Positions 1 to 64,000 of a DNA stretch of 64,000 bases are shown here, piece after piece. The notes under the pieces were generated by a model. The model did not search any database, was not told the DNA's origin, and saw nothing but the letters and a program-made list of their open reading frames with translations. The first letter of the stretch is position 1, and every line of letters starts with the position of its first letter. The DNA is from Paludibaculum sp. (GTDB lineage: Bacteria > Acidobacteriota > Terriglobia > Bryobacterales > Bryobacteraceae): positions 62,001-126,000 of the forward strand of contig JARKQJ010000196.1 in assembly GCA_029973955.1 (NCBI GenBank), given 5' to 3'. A program made the position numbers and the translations under genes.

Positions 1-66
1 TGGCCTTAGTCTCAGAGGTTCGGCCCTGTTCGTCCGACTTCGACAACCCCCAAGGATCTATCACGC

Positions 67-1671
<1,605 letters not shown>

Positions 1672-1692
1672 CGTCACTGCTACCATACACGT

Positions 1693-1787
1693 GGGAGCCA
1701 ATTTTGCCCGGTGGCAGGCACGGTCTTCAAAACCGCTGAACGGGCCTCAGGTTCGTTGGTCGGTTCGACTCCGACTGGTTCCCGCCA
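1693..1787 (+). tRNA. selC: tRNA-Sec (anticodon TCA), CCA encoded
   Basis: A 95-nt tRNA with an 8-bp acceptor stem (1693-1700 with 1776-1783, one G-T pair), discriminator G and genomic CCA at 1785-1787. The D stem is 1705-1708/1717-1720. The anticodon stem encloses a seven-base loop with anticodon TCA at 1727-1729. A long variable arm follows (1736-1739 pairing with 1747-1750), then a five-pair T stem with loop TTCGACT (1764-1770). The long acceptor, long variable arm and UGA-reading anticodon together identify a selenocysteine tRNA rather than tRNA-Ser or a suppressor. No selA, selB or selD is in the window. Confidence 0.93.
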
Positions 1788-1799
1788 CCCTCACCCGCT

Positions 1800-2579
1800 C
1801 TACCGCAGCGCAAAGCTGCGCATGGAAAGCGTGCCGTACTCGAAGCCTTCGTGGATCCACTCCACGCTCGGGCTCTCGCCCGCCGCGCCCAGCGTCACAA
1901 ATACCGGATGGAAGTGCTCCGCCGTCGGCACCGCCAACTCCGCATACGGCGCGCCCTGCGCGTAGCCCGTGAGCGCCGGCACATCCCACGCCTTCACCCG
2001 CTCCGCGAACCAGTTGTCGAACTCCGCCGCCCAGCCCTCCACCGGCGCTGCGCGCCCGCTCCAGTTCAGGCGCCGTAAGTTGTGTACGATCCCCCCACTG
2101 CCCACAATCATCACGCCCTCCTCCCGCAAAGGGCGCAGCGCCTGGCCCACCCTCACCAGCTCCGCCGGGGTCATCATCATGGGCACCGGCAGCGCCACCA
2201 CCGGCACGTCGGCCTGCGGATACATCAGGCTCAGCGGCACCCACACGCCGTGATCCAACCCGCGTCCCGCATCCAACTCCGCGCGCACGTCCGCGGCCGC
2301 CAGCAGCTCACCCACTCGTTCCGCCACCGCCGGCGCACCCTTCGCCGGATACTGCACCTCATACAGTTCACGCGGGAAGCCGCCGAAATCGTAGATCAGG
2401 TGTTGGCTCTCGGCGCTTGCCACCTTCACCTCGCGGCCAGTCTCCCAATGCGCCGATACCACGACCACCGCCCGCGGCCTCCATCGCGCGCCGAAGGCCG
2501 CCAGCGCGTCCTGGTAAGCGCCGCTCTCCAGCGCAGACATCGGTGAGCCATGCGAAACGAAAACCGCCGCTTCTCTCAT
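1800..2579 (-). CDS. Class III extradiol ring-cleavage dioxygenase (YgiD / 4,5-DOPA dioxygenase family)
   Basis: A 259-residue cytoplasmic protein of the LigB-like fold. Family members use a divalent metal to cleave catechol-type rings, and E. coli YgiD acts on DOPA; the substrate here cannot be read from sequence. Family features are the N-terminal VSHGSPM (metal-ligand histidine 10), VVSAHWET (histidine 44) and a downstream SGGIVHNL histidine segment. The start ATG at 2579 overlaps the stop of the upstream UROD-like gene in a 4-base ATGA, so the two are translationally coupled. The gene ends 12 bases from the convergent tRNA-Sec. Confidence 0.88.
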   Translation of the reverse strand: MREAAVFVSHGSPMSALESGAYQDALAAFGARWRPRAVVVVSAHWETGREVKVASAESQHLIYDFGGFPRELYEVQYPAKGAPAVAERVGELLAAADVRAELDAGRGLDHGVWVPLSLMYPQADVPVVALPVPMMMTPAELVRVGQALRPLREEGVMIVGSGGIVHNLRRLNWSGRAAPVEGWAAEFDNWFAERVKAWDVPALTGYAQGAPYAELAVPTAEHFHPVFVTLGAAGESPSVEWIHEGFEYGTLSMRSFALR

Positions 2580-3580
2580 ACGCCCGTCCTATGCGCGACC
2601 GCGATCGCCTGCTTCAGCCGGTTCCAATCCGTATCCCCAGCCACCGTACAGTCCGCGCCCAGCATGAACTGCTTCGGCGCGCCCTTCACCACCTTCACGA
2701 TCTCCGCGTCCAACTCCGCCGCGCTCCCCTTGGCCAGCAGACCGTGCCGGTCCAGCCCTCCCATCACAGGCCGCTTGAACATCTTCTGGATCTCCACCCA
2801 TGTCAGCCGCCGTCCGATCAGCCGGTCGTTGCAGTTCACCACGTGCCCCGGATAGTCGAGCACGGCGTCATAGTTCGCGTACGGCGCCACGTAGTCGCAC
2901 ACGTGCAGAATGTTGAACCGGCACTTGGCGTTGATCTCCTTCATGGCCACCAGATCCGCTGGCTTCACGTACTGCGTGAAGAGCTTCGGGCTCGCCAGTT
3001 GCCCCTGTTCCGAACCCTGCGTGGACGTGTAGAACCCATCCACCCCGGCCTCGATGCACGCCCGCACGAAGATCATCTGGCTCTCCACCAGCACATCCAG
3101 ACCCTTCTTCACCGCCTCCGGATTCTCCGCCAGATGCCGGCGCAGCACCGGCGGCGTCGCGCATTGCCCGGCGCTCATGTATGGCGAGTAAAGCGTCATC
3201 AGGATGAGCGCGTCTTTCTTCGCTTCTTTCACCAGCTCGCGTACCGTCACAATCAGCGGCTGGTAGAAGTCGATCTTGCGCAGCTTCAGCTTCGCCCAGT
3301 CCTCCGGCTTCTGCAGGAACTCCTGCCGCTCGTAGGTCTGTTCAAACTGGATCTTCATGAAATCCATGTCCGTCGTCCGGAAGTACTCCAGGTGGCGCCG
3401 CGCGGCCGGCACCCCGTTCTTGTACCCCTCGCCGAAGTGCAGAAAAAACGCGGCTGGCGTGTAGTGCGGGTCGGTCTTCCCGGCCAGCCAGTCCAGCAGG
3501 CGCTGGCGCTTATTGGGCGCGGCTGCGCCGAAGGCGGCTGCACCCAGCGGCATCGACGCGAAAAAGTGGCGGCGGTTCAT
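2576..3580 (-). CDS. Tat-exported uroporphyrinogen decarboxylase-like protein
   Basis: A 334-residue protein whose body matches the UROD/CmuA-type TIM-barrel fold, as used by uroporphyrinogen decarboxylases and corrinoid methyltransferases. The N-terminus is a twin-arginine signal (MNRRHFFASMPLGAAAFG), so the protein is probably periplasmic and not the haem-pathway enzyme. The start at 3580 is chosen because it puts RR at residues 3-4; an in-frame TTG at 3601 would add seven residues. Tat-exported UROD-like proteins are common in Acidobacteria and Planctomycetes genomes, with unknown function. It is followed with a 4-base overlap by the extradiol dioxygenase gene, suggesting a shared aromatic or cofactor-related role (inference). 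Confidence 0.8.
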   Translation of the reverse strand: MNRRHFFASMPLGAAAFGAAAPNKRQRLLDWLAGKTDPHYTPAAFFLHFGEGYKNGVPAARRHLEYFRTTDMDFMKIQFEQTYERQEFLQKPEDWAKLKLRKIDFYQPLIVTVRELVKEAKKDALILMTLYSPYMSAGQCATPPVLRRHLAENPEAVKKGLDVLVESQMIFVRACIEAGVDGFYTSTQGSEQGQLASPKLFTQYVKPADLVAMKEINAKCRFNILHVCDYVAPYANYDAVLDYPGHVVNCNDRLIGRRLTWVEIQKMFKRPVMGGLDRHGLLAKGSAAELDAEIVKVVKGAPKQFMLGADCTVAGDTDWNRLKQAIAVAHRTGV

Positions 3581-3653
3581 TCCTGTAGCGTACACCCTCA
3601 ACCCCTCGCTTTCTTCACGAAACCATCCGTTCCGGCGCTACAATGAACCAACC

Positions 3654-5696
3654 ATGCCCGTCGATGACGCCTCTCCGCTCGCGTTCCGTGCGGCTCAACT
3701 GCTCCTCGACCGCAAGGAGGAGATGAACCTCCCCAACCTCCGCATCGTCACGCAGCAACAGTTCCTCCAGGAAGCGGACCAACTCGACAATATCCCCACA
3801 GACCAGAAGCTCCTCATCATCGATCAGACCGAACGCGTCCTCCGCTACCTCTACGCCCACCTGCCCTTCAAAAAGGTCTTTCAAAGCGACGATCCCAACG
3901 TCAATCCCCTCGCCAGCCTCGCCGCTCTCCGCCAGCAGGTAGACACCCTCAGCGACTTCGACTTCCACACCTGCATGCTGATCGCCATGGCCGGCGCGCG
4001 CGACATCCACACCATCTACATCGCGCCCTCCCCTTACCGCGGCGCCGTCGCCTTCCTGCCCTTCCAGGTCCGCTTCCACGAGCTCTCCCAATCCCAGCGC
4101 CGCTTCCTCGTCACCAAGACCATGGCTACCAACGAGCAAGGCGGCTTCGACCACCCCCACTTCCGCAAGGGCGCCGAAATCGTCGAATGGGACGGCCTCG
4201 TCCCCGCAGAGGCCACCATGGTGGCCGCTCAACTCCAGCCCGGCGCCAACCCCGACGCCGAGATGGCCCGCGGCGCGGCCCGGCTCACAGCCCGCAACAT
4301 TTCCACCCAGGGCGTCGCCGCCGATGGCGGCATTCCGCCCTTCCAACCTCGCCACACCGTCCGCATCCTCTATACCGGCCCTGGCGAAAAGAAGGTCCGC
4401 GAAATCTCCTTCCCCTGGCAGGTGGCCACCGGATTCGGCGCCGCTACTTTCAGCTCCACCGCCTTCTCCCACAGTGAAGCCGTCGCCAATATGCAGCGCT
4501 GGAATAAGTGCAGCTACCGCCCCGAAAAGGTGGTTGCCGCCAAAGCCAAAAACTCTGATTTCCTTGAGACCCAGTTCCCCACCGATCCCCCCGCCTCGGG
4601 CCGGCCCCACCCCGACCTCCTTCGCTGCCCCAAAGAGCCCGGCTGGCCCATCGGCTATCTCCGCATCCGCAACTTCGCCTCCGACGGCTTCAACGCCATC
4701 GAAGACGCCCGCTTCCGCGAGATCCGCGACCTCCTCGCCCGCTTCGACCGCGAAGCCCCCGGCGGGCTCATCATCGATATCCGCGAGAACGGCGGCGGCC
4801 TCATCCGCATCGCCGAACGCATGCTTCAGCTCCTCTCGCCCCGCCACATCCTCCCCCTCCAGTTCCACTTCCCGCGCACCCCCGTGGTCGAAGAGGTCTT
4901 CCAGATCCTCCGCGGCGAAGGCATCTCCCGCGGCGAGTTCGCCCAATGGCTCAACCCGCTCCCCGGCGACGACGACGACCCCTCCACCCCCCTCACCCCC
5001 GGCCGCACCCTCACGCCCGAAGCGCTCGCCAACGACACCGGCCAGGTCTACCAGAGCCCCGTCGTCCTCATCTTCGACGCCCTCACCTACAGCGCCGCCG
5101 ATATGTTCGCCGCCGGCTTCCAGGACCATGAGATCGGCGAGACCATCGGCGTCGACTGCAGCACCGGCGGCGGCGGCGCCAACGCCTGGTCCTACACCGA
5201 CATCATCCAGAACCTCCCCCCGCTTCCCGGCCTCGAACTCCCCCGCCTCCCCGGCGACTGCAGCCTCTCCGTCGCGGTCCGCCGCTGCACCCGCACCGGC
5301 CCTGAACCCCTGCCCATCGAAGAGATCGGCGTCGCCCCCCATCACTACCACCCCCGCACCAGCCGCGACATCCTCAATGACAATGCGGACCTCTTCGAGT
5401 TTGCCGTCGATCGCCTCATTGCCACGCCCATCCGCCGCATCAACATCCGCAGCTCCCAACTTCAGAACAACACTGCCACCATTCAGCTCTCCACCGTCGG
5501 CATCCGCTTCGTGGCCTTCCGCGCCGACGGCCAGGTGATCGTCTCCGGCGCCGTGCGCGAGAACATCGCCCACACCTTCTCCCTACCCATCCCGCAGGCC
5601 CCGCCGCTCCAGCTCCAGGTGGAAGGTTACTGGGATGCGGGCGAACTCGAAAAGGGCCTGCCACCTCTGGCCGCGCCGCGCATCTCATTCTCTTGA
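3654..5696 (+). CDS. S41-family peptidase (tail-specific/tricorn-like)
   Basis: A 680-residue protein with the C-terminal-processing-peptidase core. The glycine-rich IDIRENGGGL segment lies near residue 375, and the nucleophile region LTYSAADMFAAGF has Ser480. The usual Lys four residues after the Ser in CtpA is not obvious, so a tricorn-type catalytic arrangement is possible. The first 150 residues resemble no domain I recognise. There is no clear signal peptide from the ATG at 3654; longer in-frame starts from 3513 would overlap the divergent UROD-like gene and look artificial. A kinase-TPR gene begins 10 bases after the stop, so the pair is probably one operon. Substrate unknown. Confidence 0.82.
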   Translation: MPVDDASPLAFRAAQLLLDRKEEMNLPNLRIVTQQQFLQEADQLDNIPTDQKLLIIDQTERVLRYLYAHLPFKKVFQSDDPNVNPLASLAALRQQVDTLSDFDFHTCMLIAMAGARDIHTIYIAPSPYRGAVAFLPFQVRFHELSQSQRRFLVTKTMATNEQGGFDHPHFRKGAEIVEWDGLVPAEATMVAAQLQPGANPDAEMARGAARLTARNISTQGVAADGGIPPFQPRHTVRILYTGPGEKKVREISFPWQVATGFGAATFSSTAFSHSEAVANMQRWNKCSYRPEKVVAAKAKNSDFLETQFPTDPPASGRPHPDLLRCPKEPGWPIGYLRIRNFASDGFNAIEDARFREIRDLLARFDREAPGGLIIDIRENGGGLIRIAERMLQLLSPRHILPLQFHFPRTPVVEEVFQILRGEGISRGEFAQWLNPLPGDDDDPSTPLTPGRTLTPEALANDTGQVYQSPVVLIFDALTYSAADMFAAGFQDHEIGETIGVDCSTGGGGANAWSYTDIIQNLPPLPGLELPRLPGDCSLSVAVRRCTRTGPEPLPIEEIGVAPHHYHPRTSRDILNDNADLFEFAVDRLIATPIRRINIRSSQLQNNTATIQLSTVGIRFVAFRADGQVIVSGAVRENIAHTFSLPIPQAPPLQLQVEGYWDAGELEKGLPPLAAPRISFS

Positions 5697-5706
5697 GGCC
5701 CGCTCC

Positions 5707-8277
5707 TTGAATCCTGGCCAGCAGATCTCCCGCTACCTCATCCGGCGCTCGCTGGGCCAGGGCGGCATGGGCGTCGTCTACCTCGCTGAGGACACTCGCC
5801 TCCAACGCCCCGTCGCTCTCAAGTTCCTCGCCGCCGATCTGCTCAGCCCCAGCGACAAGGCGCGCTTCCTCAACGAAGCCCGCGCCGCCGCCTCCATCCG
5901 CCATCCCAACATCTGCCCCATCCACGACATCGAAGAGGCCGACGGCCGTCTCTTCATCTCCATGGCCTACATTGAGGGCGAAACGCTCGCCCAGCGCCTC
6001 CGCCGCGGCCCTCTTCCCATCGATCGAGCCGTGCACATCGCCCTCCAGGTCGCCCGCGGCCTCGATCAGGCCCACACCCAGGGCATCGTCCACCGCGACA
6101 TCAAGCCCAGCAACATCCTCCTCGCCGCCGACGGCCACGTCTCCATCCTCGACTTCGGACTCGCCCTCCTGCCCGGCGCCGAGCGCGTCACCCAAGCCGG
6201 CTCCGCCGTCGGCACCCCCTCCTATATGTCCCCCGAACAGTGCGAAGGCCGCGATACCGGGCCCCGCACCGACATCTGGTCTCTCGGCGTCGTACTGTTC
6301 GAGATGCTGGCCGGCAGCCTCCCCTTTCAGCGCGCCAACCCCACCGCCACCGCACTCGCCATCCTCCGCGACCCCGTGCCCGCCCTCTCCTCCCTGCGGC
6401 CCTCCACCCCCACGCCACTGACCCAGGCCGTCGAAAAGGCTCTCGCCAAGGATCCCGACCAACGCTGGTCCTCCGCCCGCGACTTCGAAACCGCCCTCGC
6501 CCCCTACGCCGCAATCACCCAAACGCTTTCCCCCGCCGACGCCACCGCTACCGTCGCCTTGCCCCTCACGTCCCCAGTCCAGCCCCAGCCCAAGCGCCCC
6601 GCACGCCTGCTCCTCGGCGCCGTGCTCACCATCCTCCTCTCGCTGGCCGGCTTCCTCTACTGGCGGAACTCCGCCGCCGGACCCTCTCCCCACCCCGGCG
6701 AGAGACTCGTCGCCATCCTTCCCTTCCAGGTCCTCGGCTCCGCGCCAGAGACCGCCGAGATCGCCAACGGCCTCACTGAAATCCTCACCGCCGCCCTCTC
6801 TGACTTCGAACGCATCGACCACTCCCTCGCCGCCATCCCCAGCAGCGAAATCCGCCGGCGCAACATCAACTCAGCCGCCGACGCCCGCCGCCTCTACGGC
6901 GCCTCCCTCGTCGTCTCCGGCGCCGCTCAGCCCGCCGGCGGAAAGGTCCAGCTCTCCCTCGCCCTCATCGATCCCTCCGCCTCCCGCCAGCTCAGCGCCC
7001 GCGTCTTCGAATACGACCCGGCCGAATCCGTCGCCAGCCGCCGCCACGCCGTCTCCGAACTCGCCGCCCTCCTCTCTCTCAACGACGAAGCCGTGCAGCG
7101 TACCGCCGTCGGTGGCGAAACCACCGCCCCGGCCGCCTCCAACGCCTACCTCAAGGGCCGCGGCTACCTAGCCCGCTTCGATGTCGCCGGGAACCTCGAC
7201 CGCGCCATTGCCGGCTTCCAGCAGGCCGTCGCCTCCGACCCCAACTACGCCCTCGCCCACGCTGCCCTCGGCGAAGCCCTCTGGCGCAGGAGCCGCACCT
7301 CCGGCGACGTCGCCTCCGCCGCCCGCGCCGTCGAACACGCCGAACTCGCCGTCCGCCTCAACCCTTCGCTCCCCACCCTGCGCACCAGCCTCGCCGCCAT
7401 CTACACCATGGGCGGACGGCCCGATGACGCCATCACCGAGCTAAAGGAGGCCCTCAAGTCCGCGCCCAACTCCGCCGAAGCCCACCGCGAGCTCGCCCGC
7501 GTCTATCAGAGCCAGGGCCGCTTCCCCGAAGCCGAAGCCAGCTTCCGCCGCGCCATCGACGCCCGCCCTACTGACTGGTACGGCTACCTCCTCCTCGGCC
7601 TCCTCTACCAGGAGACCCTCGAATTCGACAAAGCCATCGCTGCCTTCCGCCGCGCCCGCGAACTCACCCCCGATAACGAACTCATCTACCGCAACCTCGG
7701 CGTCGCCTACCTCAACAAAGGCGACTACGCCCAGGCCCTCGCCGAACTCCAGCAGTCCCTCAAGCTCAAGCCCAACGCCGGCACCTACGCCACTCTCGGC
7801 GCTACCTACTTCCGCCTCCATCGCTACCCTGACGCCGTCGCCGCTCTCGACACCGCACTCGACCTCGACTCTTCCCGCTACTACTTCTGGGGCAACCTCG
7901 GAATCTACTGCAAATGGGACCCCGGCAACGGTGGCCGCTCCCGCCCTGCCCTCGAAAAGGCGGTCGATCTGGCCCGCAAACGCCTGGAGATCACGCCCAA
8001 AGACTACGATGTCCGCGCCGACCTCGGCGAGTATTACGCCCGCCTAGGCAATAAGGCCGCCGCCCTCGCCGAGATCGAACGCATCCCCGAATCCGCACGC
8101 CCCAACCGCCTGGACCGCATCGCCATCGTCTACGAACTCACCGGCAATCGCGCCAAGGCGATTCCACTGCTCGCCGGAATGATCGGCAAGCCCAGCGCCT
8201 TGCAGGACCTTCGCTCCAGCCCGGACCTCGCCGCGCTCTTTGCCGACCCCGCCCTGCCCAGACAGCTCCGCCCATAA
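5707..8277 (+). CDS. Serine/threonine protein kinase with transmembrane segment and TPR repeats
   Basis: An 856-residue membrane-spanning kinase of the Hanks/PknB type. The kinase domain has the Gly-rich loop LGQGGMGVV (16-24), ATP lysine in ALKFL (39), HRDIKPSN (catalytic Asp131), DFG (149-151) and the GTPSYMSPEQ activation segment. One transmembrane helix follows at about 301-319. The outer part begins with a TolB-like segment (AILPFQVLGS) and then carries six or more TPR units to the C-terminus. The start is taken as TTG at 5707, because GAGG lies eight bases upstream and translation then begins with a canonical kinase N-terminus; an ATG at 5635 would overlap the S41 gene. This architecture is typical of Acidobacteria. 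Confidence 0.9.
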   Translation: MNPGQQISRYLIRRSLGQGGMGVVYLAEDTRLQRPVALKFLAADLLSPSDKARFLNEARAAASIRHPNICPIHDIEEADGRLFISMAYIEGETLAQRLRRGPLPIDRAVHIALQVARGLDQAHTQGIVHRDIKPSNILLAADGHVSILDFGLALLPGAERVTQAGSAVGTPSYMSPEQCEGRDTGPRTDIWSLGVVLFEMLAGSLPFQRANPTATALAILRDPVPALSSLRPSTPTPLTQAVEKALAKDPDQRWSSARDFETALAPYAAITQTLSPADATATVALPLTSPVQPQPKRPARLLLGAVLTILLSLAGFLYWRNSAAGPSPHPGERLVAILPFQVLGSAPETAEIANGLTEILTAALSDFERIDHSLAAIPSSEIRRRNINSAADARRLYGASLVVSGAAQPAGGKVQLSLALIDPSASRQLSARVFEYDPAESVASRRHAVSELAALLSLNDEAVQRTAVGGETTAPAASNAYLKGRGYLARFDVAGNLDRAIAGFQQAVASDPNYALAHAALGEALWRRSRTSGDVASAARAVEHAELAVRLNPSLPTLRTSLAAIYTMGGRPDDAITELKEALKSAPNSAEAHRELARVYQSQGRFPEAEASFRRAIDARPTDWYGYLLLGLLYQETLEFDKAIAAFRRARELTPDNELIYRNLGVAYLNKGDYAQALAELQQSLKLKPNAGTYATLGATYFRLHRYPDAVAALDTALDLDSSRYYFWGNLGIYCKWDPGNGGRSRPALEKAVDLARKRLEITPKDYDVRADLGEYYARLGNKAAALAEIERIPESARPNRLDRIAIVYELTGNRAKAIPLLAGMIGKPSALQDLRSSPDLAALFADPALPRQLRP

Positions 8278-8339
8278 TCCCGGCCGGCACACACCCCGGC
8301 CTCGCTCACCGCATCAACTGACCACCCGCCGTTGGAACC

Positions 8340-8507
8340 CTACTCCCCGCCGCCCTTGTTGTCGCCCTTCACGCTGCCCACGGCCGCTTGCAGGTCCGCC
8401 AGCGCCTTGTCCAACGCCGCCTTTACCTTCTGGCCATCCGGCTGTGCCTTTTCCAACTCCAGCACCACCGCCTGCAGCTGCGAAATCACGCTCTTGATCT
8501 GATCCAT
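8340..8507 (-). CDS. Small helical protein of unknown function (55 aa)
   Basis: A short protein rich in Leu, Ala, Gln, Lys and Glu, predicted by eye to form two amphipathic helices (ISQLQAVVLELEKA and VKAALDKALADLQAA) with a glycine-rich tail. The ATG at 8507 has a clear AAGGAG ribosome-binding site at normal spacing on the minus strand, which supports it as a real gene; a longer reading from 8576 lacks this. It lies convergent to the kinase gene and divergent from the secreted protein at 8671. No family is recognised. Confidence 0.6.
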   Translation of the reverse strand: MDQIKSVISQLQAVVLELEKAQPDGQKVKAALDKALADLQAAVGSVKGDNKGGGE

Positions 8508-8670
8508 GTCCCAGCTCCTTTCCGGCGGCAAAGCCCTCTGACCCTGCCGCGTCATGGTTCCGTAGTGTAACACCACTCTGCAATTCCCGGAAATTCTCGC
8601 ACCCGCCGCCCGCCCGCCTCAGGTACCATCGTTCTGAACCGGGAGCGCCGCCCCCGTCCGAGGAGTCCCC

Positions 8671-10542
8671 ATGCGTCTCGTCTTCTTCCTGCTCGCCGCC
8701 TGGCCCCTGCTGGCCGCCCCCTCCGGCAACGTCTTCATCATTCGAAACTCCATCCGCGACATGGCCGGGTTCCGTCAACTCGCCGCCGCCGCCGCCCGCC
8801 TCAAGCCCTTCGGCGAGGTGCAGGTCGACATCGGCCTCGTCGCCGACAAAGCCTGGCACGTCATGCCCGAAGGCGGCAGCCCCTGGCACGAATTCGGCGC
8901 CTACAACTCCGCCACCTTCAACTTCTTCCCTCACCCTGAGATCGCCAAACACCTGCCCGCCGATTGGGTTGCCGCCAACCGCAAACTCCTCCTCGACAAG
9001 GCCGCCATCCTTCGCCAGCACGGCCTTCTCGCCGCCTTCACCAGCAACGACACCAACTATCTCCCCGAAGCCTTCTTCCGCGAACATCCCAGCCTCCGCG
9101 GCCCCCGCGTCGATCATCCCCGGCGCACCCGCGCCGTCGCCTTCTCCCCCTGCATGGACCGCCCCGAAATGCTCGCCATGCTCGCCTCCATGGTCGACGA
9201 ATTAACCCGTAACGTCCCCGAAATCCGCACGATTTTCGCACAAAACAACGACTCCGGCGCCGGCCTCTGCTGGGCCTCCGGCCAGTACAGCGGCCCCAAC
9301 GGCCCCCAATTCTGCCGCCACCGCTCCACCGGCGTCCGCATGCACGACCTCATCGAAACCATGCAGCGCGCCGCCGCCAAAAACGGCGCCCCGCTCACCT
9401 TCCGGCTCGCCGGCACCTTCGACGAAAACGAAGAAAAGGAATTCGAACCCCGCCTGCCCAGGAACGCCTTCCTCAGCCGCCCTTACCCCCGCCGCACGCC
9501 TCCCGAAGGCGACCCCAACATCGTCTGGACCGGCACCATGGTCCACGACTCCTACCCCGTCCTCGGCCTCTTCGACATCGAGCAGATCGCCGAAGCTCTC
9601 GAGAAGACCGCCTCCGGCGGAAAGACCCTCGTCCTCACCGTCGGCCAGCCCTGGTACTTCCGCGGCAATGAAAGCGCCGAAACCGTCGCCAAACTCATCG
9701 ACATCGCCGAGGCGTTCTACAAAAAGCCCTTCACCGGAGCCATCCCGCGCCGCCAGTTCGTCGAAGCCCTGGCCGCCCGCTGGGGGGGCGCCGCCAATCA
9801 GGCCGCTCTCACCGCCGCCCTCGTCAACATGGGCCACGCTTTCCGCACCAAGCACGAAGCCGTCCCCGGCTATGACTTCTACTACTTCGAAGGCTACCTC
9901 TCCACTTCCTCCCGCTTCCTCACCCGCCCCCTCCTCATTCGCCCGGAAAACCTGATGCCCCAGGAGGAACTGTATTTCCTCCCCCACGTCTTCGCGGTCC
10001 ACGAAGCCGACGCCCGCGGCAACTACCAGGACGCTTACGAGACCCGTCTCATGGGCCCGCCTCAGTGGGAGTACCCCATCCTCCGCGCGGCTTTCGACGA
10101 GGCAATCGCCGCCGCCGAATCCATGGAGAAGCTCAACGGCGCCCCACAGCAGGCTTGGCTCCGCGACGTCGCAACCGCCCTCCGCATGTGGGTTTCCACC
10201 GTGCGCTCCACCCATAATTTCTACTTCGCCCAGGAGATCCGGAACCGCCACGCGAAGCTCCTCTCCGGCGCCCCACCCTTCTACTCGATGGTCTCCGATC
10301 CCGCCAATCCCGATAACCTCCGTTGGAATCAGATCCAGCGCGACGAGTTCGACAACGCCACCGAGATGCTCGCCCTCCTCAAAGCCGGAGGCCTCAAAAA
10401 CCTCGATCACGCCTCGGACCAGCGCCACGCCGACACCTTCCTCATGGGCCCTGCCCTCATCGAAGAAGTCCAGCGCAAAGCCGACCTCATGCGCCGGCAC
10501 TGGCGCGACGTCGACCTCTACCTTCTGCCCGGAAGAAAGTGA
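8671..10542 (+). CDS. Secreted hypothetical protein, possibly a TIM-barrel glycoside-hydrolase-like enzyme
   Basis: A 623-residue protein with an N-terminal signal peptide (hydrophobic residues 2-16, cleavage near LLAA-PSG). The body has alternating beta/alpha character with motifs such as GLLAAFTSNDTNYLPEAFF, IFAQNNDSGAGL and TLVLTVGQPWYFRG that resemble a glycosidase barrel. The C-terminal third is helical. I cannot assign a GH family. It is preceded by an SD-like CCGAGGAGTCCCC just before the ATG. The neighbours include a CE15 esterase, so a role in polysaccharide use is plausible but unproven. Confidence 0.7.
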   Translation: MRLVFFLLAAWPLLAAPSGNVFIIRNSIRDMAGFRQLAAAAARLKPFGEVQVDIGLVADKAWHVMPEGGSPWHEFGAYNSATFNFFPHPEIAKHLPADWVAANRKLLLDKAAILRQHGLLAAFTSNDTNYLPEAFFREHPSLRGPRVDHPRRTRAVAFSPCMDRPEMLAMLASMVDELTRNVPEIRTIFAQNNDSGAGLCWASGQYSGPNGPQFCRHRSTGVRMHDLIETMQRAAAKNGAPLTFRLAGTFDENEEKEFEPRLPRNAFLSRPYPRRTPPEGDPNIVWTGTMVHDSYPVLGLFDIEQIAEALEKTASGGKTLVLTVGQPWYFRGNESAETVAKLIDIAEAFYKKPFTGAIPRRQFVEALAARWGGAANQAALTAALVNMGHAFRTKHEAVPGYDFYYFEGYLSTSSRFLTRPLLIRPENLMPQEELYFLPHVFAVHEADARGNYQDAYETRLMGPPQWEYPILRAAFDEAIAAAESMEKLNGAPQQAWLRDVATALRMWVSTVRSTHNFYFAQEIRNRHAKLLSGAPPFYSMVSDPANPDNLRWNQIQRDEFDNATEMLALLKAGGLKNLDHASDQRHADTFLMGPALIEEVQRKADLMRRHWRDVDLYLLPGRK

Positions 10543-10552
10543 CCCACGGCCA

Positions 10553-11035
10553 TCAATCCCGGCCCGCCCAAATCACATCTCTCAGCTCCCGGTCCAATCG
10601 CGAGAAAACGCGCACCGGCGCCCACTTCGGCACATAGTAGATCGTTTGTCCGAACACGGTCGGCCGCCGGAACCGGATCACCACCGTCTGGCCCTTGAAA
10701 TACCACGGCGCGGTAATCCTCTCGATCTCCTCAAAGGGAATCCGGCCCTGCTTCGACAGGTCTGCCACCACCAGCTCTCTGCCGCTGTATCCTACCCAGT
10801 GCACCTTCCAGGTGAACCAGTACACGAATACCGAAACCAGCGCAAAAGCCACGATGATGCCGTAGAACCCCGGGTCCACCTCCACCCTGCCGCGGCGCGC
10901 GAACACCCACGCCGGCAGTCCCACCGTGATCAGGATCCACAGAATCGGGAACACCACCTTGTTCAGCGCAGTCAGGATGCGCCCGGAGAGCCACACAGTG
11001 GGTGCGCACTCCGTCTCCGATGATCGTCTCTCCAC
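10553..11035 (-). CDS. Two-TM membrane protein of unknown function with a PH-like tail
   Basis: A 160-residue protein starting at a GTG. Two hydrophobic segments are visible (about 24-45, VVFPILWILITVGLPAWVF, and 58-75, YGIIVAFALVSVFVYWFTW). They are followed by an all-beta-looking region with a small FEEIERI element, reminiscent of bacterial PH-domain membrane proteins. It is convergent with the secreted protein upstream. No family assignment is firm. Confidence 0.6.
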   Translation of the reverse strand: MERRSSETECAPTVWLSGRILTALNKVVFPILWILITVGLPAWVFARRGRVEVDPGFYGIIVAFALVSVFVYWFTWKVHWVGYSGRELVVADLSKQGRIPFEEIERITAPWYFKGQTVVIRFRRPTVFGQTIYYVPKWAPVRVFSRLDRELRDVIWAGRD

Positions 11036-11119
11036 GCCGCCATTATGGACTCAATCTCCGCCCGCGGGAAACCCGCCGCGGCTGTCACTGGCTGCTCTCA
11101 TCAAGGCTGGCTGCTCTAT

Positions 11120-12460
11120 TCATGGAATGAGATGCTGCCGCAGGAAGCGAATGTAGATTCCATAGTCCGCCGGCACCGTGCCATGCCCACCGTCGTGCAT
11201 GTAGTAGGCCAGGTCGTTCAGAATCGGTTCCCCGGCCGCCGGAAACTTCGTCGTGCCCAGCCCCCGCTTGCCCAGCAGCTCATAAACCGGCCCGGCCGCC
11301 ACGGCGGCCAGGAACTCCCCATACGGATCGGACCACTTGTCCGTGCTCCCCGTCTGCAGCAGCAGAGGACGCGGCGCAATCGCCGCCACCAGCAGATTCG
11401 CATCCACCGGCCACTCATTCACCTTGCCCGCGAATTTCGCGTAGTTCGGCGCGAATTGGTACGGAAACCGCGTCGCCTCCGCCATATGCGCCAGCGTCTC
11501 TCCATAGTTCCGCCGCGCAATCGCCGCGCCGCCCTCCCCGGAACACGACGCCACCACTGCCGCGAAGCGCTCATCCGCGGCGCCCGCCCACAGCGCCGTC
11601 TTGCCCAGCCGCGACACGCCGTGGATCGCCACGCGTTTCCCGTCCACCCCTTTGTCCGTCTCCAGGTAATCCAAAGCCCTACTCGCGCCCCACGCCCACG
11701 CCGCAATCGCGCCCCACTCTCCATCGCCCGGCTTCGCCTGCCCCGGCTTCAAATACAGCCCCTTCACGCCCATCGCCTCCGTGCCGGGGAAGTCCGGCGC
11801 CAGGTCATCTTTGTTGAACGTGGCCACCCCGATCCCGGCATCGAGGAACTGCTCCACCGGAAAGCCCGGAAACCGCGGCCGCGCCGGAGCGCCCGCCGCC
11901 GGCGGCGGCAAGGGCTCCGCCGCCACCTGCGTCTTGGAATTGCGATCCCACCTCCGGCCCACCTTCACGCCTGTATCGGTCACCGCCAGATTGTTCGCGA
12001 AGAAGCTCATGTTGAGGAACACCGGCACGCGCCCCTTCGCATTCGCCGGCAGATACAGCAGCAGGTCCATGCGCGGCCCCTTGCTATCCCCCTTTTGTTC
12101 CTTGGTCAACCAGATCGTCACCTGCCGCCGCACCGCCTTGCCACCGTAAGCCGGCGTGCCCGCATCCGTCACTTCAAACGACATCCCCTTCGGCCGCCCC
12201 GGCGCATGGCCGAACCAGTTCTCTTCCATCAGCCGCATCACCTCCGGCCGGCGCGTCTTCGTCCAGCTCTTCGCGTCTTTCACCGCGTTGCCGTCGTTCC
12301 GCTTCAGCGCGTCCGGCAGCGTGTACGTCCCGGCCTTGGCCTCCGTGTAGTTGACGGGGATCCCCGCCACCACGCCATCGGGAGCGTCCGGAATCTGCGC
12401 GGCCGCCATCGCGCACAGGGTGATCGCAAAAGTCAGCAGTCGCGTGCTGGGAGTCGGCAT
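11120..12460 (-). CDS. Exported glucuronoyl esterase, CE15 family
   Basis: A 446-residue alpha/beta-hydrolase with a signal peptide (residues 1-21, ending AMAAAQ). CE15 enzymes cleave the ester bond between lignin alcohols and glucuronic acid on xylan. The nucleophile elbow is GVSRLGK (Ser283), the acid is probably Glu309 in the SCSGEGG segment, and the catalytic His is His426 in MHDGGHG; this arrangement is characteristic of the bacterial CE15 group. Related proteins are often annotated as acetyl xylan esterase. The gene stands alone on the minus strand. Confidence 0.85.
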   Translation of the reverse strand: MPTPSTRLLTFAITLCAMAAAQIPDAPDGVVAGIPVNYTEAKAGTYTLPDALKRNDGNAVKDAKSWTKTRRPEVMRLMEENWFGHAPGRPKGMSFEVTDAGTPAYGGKAVRRQVTIWLTKEQKGDSKGPRMDLLLYLPANAKGRVPVFLNMSFFANNLAVTDTGVKVGRRWDRNSKTQVAAEPLPPPAAGAPARPRFPGFPVEQFLDAGIGVATFNKDDLAPDFPGTEAMGVKGLYLKPGQAKPGDGEWGAIAAWAWGASRALDYLETDKGVDGKRVAIHGVSRLGKTALWAGAADERFAAVVASCSGEGGAAIARRNYGETLAHMAEATRFPYQFAPNYAKFAGKVNEWPVDANLLVAAIAPRPLLLQTGSTDKWSDPYGEFLAAVAAGPVYELLGKRGLGTTKFPAAGEPILNDLAYYMHDGGHGTVPADYGIYIRFLRQHLIP

Positions 12461-12630
12461 GCCGCCATCCTATCCGATGCCGGCTCCGGCCTGAAGCCCT
12501 CCGCCTCAACCGAAAGAGGAGATTCTCGCCTGATTATCTACTTCTACGCCCGTCTCGCGTATAGTGTTATCACGCTCCTCTCATCGCACGGAGCGCTGAC
12601 AGGCTCTTGACAACGAAAGGTCGGTCACAA

Positions 12631-15453
12631 ATGTTGTACCTGCGGACTTCTCAGGAGAGGCGCATCCTCCGTTGCGCAGCCGCCGTCCTCCTCGCCGTCT
12701 CTTTTGCCACCCTGCTTTCGGCGCCATGCCCGGGACAACAGTCCACCGCCGCCGCCATCCTCACGGATCGCCCCACACCCGAACTCAGCGGCCAGTTCTC
12801 CATGCCCCCCACCCAATTCCGTCTGGCCGATAGCGGTAGGATCTTCTTCTCCTCCGGGGCCGGCACAGCCCTTTTCCAATGGGACCCGGACAACGTCGCC
12901 CGCCAGCGCCTCCTGCAAACCAACGATCCACTCGAATCGACCGGAATGAATCTGCCGGCCTCGGTCTCGGGTGCCATCCTCGATTCCATAGGCCGCCTCC
13001 TTCAAGTCAACTCCGCCGGCCACGCCGCCATCCTCGTCACCGCCGCCGTGAAAGGCGCAACCGACCCGGCCGCCCTCCTCCTCTTCGACGGATCCTCCTA
13101 TCGGGAAATGAAGACGCCTCTGGATGCCTATTCGCAAATCGCTCTCAACGACCACGACAGAGTGGCCGCCCTGGGATCCTCCAACCTTTCCACCAACCTC
13201 ACACCCACCGCTGGCATCTACATCGGCGGACCCGATATGACCGCAATCGAGGTGGCCGTGGCAGGCAAGCCCGCGCCTGCCGCCATTGGCGGCACATACT
13301 ACATCCTTCGGCAGCTGATTGGATTCAACGATGCCGGCGAACTGGCTTTCCTGGCGGACGTCAACGGCGGCAACGCTCAACGCGCCATCTTCCTCTTCAA
13401 CGGCTCCGAGACTCGCGTGGTGGCGAAAAGCGGCACTGCCGCGGGCAGTCTGACGGGTTTCCAGATCGACACTCCCGCCTACGGCGCCTACTATGCCTTG
13501 AACAACAACGGGAAGGTGGCGTTCCGGGCCTCCACCGTCGGCGGAAATGCCGGCATCTGGGTCGGGGACGCCTCCGGCGCCGTCACCAAAATCGCCGGCT
13601 TGGGTGAGCCCGCGGGCATCCAGGAACTGGGCAACTGCAACCTCTACCTCTGGCTGCGCGGATTCAACGACTCTGACCAGGTCCTTTATGATTGCCTGAC
13701 CATGCCGGGCTCCCGCAATGCCCTCTTCCTCAAGAGTCCGGCCGATTCCTCCCCGCGGGTGGTCTTCAAGCGGGGCCAATCCCTGGGGCCGGCCGGCGAC
13801 TTCCTCGCCACGCAACAGGCTTCTCTGAACAACGCCGGCCAAGTCGCCGCCCTCTCCAGCCTGACAGGTGGGCCGTCGCCCTTGGCCTGGTTTTTCGTCC
13901 CTGGAGACGGCGATCCCACCAGGATCGCCGCGGAAGGCGATGTGACACCTTCCGGCGGCACGTTTGGTTTCGCCGGCGCCAGTACTCCCGCCTTGCTCAA
14001 CGCCGCTGGCCAGGTCGTCTTCTCAGCCTACATCCTCGAATCCAACGCTGCCGGGCTCTTCTCCTGGACCGCCGGCGGCGGCGTAAAGCCCGTTGTGAAC
14101 TCCACAGACTCCTTACCCGATGGCGCCAATCCAGTCCTGCGCTCCGTGCCCTCCTCCATCAGCGATACCGAGGCGCTGGTGCAGTTCCGCAAGGCCGGTG
14201 GTCAGTCCACCTGCTACGCCACTCAACTCGCCCCCAACACCCCCGGTCTGCGCAAGATCGTTTCGGAATTCGACCAGGTACCCGGCCTGGGTACCGTGGT
14301 TGGCCCTGACAATCTTCAAATGAATGTGAAAGGAGAGGTCGTGTTCACGGGCGCTCTCCTAGGCTCCAATACGTACCCCGCCTCCGGCATCCTGGCCAGC
14401 CTTCCTGAGACCGGTGTTCAGAAAGTCGCCCTACTGGGGGAAAGCCTTCCCGGCGGCGATACCATCGCATCCATCAGCCCACCCCAATTGAACCGACAAT
14501 CCCAGGTCGCCTTCCTAGCCGCGACGGTCGTTCCGGACCAACCAGCCCAGAGCCAGGGCCAGGGCGTCTTCATCACGCCGATCACCCCCACTGACGGCGG
14601 TTTACTGGCCGTCGCGCGGTCGGGAGACGTCCTGCCCGGCGGCAGCACCTTCGTCCTCAGACCGAACACATTCGGTTCCATCGTTCTGAATGACAATGGC
14701 CAGGTGGCCTTCCGCGGCATCATTGATGGAGGAACGGGAACCGGCACTTTCATCGGCTCCGGTAGCGTCCCACCCACCAAAGTGATCCAGACCGGAGACC
14801 GCGTCGCCGAGGGCGTCACCTTAACGGGCTTTCAACCGACCATGAAGATGAATGCCTCCGGCAAGATCGCCTTTGTCGCCAACCTGACCGGCAACGGCAG
14901 GAACGCGGGCATCTTGGTGGCGACTCCCAATGAATCCGGCTACTCCGTGCAACCCCTCGTCATGAACGGCGATTCCGCCCCTGTCCCCGGCGCCGCGGCG
15001 AAATTCATGTACTTCCGTGAAGATGCGATCGACCTCAGCAACACCGGCGAAACCGCCTTCTACGCCAGTACGGACAACATAGATGGCTGGTTCACCGCTT
15101 GGAATCCCTCCACGATCTCTGCGCGCGTGCTCCGCCTGCAACAACTCGCCAACCGCATCAGTGTCGGCCCCTTGTTCCCCCAAAAGGGGTTCATCGCCCT
15201 GGCAGGCTCTGGAGATCTCGCCGTCTACCTCCCCAAAATCAACGGTTCCGACTTCCAGCCGCGAATCGTCATCTCCGCGCCGGACGGCTCCCTTCGCAAT
15301 CTCGCTTGGAATGGTGAGAAAGCCGGAAATACCGGTAGCGAGTTTGGCAAACTCTACCCCGCGTTCACCGCAACGCCCTCAGGCCGCTTCGTCTTCGGCG
15401 CCGTGCTGCTCAATGGACCGGCGCAGGCCGGCCTCTTCGTGGACCAGCCCTGA
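12631..15453 (+). CDS. Secreted repeat protein with about ten NxxGxVAF beta repeats (DUF7453-like)
   Basis: A 940-residue exported protein. A basic N-terminus and hydrophobic core (about residues 12-33) form a signal peptide ending near APCPGQQ. The rest is built from a degenerate repeat of about 60-90 residues whose signature is N-x-x-G-x-V-A-F. Examples are FNDAGELAFLA, LNNNGKVAFRA, LNNAGQVAALS, LNAAGQVVFSA, MNVKGEVVFTG, LNRQSQVAFLA, LNDNGQVAFRG and MNASGKIAFVA. It probably folds as a beta-propeller or beta-solenoid. The ATG at 12631 is preferred over TTG at 12607 because it has AAAGG upstream. The function is not known; it is isolated between minus-strand genes. Confidence 0.75.
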   Translation: MLYLRTSQERRILRCAAAVLLAVSFATLLSAPCPGQQSTAAAILTDRPTPELSGQFSMPPTQFRLADSGRIFFSSGAGTALFQWDPDNVARQRLLQTNDPLESTGMNLPASVSGAILDSIGRLLQVNSAGHAAILVTAAVKGATDPAALLLFDGSSYREMKTPLDAYSQIALNDHDRVAALGSSNLSTNLTPTAGIYIGGPDMTAIEVAVAGKPAPAAIGGTYYILRQLIGFNDAGELAFLADVNGGNAQRAIFLFNGSETRVVAKSGTAAGSLTGFQIDTPAYGAYYALNNNGKVAFRASTVGGNAGIWVGDASGAVTKIAGLGEPAGIQELGNCNLYLWLRGFNDSDQVLYDCLTMPGSRNALFLKSPADSSPRVVFKRGQSLGPAGDFLATQQASLNNAGQVAALSSLTGGPSPLAWFFVPGDGDPTRIAAEGDVTPSGGTFGFAGASTPALLNAAGQVVFSAYILESNAAGLFSWTAGGGVKPVVNSTDSLPDGANPVLRSVPSSISDTEALVQFRKAGGQSTCYATQLAPNTPGLRKIVSEFDQVPGLGTVVGPDNLQMNVKGEVVFTGALLGSNTYPASGILASLPETGVQKVALLGESLPGGDTIASISPPQLNRQSQVAFLAATVVPDQPAQSQGQGVFITPITPTDGGLLAVARSGDVLPGGSTFVLRPNTFGSIVLNDNGQVAFRGIIDGGTGTGTFIGSGSVPPTKVIQTGDRVAEGVTLTGFQPTMKMNASGKIAFVANLTGNGRNAGILVATPNESGYSVQPLVMNGDSAPVPGAAAKFMYFREDAIDLSNTGETAFYASTDNIDGWFTAWNPSTISARVLRLQQLANRISVGPLFPQKGFIALAGSGDLAVYLPKINGSDFQPRIVISAPDGSLRNLAWNGEKAGNTGSEFGKLYPAFTATPSGRFVFGAVLLNGPAQAGLFVDQP

Positions 15454-15487
15454 GCACCTGCAGGCTGCGCAAAACCGAATCGGCCGC

Positions 15488-16246
15488 CTAGATCCCCGCG
15501 AACCACGAGTAGCCATACTCCGGACCCGGCGAGCCCAGCCCCTTGCCGAACTTCCGGATGTCATCCGTCACCGTCAGCCGCGTGATGAACTTCACGTTCT
15601 TATACCCCAACTGCCGCGGCACCCTCATCCGCAGCGGCCCCCCGTGCCCCACCGGCAGCGGCTTCCCGTTCATCGTATGGGCGATCAACGTCTGCGGGTG
15701 CAGCGCTTCGTCCATGTCCAGGCTGTCCCACCAGCCGTTCTGCTGCGAGAAATAGACCACATGCCGCGCCTCCGCCTTCGTGCCGGCCAGCTCCAGAACG
15801 TGCTTCAGCGGCACGCCCGTCCACTCCGCGATATACGACCAGCCCTCCTCGCAGCTCAGCATCGTGATGTGACTGCTCGCCGGCTGGCTCTTCAGCTCCG
15901 TCACCTTGAGCGACAGCGTGCGCGTCACCAGCCCGTCCACCGCCAGCGTCCAGTTCACGAAGCCCGCCGCCTCGTGCCGCTTGAACAGATCGTCCAGCGG
16001 TTCGGTGGGATTCGCCCACGGCGCCTCCGAGATCTCGCCGCGCGAAAACTCCCGTGCCAGCGAATGCCGCGCCAGCAGCCGCTGCGCGCCGTATGTCAGA
16101 GTCTCGCCCGGCCCGTAGAGCCCACCGGAATCGGGCGGGATCAATCCATGCCGCCGCGCCAGCCTGCCCGCCACCGCCAGACCGGAAGCGCCGGCCGCCA
16201 ACGTCAGCCCGGCACCCAATATCTTTCGTCGGGAAAATCTGCTCAT
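15488..16246 (-). CDS. Periplasmic molybdopterin-dependent oxidoreductase (YedY/MsrP-like, sulfite-oxidase fold)
   Basis: A 252-residue Tat-exported protein: the signal FSRRKILGAGL is followed by a long Ala/Gly hydrophobic stretch. The sulfite-oxidase-type Moco domain is shown by ITMLSCEEGWSY with the Mo-coordinating Cys132, and by GGPLRMRVP and GYKNVKFI near the end. MsrP repairs oxidised methionine in periplasmic proteins; whether this protein shares that substrate is unproven. It is coupled by a 4-base ATGA overlap to the cytochrome b gene, which probably feeds it electrons from the quinone pool. Confidence 0.87.
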   Translation of the reverse strand: MSRFSRRKILGAGLTLAAGASGLAVAGRLARRHGLIPPDSGGLYGPGETLTYGAQRLLARHSLAREFSRGEISEAPWANPTEPLDDLFKRHEAAGFVNWTLAVDGLVTRTLSLKVTELKSQPASSHITMLSCEEGWSYIAEWTGVPLKHVLELAGTKAEARHVVYFSQQNGWWDSLDMDEALHPQTLIAHTMNGKPLPVGHGGPLRMRVPRQLGYKNVKFITRLTVTDDIRKFGKGLGSPGPEYGYSWFAGI

Positions 16247-16998
16247 GCCTGTTCCTCCACGGCGCTGTCGCGGCCTGTGATCATGGCTCGCATGCGGCGC
16301 CGGAATCCGGTCAGGGACACCATGAGAACGTGCACCAGCACGAACAACAGCAGCGAGATGGTGACGAAGAAGTGAATGGTGCGGGCCGACTGGTGCCCGC
16401 CCAGCGCCGTCACCGCGGCGGGCGCCGCGGCCACAAACGCCGGCGACATCGCCAGTCCGGTCCAGATCATCAGCGGAAACAGCACGAACAGCACCGCCAG
16501 GTAGCTGAGCCGCTGCAGGACGTTGTACGTGGTGGCGCCCCGCTCCGACGCCAGGTCAAACCGCAGATGCTTCGAGATCGAATCCATCAGCGCCGCCGGA
16601 GCCAGATCGCCCGCCCGCGGCGCCAGGTCCCGCCGCAGGTGCCCGCTGTACAGCGAGTAGCCCAAATACGCCGCCGCCAGAAACAGCAGAACCCAGGCGC
16701 TCTGAAAATGCAGTGCCCGGCTCCATCCATTCTGGTCCGGCAGCACGTACCCATAGCCGGTCGGCACGCTGGCACGCGACGAAGGGATCGGAATCTGGAG
16801 CAGCGGCTTTGTGTTGACGTTGCCCTCTTCGCCCCAATAGAACCGCGGATGCGAGATCAGTATCTCCACTCCGCTCACCAGGAGGGCGAGAAAGCACAAC
16901 AGGTTCAGCCAGTGCGAGATCCGCACCGCCGCCCTGTGGCGGAGCCTGCCCGGATTGTGCGCAGAGTCTTCTCCCTGGTCCCAGAAGGAGTCAGCCAT
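16243..16998 (-). CDS. Cytochrome b561-type membrane subunit, electron donor to the molybdoenzyme
   Basis: A 251-residue integral membrane protein with four to five hydrophobic helices (for example LNLLCFLALLVSGVEIL and VLLFLAAAYLGYSLY). Probable haem histidines are seen in RISHWLNL and ARTIHFFVTI. It matches the thiosulfate-reductase/NiFe-hydrogenase type cytochrome b family (PhsC-like) rather than MsrQ. Being cotranscribed with, and overlapping, a YedY-like gene, it is read as the quinol-oxidising partner (inference). Confidence 0.85.
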   Translation of the reverse strand: MADSFWDQGEDSAHNPGRLRHRAAVRISHWLNLLCFLALLVSGVEILISHPRFYWGEEGNVNTKPLLQIPIPSSRASVPTGYGYVLPDQNGWSRALHFQSAWVLLFLAAAYLGYSLYSGHLRRDLAPRAGDLAPAALMDSISKHLRFDLASERGATTYNVLQRLSYLAVLFVLFPLMIWTGLAMSPAFVAAAPAAVTALGGHQSARTIHFFVTISLLLFVLVHVLMVSLTGFRRRMRAMITGRDSAVEEQA

Positions 16999-17318
16999 TG
17001 CGGTATCGTAACATGATCCACACCCCGGTCAACCCTCAAAAGCGACCTCCGCCCGCAACCCGTTCCCAGTGAATTGCATCTTTGAAATCATCAACTTGCA
17101 CAAAAACGCTAGGTGGCCGGGTGGACAATGTTTTCGGGCCGGCCACCGCGCCTTCCCACGGCTCCTTGAAAACCGAACCGCCGCCGCCGGAAGCCACTCC
17201 CCCTTCCGGCTCAACCCCAAGGGCCGCCGCCCCCGCCAATCCGGCGGCCCTTCCATGACCGGAGTCCCCGCCAAGCCAAACTGATTGAAAACAGGAGGAA
17301 GCCCCGCCGCAAAAGTGA

Positions 17319-17351
17319 ACACAATGCCACCTAACTCATTGAAAATACGTA
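17319..17351 (+). repeat. 33-base intergenic direct repeat, copy 1
   Basis: Begins ACACAATGCCACCTAA and ends TTGAA-(4)-TACGTA-like. The first 16 bases are identical to copy 2, 112 bases downstream, and the spaced TTGAA and TACGTA elements recur. Unknown role; it could be an operator for the HigA-like regulator downstream or a genome-wide intergenic repeat. Confidence 0.55.
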
Positions 17352-17430
17352 AATGGCCTCAAGGCACCCCCCGCCCGCGGCCCACGCCGGAAAAAGCGCC
17401 GCCTGAAACCACCCGCCCCCGGAAATCTGT

Positions 17431-17463
17431 ACACAATGCCACCTAAGTGGTTGAATCTACGTA
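17431..17463 (+). repeat. 33-base intergenic direct repeat, copy 2
   Basis: Shares ACACAATGCCACCTAA exactly with the copy at 17319, followed by GTGG, TTGAA and CTACGTAG. The last eight bases form a perfect palindrome. It lies about 120 bases upstream of the HigA-like gene start. Confidence 0.55.
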
Positions 17464-17580
17464 GATCGACCGCCTCGAAACAGGAGGCCACCCTCTCAAG
17501 TTCTCAGCGGCTATCGAACGAAGCCGCCTCGCGGGTCAAAATCGTAGATGCACGCAGAGGAGTGTATGCCGTAAACGAAG

Positions 17581-17847
17581 ATGCGCTTGGCGCCCATTCA
17601 TCCCGGCGAAACGCCGAGGGAAGACTTCCTCCGGCCCCTCGGTCTTAGCGCCAATCGGCTCGCACTCGAACTTCACGTACCAGAGACTCGCATCAACCAC
17701 ATCCTCCACGGCGGAAGGCCGGGCACCGCCGACACCGCCCTGTGCCTCGCCCGCTACTTCGGCATGACCGCGCAATTCTGGATGAACCTCCAGGCGAACT
17801 ACGACCTTGAACTTACTCGGACGCCCGCCGCTAGCGGGTCTCGCTAG
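17581..17847 (+). CDS. HigA-family antitoxin/XRE regulator, apparently without its toxin
   Basis: An 88-residue protein matching the HigA addiction-module antitoxin family. It begins with the family's typical MRLAPIHPGE-x-x-x-E start and has a helix-turn-helix over about residues 19-48 (LSANRLALELHVPETRINHI), ending with the FGMTAQFWMNLQ segment common to HigA. In the usual order a higB toxin gene lies just upstream; here only a short reading ending RVKIVDA is present, weakly like the HigB tail. The gene overlaps by four bases, tail to tail, a decayed minus-strand reading. It may act as an orphan DNA-binding regulator, possibly at the upstream repeats. Confidence 0.83.
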   Translation: MRLAPIHPGETPREDFLRPLGLSANRLALELHVPETRINHILHGGRPGTADTALCLARYFGMTAQFWMNLQANYDLELTRTPAASGSR

Positions 17848-17956
17848 TCGAGAGCCGGAATCTGTTCCCGTACCAGGCTGAGAACGGATTCAGCCGCCGC
17901 GAACGCTTCTCGGACATCCGCCTCGGAAGGCGCCAGCCAACATGAGGGAAGAACGC

Positions 17957-18183
17957 AGGGCCGCCCGACCCGTTGGGATCGAGCGGCCCCTCTTGTTTGA
18001 ACTACTGAACGAAACCACGCCGTGCGGTTGGCTTCGCTCGAACCTTCCCTCGCCACGAGATCCGCCGCCAAAGCCGAGCGCGGGATCTCGATCAGCGTGC
18101 CGATCATGCACTTCTGCTTCTTCGGCCCGGCCATGACGAGAACTTCCTCAGCGATCGCCTTCACGATCTTCTTCTGGTTCTCG
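17957..18183 (-). pseudogene. Decayed, internally deleted copy of the ppdK 3' end
   Basis: Two segments align to the intact ppdK on the same strand. 17957-18039 matches 21096-21175 (terminator hairpin, stop region and last codons). 18059-18183 matches 21546-21669, which encodes the region around NQKQIVKAIAEEVL and KKQKYMIGTMIEIPR. About 370 bases of ppdK between them are missing. Identity is high by eye, roughly nine bases in ten. A 178-residue reading (17844-18380) runs through it as a chimera; its last 30 or so residues resemble the helical tail of a HEPN-type protein, and its first 65 are unrecognised. The hairpin copy has a mismatch in the stem. Confidence 0.85.
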
Positions 18184-20694
<2,511 letters not shown>

Positions 20695-21096
20695 TCGCGA
20701 CAGGAACATCTTCGAAGACTTCTGACTGGAACGGAATAGACAGCAACAACCGATGGCTGCGGACTGTCTGCCGCTCGTCCCCGCCGCCGAATCGGAACAC
20801 CCTACCCGTGTATGTCTCTTCAGCCGTTCCGAGTGGATAGCCGGCGATCCGGATGTTATCGAAACCGCCCTCGCGGCTCTGAAGTTGGGCTGGACTTTCT
20901 GCTCGCGAATTGCTGAAGACGAACCTGGCGCTGTTTTCGGAGCTGTTCGAGCTTCCGGTCTCTCTTGATGTGGATCAAAGCCGGGCGCCCTGTTCGCATG
21001 TCCTGCGGAGGGAGGCTGGCGAAAGCGCTGTTGTCCTGCTCCTCTTACGACTGCACAAGCCGAGGTGCGCCCTCCGGTTGACCCGCGATGACGAAA
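20695..21096. other. Intergenic region after katG; no gene recognised
   Basis: About 400 bases between katG and the ppdK terminator. Two overlapping + strand readings (20753-20968 and 20910-21146) have no ribosome-binding site or family match, and one runs through the terminator hairpin, so they are not called. It may be debris of a former gene. Confidence 0.45.
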
Positions 21097-21136
21097 GGGC
21101 CGCGCGACCCGTTGGGATCGCGCGGCCCTTTTGTTT
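21097..21136. terminator. Rho-independent terminator between katG and ppdK, probably bidirectional
   Basis: A perfect 11-bp GC-rich stem (21097-21107 pairing with 21118-21128) with a 10-base loop is followed on the + strand by TTTTGTTT. On the minus strand, where it lies just past the ppdK stop, it is followed by the shorter CTTTCGTC. A decayed copy sits at about 17958-17990. Confidence 0.8.
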
Positions 21137-21152
21137 GAACTACTGATCGGAA

Positions 21153-23903
<2,751 letters not shown>

Positions 23904-23944
23904 AGCTCCTGTTTTTCTCCTGAGGGATCAGCAGAGTGATGAAT

Positions 23945-26041
23945 TCATTCGGACGTTGATGAGACCACGATCTCCGAAAAATCAGCGATCGAAGAGACTT
24001 CGTTGAACAGCCTGCCCAGCAGTGCCAGGCGATTGGCGCGAACGGCCGCATCCGGCGCGTTCACCAAAACCTTGTCAAAGAACGCGTCCACCGCCGGCCG
24101 AAGAGTGGCAATGGCGGTGAGCGCCTGAATGTAGTCTTCCCGCTTGCGGTGGTCGGCCACCTGCGCCAGCACGCGGCCCATCTCGTTGGAGAGGTCCAGC
24201 TCCGGCCCGGTTTCGAGCAGCGCCGGATTCACCGTGCCACCCGTCGCGCCAGCCTGCTTCAGAATGTTGCCAATCCGCTTGAAGCTGCCGGCCAGCGGCT
24301 CAAAGTTCTCCGTCTGCCGCACCAGCTTCAACGCAAACAGCCGGTCCAGCACGTCCGGCAGGTTCTCCCACTGTCCGGCCAGCACGGCGTTCACTTCGTC
24401 GTAGGCGAAGCCGCGCACGTCGCGGAAGTAGCTCCGGATGCGATCCAGGAAGAACTCCCACAGTTGCGTCTCGCGGTTCGGCTCGCCCGCCGCCGGCGGA
24501 TAGAGCAGCGCGTTGGCCTGCATCCCGGCCGTCACCGCCGACCGCAGCGGCACACGGAGGTTGCCCTCCACCATCGTCTTCACCACGCCCTGCGCCGCGC
24601 GCCGCAGCCCCAGCGGATCTTTGGAACCCGAGGGGATCAGCCCGACGCCAAAACAGCCTTCCAGCGTGTCCAGCTTGTCGGCGATGGAGAGGATCTTACC
24701 GCCCAGCGATTCGGGAATCGCGTCGTCCATGCTCTGCGGCAGGTAGTGCTCGTAGATCGGCTTCCACACCGTCTCCGGCTCGCCATCGGCCTTGGCATAC
24801 AGCCCGCCCATGACGCCCTGCAGCTCCGTCATCTCCTTCACCAGTTCGGTGGTGAGATCCACTTTGCAGAGCAGCGCCGCCCGCGTGATGTCGCTCTCGC
24901 AGTAACCCAAACGGCCGGCCAGTCGCACCGCGCCTTCGCGGATGCCATTGGCCTTCTGCGCGTAGTTCGAGTTCAGCTTCGTCTGATACGTAACCTTCGC
25001 CAGGTCCGGCACGCGCGAGGCCAGGCTCCGCTGGCGGTCCACTTCCCAGAAGAAGCGGCCGTCGTTGAAGCGGGCTTCCAGCACCCGCTCGTTGCCCTTC
25101 ACCACGTAGCCCTTCTTGTCAGCCTTCATGTTCATGATGGCGATGAAGTGCGGAGCCATCTGCTTCTGCCCGCCGGGGCCGTCCGCGCTCTGCAGCGTAA
25201 AGTAACGCTGGTGGTGGCGCATGACGGTGGAGAGCACTTCCTGCGGCAGATCGAGGAACTTCGCGTCGAAGTTACCCAGGATCGGCGTCGGGTACTCGGT
25301 GAGGTAGACGATGTCGTTCAGCAGGCTGTCGTCGGCGATCAGGGTCAGGCCCTTGCCGCGCAGCAGCTTCCTGATGCCGTCCTGGATGCGCTTCCGGCGC
25401 TTGTCGGCCGAAAGGATGACGCCGTTCTTCTCCAGGCGCTCTTCGTAGTTGGCGTGGTCGAAGGCGATCTCGTCGGAGCCCATGCGGCGATGGCCGCGCG
25501 ACAGCGCGCCCGTCTTCACGCCGGCAAACTCGAACTCCACGATGTTGTCGCCCAGCAGCGCCACAATCCAGCGGATGGGGCGGATGAACGTCTGCCCGCC
25601 CTTGCCGGTCCAGTACATCGCCTTCGGCCAGGGAATCTTCGAGATGAGCACCGGCAGCGCCTCGGCCAGGATGTCGCGCAGTTCGCGGCCCTGGATCTGG
25701 CGGCGCACGGCGAAGTACTCGCCCTTGGGAGTCACTTCGGTGAGCAGCGCCTCCGGCGCCACGCCGTTCTTCCTGGCGAAGCCCATGGCCGCGCCTTGGC
25801 CGGCAGCCTTCGGCGGACCCATCACCAGCTCTTCGCGATCTGCCTGCCTCACGGGCAGGCCCGACGACCGCAGCACCAGCCGGCGCGGCGTCGCGTCCAG
25901 CTTCAGTTCGCCCGGATCGATCTGGTTCGTCTGGCAGACGTCGCGGAACAGCCGCTCGATGTCGGCCAGCGCGGGCTGCAGCATCCAGTGCGGAATCTCT
26001 TCCACGCCGAGTTCAAGGAGGAAGGGGCGCAGGACGCTCAT
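23945..26041 (-). CDS. glyS: Glycyl-tRNA synthetase beta subunit
   Basis: The 698-residue beta chain of the bacterial alpha2-beta2 glycyl-tRNA synthetase, contributing tRNA recognition. It begins with the typical [14 protein letters not shown] and carries the [11 protein letters not shown] and [15 protein letters not shown] segments; the C-terminal part is the helical anticodon-binding region. The start at 26041 overlaps the glyQ stop by four bases (ATGA); a longer reading from 26086 would overlap glyQ more deeply and is rejected. Confidence 0.96.
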
Positions 26042-26946
26042 GCGGCCACCTCCGCGGTCGCCAGCAGCGCCTGCTGGTCCACCCAACTGGTAGCCACGCC
26101 GACGGCCAGCTTGCGGACGCGGGCGATGACGCCCACGCGCTCCGTCACGCTGATCGCCCCGCGGGCGTCCAGCAGGTTGAAGCTGTGCGAACAGTTCAGC
26201 ACGTGGTCATACGCCGAGAGCAGCGGAAAACGGCTCTTTTCCGGCCCGGCCTCCAAGGTGCGGAACTCGTCGATGAGGCGCTGTGCCTCGGCTTCGTGCA
26301 GCTCGAAGAGCTTCCACAGCATGCCGACGTCGGCCTTCTCGAAGTTGTAGACCGAGAACTGCTGCTCGTCGAGGAAGCGCACATCCTTATAAGTGACGCC
26401 CTGCACCCACTCGATGTCGTAGACGCTCTTGCGGTCCTGCAGGAACGCCACCAGTCGCTCCAGACCGTAGGTGAGTTCGGCCGGCACCAGATCCAGATCC
26501 ACGCCGCCGCACTGCTGGAAGTAGGTGAACTGGGTAATCTCCAGGCCGTCCAGCATCACCTGCCAGCCGATGCCCCAGGCGCCCAGCGTGGGCGACTCCC
26601 AGTTGTCTTCCTCGAACTTGAGGTCGTGCTGGTCCAGACGGATACCAATGGCTTCCAGCGACTCGAGGTAGAGATCCATCACGTTCGCCGGCGCAGGCTT
26701 CAGGATCACCTGCAACTGCGAGTGCTTGTAGAGCCGGTTCGGGTTCTCGCCATAGCGGCCGTCGGCCGGCCGGCGCGAGGGCTGAACGTAGGCGACGCTA
26801 TAGGGCTTCGGGCCCAGGACGCGGAGGAAGGTCTCCGGGCACATGGTGCCGGCGCCAACCTCGATGTCGTAGGGTTCCTGGATGACGCAGCCGTGCTTCG
26901 CCCAGAAGCGTTTCAGCTTGAAGATTGTCTCCTGATAGGAATCCAT
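26038..26946 (-). CDS. glyQ: Glycyl-tRNA synthetase alpha subunit
   Basis: The 302-residue alpha chain, holding the class II catalytic core that forms glycyl-adenylate. It contains [20 protein letters not shown] near the start, the motif-2-like region [19 protein letters not shown] and the [19 protein letters not shown] segment. It sits six bases after recO and overlaps glyS by four bases. Confidence 0.97.
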
Positions 26947-26952
26947 GCGGAC

Positions 26953-27606
26953 TTAAAGTGCCTCCATGAGGGGGACGGTGAGAAGCTTGCGCTCAACGTG
27001 ATTCTCGATTTCGCGGTTCAGCGCCCGGCGCAGGTCCGCGGCGAACTTCTTCGACCACGGGTAGCGCCCCAGTTCCGCTACCGGCGTGTTCGACATTTCA
27101 AAGGTGAGTTCGCGGCTGGCGTCGCTCAAAGGCAGGTCCGGCAGGATGCCGGTGAGCCGGACGGCCCAGTAGGCGAAGTAGGTGGCGGCGCGCCAGATGG
27201 ACGAAGGCAATGCCTCGGGGGGACAGGAACGCAGGTCCGCCAGGACGGCGGACATGAGCCGGTAGAACCTCTCGTTAGGTTCCGAAGGCGGCAGCAAGTG
27301 TTCCGTGACCTCCGCGATATAGTCGAGCGCCAATCCGGCGTCGTATGAGCTGCTGAGACCAAACTGCGTCTGGATCAGCTCCGCGTTCTCCAAGCGGACC
27401 AACTCGACGTTTTCCCGCTGGTAATAGGTGATCCTCACCTGCGAGAGGCGTTCGAGGGCCGATCCGTAAGGGCTTTTCGGCTTTCGCGCCCGTTTGGCGA
27501 CGCCCCGCAGCTTGCCCTGATCGCGCGTAAAAAAGCTGACGATCAGATCCCCTTCCTGGAAGGGGTAGGTGCGGAGGACGAACGCCTCACTGACGCGAGC
27601 CGGCAT
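26953..27606 (-). CDS. recO: DNA repair protein RecO
   Basis: A 217-residue RecFOR-pathway mediator that helps load RecA on SSB-coated DNA. The N-terminal OB-fold has the family pattern EAFVLRTYPFQEGDLIVSFF followed by GVAKRARKPKSPYGSALE. The C-terminal half is helical. It lacks the Cys4 zinc motif found in some RecO proteins and is a little short for the family. It is first in the recO-glyQ-glyS-ppdK run; the promoter should lie in the roughly 50 bases before 27606 or in the ubiA-like gene. Confidence 0.93.
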   Translation of the reverse strand: MPARVSEAFVLRTYPFQEGDLIVSFFTRDQGKLRGVAKRARKPKSPYGSALERLSQVRITYYQRENVELVRLENAELIQTQFGLSSSYDAGLALDYIAEVTEHLLPPSEPNERFYRLMSAVLADLRSCPPEALPSSIWRAATYFAYWAVRLTGILPDLPLSDASRELTFEMSNTPVAELGRYPWSKKFAADLRRALNREIENHVERKLLTVPLMEAL

Positions 27607-27655
27607 CGCTGGCGCTCAATTTCCCCTTCAGGTTATCACACTGAGACGTCTGAAT

Positions 27656-28627
27656 TCAGACATCTCCGCTCCACCTCACGGCGGCCGGCCGGAACGCATG
27701 GTGCAGCCAGGGCAGATCCACGAAGAGCAGCACCAGCATGACCAGCGCGCAGACCACGGTGGCCAGCATCAGCACCGGCTCGCGCAGCAGTCCTTCCGGA
27801 TGCTGCGCCGCCGAGTCCGGCTTGAAGACCAGCGCGAAATAGGCCGCCATGCACAGCGCGATCAGGGGGAACGCCAGCACCAGTTCCAACCGGTAGCGGC
27901 CCATGAACGCGCCGAAGGAGAGCATGGCCAGTGCCGCATAGAAGGTGATGGAGACCAGCAGGTTGGCCTCGGTGTAGCGGCGGAAGCACGGCCGGTAGGA
28001 ACTCAGACAGAAACTCGCCCGGTGGTCCCGCAACTCGGCATAGCGCTTCAGCGCCATCAGGTAGCAGCCGCCCATCCACAGGCTCACCAGGAGGGAGGTG
28101 ATGGGCAGGACCTGAGTCCCGGTCAGATACCAGCCGGCGGCAAAGCGCAGAGGATTGTTGATGGCTTCCACCAGCACGTCGATGACGGGATAGTCCTTGG
28201 CCCGCAAAGGCGGCACGTTATAGAGCAGGCCGGCCGCCCAGAGCAGCGCGAGGCAGAACAGGAACTCCTTGGAGACGACGGCGCCCAGAGCCGCCGAGGC
28301 GAGGCCCAGCAGCAGCCATTCCATCCAGGCCAGCGGCCGGCTGATCAGCCCCGCCGCCACGGGCCGGTGCTTCTTCAGCGGATGCAGACGGTCGAACGGC
28401 GCGTCGAGCAGTTCGTTCAGGACATAGTTGCTCGAAGCCATGAGCCCCACCGCGGCCAGGCCGGCGCAGATGCGCCACCATCGCACGGACCCCATTTGCG
28501 CCGGATCCACCGAGAGCGCCACCACAATGCCGGGCAGCGCGAAGAGGATCTTCACCCAGTGGTCAAAGCGGGCCAGCCGGACGTAGCGTTCCAGGTAAGG
28601 ACGGGGAGGAGAGAGAGTCAGCAGCAT
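27656..28627 (-). CDS. UbiA-family membrane transferase, decaprenyl-phosphate phosphoribosyltransferase-like
   Basis: A 323-residue protein with eight or nine hydrophobic helices. Its first aspartate-rich motif reads NELLDAPFDRLHPLKKHRPV. The N-x3-D-x3-D pattern with RxHPxKxxRP is the hallmark of the UbiA subgroup that transfers phosphoribose from PRPP to polyprenyl phosphate (mycobacterial Rv3806c type); other UbiA enzymes use isoprenoid diphosphates. The second motif region is IDVLVEAINNPLRFAAG. The start at 28627 overlaps the end of the upstream GT-C gene by about 65 bases, so the two are cotranscribed. Family membership is firm; the exact substrate is an inference. Confidence 0.8.
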   Translation of the reverse strand: MLLTLSPPRPYLERYVRLARFDHWVKILFALPGIVVALSVDPAQMGSVRWWRICAGLAAVGLMASSNYVLNELLDAPFDRLHPLKKHRPVAAGLISRPLAWMEWLLLGLASAALGAVVSKEFLFCLALLWAAGLLYNVPPLRAKDYPVIDVLVEAINNPLRFAAGWYLTGTQVLPITSLLVSLWMGGCYLMALKRYAELRDHRASFCLSSYRPCFRRYTEANLLVSITFYAALAMLSFGAFMGRYRLELVLAFPLIALCMAAYFALVFKPDSAAQHPEGLLREPVLMLATVVCALVMLVLLFVDLPWLHHAFRPAAVRWSGDV

Positions 28628-30233
28628 GTGGGCCCTCGCGGAGGAGAGATCGGACGGCTGCCCTGCAGACGGCCACTGCGGCCGCCGGCGCGGCCAAGGC
28701 CACCGCGCAGGCAAGAACAGCCACAACGTGAACATCACCCAAAATCGTGTCGCCTAACGTGGCGAAGCATCCGGCCGGATCGCTCCACCACCAGCGCAAC
28801 AGGCTGGCCGGGGAGACGCGCGCGGTGAATCCCGCATAGAGGGGGATCAGCTTCAGGAAATAGGTGGCGCAGATCAGATAGGTGCACAACGCGGCCAGCG
28901 CCGGGGCCAGCCAACGGCCGGCGCGCGGCACGCGGCTCATCCCAAGACAAGCCAGACAGGCGCAGGGGGCCGCCAGCGGCTGCGCGTACCAGGGCGTGGA
29001 CACATGAGGATTGGCCGAGCCGTGAGCCACAAAGAGCGAGTTGGCGTAGAGCAAAGCGGCGAAGAAGACGCCGAGTCCCGCCGCCACCAGCCATTCGGCG
29101 GAGGGGCGCGCAGCCTGGCCGCGGGTGAGCAGCCAGCAGGCACCCGCCAGCAGGCAAAGCAGGAGGAAGAGGTCAATGGTGGCAGCCGAGAAGGAGGTGA
29201 AGGAGTTGTTGCCCGTCCACACCGCGCCGCGGGTGGAGGCCCAGATGGTGGCAGGCCACGGGATGGAGAGCGCCGCGCGGACGGTGTCGGAGAGGCCGGT
29301 GCCGGAGGCGGACTGCTGCAGGCCGCTGAAACTGCCGTAGAGAACGACGTTCCGCAGATACCACGGGCCGGCCAGCGCCATGGCCGCGGCGGCCGCCAGG
29401 ACGGCCCGCAACTGGGCACCGCGCCTCAGCCAACTCCACAGCACCAGCACGACGGCCAGAAGAGCCCAGGGGAGGAAGTAGGCCTTGGACAGGAGCCCGG
29501 CGGCCACGGCAAGGCCGAGGATCACGGCCTGCCGCACGCCCGGCTGGCGATGGAAGCGGAGCGCCGCCAGGAAGAACAGAGTGCCCAAGGGGACCGCCAG
29601 CCAGTCATTGGCGACCCGCGAGACGGTGGCGTAGAGCATCTGAGAACTGGTGACGAGGAAGCGCACGTACGGCTGCCAGGCCAGGGACAGACCCAGCTCA
29701 GAGGCCAGGAGCAGGGTCAACCAGAACTGAAGCGCCCCGCCGGCCAGAGAGACGGCCAGCCGGGCCAGCAGGACCCTCCGGACCAGGGGGAGGCGAGCGG
29801 CTCCATAGTCGATGGCCGCCGGCAGAAGGTAGGCGAGCGGCGGCTGCTGGGCTTCATAGTTGAGGGAGTTGGGATCGGGAAGCGTGCGCCAGCCCGGATC
29901 GATCGTCTTGATGTCCTCCCGGCGGGCCTGACGGGCGGCAGCCGGCAAGGCGTGAAACTCACCGAACGTCATCACGTAAGGCAGGTTATGGCGGATGACG
30001 TAGCTGGCCGGAGCGAGACGCAGCGACAGGTCGATCTCCTTCGAGATCGGCGTCTGGCCGAGAACCGGCCAGCGGCCCTCGGTGGCGATGTGCTGGGCGT
30101 AAGCGTAGTGGAACGGCTCATCGACGCCGTCCCAGAGAGGCAGCAGCAGCGGGTAGAGCGTGGCGTTGAGGAGCCAGAAGAGAAAGACCATGCCCGCCGG
30201 GCCCACCCATCGACTTGTCGGCAGGGGCTGCAT
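28563..30233 (-). CDS. Polytopic GT-C/GT39-like glycosyltransferase, copy 1
   Basis: A 556-residue membrane protein with about twelve hydrophobic helices. The first extracytoplasmic loop has the acidic motif PLWDGVDEPFHYAY expected for GT-C enzymes that use polyprenyl-phosphate sugars. A second family-like motif is LNYEAQQPPLAYLLPA. It shares motif order and length with the divergent gene at 30268, so they are paralogues. It overlaps the downstream UbiA-like gene. The donor is probably a polyprenyl-linked sugar; the acceptor is unknown. Confidence 0.77.
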   Translation of the reverse strand: MQPLPTSRWVGPAGMVFLFWLLNATLYPLLLPLWDGVDEPFHYAYAQHIATEGRWPVLGQTPISKEIDLSLRLAPASYVIRHNLPYVMTFGEFHALPAAARQARREDIKTIDPGWRTLPDPNSLNYEAQQPPLAYLLPAAIDYGAARLPLVRRVLLARLAVSLAGGALQFWLTLLLASELGLSLAWQPYVRFLVTSSQMLYATVSRVANDWLAVPLGTLFFLAALRFHRQPGVRQAVILGLAVAAGLLSKAYFLPWALLAVVLVLWSWLRRGAQLRAVLAAAAAMALAGPWYLRNVVLYGSFSGLQQSASGTGLSDTVRAALSIPWPATIWASTRGAVWTGNNSFTSFSAATIDLFLLLCLLAGACWLLTRGQAARPSAEWLVAAGLGVFFAALLYANSLFVAHGSANPHVSTPWYAQPLAAPCACLACLGMSRVPRAGRWLAPALAALCTYLICATYFLKLIPLYAGFTARVSPASLLRWWWSDPAGCFATLGDTILGDVHVVAVLACAVALAAPAAAVAVCRAAVRSLLREGPHAADSLSSPSLPGTLRPAGPL

Positions 30234-30267
30234 GGAGTGTTCATTTCATACAACAATAAGACCTGCC

Positions 30268-31935
30268 ATGGCCGCAACCTCTTCGCCTGCCGTGTGGCGG
30301 CTTCTACAGATCACGGTGTGGTTGTGTTTTCTGGCGCGGGGTGCATTTTACTGCATGGCGCTGCCGACCTGGGAAGGCTGGGACGAGTGGTCGCACTTCG
30401 CCTTTCTGCAGCACCTGGAAAACACGGGCCGGCTGCCGGTGCCGGAAGTGGACCGGCCGTCGCGGGAGATCCAGGCTTCGCTGGAGGCGGGACCGGTGGC
30501 CTGGGGCACCAAGGGCATGAAGCCGTGGTTGATGTCCTATGAGGCGTTCTGGGACCTGAGCAAGGCGGAGCGCGCGGACGTGGAGCGCCGGCAGCAAGGC
30601 TTCCCCGCGGAGTGGCGCCGGCAGACATCGGAGCTGGAGCCGATTTGGGAAGCGCAGCAGCCGCCGCTGTACTACTGGCTGATGCGGCCCGTGCTGTGGG
30701 CCTCCAGAGAGGAACCGCTGGCCACGCGAGTCTTCCATCTGCGGCTGGCTACCGTGCTGCTGGCCTCGCTGGCCATTCCACTGGGATACCTGGCTCTGGC
30801 CGAATTGCTGGCCAGCCGGGGGGTGGCGCTGGCGCTGACGGCATGCATCTGCGCCATGCCCGGACTGATGCTGGATCTCTGCCGGGTGGGCAACGAGGCG
30901 CCGGTGGTGGTGCTCTTTACGCTGTTGCTGCTGGTGGGGCTGAAGTTGGCGCGGGCGCCGGCCGAGCTGCGATGGTGGCTGGCGATGGGTGCCGTGCTGG
31001 GCTGCGGCTTGCTGACCAAAGCCTACTTCCTCACGGCCTTCGCGCCGCTGGCGGTACTGGCGGGATGGCTGGCGTGGAACTGCCGGGGGCAGCGGAAGCG
31101 CGTGCTGGCGGGCTGGGCGGCGGCGATGCTGATTCCGGCGCTGGCGGCAGGCTGGTGGTACCGCTTCATCTGGGAAGCGACCGGGACGGTGACGGGCCAG
31201 ATCCAGACTGTGGCCATCCGCCACCTGGGGCTGGCGGGCAAGCTGGCCGTGCTGCCCCGGATGAACTGGGGGCAGGCACTGGATACGGTGGTGCGCTCGC
31301 ATGTGTGGATGGGCGGGTGGAGCTTCCTGCAGATGCGAGCGTGGATCTATCACCTTTGCGGCCTGCTGATTCTGGCAGGCGTTGCGGGGGCGCTGGCATC
31401 GGCGCTGCGGCCGGGTCTGGTGAAACCCGAAGTTCGTGAGCCGCGGCGGCTGGTGGCGGCGGGCGGGCTGCTGGTGGCTCCGTTCCTGGCCGCCATGGGC
31501 TACCAGGCTCTGGCGGCTTACTTGACCATCGGGGAGACGGTAAGTAACGGCTGGTACCTCTACGCCGTGATCTTCGCGGAGGCCGCCGTAATCTATGCCG
31601 GAATCGCAGCACTGACGCCGCGGCGCCGGCGGCGCTGGTTGATTCCCGCCGCGGCCCTGGGCGCGGTGGCGCTGGATGTTTACGGGATGCTGTTCTGGCT
31701 GCTGCCGTACTATCACGGGCTGATCCGCCACCTGCCGGGGGGCAAGCTGCAGAACTTCCACCTGGAGCAGGCGTGGCTGGTGGGGAGCGAAGAGCTACTG
31801 GCGCGCCTGGCGGTGAACCGGCCGTATCTCGATGGAGCGGAGGGCTTCCTGGCATGGGCCGTGGTGTGGGCGGCGGCCACGCTGGCGCTGCCGGCCATCG
31901 CGTGGACGACGGTGCGGGACGGAGGCGAAGTATGA
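30268..31935 (+). CDS. Polytopic GT-C/GT39-like glycosyltransferase, copy 2
   Basis: A 555-residue, roughly twelve-helix membrane protein. The catalytic-loop motif is TWEGWDEWSHFAFLQHL, and the second motif is IWEAQQPPLYYWLM, matching its divergent neighbour LNYEAQQPPLAYLL. The ATG at 30268 places the protein start just before its first helix and only 34 bases from the start of the divergent copy; longer readings overlap that gene. It is followed with a 4-base ATGA overlap by a HAD phosphatase. Confidence 0.77.
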   Translation: MAATSSPAVWRLLQITVWLCFLARGAFYCMALPTWEGWDEWSHFAFLQHLENTGRLPVPEVDRPSREIQASLEAGPVAWGTKGMKPWLMSYEAFWDLSKAERADVERRQQGFPAEWRRQTSELEPIWEAQQPPLYYWLMRPVLWASREEPLATRVFHLRLATVLLASLAIPLGYLALAELLASRGVALALTACICAMPGLMLDLCRVGNEAPVVVLFTLLLLVGLKLARAPAELRWWLAMGAVLGCGLLTKAYFLTAFAPLAVLAGWLAWNCRGQRKRVLAGWAAAMLIPALAAGWWYRFIWEATGTVTGQIQTVAIRHLGLAGKLAVLPRMNWGQALDTVVRSHVWMGGWSFLQMRAWIYHLCGLLILAGVAGALASALRPGLVKPEVREPRRLVAAGGLLVAPFLAAMGYQALAAYLTIGETVSNGWYLYAVIFAEAAVIYAGIAALTPRRRRRWLIPAAALGAVALDVYGMLFWLLPYYHGLIRHLPGGKLQNFHLEQAWLVGSEELLARLAVNRPYLDGAEGFLAWAVVWAAATLALPAIAWTTVRDGGEV

Positions 31936-32576
31936 CCGGGACGCGCGCCATCGTGTTCGACGTGGACGGCACACTCTACGCAGCCGGGCCGCTGCGAAGG
32001 CGCATGGCCCTCAGTCTGATCAGAGCCTATGCCGGCAATCCTTGGCGGCTGTGGCAGGCGGCGCGGGCTCTGCAAGCCTGGCGGCGGGCGCTGGAAGAGC
32101 TGCGCCGGGCGGAAGGGCAGGTGAGGATCCCCGGCGATCAGTACCTGCGGGCGGCGGAGCTGTCCGGCATGAGCGTGGACGAGGTGCGCGGCTTTGCCGG
32201 GCAGTGGTTTGAGGAGGCGCCGCTCGAGGCTCTGCGCGGCGCTGCGCGGCGCGGGCTGCGGGAGCTGTTGGCGGCCGCGCGAGCCGAGGGCATTCGATTG
32301 GCGGTGCTCTCCGACTATCCGGCACAGGCGAAGCTGGAAGCGCTGGGAGTGGCGGAGTTCTTCACGGTGGTGACCTGGGCCGGCGATGCCGGGGTACAGG
32401 CTTACAAACCGCACCCGGGAGGGCTGCTGGCGACACTCGAACGCCTGGGCGTGCCGCCGGAGCAGGCGGTCTACGTGGGAGACCGCGCGGAGGTGGACGG
32501 CGAATGCGCCCGGCGCGCGGGCGTCAGATTCGTGGCGGTGCCCCCCGTTTTCGAAGGGCTGGCCAGTCTGCTGTAA
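31932..32576 (+). CDS. HAD-superfamily hydrolase (subfamily IA)
   Basis: A 214-residue predicted phosphatase. Motif I is VFDVDGTLY (nucleophile Asp), motif II is VLSDYP, and motif III/IV is YKPHPGG followed by VYVGDRAEVDGECARRAG. The long helical cap after motif I fits class IA phosphatases. It is coupled by ATGA to the GT-C gene before it. In the context of a phosphoribosyltransferase-like UbiA, removing the 5'-phosphate from polyprenyl-phosphoryl-ribose-phosphate is an attractive but untested role. Confidence 0.85.
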   Translation: MTGTRAIVFDVDGTLYAAGPLRRRMALSLIRAYAGNPWRLWQAARALQAWRRALEELRRAEGQVRIPGDQYLRAAELSGMSVDEVRGFAGQWFEEAPLEALRGAARRGLRELLAAARAEGIRLAVLSDYPAQAKLEALGVAEFFTVVTWAGDAGVQAYKPHPGGLLATLERLGVPPEQAVYVGDRAEVDGECARRAGVRFVAVPPVFEGLASLL

Positions 32577-32594
32577 GCGGGGGCGCGGGCGGAC

Positions 32595-33428
32595 TTATGC
32601 GCCCTTCACGGGATTGCGCAGCACGCCGATCTTTTCGATTTCGACCTCCACGACATCGCCGGGCTTCATCGGTTTGGTGGAACCGGGCGTGCCGGTGTAG
32701 ATCACATCGCCGGGCGTGAGCGTGACGAACTTGGAGGCGAAGACTACGACGTCGGTGCAGTTGAAGAGCAGATCGGAGGTGCTCTGCTTCTGGACGACCT
32801 GGCCGTTCAGGCGCGTTTGGAGGAGGAGGCCGGCGGCGGGATCGATGCCGGCAGCGATCACCGGGCCGAGGGGGCCGAAGGTATCGGCGCCCTTGGCGCG
32901 CCACCACTGCATGTCCTTGTCAGGGCCGCCCTGCCAGTCGCGCTCGCTCACGTCGTTGCCGCAGGTGTAGCCGAAGATGGCGGCCTTGGCTTGAGCGGGG
33001 GAGGCGTTGCGGCAGGCCTTGCCGATGACGATGACGAGCTCCCCTTCGTAGTTGGTGGCCTTGGAGCCGGAGGGTATGACGATGCTCTCGCCGGCTCCGA
33101 TGAGGCAGGTGATGGGCTTGTAGAACAGCTCCGGGCGCGAGGGCGGGGTTTCATTGCCGAGGTGTGATTTGTAGTTGCGTCCAACGGCCAGCACCTTCGG
33201 CGGCTGGCAGGGGTGAAGCAGTTTCACGGAAGAGGCAGCGACCGGTTTGCCGGCGGGCTGGGGGTTGGCCCAAGGCTCGGCGGAGAGTGGCTGAATCTGA
33301 TTGCCTTCGAGGCGGCCGTAGGAGGTGCGGCCCGCCGCGGCGAAGCGGACGTAGTGGGTGACGCCGGCCGTCGGCGGAGCAGCGGCAAAGGCGGCGGAGG
33401 CGAGCATCTGGCGGCGGGAGAGTTCCAT
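32595..33428 (-). CDS. Fumarylacetoacetate hydrolase-family protein with signal peptide
   Basis: A 277-residue protein of the FAH/2-hydroxyhepta-2,4-diene-1,7-dioate isomerase fold. Metal-binding and active-site segments include VGRNYKSHLGNE, YEGELVIVIGK and GYTCGNDVSERDWQ. The N-terminus has SRRQMLASAAFAAAPP, a Tat-like signal, so it is probably exported, unlike most family members. The ATG at 33428 is used; a reading from 33632 would overlap the neighbouring gene. It lies 29 bases after the TPR/TonB-C gene on the same strand. Confidence 0.85.
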   Translation of the reverse strand: MELSRRQMLASAAFAAAPPTAGVTHYVRFAAAGRTSYGRLEGNQIQPLSAEPWANPQPAGKPVAASSVKLLHPCQPPKVLAVGRNYKSHLGNETPPSRPELFYKPITCLIGAGESIVIPSGSKATNYEGELVIVIGKACRNASPAQAKAAIFGYTCGNDVSERDWQGGPDKDMQWWRAKGADTFGPLGPVIAAGIDPAAGLLLQTRLNGQVVQKQSTSDLLFNCTDVVVFASKFVTLTPGDVIYTGTPGSTKPMKPGDVVEVEIEKIGVLRNPVKGA

Positions 33429-33457
33429 TGTGGGTCGATTATACGCCGGACCGGGGG

Positions 33458-34069
33458 CTACCGATGCAAGCTGAGGGTGAAGGCCACGCGAACGCGCCGG
33501 CCGTTGGCGACGATCGGCTGGAAGCGCCACTGCGAGACGGTCTTTGTAGCGACATCGGCGCAATGACCAGACGAGCCGTCCGGCAGTGGGACGAGTTGTT
33601 CCACCACGCCTTCCGGGCTGATGAGAACCCACAGCGAAACCGGTTCAGTCTCGCAGGCCCCTCTGATGGGCACTCGCTGCAGGGGCATGGGCGGAGTCAT
33701 ACGCGATGTGGGGCCGCAGTAGATGCCGGGCGGCGCATGGAGACGGGATGTATCCATGAAGTACACCTCGTGCTGGGCCGCCGGGCTGAGGCGCTGCCTG
33801 GGAGAGAGGGCCTGGGCCTCTTTGAGAAGCAGGAGGCCGTCGTCCCAGCGGCACTCCTGGCGAGCCAGGCGGGCGAGGGCCGCGAGAACGTCGATGGACT
33901 GCGGCTCTTCGGTGCGGGCCTCGGTGAGGAGGCGCCTGGCTTCGACCAGATCGCCAGCCTGATCCGCGGCTGCGGCCGCCTTGATTTTCGTCTTCACGGT
34001 GGTGGAGTGCTTTTCACCGAACAGGGCGGCGGAGAGCAGCAGGAGGGCGAAGCAGAGGCGGCGATGCAT
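33458..34069 (-). CDS. Exported TPR plus TonB-C-like protein, copy A
   Basis: A 203-residue protein with a signal peptide (MHRRLCFALLLLSAALFG). About two TPR-like helical pairs follow (residues 25-95), containing the block ECRWDDGLLLLKEAQ. The C-terminal domain ends TKTVSQWRFQPIVANGRRV, the pattern of TonB C-terminal domains. It is a paralogue of the protein at 34877-35542, with which it shares ECRW-DGLLLLK, SRLHAPPGIYCG/ARLHASPDVYCG and the QWRFxP tail. No TM anchor or Pro-rich linker typical of true TonB is seen, so an energy-transducing role is unlikely. Confidence 0.75.
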   Translation of the reverse strand: MHRRLCFALLLLSAALFGEKHSTTVKTKIKAAAAADQAGDLVEARRLLTEARTEEPQSIDVLAALARLARQECRWDDGLLLLKEAQALSPRQRLSPAAQHEVYFMDTSRLHAPPGIYCGPTSRMTPPMPLQRVPIRGACETEPVSLWVLISPEGVVEQLVPLPDGSSGHCADVATKTVSQWRFQPIVANGRRVRVAFTLSLHR

Positions 34070-34128
34070 GGCGGGAAGCTGAACGAATTGTATGCCGACG
34101 AGGGCCGTTGGAGGGGGAGGGCGCCGAG

Positions 34129-34818
34129 CTAGTTCGATTGCGGTGCGCGGCCCTTGAAGTCCTTTTTGCGGAAGAGTTCGATGAGCCCCTCCTCCGTGCG
34201 CGCGAAGACCTGATCGGGGGGCAGTGTGGCGTCGACGCGGATAGTGTTGGCGGACTTGTACCAGGAGTTGAGGAAGGCTTCCTCGTGGTGATAGTCCTTC
34301 AGGCGGCGGTCGATATTTTCGGGGGTGTCGTCGGCGCGCTTGCGCTTGAGCAGGCGGGCGCGGGTGACTTGGTCGGAGGCTTCGAGGACGACGACCTTGG
34401 GCGTTTGCAGCTTGTTGTTGACGACGAACTGATCGAGGTAGCGGGCCTGGGCCTCGCTGATGGGATAACCGTCGAGGATGAAGCCACGGCCGGCATCGGG
34501 CTGATTGATGCGGGCACTGAGCAACTGGATGGCGGCGTCATCGGCGAGCATCTCGCCGGAGGCGAGCGCCGCGGCGGCCACGCCGGCGACCTTCTCATGG
34601 TTCTTCGCGCCGTCCTGGACCAGCCTGGAGAGCGAGACGACGGGCACTTTGTATTTTTTGCCGAGCTTCTCGGCCTGAAGGCTCTTGCCGCTGCCTGGGG
34701 GGCCGGTGATGATTACCACCTGCCCGCCGCCGGTAGGCACCATCTTCTGGGCCGTGGCAGGAAGGCCCGAAAGGGCTAGAAGGCCCGCCAGACAAGAGAT
34801 CCAATTTCGCCGCAGCAT
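34129..34818 (-). CDS. Adenylate kinase-fold protein with an export signal
   Basis: A 229-residue nucleoside-monophosphate kinase fold. P-loop GPPGSGKS at 39-46, NMP-binding region GRGFILDGYPISEAQ (110-124), and RLLKRKRADDTPENIDRRL in place of the usual LID (short-LID type). Unusually it starts with LRRNWISCLAGLLALSGLPATAQ, a plausible Sec signal peptide with cleavage after ATA or AQ. No shorter start with a ribosome-binding site before the P-loop was found. There is no good SD before the ATG, but TATACT lies about 12 bases upstream, so a leaderless transcript is possible. It is flanked by two paralogous exported TPR/TonB-C genes on the same strand. Confidence 0.8.
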   Translation of the reverse strand: MLRRNWISCLAGLLALSGLPATAQKMVPTGGGQVVIITGPPGSGKSLQAEKLGKKYKVPVVSLSRLVQDGAKNHEKVAGVAAAALASGEMLADDAAIQLLSARINQPDAGRGFILDGYPISEAQARYLDQFVVNNKLQTPKVVVLEASDQVTRARLLKRKRADDTPENIDRRLKDYHHEEAFLNSWYKSANTIRVDATLPPDQVFARTEEGLIELFRKKDFKGRAPQSN

Positions 34819-34876
34819 AGGGATATCGCAGTATACACCGCCAACAGCCAGGCCGAATTGACGAATGCGGAGAGGA

Positions 34877-35542
34877 TTAGGGATCCGGAACGATGAAATT
34901 GACCTCGATGTTCGTCAACAGGCGCACCGGCTTGCCGTCGCGTGTACCGGGGTGAAACCGCCATTGAGCCGCCGCCTTCAGAGCCTCCACGGCATACTCA
35001 CCCAACTCGCCAGTCGGAAGCGCCTGCGAGTTTTCCGGAATGCCGGCAGGGCTGATTTCGGTAAGGATTCTCACGGTGGTCCGGCCCCTCCGAAGAGTGG
35101 CTGCAGCAGGCATCGCCGGTTTCACCTGGGTGATGGGGACCGGGTTTTTGATCAGGAAAGGGGACCCGCAATAGACGTCGGGCGAAGCATGCAACCGGGC
35201 GGTGTTGAGCCAGATCATCCTCTCATCCACCTCCCGCAAATCATCCTTCTTCCTGGTGAGATCCCGAGCCTGCTTCAGCAGGAGCAGGCCGTCGGGCCAA
35301 CGGCATTCCGAGCTTGCAACATCAGCCAGTCCTCTGAGGATCTGAGTCGATTGAGGTTCTTCCTTCAGCGCCTCCTCCAGCAGGCGCCGCTCCGTGGCAA
35401 TGTCCCCGCTCCTGGAAGCCTTGCGGGCCGCCTCGATTTTGGCTTTCACCGCAGGAGAGTGTTTTTCGGCGGCCGGCGAAATACAAGGGATTGTGGCGAA
35501 AATGGCTCCGGCGGCAATCAAGCTGTGGACTGCTCTTCTCAT
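34877..35542 (-). CDS. Exported TPR plus TonB-C-like protein, copy B
   Basis: A 221-residue protein with a signal peptide (MRRAVHSLIAAGAIFATIPC), a TPR-like region with SSECRWPDGLLLLKQARDL, and a TonB-C-like tail with KAAAQWRFHPGTRDGKPV. It is the tandem paralogue of the gene at 33458. The ATG at 35542 is used; the reading from 35692 would overlap the divergent DUF362 gene. Probably it heads a four-gene minus-strand unit (copy B, adenylate kinase, copy A, FAH-like). Confidence 0.75.
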   Translation of the reverse strand: MRRAVHSLIAAGAIFATIPCISPAAEKHSPAVKAKIEAARKASRSGDIATERRLLEEALKEEPQSTQILRGLADVASSECRWPDGLLLLKQARDLTRKKDDLREVDERMIWLNTARLHASPDVYCGSPFLIKNPVPITQVKPAMPAAATLRRGRTTVRILTEISPAGIPENSQALPTGELGEYAVEALKAAAQWRFHPGTRDGKPVRLLTNIEVNFIVPDP

Positions 35543-35582
35543 CTCTGGGGTTTGAGCATATTCTATGGGAGCGAGGACATCG

Positions 35583-36728
35583 ATGCCATCACTTGGACTC
35601 ACCAGACGCGAAGCGCTGACTCTGGCTCTGGCCGGAAGCGCGGCGACCATGAAAGCCGCGCCGGCATCCACGGTGGCGGTGGCTCGGGCCACGGCCTATG
35701 ACAGGACGATCTACGACCTGCTGAAAGAGATGACGGACCAGGCGGGCGGGTTGAGCGGCATTGTGAGCAACAAGACTGTCGCGCTGAAACTGAATCTGAC
35801 GGGGAATCCGGGGCGGTATCCAGTGAAGGAGCATCTGCCGTACCGCACGGAGCCGGGCACGGTGCTGGCGATGTGCCAATTGATGGCGCGGGCCGGAGCG
35901 AAGCGGATCAGACTGCTGGAAAGTTTCTTTCCGGGCGGGCAGGAGATGGAGCTGTGGGCTCGCTACGGACTGGACATCCGGGCGATCGAGAACTGCGGAA
36001 CGAAGGTTGAGTGGGAGAACACGAATACGCTGGGCTGGGGGAAGCAGTACGTCACGTCGAAGGTGCCGTTCGGCGGGTATGTCTTCGGCGAGTACATGCT
36101 GAACCATTCCTACACGGACTGCGATGCGTATGTGTCGATGTCGAAGTTGAAGAATCACTGGATCGCCGGCGTGACGATGACGATGAAGAACAACTTCGGG
36201 CTGACGCCGTGTTCGCTGTACGGAGGAGACGCAGGCGAGGACGGCAACGAGAATCCGACGCAGGAGCGGCCGGCGATCGGGCACAGCGGCACGAAGAAGC
36301 CGCCGAAGGGCGTGCCGCAGGAGTTGAAACCGGAGTCGCCGAGAGAGGCGGGCTACCGGGTGCCGCGCATCGTGGTGGACCTGTGCGCGATCCGGCCGGT
36401 GGACCTGTCGATTGTGGACGGGATCGATACGATCCGCGGCGGGGAGGGCGAGTGGAACCAGGGGGTGGAGAAGATCAGCCCGCGCCTGATGGTGGTGGGG
36501 CGCAACCAGGTTTGCGTGGACACGGTCTGCACGGCGCTGATGGGCTACGACCCGCGGGCGACGCGGGGGCAGGGGCCGTTTGTGCGGGGAGACAATACGC
36601 TGCTGCTGGCGGAGGCGGCGGGGCTGGGATCGGCCGATCTATCGACGATCGAGGTGGCGGGGCTTTCGATTGAAAAGGCCCGGATGGATTTCGGACCGGG
36701 GCCGACCGGCAAGAAAGTTCTGGGGTAA
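35583..36728 (+). CDS. DUF362 protein with Tat signal
   Basis: A 381-residue protein. The N-terminus GLTRREALTLALAGSAA is a twin-arginine signal. The DUF362 domain (found alone or with ferredoxin domains) is recognised by VALKLNLTGNPGR, a YVSMSKLKNHWIAGVTMTMKN-like block and the RPVDLSIVDGI segment. No cysteine cluster for an iron-sulfur centre is present. The ATG at 35583 has GCGAGG six bases upstream and is preferred to the ATG at 35565. Its start is about 40 bases from the divergent TPR gene, so they share a control region. Function unknown. Confidence 0.82.
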   Translation: MPSLGLTRREALTLALAGSAATMKAAPASTVAVARATAYDRTIYDLLKEMTDQAGGLSGIVSNKTVALKLNLTGNPGRYPVKEHLPYRTEPGTVLAMCQLMARAGAKRIRLLESFFPGGQEMELWARYGLDIRAIENCGTKVEWENTNTLGWGKQYVTSKVPFGGYVFGEYMLNHSYTDCDAYVSMSKLKNHWIAGVTMTMKNNFGLTPCSLYGGDAGEDGNENPTQERPAIGHSGTKKPPKGVPQELKPESPREAGYRVPRIVVDLCAIRPVDLSIVDGIDTIRGGEGEWNQGVEKISPRLMVVGRNQVCVDTVCTALMGYDPRATRGQGPFVRGDNTLLLAEAAGLGSADLSTIEVAGLSIEKARMDFGPGPTGKKVLG

Positions 36729-36777
36729 GCGCGCGCTATACTGGCCCAATCTGGGACGCCCTGGGATTGGAGCCAAA

Positions 36778-38190
36778 ATGACATCTGCCTTGAATCGCAG
36801 GCAATTCCTGCGCGCCGTTCCGGCAGCGGGCGCTGCACTGCACGGACAAACGGCGCCGCAGAAGCGCGTGTTGATTGCGGGCGCCGGCATGGCGGGATTG
36901 GCGGCTGCGCTGCAACTGGTGCGGCGCGGATACGACGTCACCATCATCGAAGGGCAAGGCCGGCCGGGCGGGCGCGTGCAGACTCTGCGCGAAGGACTGG
37001 CGCCGGGGCTGACGGCTGAAGCCGGGGCCACGCGGATTCCGGACACGCACTTCCTGACGCTGAGTTACGCACGCCAATTCGGGCTGGCCCTGGAGCCGTT
37101 CCATGCGCCGGTGGGCCTGGACACATTCCACGTGCGCGGGCAGGATCTGACGGTACAGAACGGCAAGGAACCTGAGTGGCCGCTGAACCTCACAGCGGAA
37201 GAGCGGAAACTGGGCCGCGAGGGGATGGCGGCGAAGTACTTCGGCCCAACGGTGGCCGAGGCGGCGAAGCAGAACCGGGTACGCCGGGTGCCGGACGCGG
37301 TGCTGGCGCAAGACGAGGGAACGATCGCGGAGTATCTGGCCAAGCGCGGGCTTTCGGCCGACGCAGTGGAACTGGTGAACCTGGGTTTCGCGACAACGTT
37401 CGCAGCGGGGCTAACGTTCCTGGATGCGGTGAGCGAGCACGTGGAGAAGGGGTACTTTCATATCGCCGGGGGAAACGACCGGCTGCCGTTCGCGCTGGCG
37501 GAGCGGTTGGGCGCGCGGATCCGGTACGGACAGCGGATTGTGGGGATCGAGCAGGACGACAGTTCAGCGTCGGTGATCGTGGAGCATGGCAGCGAGCGTC
37601 AGAGACACACGGCGCCGCACGTGATCTGCGCGCTTCCGTTTTCGGTGACGCAGGGGCTGTTTGAGGGGGCACGGCTATCGGCGCAGAAGCAGGAGATGAC
37701 GGCCGGAACGCCGTACTTCGCCTCCGACAAGATCTTTCTGCAGATGCGGCGGCAGTACTGGCGGGACAAGGGACGGAACGGGTTCGCTTACACGGATCTA
37801 TTGAGCGAGCGGTTCTGGGCGCTGGGGCCGGCGGAGGCGGCGAAGCGAGGATTGCTGATCAGCTATACGATCGGGCCGAAGGCGGAGAAACTGGACAGGA
37901 TGGCGGTGGGCGACAGGTTGAGTGTGACGCTGGCGGATGCGGAGCGTGTGTTCCCCGGGGCTAGGGAGCACTTTGAGAGCGTGCGGGTGAAGAGTTGGGC
38001 GGCTGACGTCTGGGTGCGGGGATTGTCACCGGATTATGGGCCGGGGCAACTGAAGAGGATCGCGGCGGCCGGGCAGAGAGAGGGGCGGATTCACTTTGCG
38101 GGGGAGCACACCTCGCGGTGGACGGGTTGGATTCAGGGGGCCCTGGATTCCGCGCACCGCGTGGTGGATGAGATCACGGCCGGCGCGTAA
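36778..38190 (+). CDS. Exported FAD-dependent amine oxidase
   Basis: A 470-residue flavin monoamine oxidase-family protein. It has a Tat signal (ALNRRQFLRAVPAAGAAL), the dinucleotide-binding motif VLIAGAGMAGLAAALQL, an IEGQGRPGGRVQT FAD-contact segment and a C-terminal HFAGEHTSRWTGWIQGAL motif that closes the FAD site. Members oxidise primary amines or L-amino acids; the substrate cannot be told. It follows the DUF362 gene by about 50 bases on the same strand. The ATG at 36778 directly precedes the RR signal. Confidence 0.88.
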   Translation: MTSALNRRQFLRAVPAAGAALHGQTAPQKRVLIAGAGMAGLAAALQLVRRGYDVTIIEGQGRPGGRVQTLREGLAPGLTAEAGATRIPDTHFLTLSYARQFGLALEPFHAPVGLDTFHVRGQDLTVQNGKEPEWPLNLTAEERKLGREGMAAKYFGPTVAEAAKQNRVRRVPDAVLAQDEGTIAEYLAKRGLSADAVELVNLGFATTFAAGLTFLDAVSEHVEKGYFHIAGGNDRLPFALAERLGARIRYGQRIVGIEQDDSSASVIVEHGSERQRHTAPHVICALPFSVTQGLFEGARLSAQKQEMTAGTPYFASDKIFLQMRRQYWRDKGRNGFAYTDLLSERFWALGPAEAAKRGLLISYTIGPKAEKLDRMAVGDRLSVTLADAERVFPGAREHFESVRVKSWAADVWVRGLSPDYGPGQLKRIAAAGQREGRIHFAGEHTSRWTGWIQGALDSAHRVVDEITAGA

Positions 38191-38214
38191 GAGGTAGGCT
38201 GGAGGTTCAGGCCC

Positions 38215-38859
38215 GTGGCTGCCAAAGCAACAGTTGGAGAAGAGATCGCCAGCAGCGTGACGCACGGAATCGGTGCGGCGTTGAGCGTGGCGGCGCTGGT
38301 GTTGATGGTGGTGAGCGCGGCGCTGCGGGGCAACGCATGGCAGGTGGCGGCGGGAGCGATCTTCGGAACGACTCTGGTGCTGCTGTATCTGGCTTCGACC
38401 CTGTATCACGCGCTGACCAATGCGCGAGCCAAGCGAGTGTTCCGGATTCTCGACCACTCGTCGATCTATCTGCTGATTGCGGGCACCTATACTCCATTCG
38501 CGCTGGTGACGCTGCGAGGGGCGTGGGGCTGGCCTTTGCTGGGTGCGGTGTGGGCGCTGGCAGTGGCGGGGATCGTGATGAAATGCTGCTTTCTGACAGG
38601 GCGGTATGAAGTGCTCTCGACGGGGATCTATGTGGCGATGGGCTGGATGGCGGTGGTGGTGATCCGGCCGCTGCTGGCGGCGATGACCTGGCAAGGGTTC
38701 GCCTGGGTGCTGGCGGGCGGGCTGCTGTACACACTGGGCGTATTGTTTTACGCCTGGCGGCAGAGGTACGCGCACGCGGTGTGGCATCTGTTTGTGCTGG
38801 GCGGCAGCGTGTGCCATTTCTGGGCGGTGTTCCGGCACGTGCTGCCGGGGCGGTTCTGA
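38215..38859 (+). CDS. trhA: Hemolysin III / TrhA-type seven-TM membrane protein
   Basis: A 214-residue PAQR-superfamily protein. It starts EEIASSVTHGIGAALS and contains STLYHAL, RILDHSSIYLLIAGTYTPF and a late AVWHLFVLGGSVCHF. The conserved Ser, His and Asp residues of these motifs form the predicted zinc site. Seven hydrophobic helices are evident. The GTG start at 38215 follows GGAGG at nine bases. Family proteins affect membrane lipid homeostasis. Confidence 0.9.
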   Translation: MAAKATVGEEIASSVTHGIGAALSVAALVLMVVSAALRGNAWQVAAGAIFGTTLVLLYLASTLYHALTNARAKRVFRILDHSSIYLLIAGTYTPFALVTLRGAWGWPLLGAVWALAVAGIVMKCCFLTGRYEVLSTGIYVAMGWMAVVVIRPLLAAMTWQGFAWVLAGGLLYTLGVLFYAWRQRYAHAVWHLFVLGGSVCHFWAVFRHVLPGRF

Positions 38860-39028
38860 GAATGCGCGCGTGACAAATTCTGAAAAATGAAGTAATCTGA
38901 AGAAACAGGTTTCTCCTGGCCCCGCCGCCATTTTCCCCTCGTCACCTGCTCCGAATCGTCCGCACTCGCCGACAGAGTGCTTTTGAACGCCGGAGTCATT
39001 CATTCGTCACGAGACCGGCATAAACACG

Positions 39029-39055
39029 ATACCCAGGACTGGGATCCTGGTGTAT
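39029..39055 (+). promoter_or_regulatory. Hairpin in the leader of the PSP-like HAD gene
   Basis: A near-perfect inverted repeat: ATACCCAGGA pairs with TCCTGG-T-GTAT around a six-base loop, with one bulged base. It ends 34 bases before the HAD start codon and is not followed by a T-run, so it looks like a leader structure or protein-binding site rather than a terminator. The 229-base gap after trhA (38860-39088) contains nothing else recognisable. Confidence 0.4.
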
Positions 39056-39088
39056 CCGGAGGGAAGCGGGAAGGAGCGAACACACACC

Positions 39089-39907
39089 ATGACTGAACGA
39101 AATAAACCGAGAAAACACTTCATTTTGGCCAGCGATTTCGACCACACGCTGAGCTTTAACGACTCAGGAATTGTGTTGAGCGAATTACTGGAAACGCGCG
39201 GATTTCAACAGAAGGTGGATGGGCTGGCGAAGATGCACTTTGTCCAGCAGGGGGGCGAGCTGGCCTATCTGCTACTGCACGATCCGGAGTACCGGAGGGT
39301 TCGGAAAGAGCACCTGTGGGAGGTGGGCAAGCGGATCCGTCTGAAGCACAACATCGGCCTGCTGGCGAAGATGCTGGAGGATCTGGACGGATGCCACTTT
39401 TCATTCCACGTGATCTCAGCGGCGCCGGAAGAGGTGATCCAGTCGGCATTGGAAGGCATTGTCCCGAAGGAGAACATCCATGGCACGAAACTCTGCTACA
39501 ACGCGGCGACGGGGGAGATTGAGAGGATCAGCCATGTCGGCGCGGGCTACGGGAAAGTGGCGGTGCTCGAAGAGATCTGTGCCCAGGAAGGCGTGAGTTA
39601 CGACCGCGTGGTGTATGTCGGCGACGGCAGCAGCGACGTGCACGTGATGTTGAATCTGAACCGGCACGATGGGTTGACCGTGGCTGTGTCGGAGAACAAG
39701 TTCATCACGCAGATCGCGAGACGGACTGTCCTGAGCGACGATGCCTTGAGCGTGCTGGTGCCCGTGTGCGAAGAGATTCTGGGCTGGGATTCGACCCGGA
39801 TTCGCGCCCTGTTCGATTTGCACGGACTGGCGCTGCAAGGCTGGAGCAAGGTTCGGACGGATTCACTGACGATCACGGAGCGGAATGAGGCTCCGGCGGC
39901 GGCTTAG
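39089..39907 (+). CDS. Phosphoserine phosphatase-like HAD hydrolase
   Basis: A 272-residue haloacid dehalogenase-fold phosphatase. Motif I is [10 protein letters not shown] (nucleophile and acid Asp residues), motif II is [10 protein letters not shown], and motif III/IV is [10 protein letters not shown] plus [13 protein letters not shown]. This is closest to the PSPase/MtnX class IB group. The ATG at 39089 has AAGGAG upstream; a GTG at 39050 lies within a hairpin and is less likely. It is followed eight bases later by a small membrane protein gene. The substrate is not evident. Confidence 0.8.
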
Positions 39908-39915
39908 GAGGAAGC

Positions 39916-40137
39916 ATGAATTCACTCGAATGGCTGGGGTATGCGGCTACGGCCGTGTTTGCCAGTTCGTACTTTCTGAAGAGCGCCAGCGCGCTGAGGA
40001 AGGTGCAATTGGTGGCGGCGGCGCTGTGGGTGGGGTATGGGCTGATGATCCATGCGATGCCGGTGGTTGTTTCGAACCTGGTGGTGATGACGATCGCCGG
40101 AGGGAGCCTGGTGGTGTCGCGACGGGCGGAGGGGTAG
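39916..40137 (+). CDS. Small three-TM membrane protein (YgjV/SemiSWEET-like)
   Basis: A 73-residue protein made almost entirely of three hydrophobic segments: WLGYAATAVFASSYFL, VQLVAAALWVGYGLMI and VVSNLVVMTIAGGSLVV. The LR-K-V-Q element between the first two and the overall pattern recall YgjV-like and PQ-loop half-transporters, which work as dimers. A strong SD (TAGGAGGAAGC) precedes the ATG. Probably cotranscribed with the HAD gene. Confidence 0.65.
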   Translation: MNSLEWLGYAATAVFASSYFLKSASALRKVQLVAAALWVGYGLMIHAMPVVVSNLVVMTIAGGSLVVSRRAEG

Positions 40138-40181
40138 GGGGGGCCGGGGATTGGGTTGGTTAGTAGGGGTGGATGCCGAGG

Positions 40182-40228
40182 GGGGACAGCCACGCTGTGT
40201 CCACGGAGGGACACAGGTGGCAGTCCCC
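40182..40228. repeat. Long imperfect palindrome (REP/MITE-like)
   Basis: The left arm GGGGACAGCCACGCTGTGTCC pairs over 20 bases with the right arm ending GGTGGCAGTCCCC, with one mismatch and one single-base bulge around a short loop. It lies alone in the 159-base gap between the small membrane protein and DUF2760 genes. No T-run follows, so it is read as a mobile intergenic palindrome rather than a terminator. Confidence 0.6.
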
Positions 40229-40296
40229 GGGCGGGGATGCCGGAGTTGGGGTGGGGTGGGTGCGGTGTATCCTGAAGAATTGGAGGTATATCGCCC

Positions 40297-40833
40297 TTGA
40301 GCCGTGTTGGGATGGCGTTTCGCGCCTTTTTTTCGATCCTCGGCGGGTCTCTGCCGGAGGATATCGCGCGCGAGTATGGTTACTCGAAAGCACCAGTGAA
40401 GAAGGCTCCGGAGCCTCCCAAGGAAGGAGCGGTGAAGCCGGAGACGGGCGCGCTGCAACTGCTGGGGATTTTGCAGCGGGATGCGCGGATGCTGGATTTC
40501 TTCATGGAAGACATCACGCCGTACAGCGACGATCAGGTGGGGGCGGCGGTGAAGAACGTACACAAGCAGTGCCAGGAGACACTGAAGAAGCACTTCAAGC
40601 TGGCGCCGGTGATCGATGGGGTGGAGGGCACATTTGTGAAGCCTGAGTCGGCCGGCGCGGTGGCGCGCGAGGCGGGCGCGGTGAAGTTCATTGGCAACCT
40701 GCCTCCGCAGGGCAAGCCGAACGGCGGCCTGCTGCGGCACAAGGGCTGGCGCGCGGACACGGTAGCACTGCCGGCGGTGAGCCCGAAGCAGAACCTGACC
40801 ATTTTGGCCGCGGCCGAACTGGAAGTGGAATAG
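40297..40833 (+). CDS. DUF2760 protein, partner of the downstream Hsp70s
   Basis: A 178-residue cytoplasmic protein recognised as DUF2760 by LQLLGILQRDARMLDFF, DDQVGAAVKNVHKQC and the C-terminal KGWRADTVALP region. In many genomes it is encoded next to atypical Hsp70 genes, as here, where the first Hsp70 gene starts six bases after its stop. The TTG at 40297 has GGAGG ten bases upstream; an ATG at 40312 is an alternative. It may be a co-chaperone or client of the Hsp70 pair (inference). Confidence 0.82.
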   Translation: MSRVGMAFRAFFSILGGSLPEDIAREYGYSKAPVKKAPEPPKEGAVKPETGALQLLGILQRDARMLDFFMEDITPYSDDQVGAAVKNVHKQCQETLKKHFKLAPVIDGVEGTFVKPESAGAVAREAGAVKFIGNLPPQGKPNGGLLRHKGWRADTVALPAVSPKQNLTILAAAELEVE

Positions 40834-40839
40834 CCAACC

Positions 40840-42588
40840 TTGCGATTTCTCGGAATCGACCTGGGCACGACGAATTGCGGCTTTGCGCATGTAGGAGAAG
40901 AAGCGCAAAGCGGGGTGGAGTTGTACAAAATCCCGCAGTTGGTGGCTCCGGGCGAGGTGTTTGCCGAGCCGCTGCTGGAATCCTCGGTGTATCTGCCGCG
41001 CGAGGGTGAGTTCCCGGCGGGGGCGTTGGATTTGCCCTGGGAAGAGAACGCTCCGCGGATTGTGGGGCGGCTGGCGGCGCGGCGCGGGGCGGAGTCTCTG
41101 GGCCGGCTGGTGACTTCGGCGAAGTCGTGGCTTTCGTATACAGGCGCGGACCGGACGGCGGCGATCCTGCCGGTGAACGCTCCGGAGGGAGCTCCGCGGG
41201 TTTCTCCGGTGGAGGCGAGCCGGGCGTACCTGGAGCACATGAAGGACGCCTGGGAGTACGAGCACCCGGACGAACCATTTGAGCAACAACAAGTAGTGCT
41301 GACGGTACCGGCCTCCTTCGACGAGGTGGCGCGGCAGTTGACGCAGAAGGCGGCGGAGCAGGCGGGCTACCGGAAGGTGATTCTGCTGGAAGAGCCGCAG
41401 GCGGCGTTCTATGCGTGGCTGGAACGGCACGACGACTGGCGGGAGAGGGTGGGTCCGGGCGACCTGATCCTGGTGATCGACGTGGGCGGCGGCACGACGG
41501 ATTTCACGTTGATCACGGTCTCCGACAAAGCAGGCGCGCTGGAACTGGAGCGCGTGGCGGTGGGCGATCACCTGCTGCTGGGCGGCGACAACATGGACCT
41601 GGCGCTGGCGCACTCGGCCGCGCAACGGCTGCCGAAACTGGATGCGCTGCAGTTCCAATCGCTGTGGCAGCAGTGCCGGCTGGCGAAGGAAGAGCTGTTG
41701 TCGAACCCGCAGGCGCAAGAGGCGGCGGTGACGCTGCTGGGGCGCGGGTCGTCGTTGATCGGCGGCACGATTCGAGGCAAGCTGACGAGGGAAGAGGTGG
41801 AAACACTGCTGGTGGACGGATTCTTCCCGGTGTGCGCAGCGGGGGAGATGCCGGAGCGGCGGCGGAAGTCCGGGTTGATGGAAGTGGGACTGCCGTATGA
41901 GACCGATGCGGGGATCACGCGGCACCTGGCGCGGTTTCTGCACGGCGAAGACGGCAAGCTGAAGTGCCCGACGCACGTGCTGTTCAACGGCGGCGTGTTC
42001 AAGGCGGCGCACCTGCGGGAGCGGGTATTGGAAGTGCTGAACGGCTGGCTGGCAGCAGAGGGCCGTGAGGCGGCGGCGCTGGAAGGGGAAGACCTGATGC
42101 ACGCGGTGGCACGGGGCGCGGCGCACTATGGGCGCGTGCGGAAGACGGGCGGCGTGCGGATTCGCGGCGGCGTGGCTCGGAGCTACTACATCGGGATTGA
42201 GAGCGCGATGCCGGCGGTGCCGGGGTTTGCGGCCCCATTGAAGGCGCTGACGGTGGTCCCGTTCGGGATGGAAGAGGGCACTGGCGCATCGGTGCCGGGG
42301 CGCGAGTTCGCGCTGCAGGTGGGCGAGCCGGCGGAGTTCCGGTTCTTCTCATCGGCGGTGCGGAAGCACGATGCGGTGGGCGAGATGCTGGAGGAGATTC
42401 CGGCGGAACTGGAAGAGCTGGCTCCAATGGAAGTCTGCCTGGAGGGGAAGGCCGGCGAGGTGGTGCGGGTGGCGCTGGAGACGCACGTGACGGAGACGGG
42501 CGTGCTGGAACTTTGGTGCGCGGCGCAGACGGAAGCGGGGCGGCGCTGGAAGCTCGAATTCCAGGTGCGGGAATCCAAACGCAGGTAG
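40840..42588 (+). CDS. Atypical Hsp70 family protein
   Basis: A 582-residue Hsp70 with a TTG start. The ATPase domain has FLGIDLGTTNCGFAHVG (phosphate 1), VLTVPASFDEVARQLT, LLEEPQAAFYAW and LVIDVGGGTTDFTLI (phosphate 2). The C-terminal 180 residues form a substrate-binding-like beta domain, with no recognisable helical lid and no EEVD tail. It is clearly not DnaK. It is one of two tandem Hsp70 genes after DUF2760, with no dnaJ or grpE nearby. Confidence 0.9.
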   Translation: MRFLGIDLGTTNCGFAHVGEEAQSGVELYKIPQLVAPGEVFAEPLLESSVYLPREGEFPAGALDLPWEENAPRIVGRLAARRGAESLGRLVTSAKSWLSYTGADRTAAILPVNAPEGAPRVSPVEASRAYLEHMKDAWEYEHPDEPFEQQQVVLTVPASFDEVARQLTQKAAEQAGYRKVILLEEPQAAFYAWLERHDDWRERVGPGDLILVIDVGGGTTDFTLITVSDKAGALELERVAVGDHLLLGGDNMDLALAHSAAQRLPKLDALQFQSLWQQCRLAKEELLSNPQAQEAAVTLLGRGSSLIGGTIRGKLTREEVETLLVDGFFPVCAAGEMPERRRKSGLMEVGLPYETDAGITRHLARFLHGEDGKLKCPTHVLFNGGVFKAAHLRERVLEVLNGWLAAEGREAAALEGEDLMHAVARGAAHYGRVRKTGGVRIRGGVARSYYIGIESAMPAVPGFAAPLKALTVVPFGMEEGTGASVPGREFALQVGEPAEFRFFSSAVRKHDAVGEMLEEIPAELEELAPMEVCLEGKAGEVVRVALETHVTETGVLELWCAAQTEAGRRWKLEFQVRESKRR

Positions 42589-42594
42589 GCAAGC

Positions 42595-45231
42595 ATGAAG
42601 ATTGGGATCGACCTCGGCACGACGAACTCGGCGTTCGCGTTTATTGACCCACGGGAGGCGGAAGGGGCGGATTTTCCGCCGGTCCACGTTCTGGAGATTC
42701 CGCAGCAGGTGGCGGGCGGAGCGGTGGAACCGCGACGGACTTTGCCTTCGTTTTTGTACCTGGAGGGCGACGAGGCGGTGGGCGAGTTTGCGCGCGAACA
42801 GGGCGCGCTGGTGCCGACGCGGCTGGTGCATTCGGCCAAGAGCTGGCTGGCGAATTCGGAAGTGGATCGCAGCGCAAAGATTCTGCCCTGGGACGCGCAG
42901 GAGGCGGGGCGGATCGTGTCGCCGGTGGAGGCTTCGGCGCGGTATCTGAAGCAGATGGCGGCGGCTTGGGAGGGATCGGGCCGAGGGTCGATCGGCGAGC
43001 AGGAAGTGGTGCTGACGGTGCCGGCGTCGTTCGACGAGGAGGCGCGCGAGCTGACGGTGCAGGCGGCGCACGAGGCGGGCATCGAGAAACTGACGCTACT
43101 GGAAGAGCCGGCGGCGGCGTTCTATGCTTGGATCGCGAATCACCTTTCGCAATCGCAGAAGGCGCTGTTCGATGGGATGACGGTGCTGATTGTGGACGTG
43201 GGCGGCGGCACGGCGGACTTCACGGTGATCCGGGTATCAAGAGAGCAGGACCGGGTGACGTTCACGCGAACGGCGGTGGGCAAGCATCTGCTGCTGGGCG
43301 GGGACAATCTGGATCTGACGCTGGCGTGGCTGGTGGAATCGAAGCTGAACACGCAACTGGCGCTACGGCAGAGAAGCGCGCTGCGGCGGCAGTGCTCGGC
43401 GGCGAAGGAGAAGCTGCTGGGTCCGGGCGGAGTGGAGAGCGTGGAGATCACGGTGCTGGGGAGCGGATCGTCGCTGATCGGCGGGACGCTGAAGGCGACG
43501 GTGACGAAGGACGAGGCGCTGGAGCTGGCTTTGGACGGCTTTCTGCCGTTCTGCGGTAAGGACGAGAAGCCGGTGGACGACAAGAAGAGCCTGTTCCGCG
43601 AGATCGGGCTTCCGTATGTGAGCGATCCGGCGGTGACGCGGCATCTGGCGGCGTTTCTGGAGTCGTCAGGATCTCCCGCTCCGGACGCGATTCTGTTCAA
43701 CGGCGGGTTCTTCATTCCCGAGGTTCTGCGGCAACGCGTGACGGACGTAGTGGAGAGCTGGTTCGGCAAGCGGCCGCTGGTGTTCGAGAACAACGAGTTG
43801 GACCTGGCCGTATCGGTGGGTGCCGCCTATTACTCGTATGTGCGCGGAACGGGCGCGGGGGTGTTGGTGCGGGGCGGGTTGCCTCGCGCATACTACCTGG
43901 GCGTGGAGAGCGCGGACGCGGAGAAACTGAAGACGGTGTGCCTGGTGCCGCGCGGGACAGAAGAGGGATCGTCACTGAGTTTGGATCTGGAGAATCTGCA
44001 GCTGGTGGCGAACAAGGCCGTGGGATTCCGGCTGTATTCGTCGCTGACCCGTACGGAAGATCAGGTGGGCGATGTGGTGGAGTTCGCGGCGACCGAGGTG
44101 GGCGAAGGGCTGCACCAGCATGCGCCGCTGGAGGCGGTGATCCGGTTCGGCAAGAAGGCCGAAGAGCGGCTGGTGCCAGTGAAGCTGGGTGCGCATTTGA
44201 GCGAAGTGGGGACGCTGGAGATCTGGGCGGAATCCAAGGTGAGCGAGCACCGGTGGCGGCTGCAGTTTGAGCTGCGGAAGCCGGTGATGGCGGAGCAGGT
44301 GAAGAGAGCGAAGCCGGTGGCTGTGATCAGCGCCGAGGCCGTGGCACTGGCGGAGAAGCTGGTTCGAGATACGTTCGAGAAAGGGAGCCTGGCGCCGGAA
44401 GCACTGCCGGGCCGATTGGAGGAGACACTGGCGCTGGGGCGGAACTCGTGGCCGCTGGAGGTGATCCGGAAGCTGGCGGATGTGTTCCTGGAGTGTCACG
44501 CAGGGCGGCGGAAGTCGGCCGGGCACGAGGTGCGGTGGCTGAACCTGGCAAGCCTGTGCCTGCGGCCGGGGTTTGGTCATCCTGGCGATGATTACAGGAT
44601 TGAACTGGCGCGGCGCGTGTGGGCGCAGGGGCTGGCGTTCGACAACAAGGCTGAGAACGAAACGCAGTGGTGGATCTTCTGGGGGCGCGTGGCTGGAGGG
44701 CTAAACAAGAACCAGCAGGCCGATGTGTACCAGCGGATGGCCTGGGCTCTGCTGCCGAAGGGGAAGCCGCAGCGGCTGAACTCGAGCACGGAGCGGGAGA
44801 TGTGGCGGTGCGCGTCGTCGCTTGAGCAACTGCCGGCGGGCACACGGACGGATTTGGGCAACGCGCTGGTGCGGCGACTGCGGGCAGAGCCGAACACGAG
44901 CGACTTCTGGTGTCTGGCGCGCATTGGATCGAGGAAGCTGTTCTATGGGCCAGTGAACCAGGTGCTGCCGGCGGCGACGGCGTCGCGGTGGATTGAGAGC
45001 ATCGCGAAGCTGAAGGGCGCGGAGGAGTGCATTGCGCGGCTGGGGCAGTCGACTGGGGATGCGACGCGGGATCTGGCGCCGGCATCTCTGGAGATGGTGC
45101 GGCGGACATTGGCGGGATCGCCAGAGTTGCTGGCGCTGTTTGAGGGCGAGGCTTTGAGCGATTTGGAGTCGATGGCGCGGGTGTTCGGGGAGGAGCTGCC
45201 CTCGGGGCTGGTGCTGGAAGCCGGAGAATAG
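42595..45231 (+). CDS. Hsp70 family protein with C-terminal DUF3731 extension
   Basis: An 878-residue protein. The N-terminal 400 residues are an Hsp70 ATPase (IGIDLGTTNSAFAFID, VVLTVPASFDEEARELT, LIVDVGGGTADFTVI). A substrate-binding-like region follows. The final 300 residues, from about SLAPEALPGRLEETL onward, are the helical DUF3731 domain (WPLEVIRKLADVFLECH and WWIFWGRVAGGLNKNQQ). It is paralogous to the preceding gene across the ATPase domain. The two are six bases apart, and thiL starts four bases after the stop. Confidence 0.9.
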   Translation: MKIGIDLGTTNSAFAFIDPREAEGADFPPVHVLEIPQQVAGGAVEPRRTLPSFLYLEGDEAVGEFAREQGALVPTRLVHSAKSWLANSEVDRSAKILPWDAQEAGRIVSPVEASARYLKQMAAAWEGSGRGSIGEQEVVLTVPASFDEEARELTVQAAHEAGIEKLTLLEEPAAAFYAWIANHLSQSQKALFDGMTVLIVDVGGGTADFTVIRVSREQDRVTFTRTAVGKHLLLGGDNLDLTLAWLVESKLNTQLALRQRSALRRQCSAAKEKLLGPGGVESVEITVLGSGSSLIGGTLKATVTKDEALELALDGFLPFCGKDEKPVDDKKSLFREIGLPYVSDPAVTRHLAAFLESSGSPAPDAILFNGGFFIPEVLRQRVTDVVESWFGKRPLVFENNELDLAVSVGAAYYSYVRGTGAGVLVRGGLPRAYYLGVESADAEKLKTVCLVPRGTEEGSSLSLDLENLQLVANKAVGFRLYSSLTRTEDQVGDVVEFAATEVGEGLHQHAPLEAVIRFGKKAEERLVPVKLGAHLSEVGTLEIWAESKVSEHRWRLQFELRKPVMAEQVKRAKPVAVISAEAVALAEKLVRDTFEKGSLAPEALPGRLEETLALGRNSWPLEVIRKLADVFLECHAGRRKSAGHEVRWLNLASLCLRPGFGHPGDDYRIELARRVWAQGLAFDNKAENETQWWIFWGRVAGGLNKNQQADVYQRMAWALLPKGKPQRLNSSTEREMWRCASSLEQLPAGTRTDLGNALVRRLRAEPNTSDFWCLARIGSRKLFYGPVNQVLPAATASRWIESIAKLKGAEECIARLGQSTGDATRDLAPASLEMVRRTLAGSPELLALFEGEALSDLESMARVFGEELPSGLVLEAGE

Positions 45232-45235
45232 GGGC

Positions 45236-46087
45236 ATGGACGAACTGTCGCTTGTGTCGGCGATCCGGGCGTGCTGCGGCGGGAGGGGCCGGGGTGTGGC
45301 GCTGGGAATCGGGGACGATTGCGCGATTCTGCGCCTGAGGCGCGGGGAAGAACTGCTGGCGACGACGGACTTCGTGATCGAAGACGTGCATTTCCGCCGG
45401 AAGACGCACACGGCGGCCGATGTGGGGTGGAAGGCGCTGGCGCGCGGGTTGAGCGACGTGGCGGCGATGGGGGGCGAGGCGAGGTGGGCGCTGGTTTCAC
45501 TGGCATTGCCAAAGTGGGCGGATTTGCGGTGGGTACGCGGTTTTTATGGAGGGCTGCGGGCGTTGGGGGACCGATTTGGGGTGACGGTGGTGGGTGGGGA
45601 CGTGTCGCGAACTGAGAAGTTGACGGCGGATGTGGTGGTGTTGGGTGCGGCGCCGAGAGGAAAGGCGTTGCGGCGATCGGGGGCTCGGGTGGGAGATGGG
45701 ATTTATGTATCGGGAGCGCTGGGGCATGCGGCGGTAAGCGGGTACCGGGATCGGCCGGAGCCGCGGCTGGAGTTGGGGAAGAAGCTGCGGGGGAAGGCCA
45801 CGGCGTGCATGGATTTGAGCGACGGACTGGGGCTGGATCTGCGGCGGATGTGCGAGGAATCGGGCGTATCGGCGTGGTTGGATGGGGTGTTGCCAGCGGC
45901 GCCGGGGGCGACGCTGGAGCAGGCTCTGGGCGGGGGCGAGGATTACGAGTTGCTGTGTACGATTCCGGCGGGCGTGGCGGCGCCGCGGGAGTTGACGCGG
46001 GTCGGGACGGTGCGCAAGGGGAAGGCGGGGGAGGTATGGTTTGCGGGCGTGAAACTGGGGCGGACGGGGTGGGATCCGTTCAGGTAA
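45236..46087 (+). CDS. thiL: Thiamine-monophosphate kinase
   Basis: A 283-residue enzyme making thiamine diphosphate from thiamine phosphate and ATP. It belongs to the AIR-synthase/SelD/HypE fold family. Characteristic segments are ALGIGDDCAIL, the DFVIEDVHFRR aspartate-histidine motif, GWKALARGLSDVAAMGG, VVGGDVSRT and MDLSDGLGLDL. It is somewhat shorter than E. coli ThiL (about 325). It lies four bases after the Hsp70/DUF3731 gene and is convergent with the hybrid kinase gene. Confidence 0.93.
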   Translation: MDELSLVSAIRACCGGRGRGVALGIGDDCAILRLRRGEELLATTDFVIEDVHFRRKTHTAADVGWKALARGLSDVAAMGGEARWALVSLALPKWADLRWVRGFYGGLRALGDRFGVTVVGGDVSRTEKLTADVVVLGAAPRGKALRRSGARVGDGIYVSGALGHAAVSGYRDRPEPRLELGKKLRGKATACMDLSDGLGLDLRRMCEESGVSAWLDGVLPAAPGATLEQALGGGEDYELLCTIPAGVAAPRELTRVGTVRKGKAGEVWFAGVKLGRTGWDPFR

Positions 46088-46091
46088 GGGG

Positions 46092-49000
46092 TTAGGCCTT
46101 GTGCCCGCGCGAGGCGAGTTGGATGGCTGTGAGAAGCTGATCGGTCTCGAAAGGCTTGGGGATGTAACCGTCCATGCCGGCCTCGATGCAGATGTCCCTG
46201 TCGCCCTTCATGGCGTTGGCGGTGAGGGCGAGGATGGGGGTGCGGCGGCCGAGGGCCTGCTCCAGGTTGCGGATCTGGCGGGTGGCTTCGAGGCCGTCCA
46301 TGTCGGGCATCTGGACATCCATGAGGACGAGGTCGAACTGCTGGGTGGATGCCTTCTCGACGGCTTTGCGGCCGTCGGAGACGGTGGTGACCTGGTGACC
46401 GTGGCGGCTAATGACGAGTTCAACGAGGCGGCGATTGACTTCGTTGTCCTCGGCGAGGAGGATGCGGAGGCCGGAGGCGCCTGAAGCTGGGGAATCGGCC
46501 GGGTCGGACAGGCTGACTGCGTGGGGCGCATCGACAAAAGGGGCACGAACGGTGACGGAAAAAGTGCTGCCTTTGCCGGGTTCGCTGCGCACGCCAATGC
46601 CGCCGCCCATCAGCTGGGCGAGGCGGGAGGAGATGGCCAGACCGAGACCAGTGCCTCCGTAGCGGCGGGTGACGGAGCCGTCAGCCTGGCGGAAGGCCTC
46701 AAAGATGACGCGCTGCTGATCATCGGCGATCCCGATGCCGGAATCGGCGACCGAAATGTGGAGTTCGAAGTCGCCCGCCGGCATCGGGCGACCGGAGACG
46801 TGGATCTGGATGCCGCCCTTCTCGGTGAATTTGACGGCATTGCCGAGGAGGTTGAGGACGATCTGGCGGAGCCGCTGCTCGTCGCAGAAGATGCGTTCGG
46901 GAAGACCGTCGGCGAAGGTGGTTTGGATGGAGATGCCCTTTTCCGCGGCGCGAGAAGAGAGAGTCCTGACGGCCTGTTCGATGGGAGCGCGAAGGAGGAA
47001 GGGCTCGGGACGGATCTGCATGTGACCGGCCTCGATCTTGGAGAGGTCAAGGATATCGTTGAGGAGGCTGAGAAGGCTGTCGGCAGAGAGCTTGACGGTT
47101 TCGAGGTAGTCCCGCTGTTCGCTATCGAGGTCGGTGGTGAGGGCCAGTTGAGTCATGCCGAGGATGCCGTTCATGGGGGTACGGATCTCATGGCTGATAT
47201 TGGCGAGGAACTCGTCCTTCAGTCGATTGGCGCGTTCACTACGCTCCTTTTCAAGACGGAGCTGGCGGGTGCGGTCATCGACGGCCTTTTCGAGGCGGCG
47301 GGTTTCACTGGCGTGCCGGACCTTGGAGCGGTGCAGGTAGAGAATGACGCCCGCGGCGAGGAGGATGACGACGGAGAGGCGGAAAATAGGATGGGCCCAC
47401 CAGGGCGGGCTGATGCGAAATTCAAAGACGGCGGGCAGGCGGCTCCAATGGCGATACCCGTCATAGCCCTGAACTTCCAGGCGGTAGTCGCCGGGCGGCA
47501 GGTCTGGAAACTGGACCTCGGGCTGGACGGTTTCCTTCCATTCGTCGGAGAGGCCGACGACGCGATAGCGGTAGCGCTGGCCCTTGGGGCGGGCGAAGGC
47601 GAGAACGGAGAAGCGGACTTCGAGGGTGTTCTGGCGGTACGAGACTTTGGCGGGGCGCGCGGGATCGAAAGTAACGGAGCCGAGCTTGGCTTCGGTGATG
47701 ACAGTGACTGGGGCGCCGCGGTCGATCTTACCGGCCTTTTCCTGGAAGCGGGAGAGGCCGGCGCTGGTACCGATCCAGACTGTACCGTCGGGCTCGGCGG
47801 CGAAGGCGTCGGTATCGCAATCGTCCCAGATAGGCCCGTCGCCGCGGCGATACTGGGTCCAGTATCTGCCGTCGAAGATACCGATGCCGCGGTCTGTGCC
47901 GACCCAGAGCTTGCCGAGGGCGTCGTAGCGGGCGAAGTAGACCTGAAGGGACGGGTAACCTACCTCGACACCGACCCGTTCGAAGCGGAGGCGACCGCCG
48001 GACTCCAGGACGCGGGAAAGGCCGTGGGAGAACTGATAGACGAGCCAGATTTGGCCTTTGGGGCCGAATTCTACGGCGAGGACGGCGTTGTCGGCCAGGC
48101 CTTCCTGAGTGGTGTAGCGGCGCCAGCGGCCGTCGCGGAGGATGAAGAGGCCATCGAGCGTCCCGACCCAAAGGCTGCCATCGGGCGCCTCGCGGACGCA
48201 GCTGCCGTAGGGCTGGATTCGCTTGTCCAAGTGGATGGTCTCGAGAATTCCGCGGGGAGAGAGCTGAAAGAAACCGTCCTTGCGGGCGGAGGTGAGGAAG
48301 ACTCGTCCGTCGCGGGTGACCTGGACATCGGTAATGGGCTTGGATTCGGGGTCGGGGGTGGCGAAGGGGAACTTGCGAAGCTGGCCGGTGGCGGGATCCA
48401 GGCGAGCGACGCCAACTCCGCGCAGGGCGATCCAGAAGGCGCCGTCGGGGGCGCGATCCATTGCCTGGATCTCGGTGGTTCCCAGAGCAGGGTGGCGATG
48501 GAAGGTGTATCCGGCGCCGGAGCGTTGGCCGACATAGAGCCCGGCTCCCGTAGCCACCCAGACTCTTCCGCCAGGTTCGGGGAAGATCTGCCAGATGGTT
48601 TCACTGAGAAGGCCGGAGGATTCGACGTAGCCCTCCCATTCGCGGTAGCCCATCCACTGTGCGAGACCGCGGCCGTTCATGCCGAGCCAGATGGTGCCCT
48701 CATGACCGCGATAGGCGTTGGCGACGGAGGTGCCAGGCAGACCTTGCTGCTTGCCGACGAAATGCCACGTGGAGCCGTTCCAGATGCCTAGACCTTCGAG
48801 CATCGGCACGAGGACGCGGCCCTCGCCGTCGAGGTTGAGCTGGGGCGTCCAGGGACTCCGCAGGTCTTTGGGACAAGCCAGCGGCTCGAAAGAGGAGGCG
48901 CCGGCCTTGAGGACGTAGATATTGGAGAGCTGACGGGCATAGAGGTTACCCTTGTCGTCTTCGAGCAGGAATTGGTTGTAGCCAGCGCGGGGCTGGGCTC

Positions 49001-49631
49001 TGAAAGGGACCGGCTGATCGTTGGCGTCGAGGCGGCAGAGGCCGGTGCCGCAGGCAAAGACGACCTCACCGGCACGGGTGACGATGACGGCGGCGGAGGT
49101 GGTGACACGGTTCTCCTCCTCTTCGGCAAGGGGTGTTCGAGTCAGCCGGAAATGCCACTCAGAAGAGTTCGGCATCCGAGTGCCCAGGTAGAGGCCATTG
49201 ACAGTGGAGACGAAGAGGCGGCCGCGGGCATCGGAAGCGAGGCCGCCTGCGCCGTTGACGCGCGGCCGTTTGAGCCCAGGCAGTTCGACGGGTTCGAAAC
49301 GATTGCCTAAGCGGCGATAGAGGCCCTTGGAGGTGCCGAGCCAGAGGGTGCCGTCGGGGGTCTGGTGGAGGCAAGTGAGGAACGTGGCGGGAACGCCGTC
49401 CTTGGTGGAGAACTCGGTAAAACGTCGTCCGTCATAGCGGTAGAGGCCGTTCTGCGTGCCGACCCAGAGGAAGCCCTCGCGGTCCTGAAGGATGCTTTCG
49501 ACGGCCAGGTTCATCAAGCCGCTATAGAAGTCAAATGATTGAAACGAATAGGACTGAGCGGAGACAAGGGAAGCCACAAGGAGGGTAAAGGCAAGCGCCG
49601 CGAACCGAATCCTTGGCTTTCCCGACATCAA
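46092..49631 (-). CDS. Hybrid two-component sensor kinase with Reg_prop/Y_Y_Y sensor
   Basis: An 1179-residue membrane sensor. After a signal peptide (to about residue 25) come some 650 residues of Reg_prop beta-propeller repeats (for example [45 protein letters not shown]). A Y_Y_Y domain follows, then one TM helix ([17 protein letters not shown]). The HisKA domain has the phospho-acceptor His814 in [12 protein letters not shown], then HATPase_c with N-box [13 protein letters not shown] and DSGIGI, and a C-terminal receiver with phospho-Asp1105 ([10 protein letters not shown]). There is no DNA-binding domain, so an unlinked response regulator must act. In Bacteroidetes this sensor class detects polysaccharide fragments. 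Confidence 0.95.
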
Positions 49632-49787
49632 GAACTATATCGGCAGGACTTTGGGTGGAGTTCAGCCCAAGCGTGGCTTTCTTTCGGGTCAATCGCTTAG
49701 CTCTGGAATTGAGGCGGAGGGAGAAACGGTTCGGCTAGACTGGGTGGATGCCTACCGGGGGCGGTGGGCATGAGCTGGGAGCCGTCT

Positions 49788-50504
49788 ATGAATCGCGAAT
49801 ATCATCAGTGGTACAGTCACAGGCTGGGCCGGGGGATGGAATTGCTGACATTCGGCCACGGTGGGAAGCCGGTGCTTGTCTTTCCCAGTTCGAAGGGGAA
49901 GTTCTACGAATACGAAGACCGGGGGATGGTGGAGGCGCTGAGGTGGGAGGCGGAGAACGGGCGGCTGATGTTGTTCTGCGTGGACAGCGTGGACGCGGAG
50001 AGCTGGTACAACCGGGGCACGCACCCGGCGGATCGGGTTCGGCGGCATATCGCGTACGAGAGTTACGTTCTGGAAGAAGTAGTGCCGCTGATGCGGAGCC
50101 GGACGGGGACGCACCGGATCGCGGTGACGGGGTGCAGTTTCGGTGGATATCACGCAACGAATTTTGCGCTGCGGCACCCGGACGCGGTGTCGCACTGCGT
50201 GTCGATGAGCGGGGCGTACGACATACGGCAGTTCCTGGACGGGTATTACGACGAAGACTGCTACTTCAATAATCCGGTGGATTACCTGCCGCAGCTGTCG
50301 GATACGTGGTACCTCGACCAGTACAGGCACGACATCGGATGGGTATTCGCGGCCGGCGAGCACGACATCTGTTTAGGCGAGAATCAGAGGATCGCCGGGA
50401 TCTTCCGGGAGAAGGGCCTACCACACTGGTTCGACTTTTGGGGTCTGGGCGCGGTCCACGACTGGCCCTTGTGGCAACTGATGGCGAAGAAGTATCTTGG
50501 CTGA
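49788..50504 (+). CDS. Alpha/beta-hydrolase esterase, first gene of the amidoligase operon
   Basis: A 238-residue putative esterase. The nucleophile elbow is TGCSFGGYH (Ser117), with DVSERxx-like loops absent and a late GAVHDWPLW supplying the histidine. Near-N-terminal EYHQWYSHRLGRGMELL and KFYEYEDRGMVEAL match a family of small esterases commonly found beside ATP-grasp genes. The ATG at 49788 has GGGAG six bases upstream; in-frame starts at 49764 (GTG) and 49770 (ATG) are possible. No signal peptide. It is 14 bases before the ATP-grasp gene. Possible roles are hydrolysing a precursor ester or releasing the product. Confidence 0.8.
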   Translation: MNREYHQWYSHRLGRGMELLTFGHGGKPVLVFPSSKGKFYEYEDRGMVEALRWEAENGRLMLFCVDSVDAESWYNRGTHPADRVRRHIAYESYVLEEVVPLMRSRTGTHRIAVTGCSFGGYHATNFALRHPDAVSHCVSMSGAYDIRQFLDGYYDEDCYFNNPVDYLPQLSDTWYLDQYRHDIGWVFAAGEHDICLGENQRIAGIFREKGLPHWFDFWGLGAVHDWPLWQLMAKKYLG

Positions 50505-50518
50505 ATCAGGAGGAGCGC

Positions 50519-51451
50519 ATGAAAAAGGTTGGGCTGCTCTACGGGATGGAGAATAGCTTCCCGGCGGCGCTGGTGGAGCGGATCAACTCGCGCAAGGTGG
50601 ACGGGGTGATGGCGGAGAGCCTGGTAACGGGCGCGTTCCGCATGGACCTGCCGAGCCCGTATGCGCTGATCATCGACAGGATTTCGCACGACATTCCGTT
50701 CTACCGGGCCTATCTGAAGAACGCGATCCTGCACGGGGCGCGGGTGATCAACAACCCGTTCTGGTGGAGCGCCGACGATAAGTTCTTCAACTACGCGCTG
50801 GGGGCGAAGCTGGGGGTGGCGACGCCAAAGACGGTGATGCTGCCGCATCGTTCCCATCCGCCGGGGACGACGGCGCAATCGATGCGGAACATGATGTATC
50901 CGCTGAATTGGGAGGAGGTCTACGACTACATCGGCTTCCCGGCGTTCATGAAGCCGCACCTGGGCGGCGGCTGGCGCCATGTGTATAAAGTGCATAATCC
51001 GGAAGAGCTGATTGCGGCGTACAACGAAACCGACGTTCTGGGGATGGTGCTGCAGGAGTCGATCGAATTCACGGAGTACTACCGCTGTTACGTGATCGGG
51101 CGGGAGAAGGTACACGTGATGGGGTACGATCCGCTGCAACCGCACGACAAACGGTACGTGCTGGACGCGCAGCCGGAGAAGTCACCGCTCTATGAGCGGA
51201 TTGTGGCGGACTGCCTGACGCTGTGCCGGGCGCTGGGCTACGACATGAACACAGTGGAGTTCGCGGTGCGGGATGGGGTTCCGTACGCCATCGACTATCT
51301 GAACCCGGCGCCGGATGCGGGCCGCTACTCGGTGGGCGAGGCGAACTTCGAGTGGATTCTGGATGCGATGGCGGATCTCGCCATCAAATACGTGCTGGAG
51401 CCGCCGCCGGCGAGCGAGTACATCTGGCAGGACTATCTGGCCGGACGCTGA
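50519..51451 (+). CDS. ATP-grasp ligase
   Basis: A 310-residue cytoplasmic enzyme of the ATP-grasp fold, which activates a carboxylate as acyl-phosphate and joins it to an amine. The N-terminal segment is KKVGLLYGMENSFPAALVERI. The ATP-binding Lys is in FPAFMKPHLGGGW, the adenine-binding loop is MVLQESIEFTEYY, and metal ligands are in NTVEFAVRDG and DYLNPAPDAG. An excellent RBS (AGGAGGAGCGC) precedes the ATG. It lies between the esterase and the GCS2-type ligase. The particular substrates are unknown; it is closer to RimK/D-Ala-D-Ala-like ligases than to carbamoyl-phosphate enzymes. Confidence 0.87.
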   Translation: MKKVGLLYGMENSFPAALVERINSRKVDGVMAESLVTGAFRMDLPSPYALIIDRISHDIPFYRAYLKNAILHGARVINNPFWWSADDKFFNYALGAKLGVATPKTVMLPHRSHPPGTTAQSMRNMMYPLNWEEVYDYIGFPAFMKPHLGGGWRHVYKVHNPEELIAAYNETDVLGMVLQESIEFTEYYRCYVIGREKVHVMGYDPLQPHDKRYVLDAQPEKSPLYERIVADCLTLCRALGYDMNTVEFAVRDGVPYAIDYLNPAPDAGRYSVGEANFEWILDAMADLAIKYVLEPPPASEYIWQDYLAGR

Positions 51452-51483
51452 CAGTCTGGAAGCAAGAGCACAGGAGGGACGCC

Positions 51484-52593
51484 ATGGACCGCCCGAGCTT
51501 TACGATCGGCATTGAAGAAGAGTACATGACGGTGGACCCGGCGACGCGGGAGCTGCGCAGCCACATCGACGCGGAGATGATCGAGAAGGGCAAGCTGCAA
51601 CTGCGGGAGCGCGTGAAACCGGAGATGCATCAGTGCGTGGTTGAGGTAGGAACGGAGATCTGCAAAAACATTGCGGAGGCGCGGGAGGAGATCACCAACA
51701 TCCGGCGGTCGATGGTAGGGCTGGCAAAGGCGAACGGGCTGCGGCTGGCGGCGGCGGCGACGCATCCGTTTTCAGACTGGCGGAAGCAGGGGATCTATCC
51801 GGACGAGCGCTACGCGACGCTGGTGGAGGACATGCAACTGGTGGCGCGGGCGAACCTGATCTTCGGGCTGCACGTGCACGTGGGGATCGAGGACCAGGAG
51901 ACGGCGATCCACATCATGAACGCGGCGCGGTACTTTCTGCCGCACATTCTGGCGCTATCGTCGAACTCGCCATTCTGGCTGGGCGACCAGACGGGGCTGA
52001 AGAGCTATCGCTGCAAGGTATTCGACAAGTTTCCGCGGACGAACATTCCGGATTACTTCCCGAGCTACGGGGAGTATGAGAGCTTCGTAAACCTACTGAT
52101 CAAGACGGGGTGCATCGACAACGCAAAGAAGATCTGGTGGGACTTGCGGCCGCACCCGCACTTTTCGACGATCGAGTTCCGCATCTGCGACCTGCCGATG
52201 CGCCTGGACGAGACCATCGCGCTGGCGGCGCTGATCCAGGCGACGGTGGTGATGCTGTGGAAGCTGCACTCGGCGAACCAGGGATTCCGGCTATACCGGC
52301 GGCTGCTGATCATGGAGAACAAGTGGCGCGCGGTACGGTACGGGATCGACGGCAAGCTGATCGATTTCGGCAAGAGGGTAGAAGTGCCGTTCCGGGATCT
52401 GATGGAAGAGTATTTCCAGATGGTGCTGCCGGTATCGGAAGAGTTGGGATCGCGATCGGAGATCGAGTATTTGAGGAAGATCCTGGAGGAGGGAACCGGG
52501 GCGGACCGGCAGTTGCGGGTGTACCGAGAGACGGGAGATTTGAAGGCGGTGGTGGACTACATCATTTCGGAAACGGAGGCAGGCGTCGCTTGA
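51484..52593 (+). CDS. GCS2-type carboxylate-amine ligase (YbdK-like)
   Basis: A 369-residue member of the glutamate-cysteine ligase 2 family. The ATP/metal-binding strand reads FTIGIEEEYMTVDPATREL, followed by the HVHVGIEDQETAIH loop and IEFRICDLPMRLDE. YbdK has weak gamma-glutamyl ligase activity, but most family members act on unknown substrates. It follows the ATP-grasp gene by 32 bases and overlaps the next gene by four (TTGA). Confidence 0.92.
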   Translation: MDRPSFTIGIEEEYMTVDPATRELRSHIDAEMIEKGKLQLRERVKPEMHQCVVEVGTEICKNIAEAREEITNIRRSMVGLAKANGLRLAAAATHPFSDWRKQGIYPDERYATLVEDMQLVARANLIFGLHVHVGIEDQETAIHIMNAARYFLPHILALSSNSPFWLGDQTGLKSYRCKVFDKFPRTNIPDYFPSYGEYESFVNLLIKTGCIDNAKKIWWDLRPHPHFSTIEFRICDLPMRLDETIALAALIQATVVMLWKLHSANQGFRLYRRLLIMENKWRAVRYGIDGKLIDFGKRVEVPFRDLMEEYFQMVLPVSEELGSRSEIEYLRKILEEGTGADRQLRVYRETGDLKAVVDYIISETEAGVA

Positions 52594-53591
52594 GCGGATT
52601 TGACCGTGAGTTGTCGCAAGGAGCGCGGAACGCGGTGCGGGCCTGCCTGCGGGTACAGGCAGGCGAGAAGACTACGGTGATTACGGACCTGGTTTCGCGA
52701 GAGATCGCGGCGGCGCTGGAATTGGAACTGGCGGCGGTGGGCGCGCCGTACCGGACATTTGTGTTGGAGGAGTTAGCGGAGCGGCCGTTGATGGAGATGC
52801 CGGCGGCGGTGCTGGAAGATCTGGAGACGAGCCGGGTGTCGATCTTCGCGGTGGTGGCGCAGCAGAACGAACTGCGCAGCCGCATGCAGATGACCGACGT
52901 GGTGAACCGGCAACGGATCCGGCACGCGCACATGGTGAACATCGAGAAGCGGATCATGCTGGAGGGGATGCGGGCGGACTACCAGGCGGTAGACGAACTG
53001 AGCATCCGGCTGCTGGAGATCGTCAGGGGGGCCAAGACGGTGCGGGCGATGAATGCGGCGGGAACGGACGTCACGGCGGCGATGAATCCCGAGTACAGAT
53101 GGCTGAAGACGAGCGGCATCATCGATCCGAACACCTGGGGCAACCTGCCTGGCGGCGAGGTTTGGACGACACCGGGGGCAGTGAACGGGACGTTTGTGGT
53201 GGACGGCGTGGTGGGCGATTACCTGTGCGCGAAGTATGGCGATCTGCGAGAGACGCCGCTGACGCTGGTGATCGAGGGAAACCGGTTGAAGTCGGCTGAG
53301 TGCGCGAACAAGGAGCTGGAAGAGGAGTTCTGGAGATACACGCACACGGACGAGAACAGCGACCGGGTGGGTGAGTTCGCGATCGGAACGAACCTGGGTG
53401 TGCGGGACGTGATCGGGAACATTTTGCAGGACGAGAAGATCCCCGGCGTGCATATCGCGTTTGGGAATCCGTATGGCGACCACACGGGGGCGCAGTGGTA
53501 TTCGGCGACGCACATCGATGTGGTGGGGCGGCGGTTTTCGATCTGGGCCGATGAGCGGCAGTTGATGAGAGACGGCGAGTTTCTGATATGA
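52590..53591 (+). CDS. M29-like metallo-aminopeptidase
   Basis: A 333-residue protein resembling the thermophilic M29 aminopeptidase family. Motifs include TGAQWYSATHIDVVG near the end, GEFAIGTNLGVRD (family Glu) and the EGNRLKSAE segment. The exact metal ligands should be confirmed by alignment. The TTG start overlaps the GCS2 stop. A peptidase cotranscribed with amide ligases could trim the product or recycle it. No signal peptide, so cytoplasmic. Confidence 0.82.
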   Translation: MSGFDRELSQGARNAVRACLRVQAGEKTTVITDLVSREIAAALELELAAVGAPYRTFVLEELAERPLMEMPAAVLEDLETSRVSIFAVVAQQNELRSRMQMTDVVNRQRIRHAHMVNIEKRIMLEGMRADYQAVDELSIRLLEIVRGAKTVRAMNAAGTDVTAAMNPEYRWLKTSGIIDPNTWGNLPGGEVWTTPGAVNGTFVVDGVVGDYLCAKYGDLRETPLTLVIEGNRLKSAECANKELEEEFWRYTHTDENSDRVGEFAIGTNLGVRDVIGNILQDEKIPGVHIAFGNPYGDHTGAQWYSATHIDVVGRRFSIWADERQLMRDGEFLI

Positions 53592-54772
53592 CCGGCGACC
53601 AGTTGCGGCGGCTGTTCAACGCGGGCTACACAGCGGAGAGATACGAGCGGCTGCAGGCGCTGGTGGACGAGCGGTGCGGCGTACACGTCCCGTTCCGGCT
53701 GAGCGAGACACCGTGCTTTTTCGATGGCGAGTTCATGCGGAGGATCTCGCGGGATGGGCAGGCGTTGATCGAGCAGCTCGAAACGGACGAGTACTGGCGG
53801 GCATCGGAGATTTCGATTCCAGAGCGGTACCGCGCACCCGGCGAGTCGCGGCAGGCGATGTTCGTGCAGGTGGATTTTGGAGTAGTGCGGGGCGAGGACG
53901 GGTGGCTGCAGCCGAGACTGGTCGAAATCCAGGGTTTCCCTTCCCTATATGCGTTTCAGCCGGTGTTCGCGCAGAGCTACATTGACACCTACGAGATGCC
54001 GCGGGATCTGCACTATCTGCTGGATGGATTGGATCCGGCGGCGTACCAGGCGCTGCTCGGCGAGGCGATTACGGGAGGCCACGATCCGGCGGAGGTAGTA
54101 CTGCTGGAGATCGACCCGGAGAATCAGAAGACGCTGTGCGACTTCCGGGTGACGGAGCGGATGCTGGGCGTGCGGGCGGTGTGCATTACGAAAGTGAAGA
54201 AGCGCGGACGCCGGCTGTTCTACGAGCGCGACGGCGTGGAGACACCGATCCGGCGGATCTACAATCGCGCGATTGTGGATGAACTGGAGCGGCGCGGAGT
54301 GGAGCCGCCGTTCGACTGGAGGGAAGAGCTGGACGTAGAGTGGGCGGGACACCCGAACCACTATTTCCGCATCTCGAAGTTCTCGCTGCCGCATTTGCGT
54401 CACGCGTCGGTGCCGGAGACTCTGTTTCTGGATCAGGTGCGGGAGTTGCCGGAGGAACTGGGCGGGTGGGTGCTGAAGCCGCTGTATTCTTTCGCCGGGT
54501 TGGGGGTGGTGATCGGGCCGTCGAAGGAGGAGATCGATTCGATTCCGGCGGAACGGCGCGGGGAATACATTTTGCAGCGCAAGGTGGAGTTCGAGCCGGT
54601 GGTAGAGACTCCGCATGGACTGACCAAGGCCGAGATTCGAGTGATGTATGTAAACGGGCGGCCGGTGACGCACATCATCCGAATGGGTCGCGGGAAGATG
54701 ATGGGCGTGGATCACAACAAGAACCTGGAGTGGGTAGGCGCCTCCGCGGCGCTATACCATGAAGAATCATGA
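53588..54772 (+). CDS. ATP-grasp-like protein of unknown function
   Basis: A 394-residue protein. I do not recognise the family, but the C-terminal third looks ATP-grasp-like. It has a probable ATP lysine in GWVLKPLYSFAGLGVVIG, the acidic QRKVEFEPVVE, and AEIRVMYVNGRP. The N-terminal half contains QVDFGVVRGEDGWLQPRLVE and LVEIQGFPSLYAFQPV, reminiscent of glutathionylspermidine-synthase-type enzymes. Its start overlaps the M29 stop by four bases and its stop overlaps the next start by four. Confidence 0.65.
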   Translation: MTGDQLRRLFNAGYTAERYERLQALVDERCGVHVPFRLSETPCFFDGEFMRRISRDGQALIEQLETDEYWRASEISIPERYRAPGESRQAMFVQVDFGVVRGEDGWLQPRLVEIQGFPSLYAFQPVFAQSYIDTYEMPRDLHYLLDGLDPAAYQALLGEAITGGHDPAEVVLLEIDPENQKTLCDFRVTERMLGVRAVCITKVKKRGRRLFYERDGVETPIRRIYNRAIVDELERRGVEPPFDWREELDVEWAGHPNHYFRISKFSLPHLRHASVPETLFLDQVRELPEELGGWVLKPLYSFAGLGVVIGPSKEEIDSIPAERRGEYILQRKVEFEPVVETPHGLTKAEIRVMYVNGRPVTHIIRMGRGKMMGVDHNKNLEWVGASAALYHEES

Positions 54773-55113
54773 CACCTGATCCCGAAGATCTGTTGGACCA
54801 CGTGGTGGACTACCTCTGCGGCGAACAGGCCGAAGCGGTGGCCGATTTGAACGACGAAGAGATCCGGCGGCGCGCGGCGCTGGCGATTGAGCGGGCGCAG
54901 TCGCACGGCTTCACGCAGGCGGAGCCGATCACGGCGTTTGCGAACCTGATGTTCCTGGTGGCACCGGATTTCGACCAGCAGCCGGCGATCGCGCGAGCGC
55001 TGGCGGTGAAGGCGCCGGAGGCGCAGAGGATCGGGCTGTTGTTCGAGAAGACGAAGGAGGAAGACTGGGACGCGGCGGCAGAGAAGAGCGCGGGCTGGAG
55101 ATCCTCGGAGTGA
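54769..55113 (+). CDS. Conserved small acidic protein of the amidoligase operon
   Basis: A 114-residue, mostly helical, acidic protein. It begins PDPEDLLDHVVDYL and contains ITAFANLMFLVAPDFDQQP, a pattern I associate with small uncharacterised helical proteins but cannot name. Four-base overlaps at both ends place it firmly in the operon. It could be a carrier, regulator or even a peptide substrate for the ligases; none of these is shown by sequence. Confidence 0.6.
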   Translation: MTPDPEDLLDHVVDYLCGEQAEAVADLNDEEIRRRAALAIERAQSHGFTQAEPITAFANLMFLVAPDFDQQPAIARALAVKAPEAQRIGLLFEKTKEEDWDAAAEKSAGWRSSE

Positions 55114-55772
55114 AGCGGGTGGTGTTGGCGTGGTCGAGCGGCAAGGACAGCGCTTGGGCGCTGCACGTGCTGCGGCAGACAGCGCAGATTCAGGTGGTGG
55201 GCCTGCTGACGACGACGAACGAGGCGTTCGACCGGGTGGCGATGCACGCCGTGCGGCGGACGCTGCTGGAGCAGCAGGCGGAAGCGGCAGGGCTGCCTTT
55301 GAGGATTGTGCCGCTGCCTTGGCCTTGTGAGAACGGCGAATACGAGCGCCGGATGGCTTCGGCGTGCGCGGAGATGCGGGCCGACGGCGTGGAGGCGGTG
55401 GCGTTCGGGGATCTGTTCCTGGAAGACGTGCGGGCGTACCGGGTGAAGCAGATGGCGGGGAGCGGACTGGAGCCGATGTTCCCGTTGTGGGGGAGAAACA
55501 CGGCGGAACTGGCGCGGGAGATGATCTCCGCGGGACAGAGGGCGCGGGTGACTTGCGTGGATCCGAGGAAGCTCGACGCTGCGTTCGCGGGGCGGGATTT
55601 CGATGAGGATTTTCTGAGGGAGTTGCCGGCAGGGGTGGACGCGTGCGGGGAGAACGGCGAGTTCCACTCGTTCGTCTATGCCAGCCCCAGCTTCGCGCGG
55701 CCGCTACGGATCGCGGCCGGCGAAGTGGTGGAGCGGGACGGTTTCGTCTTTGCCGACGTGCTGCCGGCTTAG
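55110..55772 (+). CDS. Dph6-like ATP pyrophosphatase (adenine-nucleotide alpha-hydrolase family)
   Basis: A 220-residue PP-loop ATPase. The pyrophosphatase loop is LAWSSGKDSAWALHVL. The Dph6-like segments VAFGDLFLEDVRAYRV and PLWGRNTAELAREMI match diphthine-ammonia ligases. Bacteria have no diphthamide, so this protein probably amidates another carboxylate. The GTG start overlaps the 114-aa gene by four bases (GTGA), and its stop overlaps the convergent TonB-dependent receptor by three. It is the last gene of the operon. Confidence 0.85.
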   Translation: MKRVVLAWSSGKDSAWALHVLRQTAQIQVVGLLTTTNEAFDRVAMHAVRRTLLEQQAEAAGLPLRIVPLPWPCENGEYERRMASACAEMRADGVEAVAFGDLFLEDVRAYRVKQMAGSGLEPMFPLWGRNTAELAREMISAGQRARVTCVDPRKLDAAFAGRDFDEDFLRELPAGVDACGENGEFHSFVYASPSFARPLRIAAGEVVERDGFVFADVLPA

Positions 55773-58700
55773 AACAGGATGCGCAATCCGAGCTGGATGG
55801 CGCGGGAGCCAGTGCCGCCGACACCCTGATTGGCGATGAGGCCAGCGAGGGTTCCGGTGACCTTGCCGAAGTCGGCGCTGCCGACGGTGGTGTTGGGGTT
55901 GCCGAAGGCCGGGGTGTTGGTGAAGTTCGTGGCTTCGGCGCGGAGTTCGGCGCGGAAACGCTCCGTGATACGGAAGTTGCGGAAGAGCGACGCGTCGATA
56001 TTGAAGAGGCCGGGGCCACTCACGTTGTTGCGTCCCATATTGCCCCAGTGCGGGGTTTTGCCATCGGCATCAAGAGGTTGCTTGAAGGATGAAGTATCGA
56101 ACCAGGTGGCGGTGCCGATGGTGCCGGCGATGACGCCGGTGACAGTGAAGGGACCGATCTGGTCAGGGGTGAGTGAATTGCCGGGCGAGTTGGCGGCGAC
56201 GGATGTCCCGAACGTGATGGGGCGTCCGGTCATGAGAGTCAGGACGCCGTTGACTTGCCAGCCGCCGAGGATGTAGCTGGCAACGCCTTCCTTGAGCCAG
56301 GGTTTGCCCTTACCGAAGGGGAGTTGGTAGAGGTAGCTCTGGACGAAGGTGTGGGCGCGGTCGAAGTCGAGGCGGGAGTAGTTACGGCGGGGCTGGACGT
56401 AGTTCCAAAGGCCGCCGTCCTCGGGGGAGACCCCGAGCGCCTTGCTGTAGGTGTAGGCGGTAGTGAGCATGAAGCCGTTGGAGAAACGGCGGTCGGCTTT
56501 CACCTGGAGGCTGTTGTAGTTGTTGCTGTAGCCGGCGTAGCGCAGATTGACGTCGGCGTTCTTGCCGTAGGCGGCGTAGAGCGGACGGGAAGCAGCGCCG
56601 CCGTTGAGAGCGGTGGAGGCGTTCAGGTTGTAGGCCACTGGAGCGCGGACAGTGTGGTTGGCCACGTAGGCAGCTTCGACGGTGAAGTTCTTCGGGAGCT
56701 GGCGCTGGACGGCGATGTTCCAGGAGAGGATGTAGCCTTCGTGGTAATCGGACGGAACGATGGTGGAGATGTTCTGATTGAGCAAGGCCGGGGTGTTGGC
56801 GGGAATGAGCCCGCTGGAGGGGATATTGACGACGATGGGAGCCGGGAAGCCGGTACTCATGCTGCCGTAGACGCCCGGAGCGGTTTGAGCTTGCCCATAG
56901 GAACTGAGCGACGAGTAAGTGTTGCTCTGTTTCACGGGATAGAGGTCCCAGGGGAGCTTGTTGTCCGGGAAAGGAATGAAGCTCATGCCCGAACCGGCGC
57001 GGATGACGGTCTTGGGGTTGAGGCGGTAAGCCATGCCGATGCGCGGCGCGAAGTTGGAGTAGTAGGTCTTACGGCCCATGTTCATCGGCACGTCGCCGTA
57101 GCCGGCTACGCGGAATGTGTTGGTGATCCAGTTGAAATCCGACCAGGTGCCTTTGAGTCGCGGCACGCCAGGAGGATAGAAGTCGTAGCGGAGGCCGAGG
57201 TCCACGGTGAGCTTGGAGTTGACCTGCCACTTATCCTGCACATAGAGGAAGGTCTGCCAGAGGCGGTTGGTGGGGAACTGGACGGCGAGGTCGCGCTGGA
57301 AGAAGCCCGGCACGTCGAGGAGCATACTGGCCAAACCGTTGACCTGGGCGAGGACTGCGGCGCCCGGAGTGGAGGTCTGGTTGTTCTGGAACTGGAATTC
57401 GCCGCGGGGGCCTCCGGCATCCTGGGTTTGGAGGAGTTCTTCGCGGATGCGGCGGAAGTCGACGCCCCACTTGATGGTGTGGTTGTTCTGGAGCTTGGTG
57501 AAGTTGCCGACGTAATTGAAGTTGGTCTCGGCACGATTCCAGGGGAGAGAGCCTGAGTAGCCGACGAGGGGGTTGGCGTAGCCGCTGACGTTCATGGAAA
57601 CCAGGCCGCTGGTCCAGCGGTCGAGGTTGACGCCCTTGATGCCGACGGCTTCTGAGGCGTTGGTGCCGGCGTCGAGGTTTTCGGCCTTGTTGCTGTAGCG
57701 GTTGAGGCCGAAGCGGAGTTCCATGATGAAAGTGGAAGTGAAGAGGCGGGTGAAGTTGAGCGCCGCGCTTTGAGTGCGATTGACGCCGGTAGCGGCAAAG
57801 CCCTTACCGCCGCCGCCGGCGATGCCGAAGCGGCCGGGGTCGGTGACGACGGGGCGCTGGAAGCTGTAGCGGCCGCTCAAGCGGTTTTTGTCGGAGAAGG
57901 CGTGGTCGATCTTGGCGTCGAAAGAGTCGGTATCGCGTTTGCGGGTGGTGGCGCTGGCGAAGTTATTCGTGATGTTGGAGTTGATGTTGGGCAGCGGCAC
58001 CATGGCGAGGAGGCGCTTGGCGATGGGGCTGATGCGGTTGTCGGGGATGCGATTGCCGGCGAAGGGCAGGCGGCCGGCGCCGCTGTCGAGGTTGCCGGTG
58101 GCGGGATCGTAAATGACAGCCTTCGCGACTTGCGAGCTGAAGTCGCCGGCACGGAAGTCGGCGCCGGGTACGGTGATGACGTAGCCGTCGCCGCGGCGGT
58201 CCTGCACCTTGAGGTAATCGGCGAAATAGAAGGTGCGGTTCTTGATGATGTGTCCACCGAGGTTGCCGCCGTAGTAGTTGTAAGTGGTGACGGGCTTGGT
58301 GGGCTGGAAGGTCTCGCGGGCGTTCAGGGCGCTGTCGTTGTGGAACCAGTAGCCGCCGCCATGGAGGTCGTTAGTGCCGGACTTCAGGATGAGGTTGGTG
58401 ACGGCGCCGCCGGCCCGGCCGAGCTCGGCTTCGTAGTTGCTGGTGGAGACGTCGACGTTCTGGAGGGCTTCCACCGGGGGAATGAGGACGGTGAGGAGAC
58501 CGGTGCGGTGATTGTTGTCGACGCCTTCGAACTGGACGTTGTTGGCCATGCGCTGGGTGCCGTTGACCTGAGCGGTGAGCGAGCCCTGAGAGTTGAAGAA
58601 CTCGGAGTGGGGCTGGAAGGAACGGGTGGTGCCGGGGACTAGGTTGAGGAGCGACTGGGCGTTGCGGCCATAGCCCATGGGGAGGTTGGCAAGCTGAGCC

Positions 58701-59119
58701 TGCTCGATCTTCCGGCCGGTGTCGGAGCGGTCGGTCTGGAGGAGTGCAACCTCGGCGGTGACGGTCACGGATTCATTGACGGCGCCGGGCTGAAGAGTGA
58801 GATCGGCGCGAACAGTGGTGTTGACGAGAACGTCGATGCCTTCCTTGATTGCCGTGCGGAAGCCCTTCAGCTCCACGGTGATTTTGTAGGTGCCTGGCTC
58901 AACATTGGTAAAGACGTAGTTGCCGCTCTCATTGGAATTCATAGAGCGGCTGATGTTGGTTTGTGTCGCGGTCAGGGTAACTTTGGCGGCGGGGACAGTT
59001 GCGCCGGAAGCGTCGGTGACGGTACCGAGCAGGCTGCCACTGACGGCTTGGCCGTAGGCTAGACCTGCAACTACAATCAAGACGAGGATTGCAAGCGTAA
59101 TCCGAGAGAACACGGACAT
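55769..59119 (-). CDS. Oar-like TonB-dependent receptor with carboxypeptidase-regulatory domain
   Basis: A 1116-residue outer-membrane protein. Signal peptide ([22 protein letters not shown]), then a CarbopepD_reg-like beta-sandwich ([20 protein letters not shown], about 28-110). A plug region follows with [13 protein letters not shown] and [19 protein letters not shown], then a long beta-barrel ending in aromatic ILF, as expected for BAM recognition. This architecture is abundant in Acidobacteria, where ligands are mostly unknown. The ATG at 59119 follows CAGGAGAAAACT. It is convergent with the amidoligase operon and preceded by a good promoter-like sequence. Confidence 0.9.
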
Positions 59120-59153
59120 AGTTTTCTCCTGAAGCAGAGTCAATGCGTTGTAT

Positions 59154-59182
59154 ATCATTCCCCAAGACGACTGCCATGTCAA
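59154..59182 (-). promoter_or_regulatory. Sigma-70-type promoter for the TonB-dependent receptor
   Basis: On the minus strand TTGACA (59177-59182) and AATGAT (59154-59159) are separated by 17 bases, about 35 bases before the receptor ATG. The -35 is a perfect match and the -10 matches four of six. A second possible -10 (TATACA) is badly spaced. Confidence 0.5.
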
Positions 59183-59230
59183 TGGTATTTTTTTCGGCCT
59201 CTCCAAAGACTGATAGAATGACGGGGAAGC

Positions 59231-59307
59231 GGGCCCGTAGCTCAGTTGGATAGAGCGTCTGGCTTCGAACCAGCAGGTCGGGGGTTCGAGTCCCTCCGGG
59301 CCCGCCA
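59231..59307 (+). tRNA. tRNA-Arg (anticodon TCG), CCA encoded
   Basis: A 77-nt cloverleaf. The acceptor stem is GGGCCCG (59231-59237) with CGGGCCC (59297-59303), discriminator G and genomic CCA (59305-59307). The anticodon loop is CTTCGAA with anticodon TCG at 59265-59267, and the T loop is GGTTCGAGTCC-like. TAGAAT at 59214-59219, twelve bases upstream, is a likely -10; no convincing -35 is seen. No integrase or att-like repeat is next to it. Confidence 0.96.
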
Positions 59308-59312
59308 GAAAT

Positions 59313-60566
59313 TCACTTGCGCCGGAGCCAGCCGCCTGGGTTGAAGGTCATGAGGAACGGCTCGCGGCTCAGGTCGCGCGAGAACTCCTTTCCACCATCC
59401 AATTCGAGGAAGCGCTCGACGGCGGCCATGGGGCCGACGTAGTTGCCCTCGTAGCTGGGGACACCGTCGAGGTGGGTATCTTCCACAACCAGATAGCCAC
59501 CGGAGTGCACGAGCGGGGCATAGAGTCTGAGTTCGCGCAGGACGTGAACCATGCTGTGGTCGCTGTCGAGAGTAATGAAGGTGCGATGGCCCTTGACGCG
59601 TGAGGCGAGGCTCTGGACCATGGCGGCGTCGGAAGAACTGGACTGGATGAACTCGACGTACTGTTCCCAGAGGGGGTTAGCTTCGGCGGCGCGGTGGCCG
59701 GTGGCGACGTCGATAGTGATGACGCGGGAACCGGCGAGGCCGGCGGCATCGAGGATGGAGGCAAGAAAGAGAGCGGAGCCGCCTTCGAGGGTTCCAGTTT
59801 CGATTATGAATTCCGGTTTTGTTTCAATTATTATTTCCTGCATTACCCAAAGATCGAACGGATTCTTTAGAATTGGGACACCTTCAAAAAAAGCGCTACG
59901 CCAGGTAGGTAGTTTGTGAAAGATGCTGAGGGCTTCGCGGGATTCTTCGAGAGAGACGCCTTGCCAGCGCCGGGCTAGGGCGGCATAGGAATCGCGGGCG
60001 CGCAGGAGTTGCTGCTGCTGAAAACGGTGGGTGCCTTCGAGCTCGAAAGCACCGATGCCGATGACGGGCAGAGAGAGAGAACGGCCGAGCGCGGGATGGG
60101 CGAAGCTGCGGTCGGCCTGGTACTCTACGCGCCACTGCGAAGCGGATTGGGCGCCATCGGGGACACGGCAAGCCATCCAATAGTCGCCCGCGGCAGCGTA
60201 CTTTTCGCGGCAGGCTTCGAGGCCGTTCACCTTGCATACCAAGGTGAGCGGCCCCTTCGTGAGATCGAGCTCGCCGGGCACGCCGAATTGAAGTTCGACG
60301 AAAAGGTCCCTATCCCGGACGGGTGGACGGTCAACCAGCAGAGCGAATGCCGGCTCCACCCAGCGCCAGGCGGGGTCGCCGTCCAAAACACCTTTGAGGA
60401 GACGCGAACGAAACTGCGGCTCGCCGAGATGAAAGCTGTTGACGCCGAGCGCCAAGGCGTGGAAGCGCGGCGGCGGAGCGGATGGGGTGCCGGAAGGCGG
60501 CCGGCCGCACGAGAGCAGAGCGAGAGCGGAAACAGTGAGGATGAGAGGCCTGAATGAAGCCATCAT
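59313..60566 (-). CDS. Lipoprotein with a CmcI-like SAM-methyltransferase domain
   Basis: A 417-residue protein. The first 20 residues form a lipoprotein signal with lipobox ALLSC (Cys20). Residues 40-190 are a beta-rich region without a recognised domain. The C-terminal 200 residues match the cephalosporin-hydroxylase (CmcI)/rhamnosyl O-methyltransferase fold: FIIETGTLEGGSALFLA (SAM-loop), VITIDVATGH, the metal/catalytic FITLDSDHSMVHVL and GGYLVVEDTHLDG. A SAM enzyme fold tethered outside the cytoplasm is unexpected. It is coupled by ATGA to its upstream paralogue and ends five bases from tRNA-Arg. Confidence 0.78.
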   Translation of the reverse strand: MMASFRPLILTVSALALLSCGRPPSGTPSAPPPRFHALALGVNSFHLGEPQFRSRLLKGVLDGDPAWRWVEPAFALLVDRPPVRDRDLFVELQFGVPGELDLTKGPLTLVCKVNGLEACREKYAAAGDYWMACRVPDGAQSASQWRVEYQADRSFAHPALGRSLSLPVIGIGAFELEGTHRFQQQQLLRARDSYAALARRWQGVSLEESREALSIFHKLPTWRSAFFEGVPILKNPFDLWVMQEIIIETKPEFIIETGTLEGGSALFLASILDAAGLAGSRVITIDVATGHRAAEANPLWEQYVEFIQSSSSDAAMVQSLASRVKGHRTFITLDSDHSMVHVLRELRLYAPLVHSGGYLVVEDTHLDGVPSYEGNYVGPMAAVERFLELDGGKEFSRDLSREPFLMTFNPGGWLRRK

Positions 60567-61792
60567 GGCTCCTGCTCCTTTTCCACGGGCACGGATTTCC
60601 GAAGCCAGCCGCCGGTGTTGAAGCTGATGAGGAAGGCGTCGCGGCGGTGGTCCTGTTGAAAGGCAGAGGCGGCAGGAGAAGCCAGGAACGACCGGACGGC
60701 CGCACCGGCGGCGGCGCTGCGGGCGGCGTCTTCGAGAATCAGGTAGCTGCCGCCGCTGACCAGCGCGGCGTAGCGGTTGAGCGCCGCGCCAAGATCCCGC
60801 GCCGCGGGCCCGGCCGAGAGGACGACGAGGGTCCTGGATCCGGCGACGCGAGCTGCGACAGCTTCCGCGGCGGGCTGCTCCGGCTTCTCGGGGATGAACT
60901 CAACGGAGTCTTTCCAAAGTGGCAATGCCGAGGCGCTGGCGGGCGCCTGGCCGGCTCCGACGGCAATCACTTTGGCGCCAGGCCGCACGCCGCGCAGAAC
61001 GCGGGCGAGATAGAGCGCCACACCACCCTCGCCAGCATCGGCGGCGACGACGAATTCAGGGCGGACCTCGTAGATGATCTGCTGGATGATCCAAAGGTCC
61101 AGCGGGTTACGGCCGACGCGCACGCCGAGAAAACGGGTATCCTTCCACGCATCGAGGGATGTCATGATCCGGCGGAGTCGCTCGCGGCGGGCAGGCGGGT
61201 ATTGATCCCAGGCGCTGACGGCGCTGTCCTCAGCCAAGCGGGCGCGGCGTCCTTGCAGGGCGTGGAACCCGGCTGTGGCCTCATAGGGAATGAGGCGCAC
61301 CTGGGCGACGATAAGTGAGCGGTCCGCGCCGGAGATCCAATCACGAAACGAGCGATCGGTCTCAAACTCGACGGTGAGGGAGGAGTGTTCGAGGGCGGCG
61401 ACCGGGATGGGACAGGAGAGGCTGGCGCGGCCATGTTTCCGGTATGTCTGGCGGCAGGCCTCCATGCCATTGACGCGTGCAGCGAGGGTGAGATCCGGGG
61501 CCGACTCGCCGAGCCGCAGCTCCTCCGGGATGGCGAAGTCGAGGTCGAGGTACAGCGGCGAATCGGGGAGAGGGGTGGGGCGATCGAGGCGCACGGCGAA
61601 GAGGCGGCGCGTCCAGGTGGCGCCGGGCTGAAATTCGAAGCCGCGCAGGAGGCGCGGGCGGATGGCGGGATCGTTGCTGATGAAGACGGTGGTGCGTGGC
61701 TCGTCCACGGCAGCCAGGGCCGTGGTACGGCGGCACGCGGAGAGACTGGCAAGAAGAGCCAGTGTGCAAACAGGAACGGCGGTGGGGCGCAC
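60563..61792 (-). CDS. Degenerate paralogue of the CmcI-like lipoprotein
   Basis: A 409-residue lipoprotein (lipobox SLSAC, Cys20) with the same layout as its downstream neighbour. The beta-rich region shares CKVNGLEACRxxY/RVNGMEACRQTY and the tail shares FNPGGWLRR/FNTGGWLRK. However, the active-site motifs are altered. FIIETGTLEGGSAL reads FVVAADAGEGGVAL, VITIDVATG reads VIAVGAGQA, and FITLDSDHSMV reads LVVLSAGPAAR. This is probably a catalytically dead partner, or has a new binding role. Confidence 0.72.
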   Translation of the reverse strand: MRPTAVPVCTLALLASLSACRRTTALAAVDEPRTTVFISNDPAIRPRLLRGFEFQPGATWTRRLFAVRLDRPTPLPDSPLYLDLDFAIPEELRLGESAPDLTLAARVNGMEACRQTYRKHGRASLSCPIPVAALEHSSLTVEFETDRSFRDWISGADRSLIVAQVRLIPYEATAGFHALQGRRARLAEDSAVSAWDQYPPARRERLRRIMTSLDAWKDTRFLGVRVGRNPLDLWIIQQIIYEVRPEFVVAADAGEGGVALYLARVLRGVRPGAKVIAVGAGQAPASASALPLWKDSVEFIPEKPEQPAAEAVAARVAGSRTLVVLSAGPAARDLGAALNRYAALVSGGSYLILEDAARSAAAGAAVRSFLASPAASAFQQDHRRDAFLISFNTGGWLRKSVPVEKEQEP

Positions 61793-61909
61793 AATACCTC
61801 CTGGCGGGGCCTCCGTGTCGGCGCAAGCATATCACGAGGGGTGGGCGGTGTCCGATGGGCTTCGCGGCGCATCCTGCATTCGAGGGCGCGATCAGCTACC
61901 TTGGATGCC

Positions 61910-62524
61910 ATGACGCTACCCGACGGATATTTGGATGTGACGCCCGGCCGGCTGGCAGCGGTGGTGACGTACCTGGAACAGAGAGCGCGGCCGGAACTGG
62001 CTCCGGCGGCGGTTCCAAGTGAACTGCGGATGGAGCGGGTCCGTGGAGTGGATGTGGAAGAGTACCGGCGGGTGTTCCGGAAAGTGGGCGAGCCGTGGTT
62101 GTGGTTCAGCCGGCTGCGGCTGAGTGACGAAGAGCTCCGCGCCACGTTGAGCGCGACGGGCGTCGAGGTGTACTTCCTGGTTGCCGGCGGGGAGGCGATG
62201 GGACTGCTGGAGTTGGACTGGCGCGAGCAGCCCGACGTGGAGATCGTTTTCCTGGGCGTGGCGCCGGAACTGGTGGGACATGGAGCGGGCGGATACTTGA
62301 TGCGTTTTGCGATCGAGGAGGCATGGCGGCGCGGGCCGCGGCGGTTGTGGCTGCACACCTGCACGCTGGACCATCCGGGCGCACTGGGGTTCTACATGAA
62401 GTTCGGATTCACGCCGTACCGGCGGGCGGTGGAGATTTCGGAAGACCCGCGGCTCAGCGGGGAACTGCCACGGGCAGCGGCGCCGCATATTCCTTTCATC
62501 GAGCCGGAATCGAGCGTAAGATGA
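61910..62524 (+). CDS. GNAT-family N-acetyltransferase
   Basis: A 204-residue protein with a GNAT core. Motif A is VEIVFLGVAPELVGHGAGGYLM (the V-x-P-x-x-x-G-x-G-x-G/A acetyl-CoA loop), followed by LWLHTCTLDHPGALGFYMKFGF (motif B). The acceptor is unknown. The ATG at 61910 opens MTLPDGYLDV; longer readings overlap the lipoprotein gene. The isoaspartyl methyltransferase gene begins seven bases later. Confidence 0.87.
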   Translation: MTLPDGYLDVTPGRLAAVVTYLEQRARPELAPAAVPSELRMERVRGVDVEEYRRVFRKVGEPWLWFSRLRLSDEELRATLSATGVEVYFLVAGGEAMGLLELDWREQPDVEIVFLGVAPELVGHGAGGYLMRFAIEEAWRRGPRRLWLHTCTLDHPGALGFYMKFGFTPYRRAVEISEDPRLSGELPRAAAPHIPFIEPESSVR

Positions 62525-62531
62525 GGTTGCC

Positions 62532-63230
62532 ATGAGGCTGTGGCCACCCAAGGCGGCGGCTGCCGCCATCTGCATGACGGCAAGCTGCGTGAATGCGCAG
62601 GATTGGGTTGCGTTGCGGACATCAATGGTACGCAACCAGATCGAGCGGCGGGGCGTCCGGAACACGGCCGTGTTGGACGCCATGCGGGAGATTCCCAGGC
62701 ATGAGTTTGTGCCAGAAGCGCTGCGGCGCTCCGCTTACGAGGACCGGCCGCTGCCGATCGGGCAAGGGCAGACGATTTCGCAGCCGTACATTGTGGCGTC
62801 GATGACGGAGATGCTGGGGGTGCGGCGGGGGGACAAAGTACTGGAGATCGGCACCGGCTCGGGGTATCAGACGGCCGTGCTGGCGCGGTTAAGCGCGCGG
62901 GTCTACACGATCGAGATCCTGGAAACTTTGTCGCGTGATGCGGCCGTCCGGCTGCGCAACATGGGATACACGAACATTGTGACGCGCGCCGGAGATGGGT
63001 ATGAGGGGTGGGCGGACGAGGCGCCGTTCGATCGCATTATTCTCACGGCGGCGCCGCCGGAACTGCCCGCGGCGCTGGTGAAGCAGCTCAAGCGGGGCGG
63101 GCGGCTGGTGGCTCCGGTGGGACGGGAGTGGCAGGAACTGGTGGTGGTGGATAGGGGGATGGACGGCGAGGTGAGCCAGCGCAGCGAGTATCCGGTGATG
63201 TTTGTACCGATGGTGCCGAAGAAGAAGTGA
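62532..63230 (+). CDS. pcm: Protein-L-isoaspartate O-methyltransferase with signal peptide
   Basis: A 232-residue PCMT that methylates isoaspartyl residues to start their repair. Family segments are MVRNQIERRGVRNTAVLDAM, PLPIGQGQTISQPYIVA, the SAM motif VLEIGTGSGYQTAVL and IILTAAPPELP. The N-terminus, WPPKAAAAAICMTASCVNAQ, looks like a signal peptide cleaved after VNA. The ATG at 62532 has TGAGG six bases upstream, whereas the internal ATG at 62625, where most Pcm proteins begin, has no SD; so the exported form is favoured. Confidence 0.88.
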   Translation: MRLWPPKAAAAAICMTASCVNAQDWVALRTSMVRNQIERRGVRNTAVLDAMREIPRHEFVPEALRRSAYEDRPLPIGQGQTISQPYIVASMTEMLGVRRGDKVLEIGTGSGYQTAVLARLSARVYTIEILETLSRDAAVRLRNMGYTNIVTRAGDGYEGWADEAPFDRIILTAAPPELPAALVKQLKRGGRLVAPVGREWQELVVVDRGMDGEVSQRSEYPVMFVPMVPKKK

Positions 63231-63233
63231 GGG

Positions 63234-64000
63234 CTACCACTCGCGCATCACGTTGACGCGCATGTAGAAGAAGCCGAAGCCCTGGCGCTCATAGTTGCGG
63301 TGCGAGCCGCTGCCGGGAATTACCGTGGCCATGGCCCACTGGCAGCCTTCCCTGGCGGCCACCGCAAGGCGATGGCGAATGAGGGCCTGCTGGATGCCGC
63401 GGCCGCGGGCATCGGGGAGGGTGGCGTCACCGAAGAGCATGGCGATGTCGCCGAGGATGGCGAGCGCGCCGCCGCCGGCGGGACGGCCGTTGAGTTCGGC
63501 GATGAACTCAAAGTCGACGGCCGGCAGGACGCGGGTGAGTGTGAGCATTTCGGGCGAGGGGTCGTGGCCCTCGCTGAAGCCGCGCATCATCAGATCGAGC
63601 CACTCTTCGTGCCGCGTGGGCTCGCAGCGAATGAGCCTGGCTTCGCAGGGAATATCGGGCAAGACCTCCGGGCGGCGCAGCATGAGGTTGTTCAACTCAA
63701 TCACCTTGTAGCCGCGGCGGGTGATTTGTTCGAGAAAGGTGGGATGAGAGAGGGGGCAGAGATCGATGAGGGCGGCGCTGCCGCGGCTGCGGAAGAACTC
63801 CTCCATGCGGTCGAATTCGGCATCGCCGGCGGGCCCTTCCATGCCGATGCCGAGGGCGTGTGTCATGGGCGAACCGATGCCCCCGAAGAGGGCGCAACCC
63901 CCAAAGAACGGTTCGGCTTCCGCGGCGCCGGCGGCCAGGGAGAAGGCGTTGGCGGCCTCAGCGGCTTCCAGGCGGCGGGCGAGTTGGAAGTCGGCGGTGG
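63234..64000 (-). CDS. GNAT-family N-acetyltransferase, 5' end outside the window
   Basis: The reading frame stays open from 63234 to the window edge; the ATG at 63866 is probably internal. Upstream codons encode ARRLEAAEAANAFSLAAG and a PFFGGCALFGGIGSPMTHALG block that match the N-terminus of a family of two-domain GNAT proteins. The C-terminal GNAT domain has IAMLFGDATLPDARGRGIQQALI (acetyl-CoA loop) and YERQGFGFFYMRV. At least 255 residues are visible; about 20-40 are missing. It is convergent with pcm, three bases apart. Confidence 0.82.
   Translation of the reverse strand, partial: TADFQLARRLEAAEAANAFSLAAGAAEAEPFFGGCALFGGIGSPMTHALGIGMEGPAGDAEFDRMEEFFRSRGSAALIDLCPLSHPTFLEQITRRGYKVIELNNLMLRRPEVLPDIPCEARLIRCEPTRHEEWLDLMMRGFSEGHDPSPEMLTLTRVLPAVDFEFIAELNGRPAGGGALAILGDIAMLFGDATLPDARGRGIQQALIRHRLAVAAREGCQWAMATVIPGSGSHRNYERQGFGFFYMRVNVMREW

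Follow-up and report, generated by a model that had tools for sequence, protein, structure and literature searches.

A conserved five-gene cluster of predicted amide ligases and hydrolases in Paludibaculum sp. and other bacteria, a candidate pathway to a small amide-linked metabolite

Introduction

Amidoligase clusters in which linked amide ligases, ATP-grasp enzymes among them, stand beside hydrolases, and which are predicted to make amide metabolites, were reportedly described by Iyer and colleagues in Mol BioSyst in 2009. In a 64,000-nucleotide stretch of DNA from Paludibaculum sp. (hereafter, the window), we analyzed a locus whose first five genes (g1–g5) likewise combine such ligases with hydrolases. 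The locus also resembles glutathione biosynthesis by glutamate-cysteine ligase and a eukaryotic-type glutathione synthetase, in that it includes a GCS2-superfamily ligase (g3) and a predicted circularly permuted ATP-grasp ligase of the same fold (g5). It differs in that g5, used as a profile query against PDB chains, retrieved no glutathione synthetase at E ≤ 10, and in that the locus encodes a third ligase together with a peptidase and an esterase. Cp1B, found at E 2.2 in that search, is among the best structural matches of g5. According to PMC12568646, Cp1B is a ligase of the fungal E-64 pathway and makes an amide-linked small metabolite, but it works there with an oxygenase and with a further amide synthetase, Cp1D, that is not of the ATP-grasp type. 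The last gene of the locus, g7, carries an ENGEFH motif. In PMC3541065, the ENGEF/YH motif marks the B12 subgroup of the DUF71 family; in family relatives, g7 often has B12-salvage neighbors, whereas g7 of the window sits behind an unrelated operon.

Results and Discussion

Organization of the locus

Seven ORFs, all on the + strand, were confirmed in the window:

49788–50504, + strand: g1, esterase-type alpha/beta hydrolase, 238 aa, core gene (Pfam Esterase, 3e-10)
50519–51451, + strand: g2, predicted RimK/LysX/Ddl-type ATP-grasp ligase, 310 aa, core gene (AF2 model and Foldseek)
51484–52593, + strand: g3, predicted GCS2 carboxylate-amine ligase (YbdK type, PRK13515), 369 aa, core gene (NCBIfam NF010039)
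52590–53591, + strand: g4, M29-type metallopeptidase, 333 aa, with a TTG start inside the TTGA overlap, core slot (Pfam Peptidase_M29)
53588–54772, + strand: g5, predicted circularly permuted ATP-grasp ligase of the glutathione-synthetase/GspS fold, 394 aa, core gene (AF2 and Foldseek)
54769–55113, + strand: g6, 114-aa protein without a Pfam match, lineage-level addition outside the core
55110–55772, + strand: g7, DUF71-B12 type PP-loop protein (Dph6 homologue) with a probable role in cobamide salvage, lineage-level addition outside the core (Diphthami_syn_2, 2e-29, and the ENGEFH motif)

The overlap letters read in the sequence were TTGA at g3/g4, ATGA at g4/g5 and g5/g6, and GTGA at g6/g7. 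Each of these junctions is a 4-base overlap, so g3–g7 are joined by four overlaps, in agreement with the sequence-only reading, which had described seven + strand genes with the last five tied in this way.

Conservation of g1–g5

The genes g1–g5 are a conserved module that is inherited together and consists of an esterase, a RimK/LysX-type ATP-grasp, a YbdK-type GCS2 protein, an M29-type protein and a second ATP-grasp. A conserved cluster of amide ligases and hydrolases had been expected, and for these five genes the expectation was borne out: the order g1 g2 g3 g4 g5 was found at 42 of 126 g5 loci, with four more continuing into g6 or g7, which is beyond chance. Protein identity across the conserved loci is roughly 40–75%. 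A substantial g5 was present in 43 of 200 same-class genomes, 40 of which had all of g2–g5 (g2 in 41, g3 in 42 and g4 in 42). The one g5 genome without the M29 gene (G002) carries a class I glutamine-amidotransferase-like (GATase) gene in that slot. At same-class loci with g5 alone, g2, g3 and g4 were found elsewhere in the genome in 10 of 10 cases. Clusters also occur in MAGs of Ignavibacteriota, Bacteroidota and Verrucomicrobiota, and Edaphobacter and Granulicella strains are among the named carriers.

Two observations weigh on the other side. Five of the 200 same-class genomes keep g2 without g3, g4 or g5, and g1 adjoins g2 in both of these that were examined; for this reason, g1–g2 may have a separate use besides the module. 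Furthermore, co-occurrence is weaker outside the class, where a g4 search of nine genomes gave no match in three carrying g5 (those of loci L121, L125 and L130).

Predicted amide ligases

Based on matches above the GCS2 cut-offs along the whole protein (NF010039, PRK13515, 554.5 bits vs. 371; PF04107, 227.6 vs. 21) and on a profile match to YbdK in the PDB (1r8g, E 3e-67), g3 is a predicted GCS2/YbdK-type carboxylate-amine ligase. No Pfam family was above cut-off for g2 or g5. The sequence-only reading had proposed modeling both frames for an ATP-grasp fold, and both models came out as ATP-grasp. The AF2 model of g2 (pLDDT 85.4) matched MdnC, Ddl, ArgX and LysX in Foldseek with E about 1e-12. 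Its fold is that of the RimK/LysX/Ddl group: at E ≤ 0.001 it matched 542 PDB chains, and the best 50 are Ddl, Van, MdnC/AMdnB, ArgX, LysX and RimK; g2 misses the curated RimK family cut-off (rimK_fam, 1.8e-7, 30.8 bits vs. 143.4). The best Foldseek matches of the g5 model (pLDDT 89.7, pTM 0.90) were human and yeast glutathione synthetases, Cp1B and GspS-like proteins, and all 33 PDB chains at E ≤ 0.001 belong by title to the circularly permuted glutathione-synthetase/GspS group (best 7.1e-14). On this model, the predicted fold of g5 is the circularly permuted ATP-grasp of glutathione and glutathionylspermidine synthetases. At E 1e-5, g5 had no match among 72,556 plasmid records. Long frames in G250, G289, G265 and G308 were rejected as g5 fusion proteins: judged by eye, their extra letters are an out-of-frame reading of GC-rich upstream DNA.

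In some same-class members, the place of g5 is taken by another kind of circularly permuted ATP-grasp (type B clusters). The profile comparison of this second ligase with g5 gave E 6e-4 and a probability of 28%. Because of that probability, and despite the E value, it was rejected as a g5 orthologue and called a different circularly permuted ATP-grasp, perhaps a distant relative.

Hydrolases and the exchange at the g4 position

The protein g1 is above the cut-off for Pfam Esterase/abhydrolase, and in an alignment of 17 rows the serine of G-x-S-x-G is nearly invariant and H224 is invariant. A weak match to S-formylglutathione hydrolase (E 0.011) was also obtained. This match, as well as the presence of GCS2 and a glutathione-synthetase fold within one module, would fit the biosynthesis of a glutathione-like low-molecular-weight thiol. 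In such a pathway, the GCS2 protein would be the glutamate-cysteine ligase and g5 the counterpart of glutathione synthetase, g1 would hydrolyze compounds of the S-acyl-glutathione type and g4 would serve in turnover. We consider such a product unlikely. The bacillithiol enzyme BshC was found in 191 of 200 same-class genomes against 43 for g5, so a thiol is probably supplied already, and the third ligase would be left over.

The protein g4 is above the Pfam M29 cut-off (48.7 bits vs. 27), had no match in NCBIfam, and matched AmpS (1zjc) with E 1e-5. The two hydrolases named from the sequence, an esterase and an M29-like peptidase, are thus both above Pfam cut-offs. Residues E190, E262, H288, H308 and D310 of g4 are invariant in 16 rows, and E190, E262 and H288 align with E, E and H of AmpS; we take these M29-type residues to be metal-binding. 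M29 enzymes are broad aminopeptidases, and the M29 fold is also found in a dioxygenase (7cn3); both points count against the pathway proposed below.

Among 85 loci, the slot between g3 and g5 was held by M29 in 71, by the GATase in 8, by neither in 6 and by both in none; all 71 M29 genes and all 8 GATase genes lay between g3 and g5. The six loci with neither hydrolase count against the pathway proposed below. At least three switches between the two were seen on the g5 tree. PF00117 was above cut-off in three of the four GATase-like proteins tested, the fourth having no match, and C152, H255 and E257 are invariant in seven rows. By family and residues, the replacement is assigned to the class I glutamine amidotransferases with a putative Cys-His-Glu triad. 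The two GATase groups share 22–24% identity, and the best PDB match of the GATase profile, gamma-glutamyl peptidase 1, was not significant (E 0.074). Since the slot is held by either of two unrelated amide hydrolases, the earlier idea of trimming by a peptidase gains some support.

Search for further genes

Neighbors of g5 (ORFs of 80 aa or more) were clustered, and the cross-phylum cut was set at at least two loci on each side of 113 Acidobacteriota vs. 14 other loci. The clustering gave mainly lineage-level synteny. The neighbor families tested with Pfam were PilZ, a LuxR-type regulator, aldo/keto reductase, MFS, a second esterase, a protein kinase and an amino-acid permease. The sole further family above the cut was a generic sensor kinase, which was rejected as a sixth core gene. 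It should be noted that this test is blunt: it left the two diverged GATase groups unjoined and could likewise overlook a sixth gene that has diverged.

In some of the Acidobacteriota, g5 is directly preceded by an aldo/keto reductase (10 loci) and has an MFS transporter nearby (14 of 127 loci). Together with a ligase accompanied by an amide hydrolase of either of two kinds, and with the non-significant gamma-glutamyl peptidase match, these genes would suit catabolic gamma-glutamylation as in putrescine breakdown, where an amine is glutamylated, processed and then deglutamylated, here by g4. However, what lay above the blunt cross-phylum cut included no oxidase, dehydrogenase, aminotransferase or transporter, and three ligases exceed the needs of such a route, which makes it quite improbable. 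The modification of a protein or ribosomal peptide, by RimK-type tailing or graspetide-type crosslinks, would agree with RimK and MdnC being among the closest g2 folds, but it appears highly improbable: no precursor-peptide family was found among the compared ORFs of at least 80 aa, and the folds of g3 and g5 are mostly those of small-molecule ligases.

The additional genes g6 and g7

The genes g6 and g7 are lineage-level additions and not part of the core. No Pfam family matched g6, which was found behind g5 outside the window in L032, L072–L074, G555 and G560. The protein g7 is above the Pfam cut-off for Diphthami_syn_2; as Dph6 (diphthine-ammonia ligase) it was rejected, having the B12-type motif instead of the EGGE-type motif of Dph6 and falling below the archaeal Dph6 cut-off (75.4 vs. 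197.3). At 20 g7 loci, a downstream ORF family was common to 13, its one tested member being Peripla_BP_2 (BtuF-like), and an upstream family was common to six, its one tested member being Cob_adeno_trans (cobalamin adenosyltransferase). No B12-salvage neighbor of g7 was found within the window. By its motif and its neighbors in relatives, g7 is a DUF71-B12 protein, with a probable role in cobamide salvage.

The sequence-only reading proposed a single pathway of seven genes and four amide ligases, one of them the Dph6-like protein. This is hardly tenable and already largely refuted: the 4-base overlaps bind g6 and g7 to g5 in the window and the pair follows g5 in L072, L074 and G555, but among 126 g5 loci g6 occurs in four and g7 in two, the pair stands without g5 within 1.5 kb upstream in G089 (where no g5 match was found in the genome) and G563, g7 and g5 lie on separate contigs in G043, G075, G105 and G181, and g7 is found beside B12 genes elsewhere. 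Because the g6–g7 pair stands without g5 and g7 often adjoins B12-salvage genes, we count three amide ligases and not four; g2, g3 and g5 are retained by fold or family, and g7, of the B12-salvage type, is removed. Independent occurrence in related genomes, which that reading had taken as evidence against itself, was seen with g6 and g7, and partly also with g1–g2.

Proposed pathway

The explanation we favor, as probable although far from secure, is that g1–g5 together build a small amide-linked metabolite, probably an intracellular one, with g6 and g7 as passengers and g7 presumably a part of cobamide salvage. The first step would be carried out by g3, which may activate a carboxylate and couple it to an amine; the group most likely used is the gamma-carboxylate of glutamate. 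This choice of glutamate as the first unit follows only from the habit of the GCS2 family. Then, g5 and g2 would attach two further units via acyl-phosphate intermediates. Cleavage of one amide bond by g4, most simply a gamma-glutamyl bond, would release or recycle the finished compound, and g1 would take off an ester or thioester. The putative product is likely a small gamma-glutamyl-type amide metabolite.

More tentatively, and with considerable doubt, glutamate may act as a removable handle. The GCS2 ligase would attach it via the gamma-carboxylate, the two ATP-grasp ligases would extend the compound, and the M29 or GATase-type peptidase would cut the gamma-glutamyl bond; the hydrolases would have been swapped several times, the second ligase would be exchangeable, and the pathway would be widespread and unrecognized. 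In the literature searched, which left out most subscription papers, no published description of the five-gene set or of a gamma-glutamyl protecting group was found.

Conclusions

A five-gene module with three predicted amide ligases, present across several phyla, points to a metabolite so far unseen. The exchanges at the hydrolase slot and at the second ligase show which steps of the pathway are fixed and which are variable. If glutamate does serve as a handle, the exchangeable second ligase would lead to a family of related compounds. The presence of the module in Edaphobacter and Granulicella strains makes it open to direct experiment.

Organization of the gene cluster

The seven plus-strand genes lie exactly where the sequence-only reading placed them, and overlaps of TTGA, ATGA, ATGA and GTGA join g3 to g7; g3 starts with ATG at 51484 and g4 with TTG at 52590. 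The cluster and its flanking genes are as follows:

46092-49631, minus strand: hybrid sensor kinase (Reg_prop, Y_Y_Y, HisKA, HATPase and response-regulator domains)
49788-55772, plus strand: g1 (esterase), g2 (RimK/LysX-type ATP-grasp), g3 (GCS2, YbdK type), g4 (M29-type metallopeptidase), g5 (circularly permuted ATP-grasp), g6 (114-aa protein), g7 (DUF71-B12 PP-loop protein)
55769-59206, minus strand: TonB-receptor-like outer-membrane beta-barrel protein (OMP_b-brl_4), convergent to g7 and sharing a few bases with the end of that gene

The genome-collection scan gave at least 573 confirmed relatives, and the best 80 of these include MAGs labelled Ignavibacteria, Bacteroidetes, Calditrichaeota, Candidatus Didemnitutus and Chthonomonadaceae, although such MAG labels can be erroneous. 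Of 396 genomes in the phylum sample, 50 matched, a few only partially. After removal of identical g5 ORFs and of L071, a locus with only a g5 remnant, 126 loci were tallied, many of which end at contig ends. They contained g3 (85), g4 (81), g2 (77), g1 (59), g6 (4) and g7 (2). The proposed seven-gene unit reduces to a core of five: the order g1 g2 g3 g4 g5 is the most frequent (42 loci, and 4 more continuing to g6 or g7), while g6 and g7 are rarely present. Where at least 6 kb of upstream sequence is available (100 loci), all of g1-g4 are present in 43, three in 18, two in 9, one in 5 and none in 25. In loci L037 and L039 (L135 is the L039 contig), g2 and g3 stand about 6.5 kb apart with other DNA in between, and g3-g4-g5 are still tight.

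Predicted enzymes

The ATP-grasp folds proposed for g2 and g5 were borne out by comparing AF2 models with the PDB. The g5 model (pLDDT 89.7, pTM 0.90) matched 33 PDB chains at E <= 0.001, namely glutathione/homoglutathione, glutathionylspermidine and trypanothione synthetases, YgiC/YjfC, nematode glutathione-synthetase-like proteins and the fungal ligase Cp1B; the g5 sequence itself found no glutathione synthetase in the PDB at E <= 10. The best structural matches of g2 (pLDDT 85.4) were MdnC, Ddl, ArgX/LysX and RimK. The g3 protein exceeds the PRK13515 cut-off and aligns with YbdK over most of its length. In g4, an M29 protein, five candidate metal ligands are invariant (16 rows), three of them aligning with AmpS. 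The g1 protein is an alpha/beta hydrolase; of 17 rows, one (L140) has Asp in place of the serine.

Co-occurrence of g2-g5

Genome-wide co-occurrence was counted for g2, g3, g4 and g5 in 200 genomes of the class Terriglobia. The g5 query (53588-54772) matched 46 of them at E <= 0.001. Dropping three fragments (G080, 27 aa; G036, 24 aa; G106, a 29% piece) left 43 genomes with substantial g5, including three with incomplete or cut g5 (G053, G116, G161) and one with g5 in two pieces (G014). Among these, g2 was present in 41, g3 in 42 (counted at >= 54% identity, which excludes the more distant GCS2 proteins of 11 genomes) and g4 in 42; the g2-g5 set was complete in 40. As for the missing genes, the assemblies of G189 (about 710 contigs) and G116 (about 800) are fragmented, and G002 is without M29. 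None of the four genes occurred in 132 genomes. The Fisher values (< 1e-21) overstate the evidence, since the genomes are related.

These genes travel together even when unlinked, because all ten class genomes whose g5 locus stands alone (L038, L047, L050, L052, L053, L054, L057, L058, L062 and L066) carry g2, g3 and g4 elsewhere. The larger set comprises 30 g5-only loci (L058 excluded as a duplicate), and presence elsewhere was established for the ten class loci; for another of the 30, L130, the genome yielded no g4 match. Two family genomes, G080 (L071, 9884-9964) and G036 (C3:19073-19144), retain only the final 24-27 residues of g5, in G080 about 1.2 kb ahead of g6-g7. Neither gave a match to g2, g3 or g4 in the class-genome searches, suggesting that the module was lost as a whole. 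Counting against its unity, g2 is the sole survivor of the four in 5 of the 200 genomes. In both g2-only genomes examined, g1 adjoins g2 (L187, 5193-6882; L188, 5079-6743) without g3, g4 or g5, and the g1-g2 pair may have its own function.

A further 20 class genomes hold g2 and g3 but no g5; g4 is present in 19 of these. Nine such loci (L172-L180) were inspected. Eight encode a circularly permuted ATP-grasp of about 450 aa, always between g2 and g4, and the one such protein tested exceeds the Pfam cut-off; locus L180 ends at a contig end. The cluster thus has a second exchangeable position besides the hydrolase, that of the g5 ligase. A g1-family esterase lies nearby on the opposite strand in six of the nine.

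Exchangeable hydrolase between g3 and g5

Several clusters that lack g4 encode, in the g3-g5 gap, a class I glutamine-amidotransferase-like protein (GATase) with an intact Cys-His-Glu triad. The 85 loci with g3 and g5 divide into M29 only (71, in all of which it lies between g3 and g5), GATase only (8), neither (6) and both (0); the six with neither count against the model. The g5 tree implies at least three M29/GATase switches; it is a quick tree (83 rows, two short-g5 rows dropped) with 32 of 80 inner branches open. Outside the class sample, no M29 match was found in three of nine genomes asked (those of L121, L125 and L130), a further result against the model, and four Ignavibacteriota/Bacteroidota genomes (two with GATase, two with neither) carry elsewhere an M29 relative at 27-30% identity, possibly another protein.

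The g6 and g7 genes

In a family sample of 81 genomes, g6 was present in 16 and g7 in 32. Two genomes (G089, G173) have g7 and no g5 match, and in four (G043, G075, G105, G181) g7 and g5 lie on different contigs. The g6 gene adjoins g7 in G000, G080, G089, G555, G563, L072 and L074; g5 is absent from the fetched flank of g6-g7 in G089 and G563, and the order is g5-g6-g7 in G555 and g5-g6 in G560. In the latter, the g6 homologue behind g5 (L196, 1510-1836) has one internal TAG. A downstream ORF family (one member tested, Peripla_BP_2) recurs in 13 of 20 g7 loci, and an upstream family (one member tested, cobalamin adenosyltransferase) in six. The g7 protein has the ENGEFH motif, given for DUF71-B12 (PMC3541065). 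On this evidence, g7 is best read as a cobamide-salvage gene caught behind this operon.

Neighbouring genes

In part of the Acidobacteriota, an aldo/keto reductase gene precedes g5 on its strand, as in 10 of the 13 loci where this family occurs (L056, L061, L063, L065, L067, L104, L123, L126, L142 and L144; Pfam on L061); it perhaps encodes a lineage-level tailoring enzyme. An MFS transporter stands near g5 in 14 of 127 loci, also in part of Acidobacteriota. In 23 of 127 loci, including L151 from a Verrucomicrobiota MAG, the cluster has another esterase-family gene nearby (one member of each family Pfam-tested). This esterase gene usually lies ahead of g1 in the opposite orientation, e.g., L104 2158-3243 (-). 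A single family, a generic sensor kinase, passed the cross-phylum neighbour cut; a diverged extra gene could escape, because the test requires close similarity and left two GATase groups unjoined. Relatives of the window's hybrid sensor kinase stand near some clusters elsewhere.

Proposed function

The five-gene set may already be listed in the founding paper on amidoligase clusters. The substrates, the order of steps and the product of g1-g5 are inferred. A glutathione substitute as the product is spoken against by BshC, a bacillithiol enzyme, in 191 of 200 class genomes. The strongest hint at the mechanism is that the hydrolase may be either M29 or GATase-like, since both families cleave amide bonds, and gamma-glutamyl amides, which GCS2 enzymes make, are substrates of class I GATases. 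The top PDB match of the GATase profile was gamma-glutamyl peptidase 1 (E 0.074, not significant). The set of three ATP-dependent amide ligases, each of a different kind, with an interchangeable amide hydrolase and an esterase suggests an intracellular small metabolite as the g1-g5 product, as does the cross-phylum neighbour cut, which apart from the sensor kinase yielded no transporter, regulator or precursor family.
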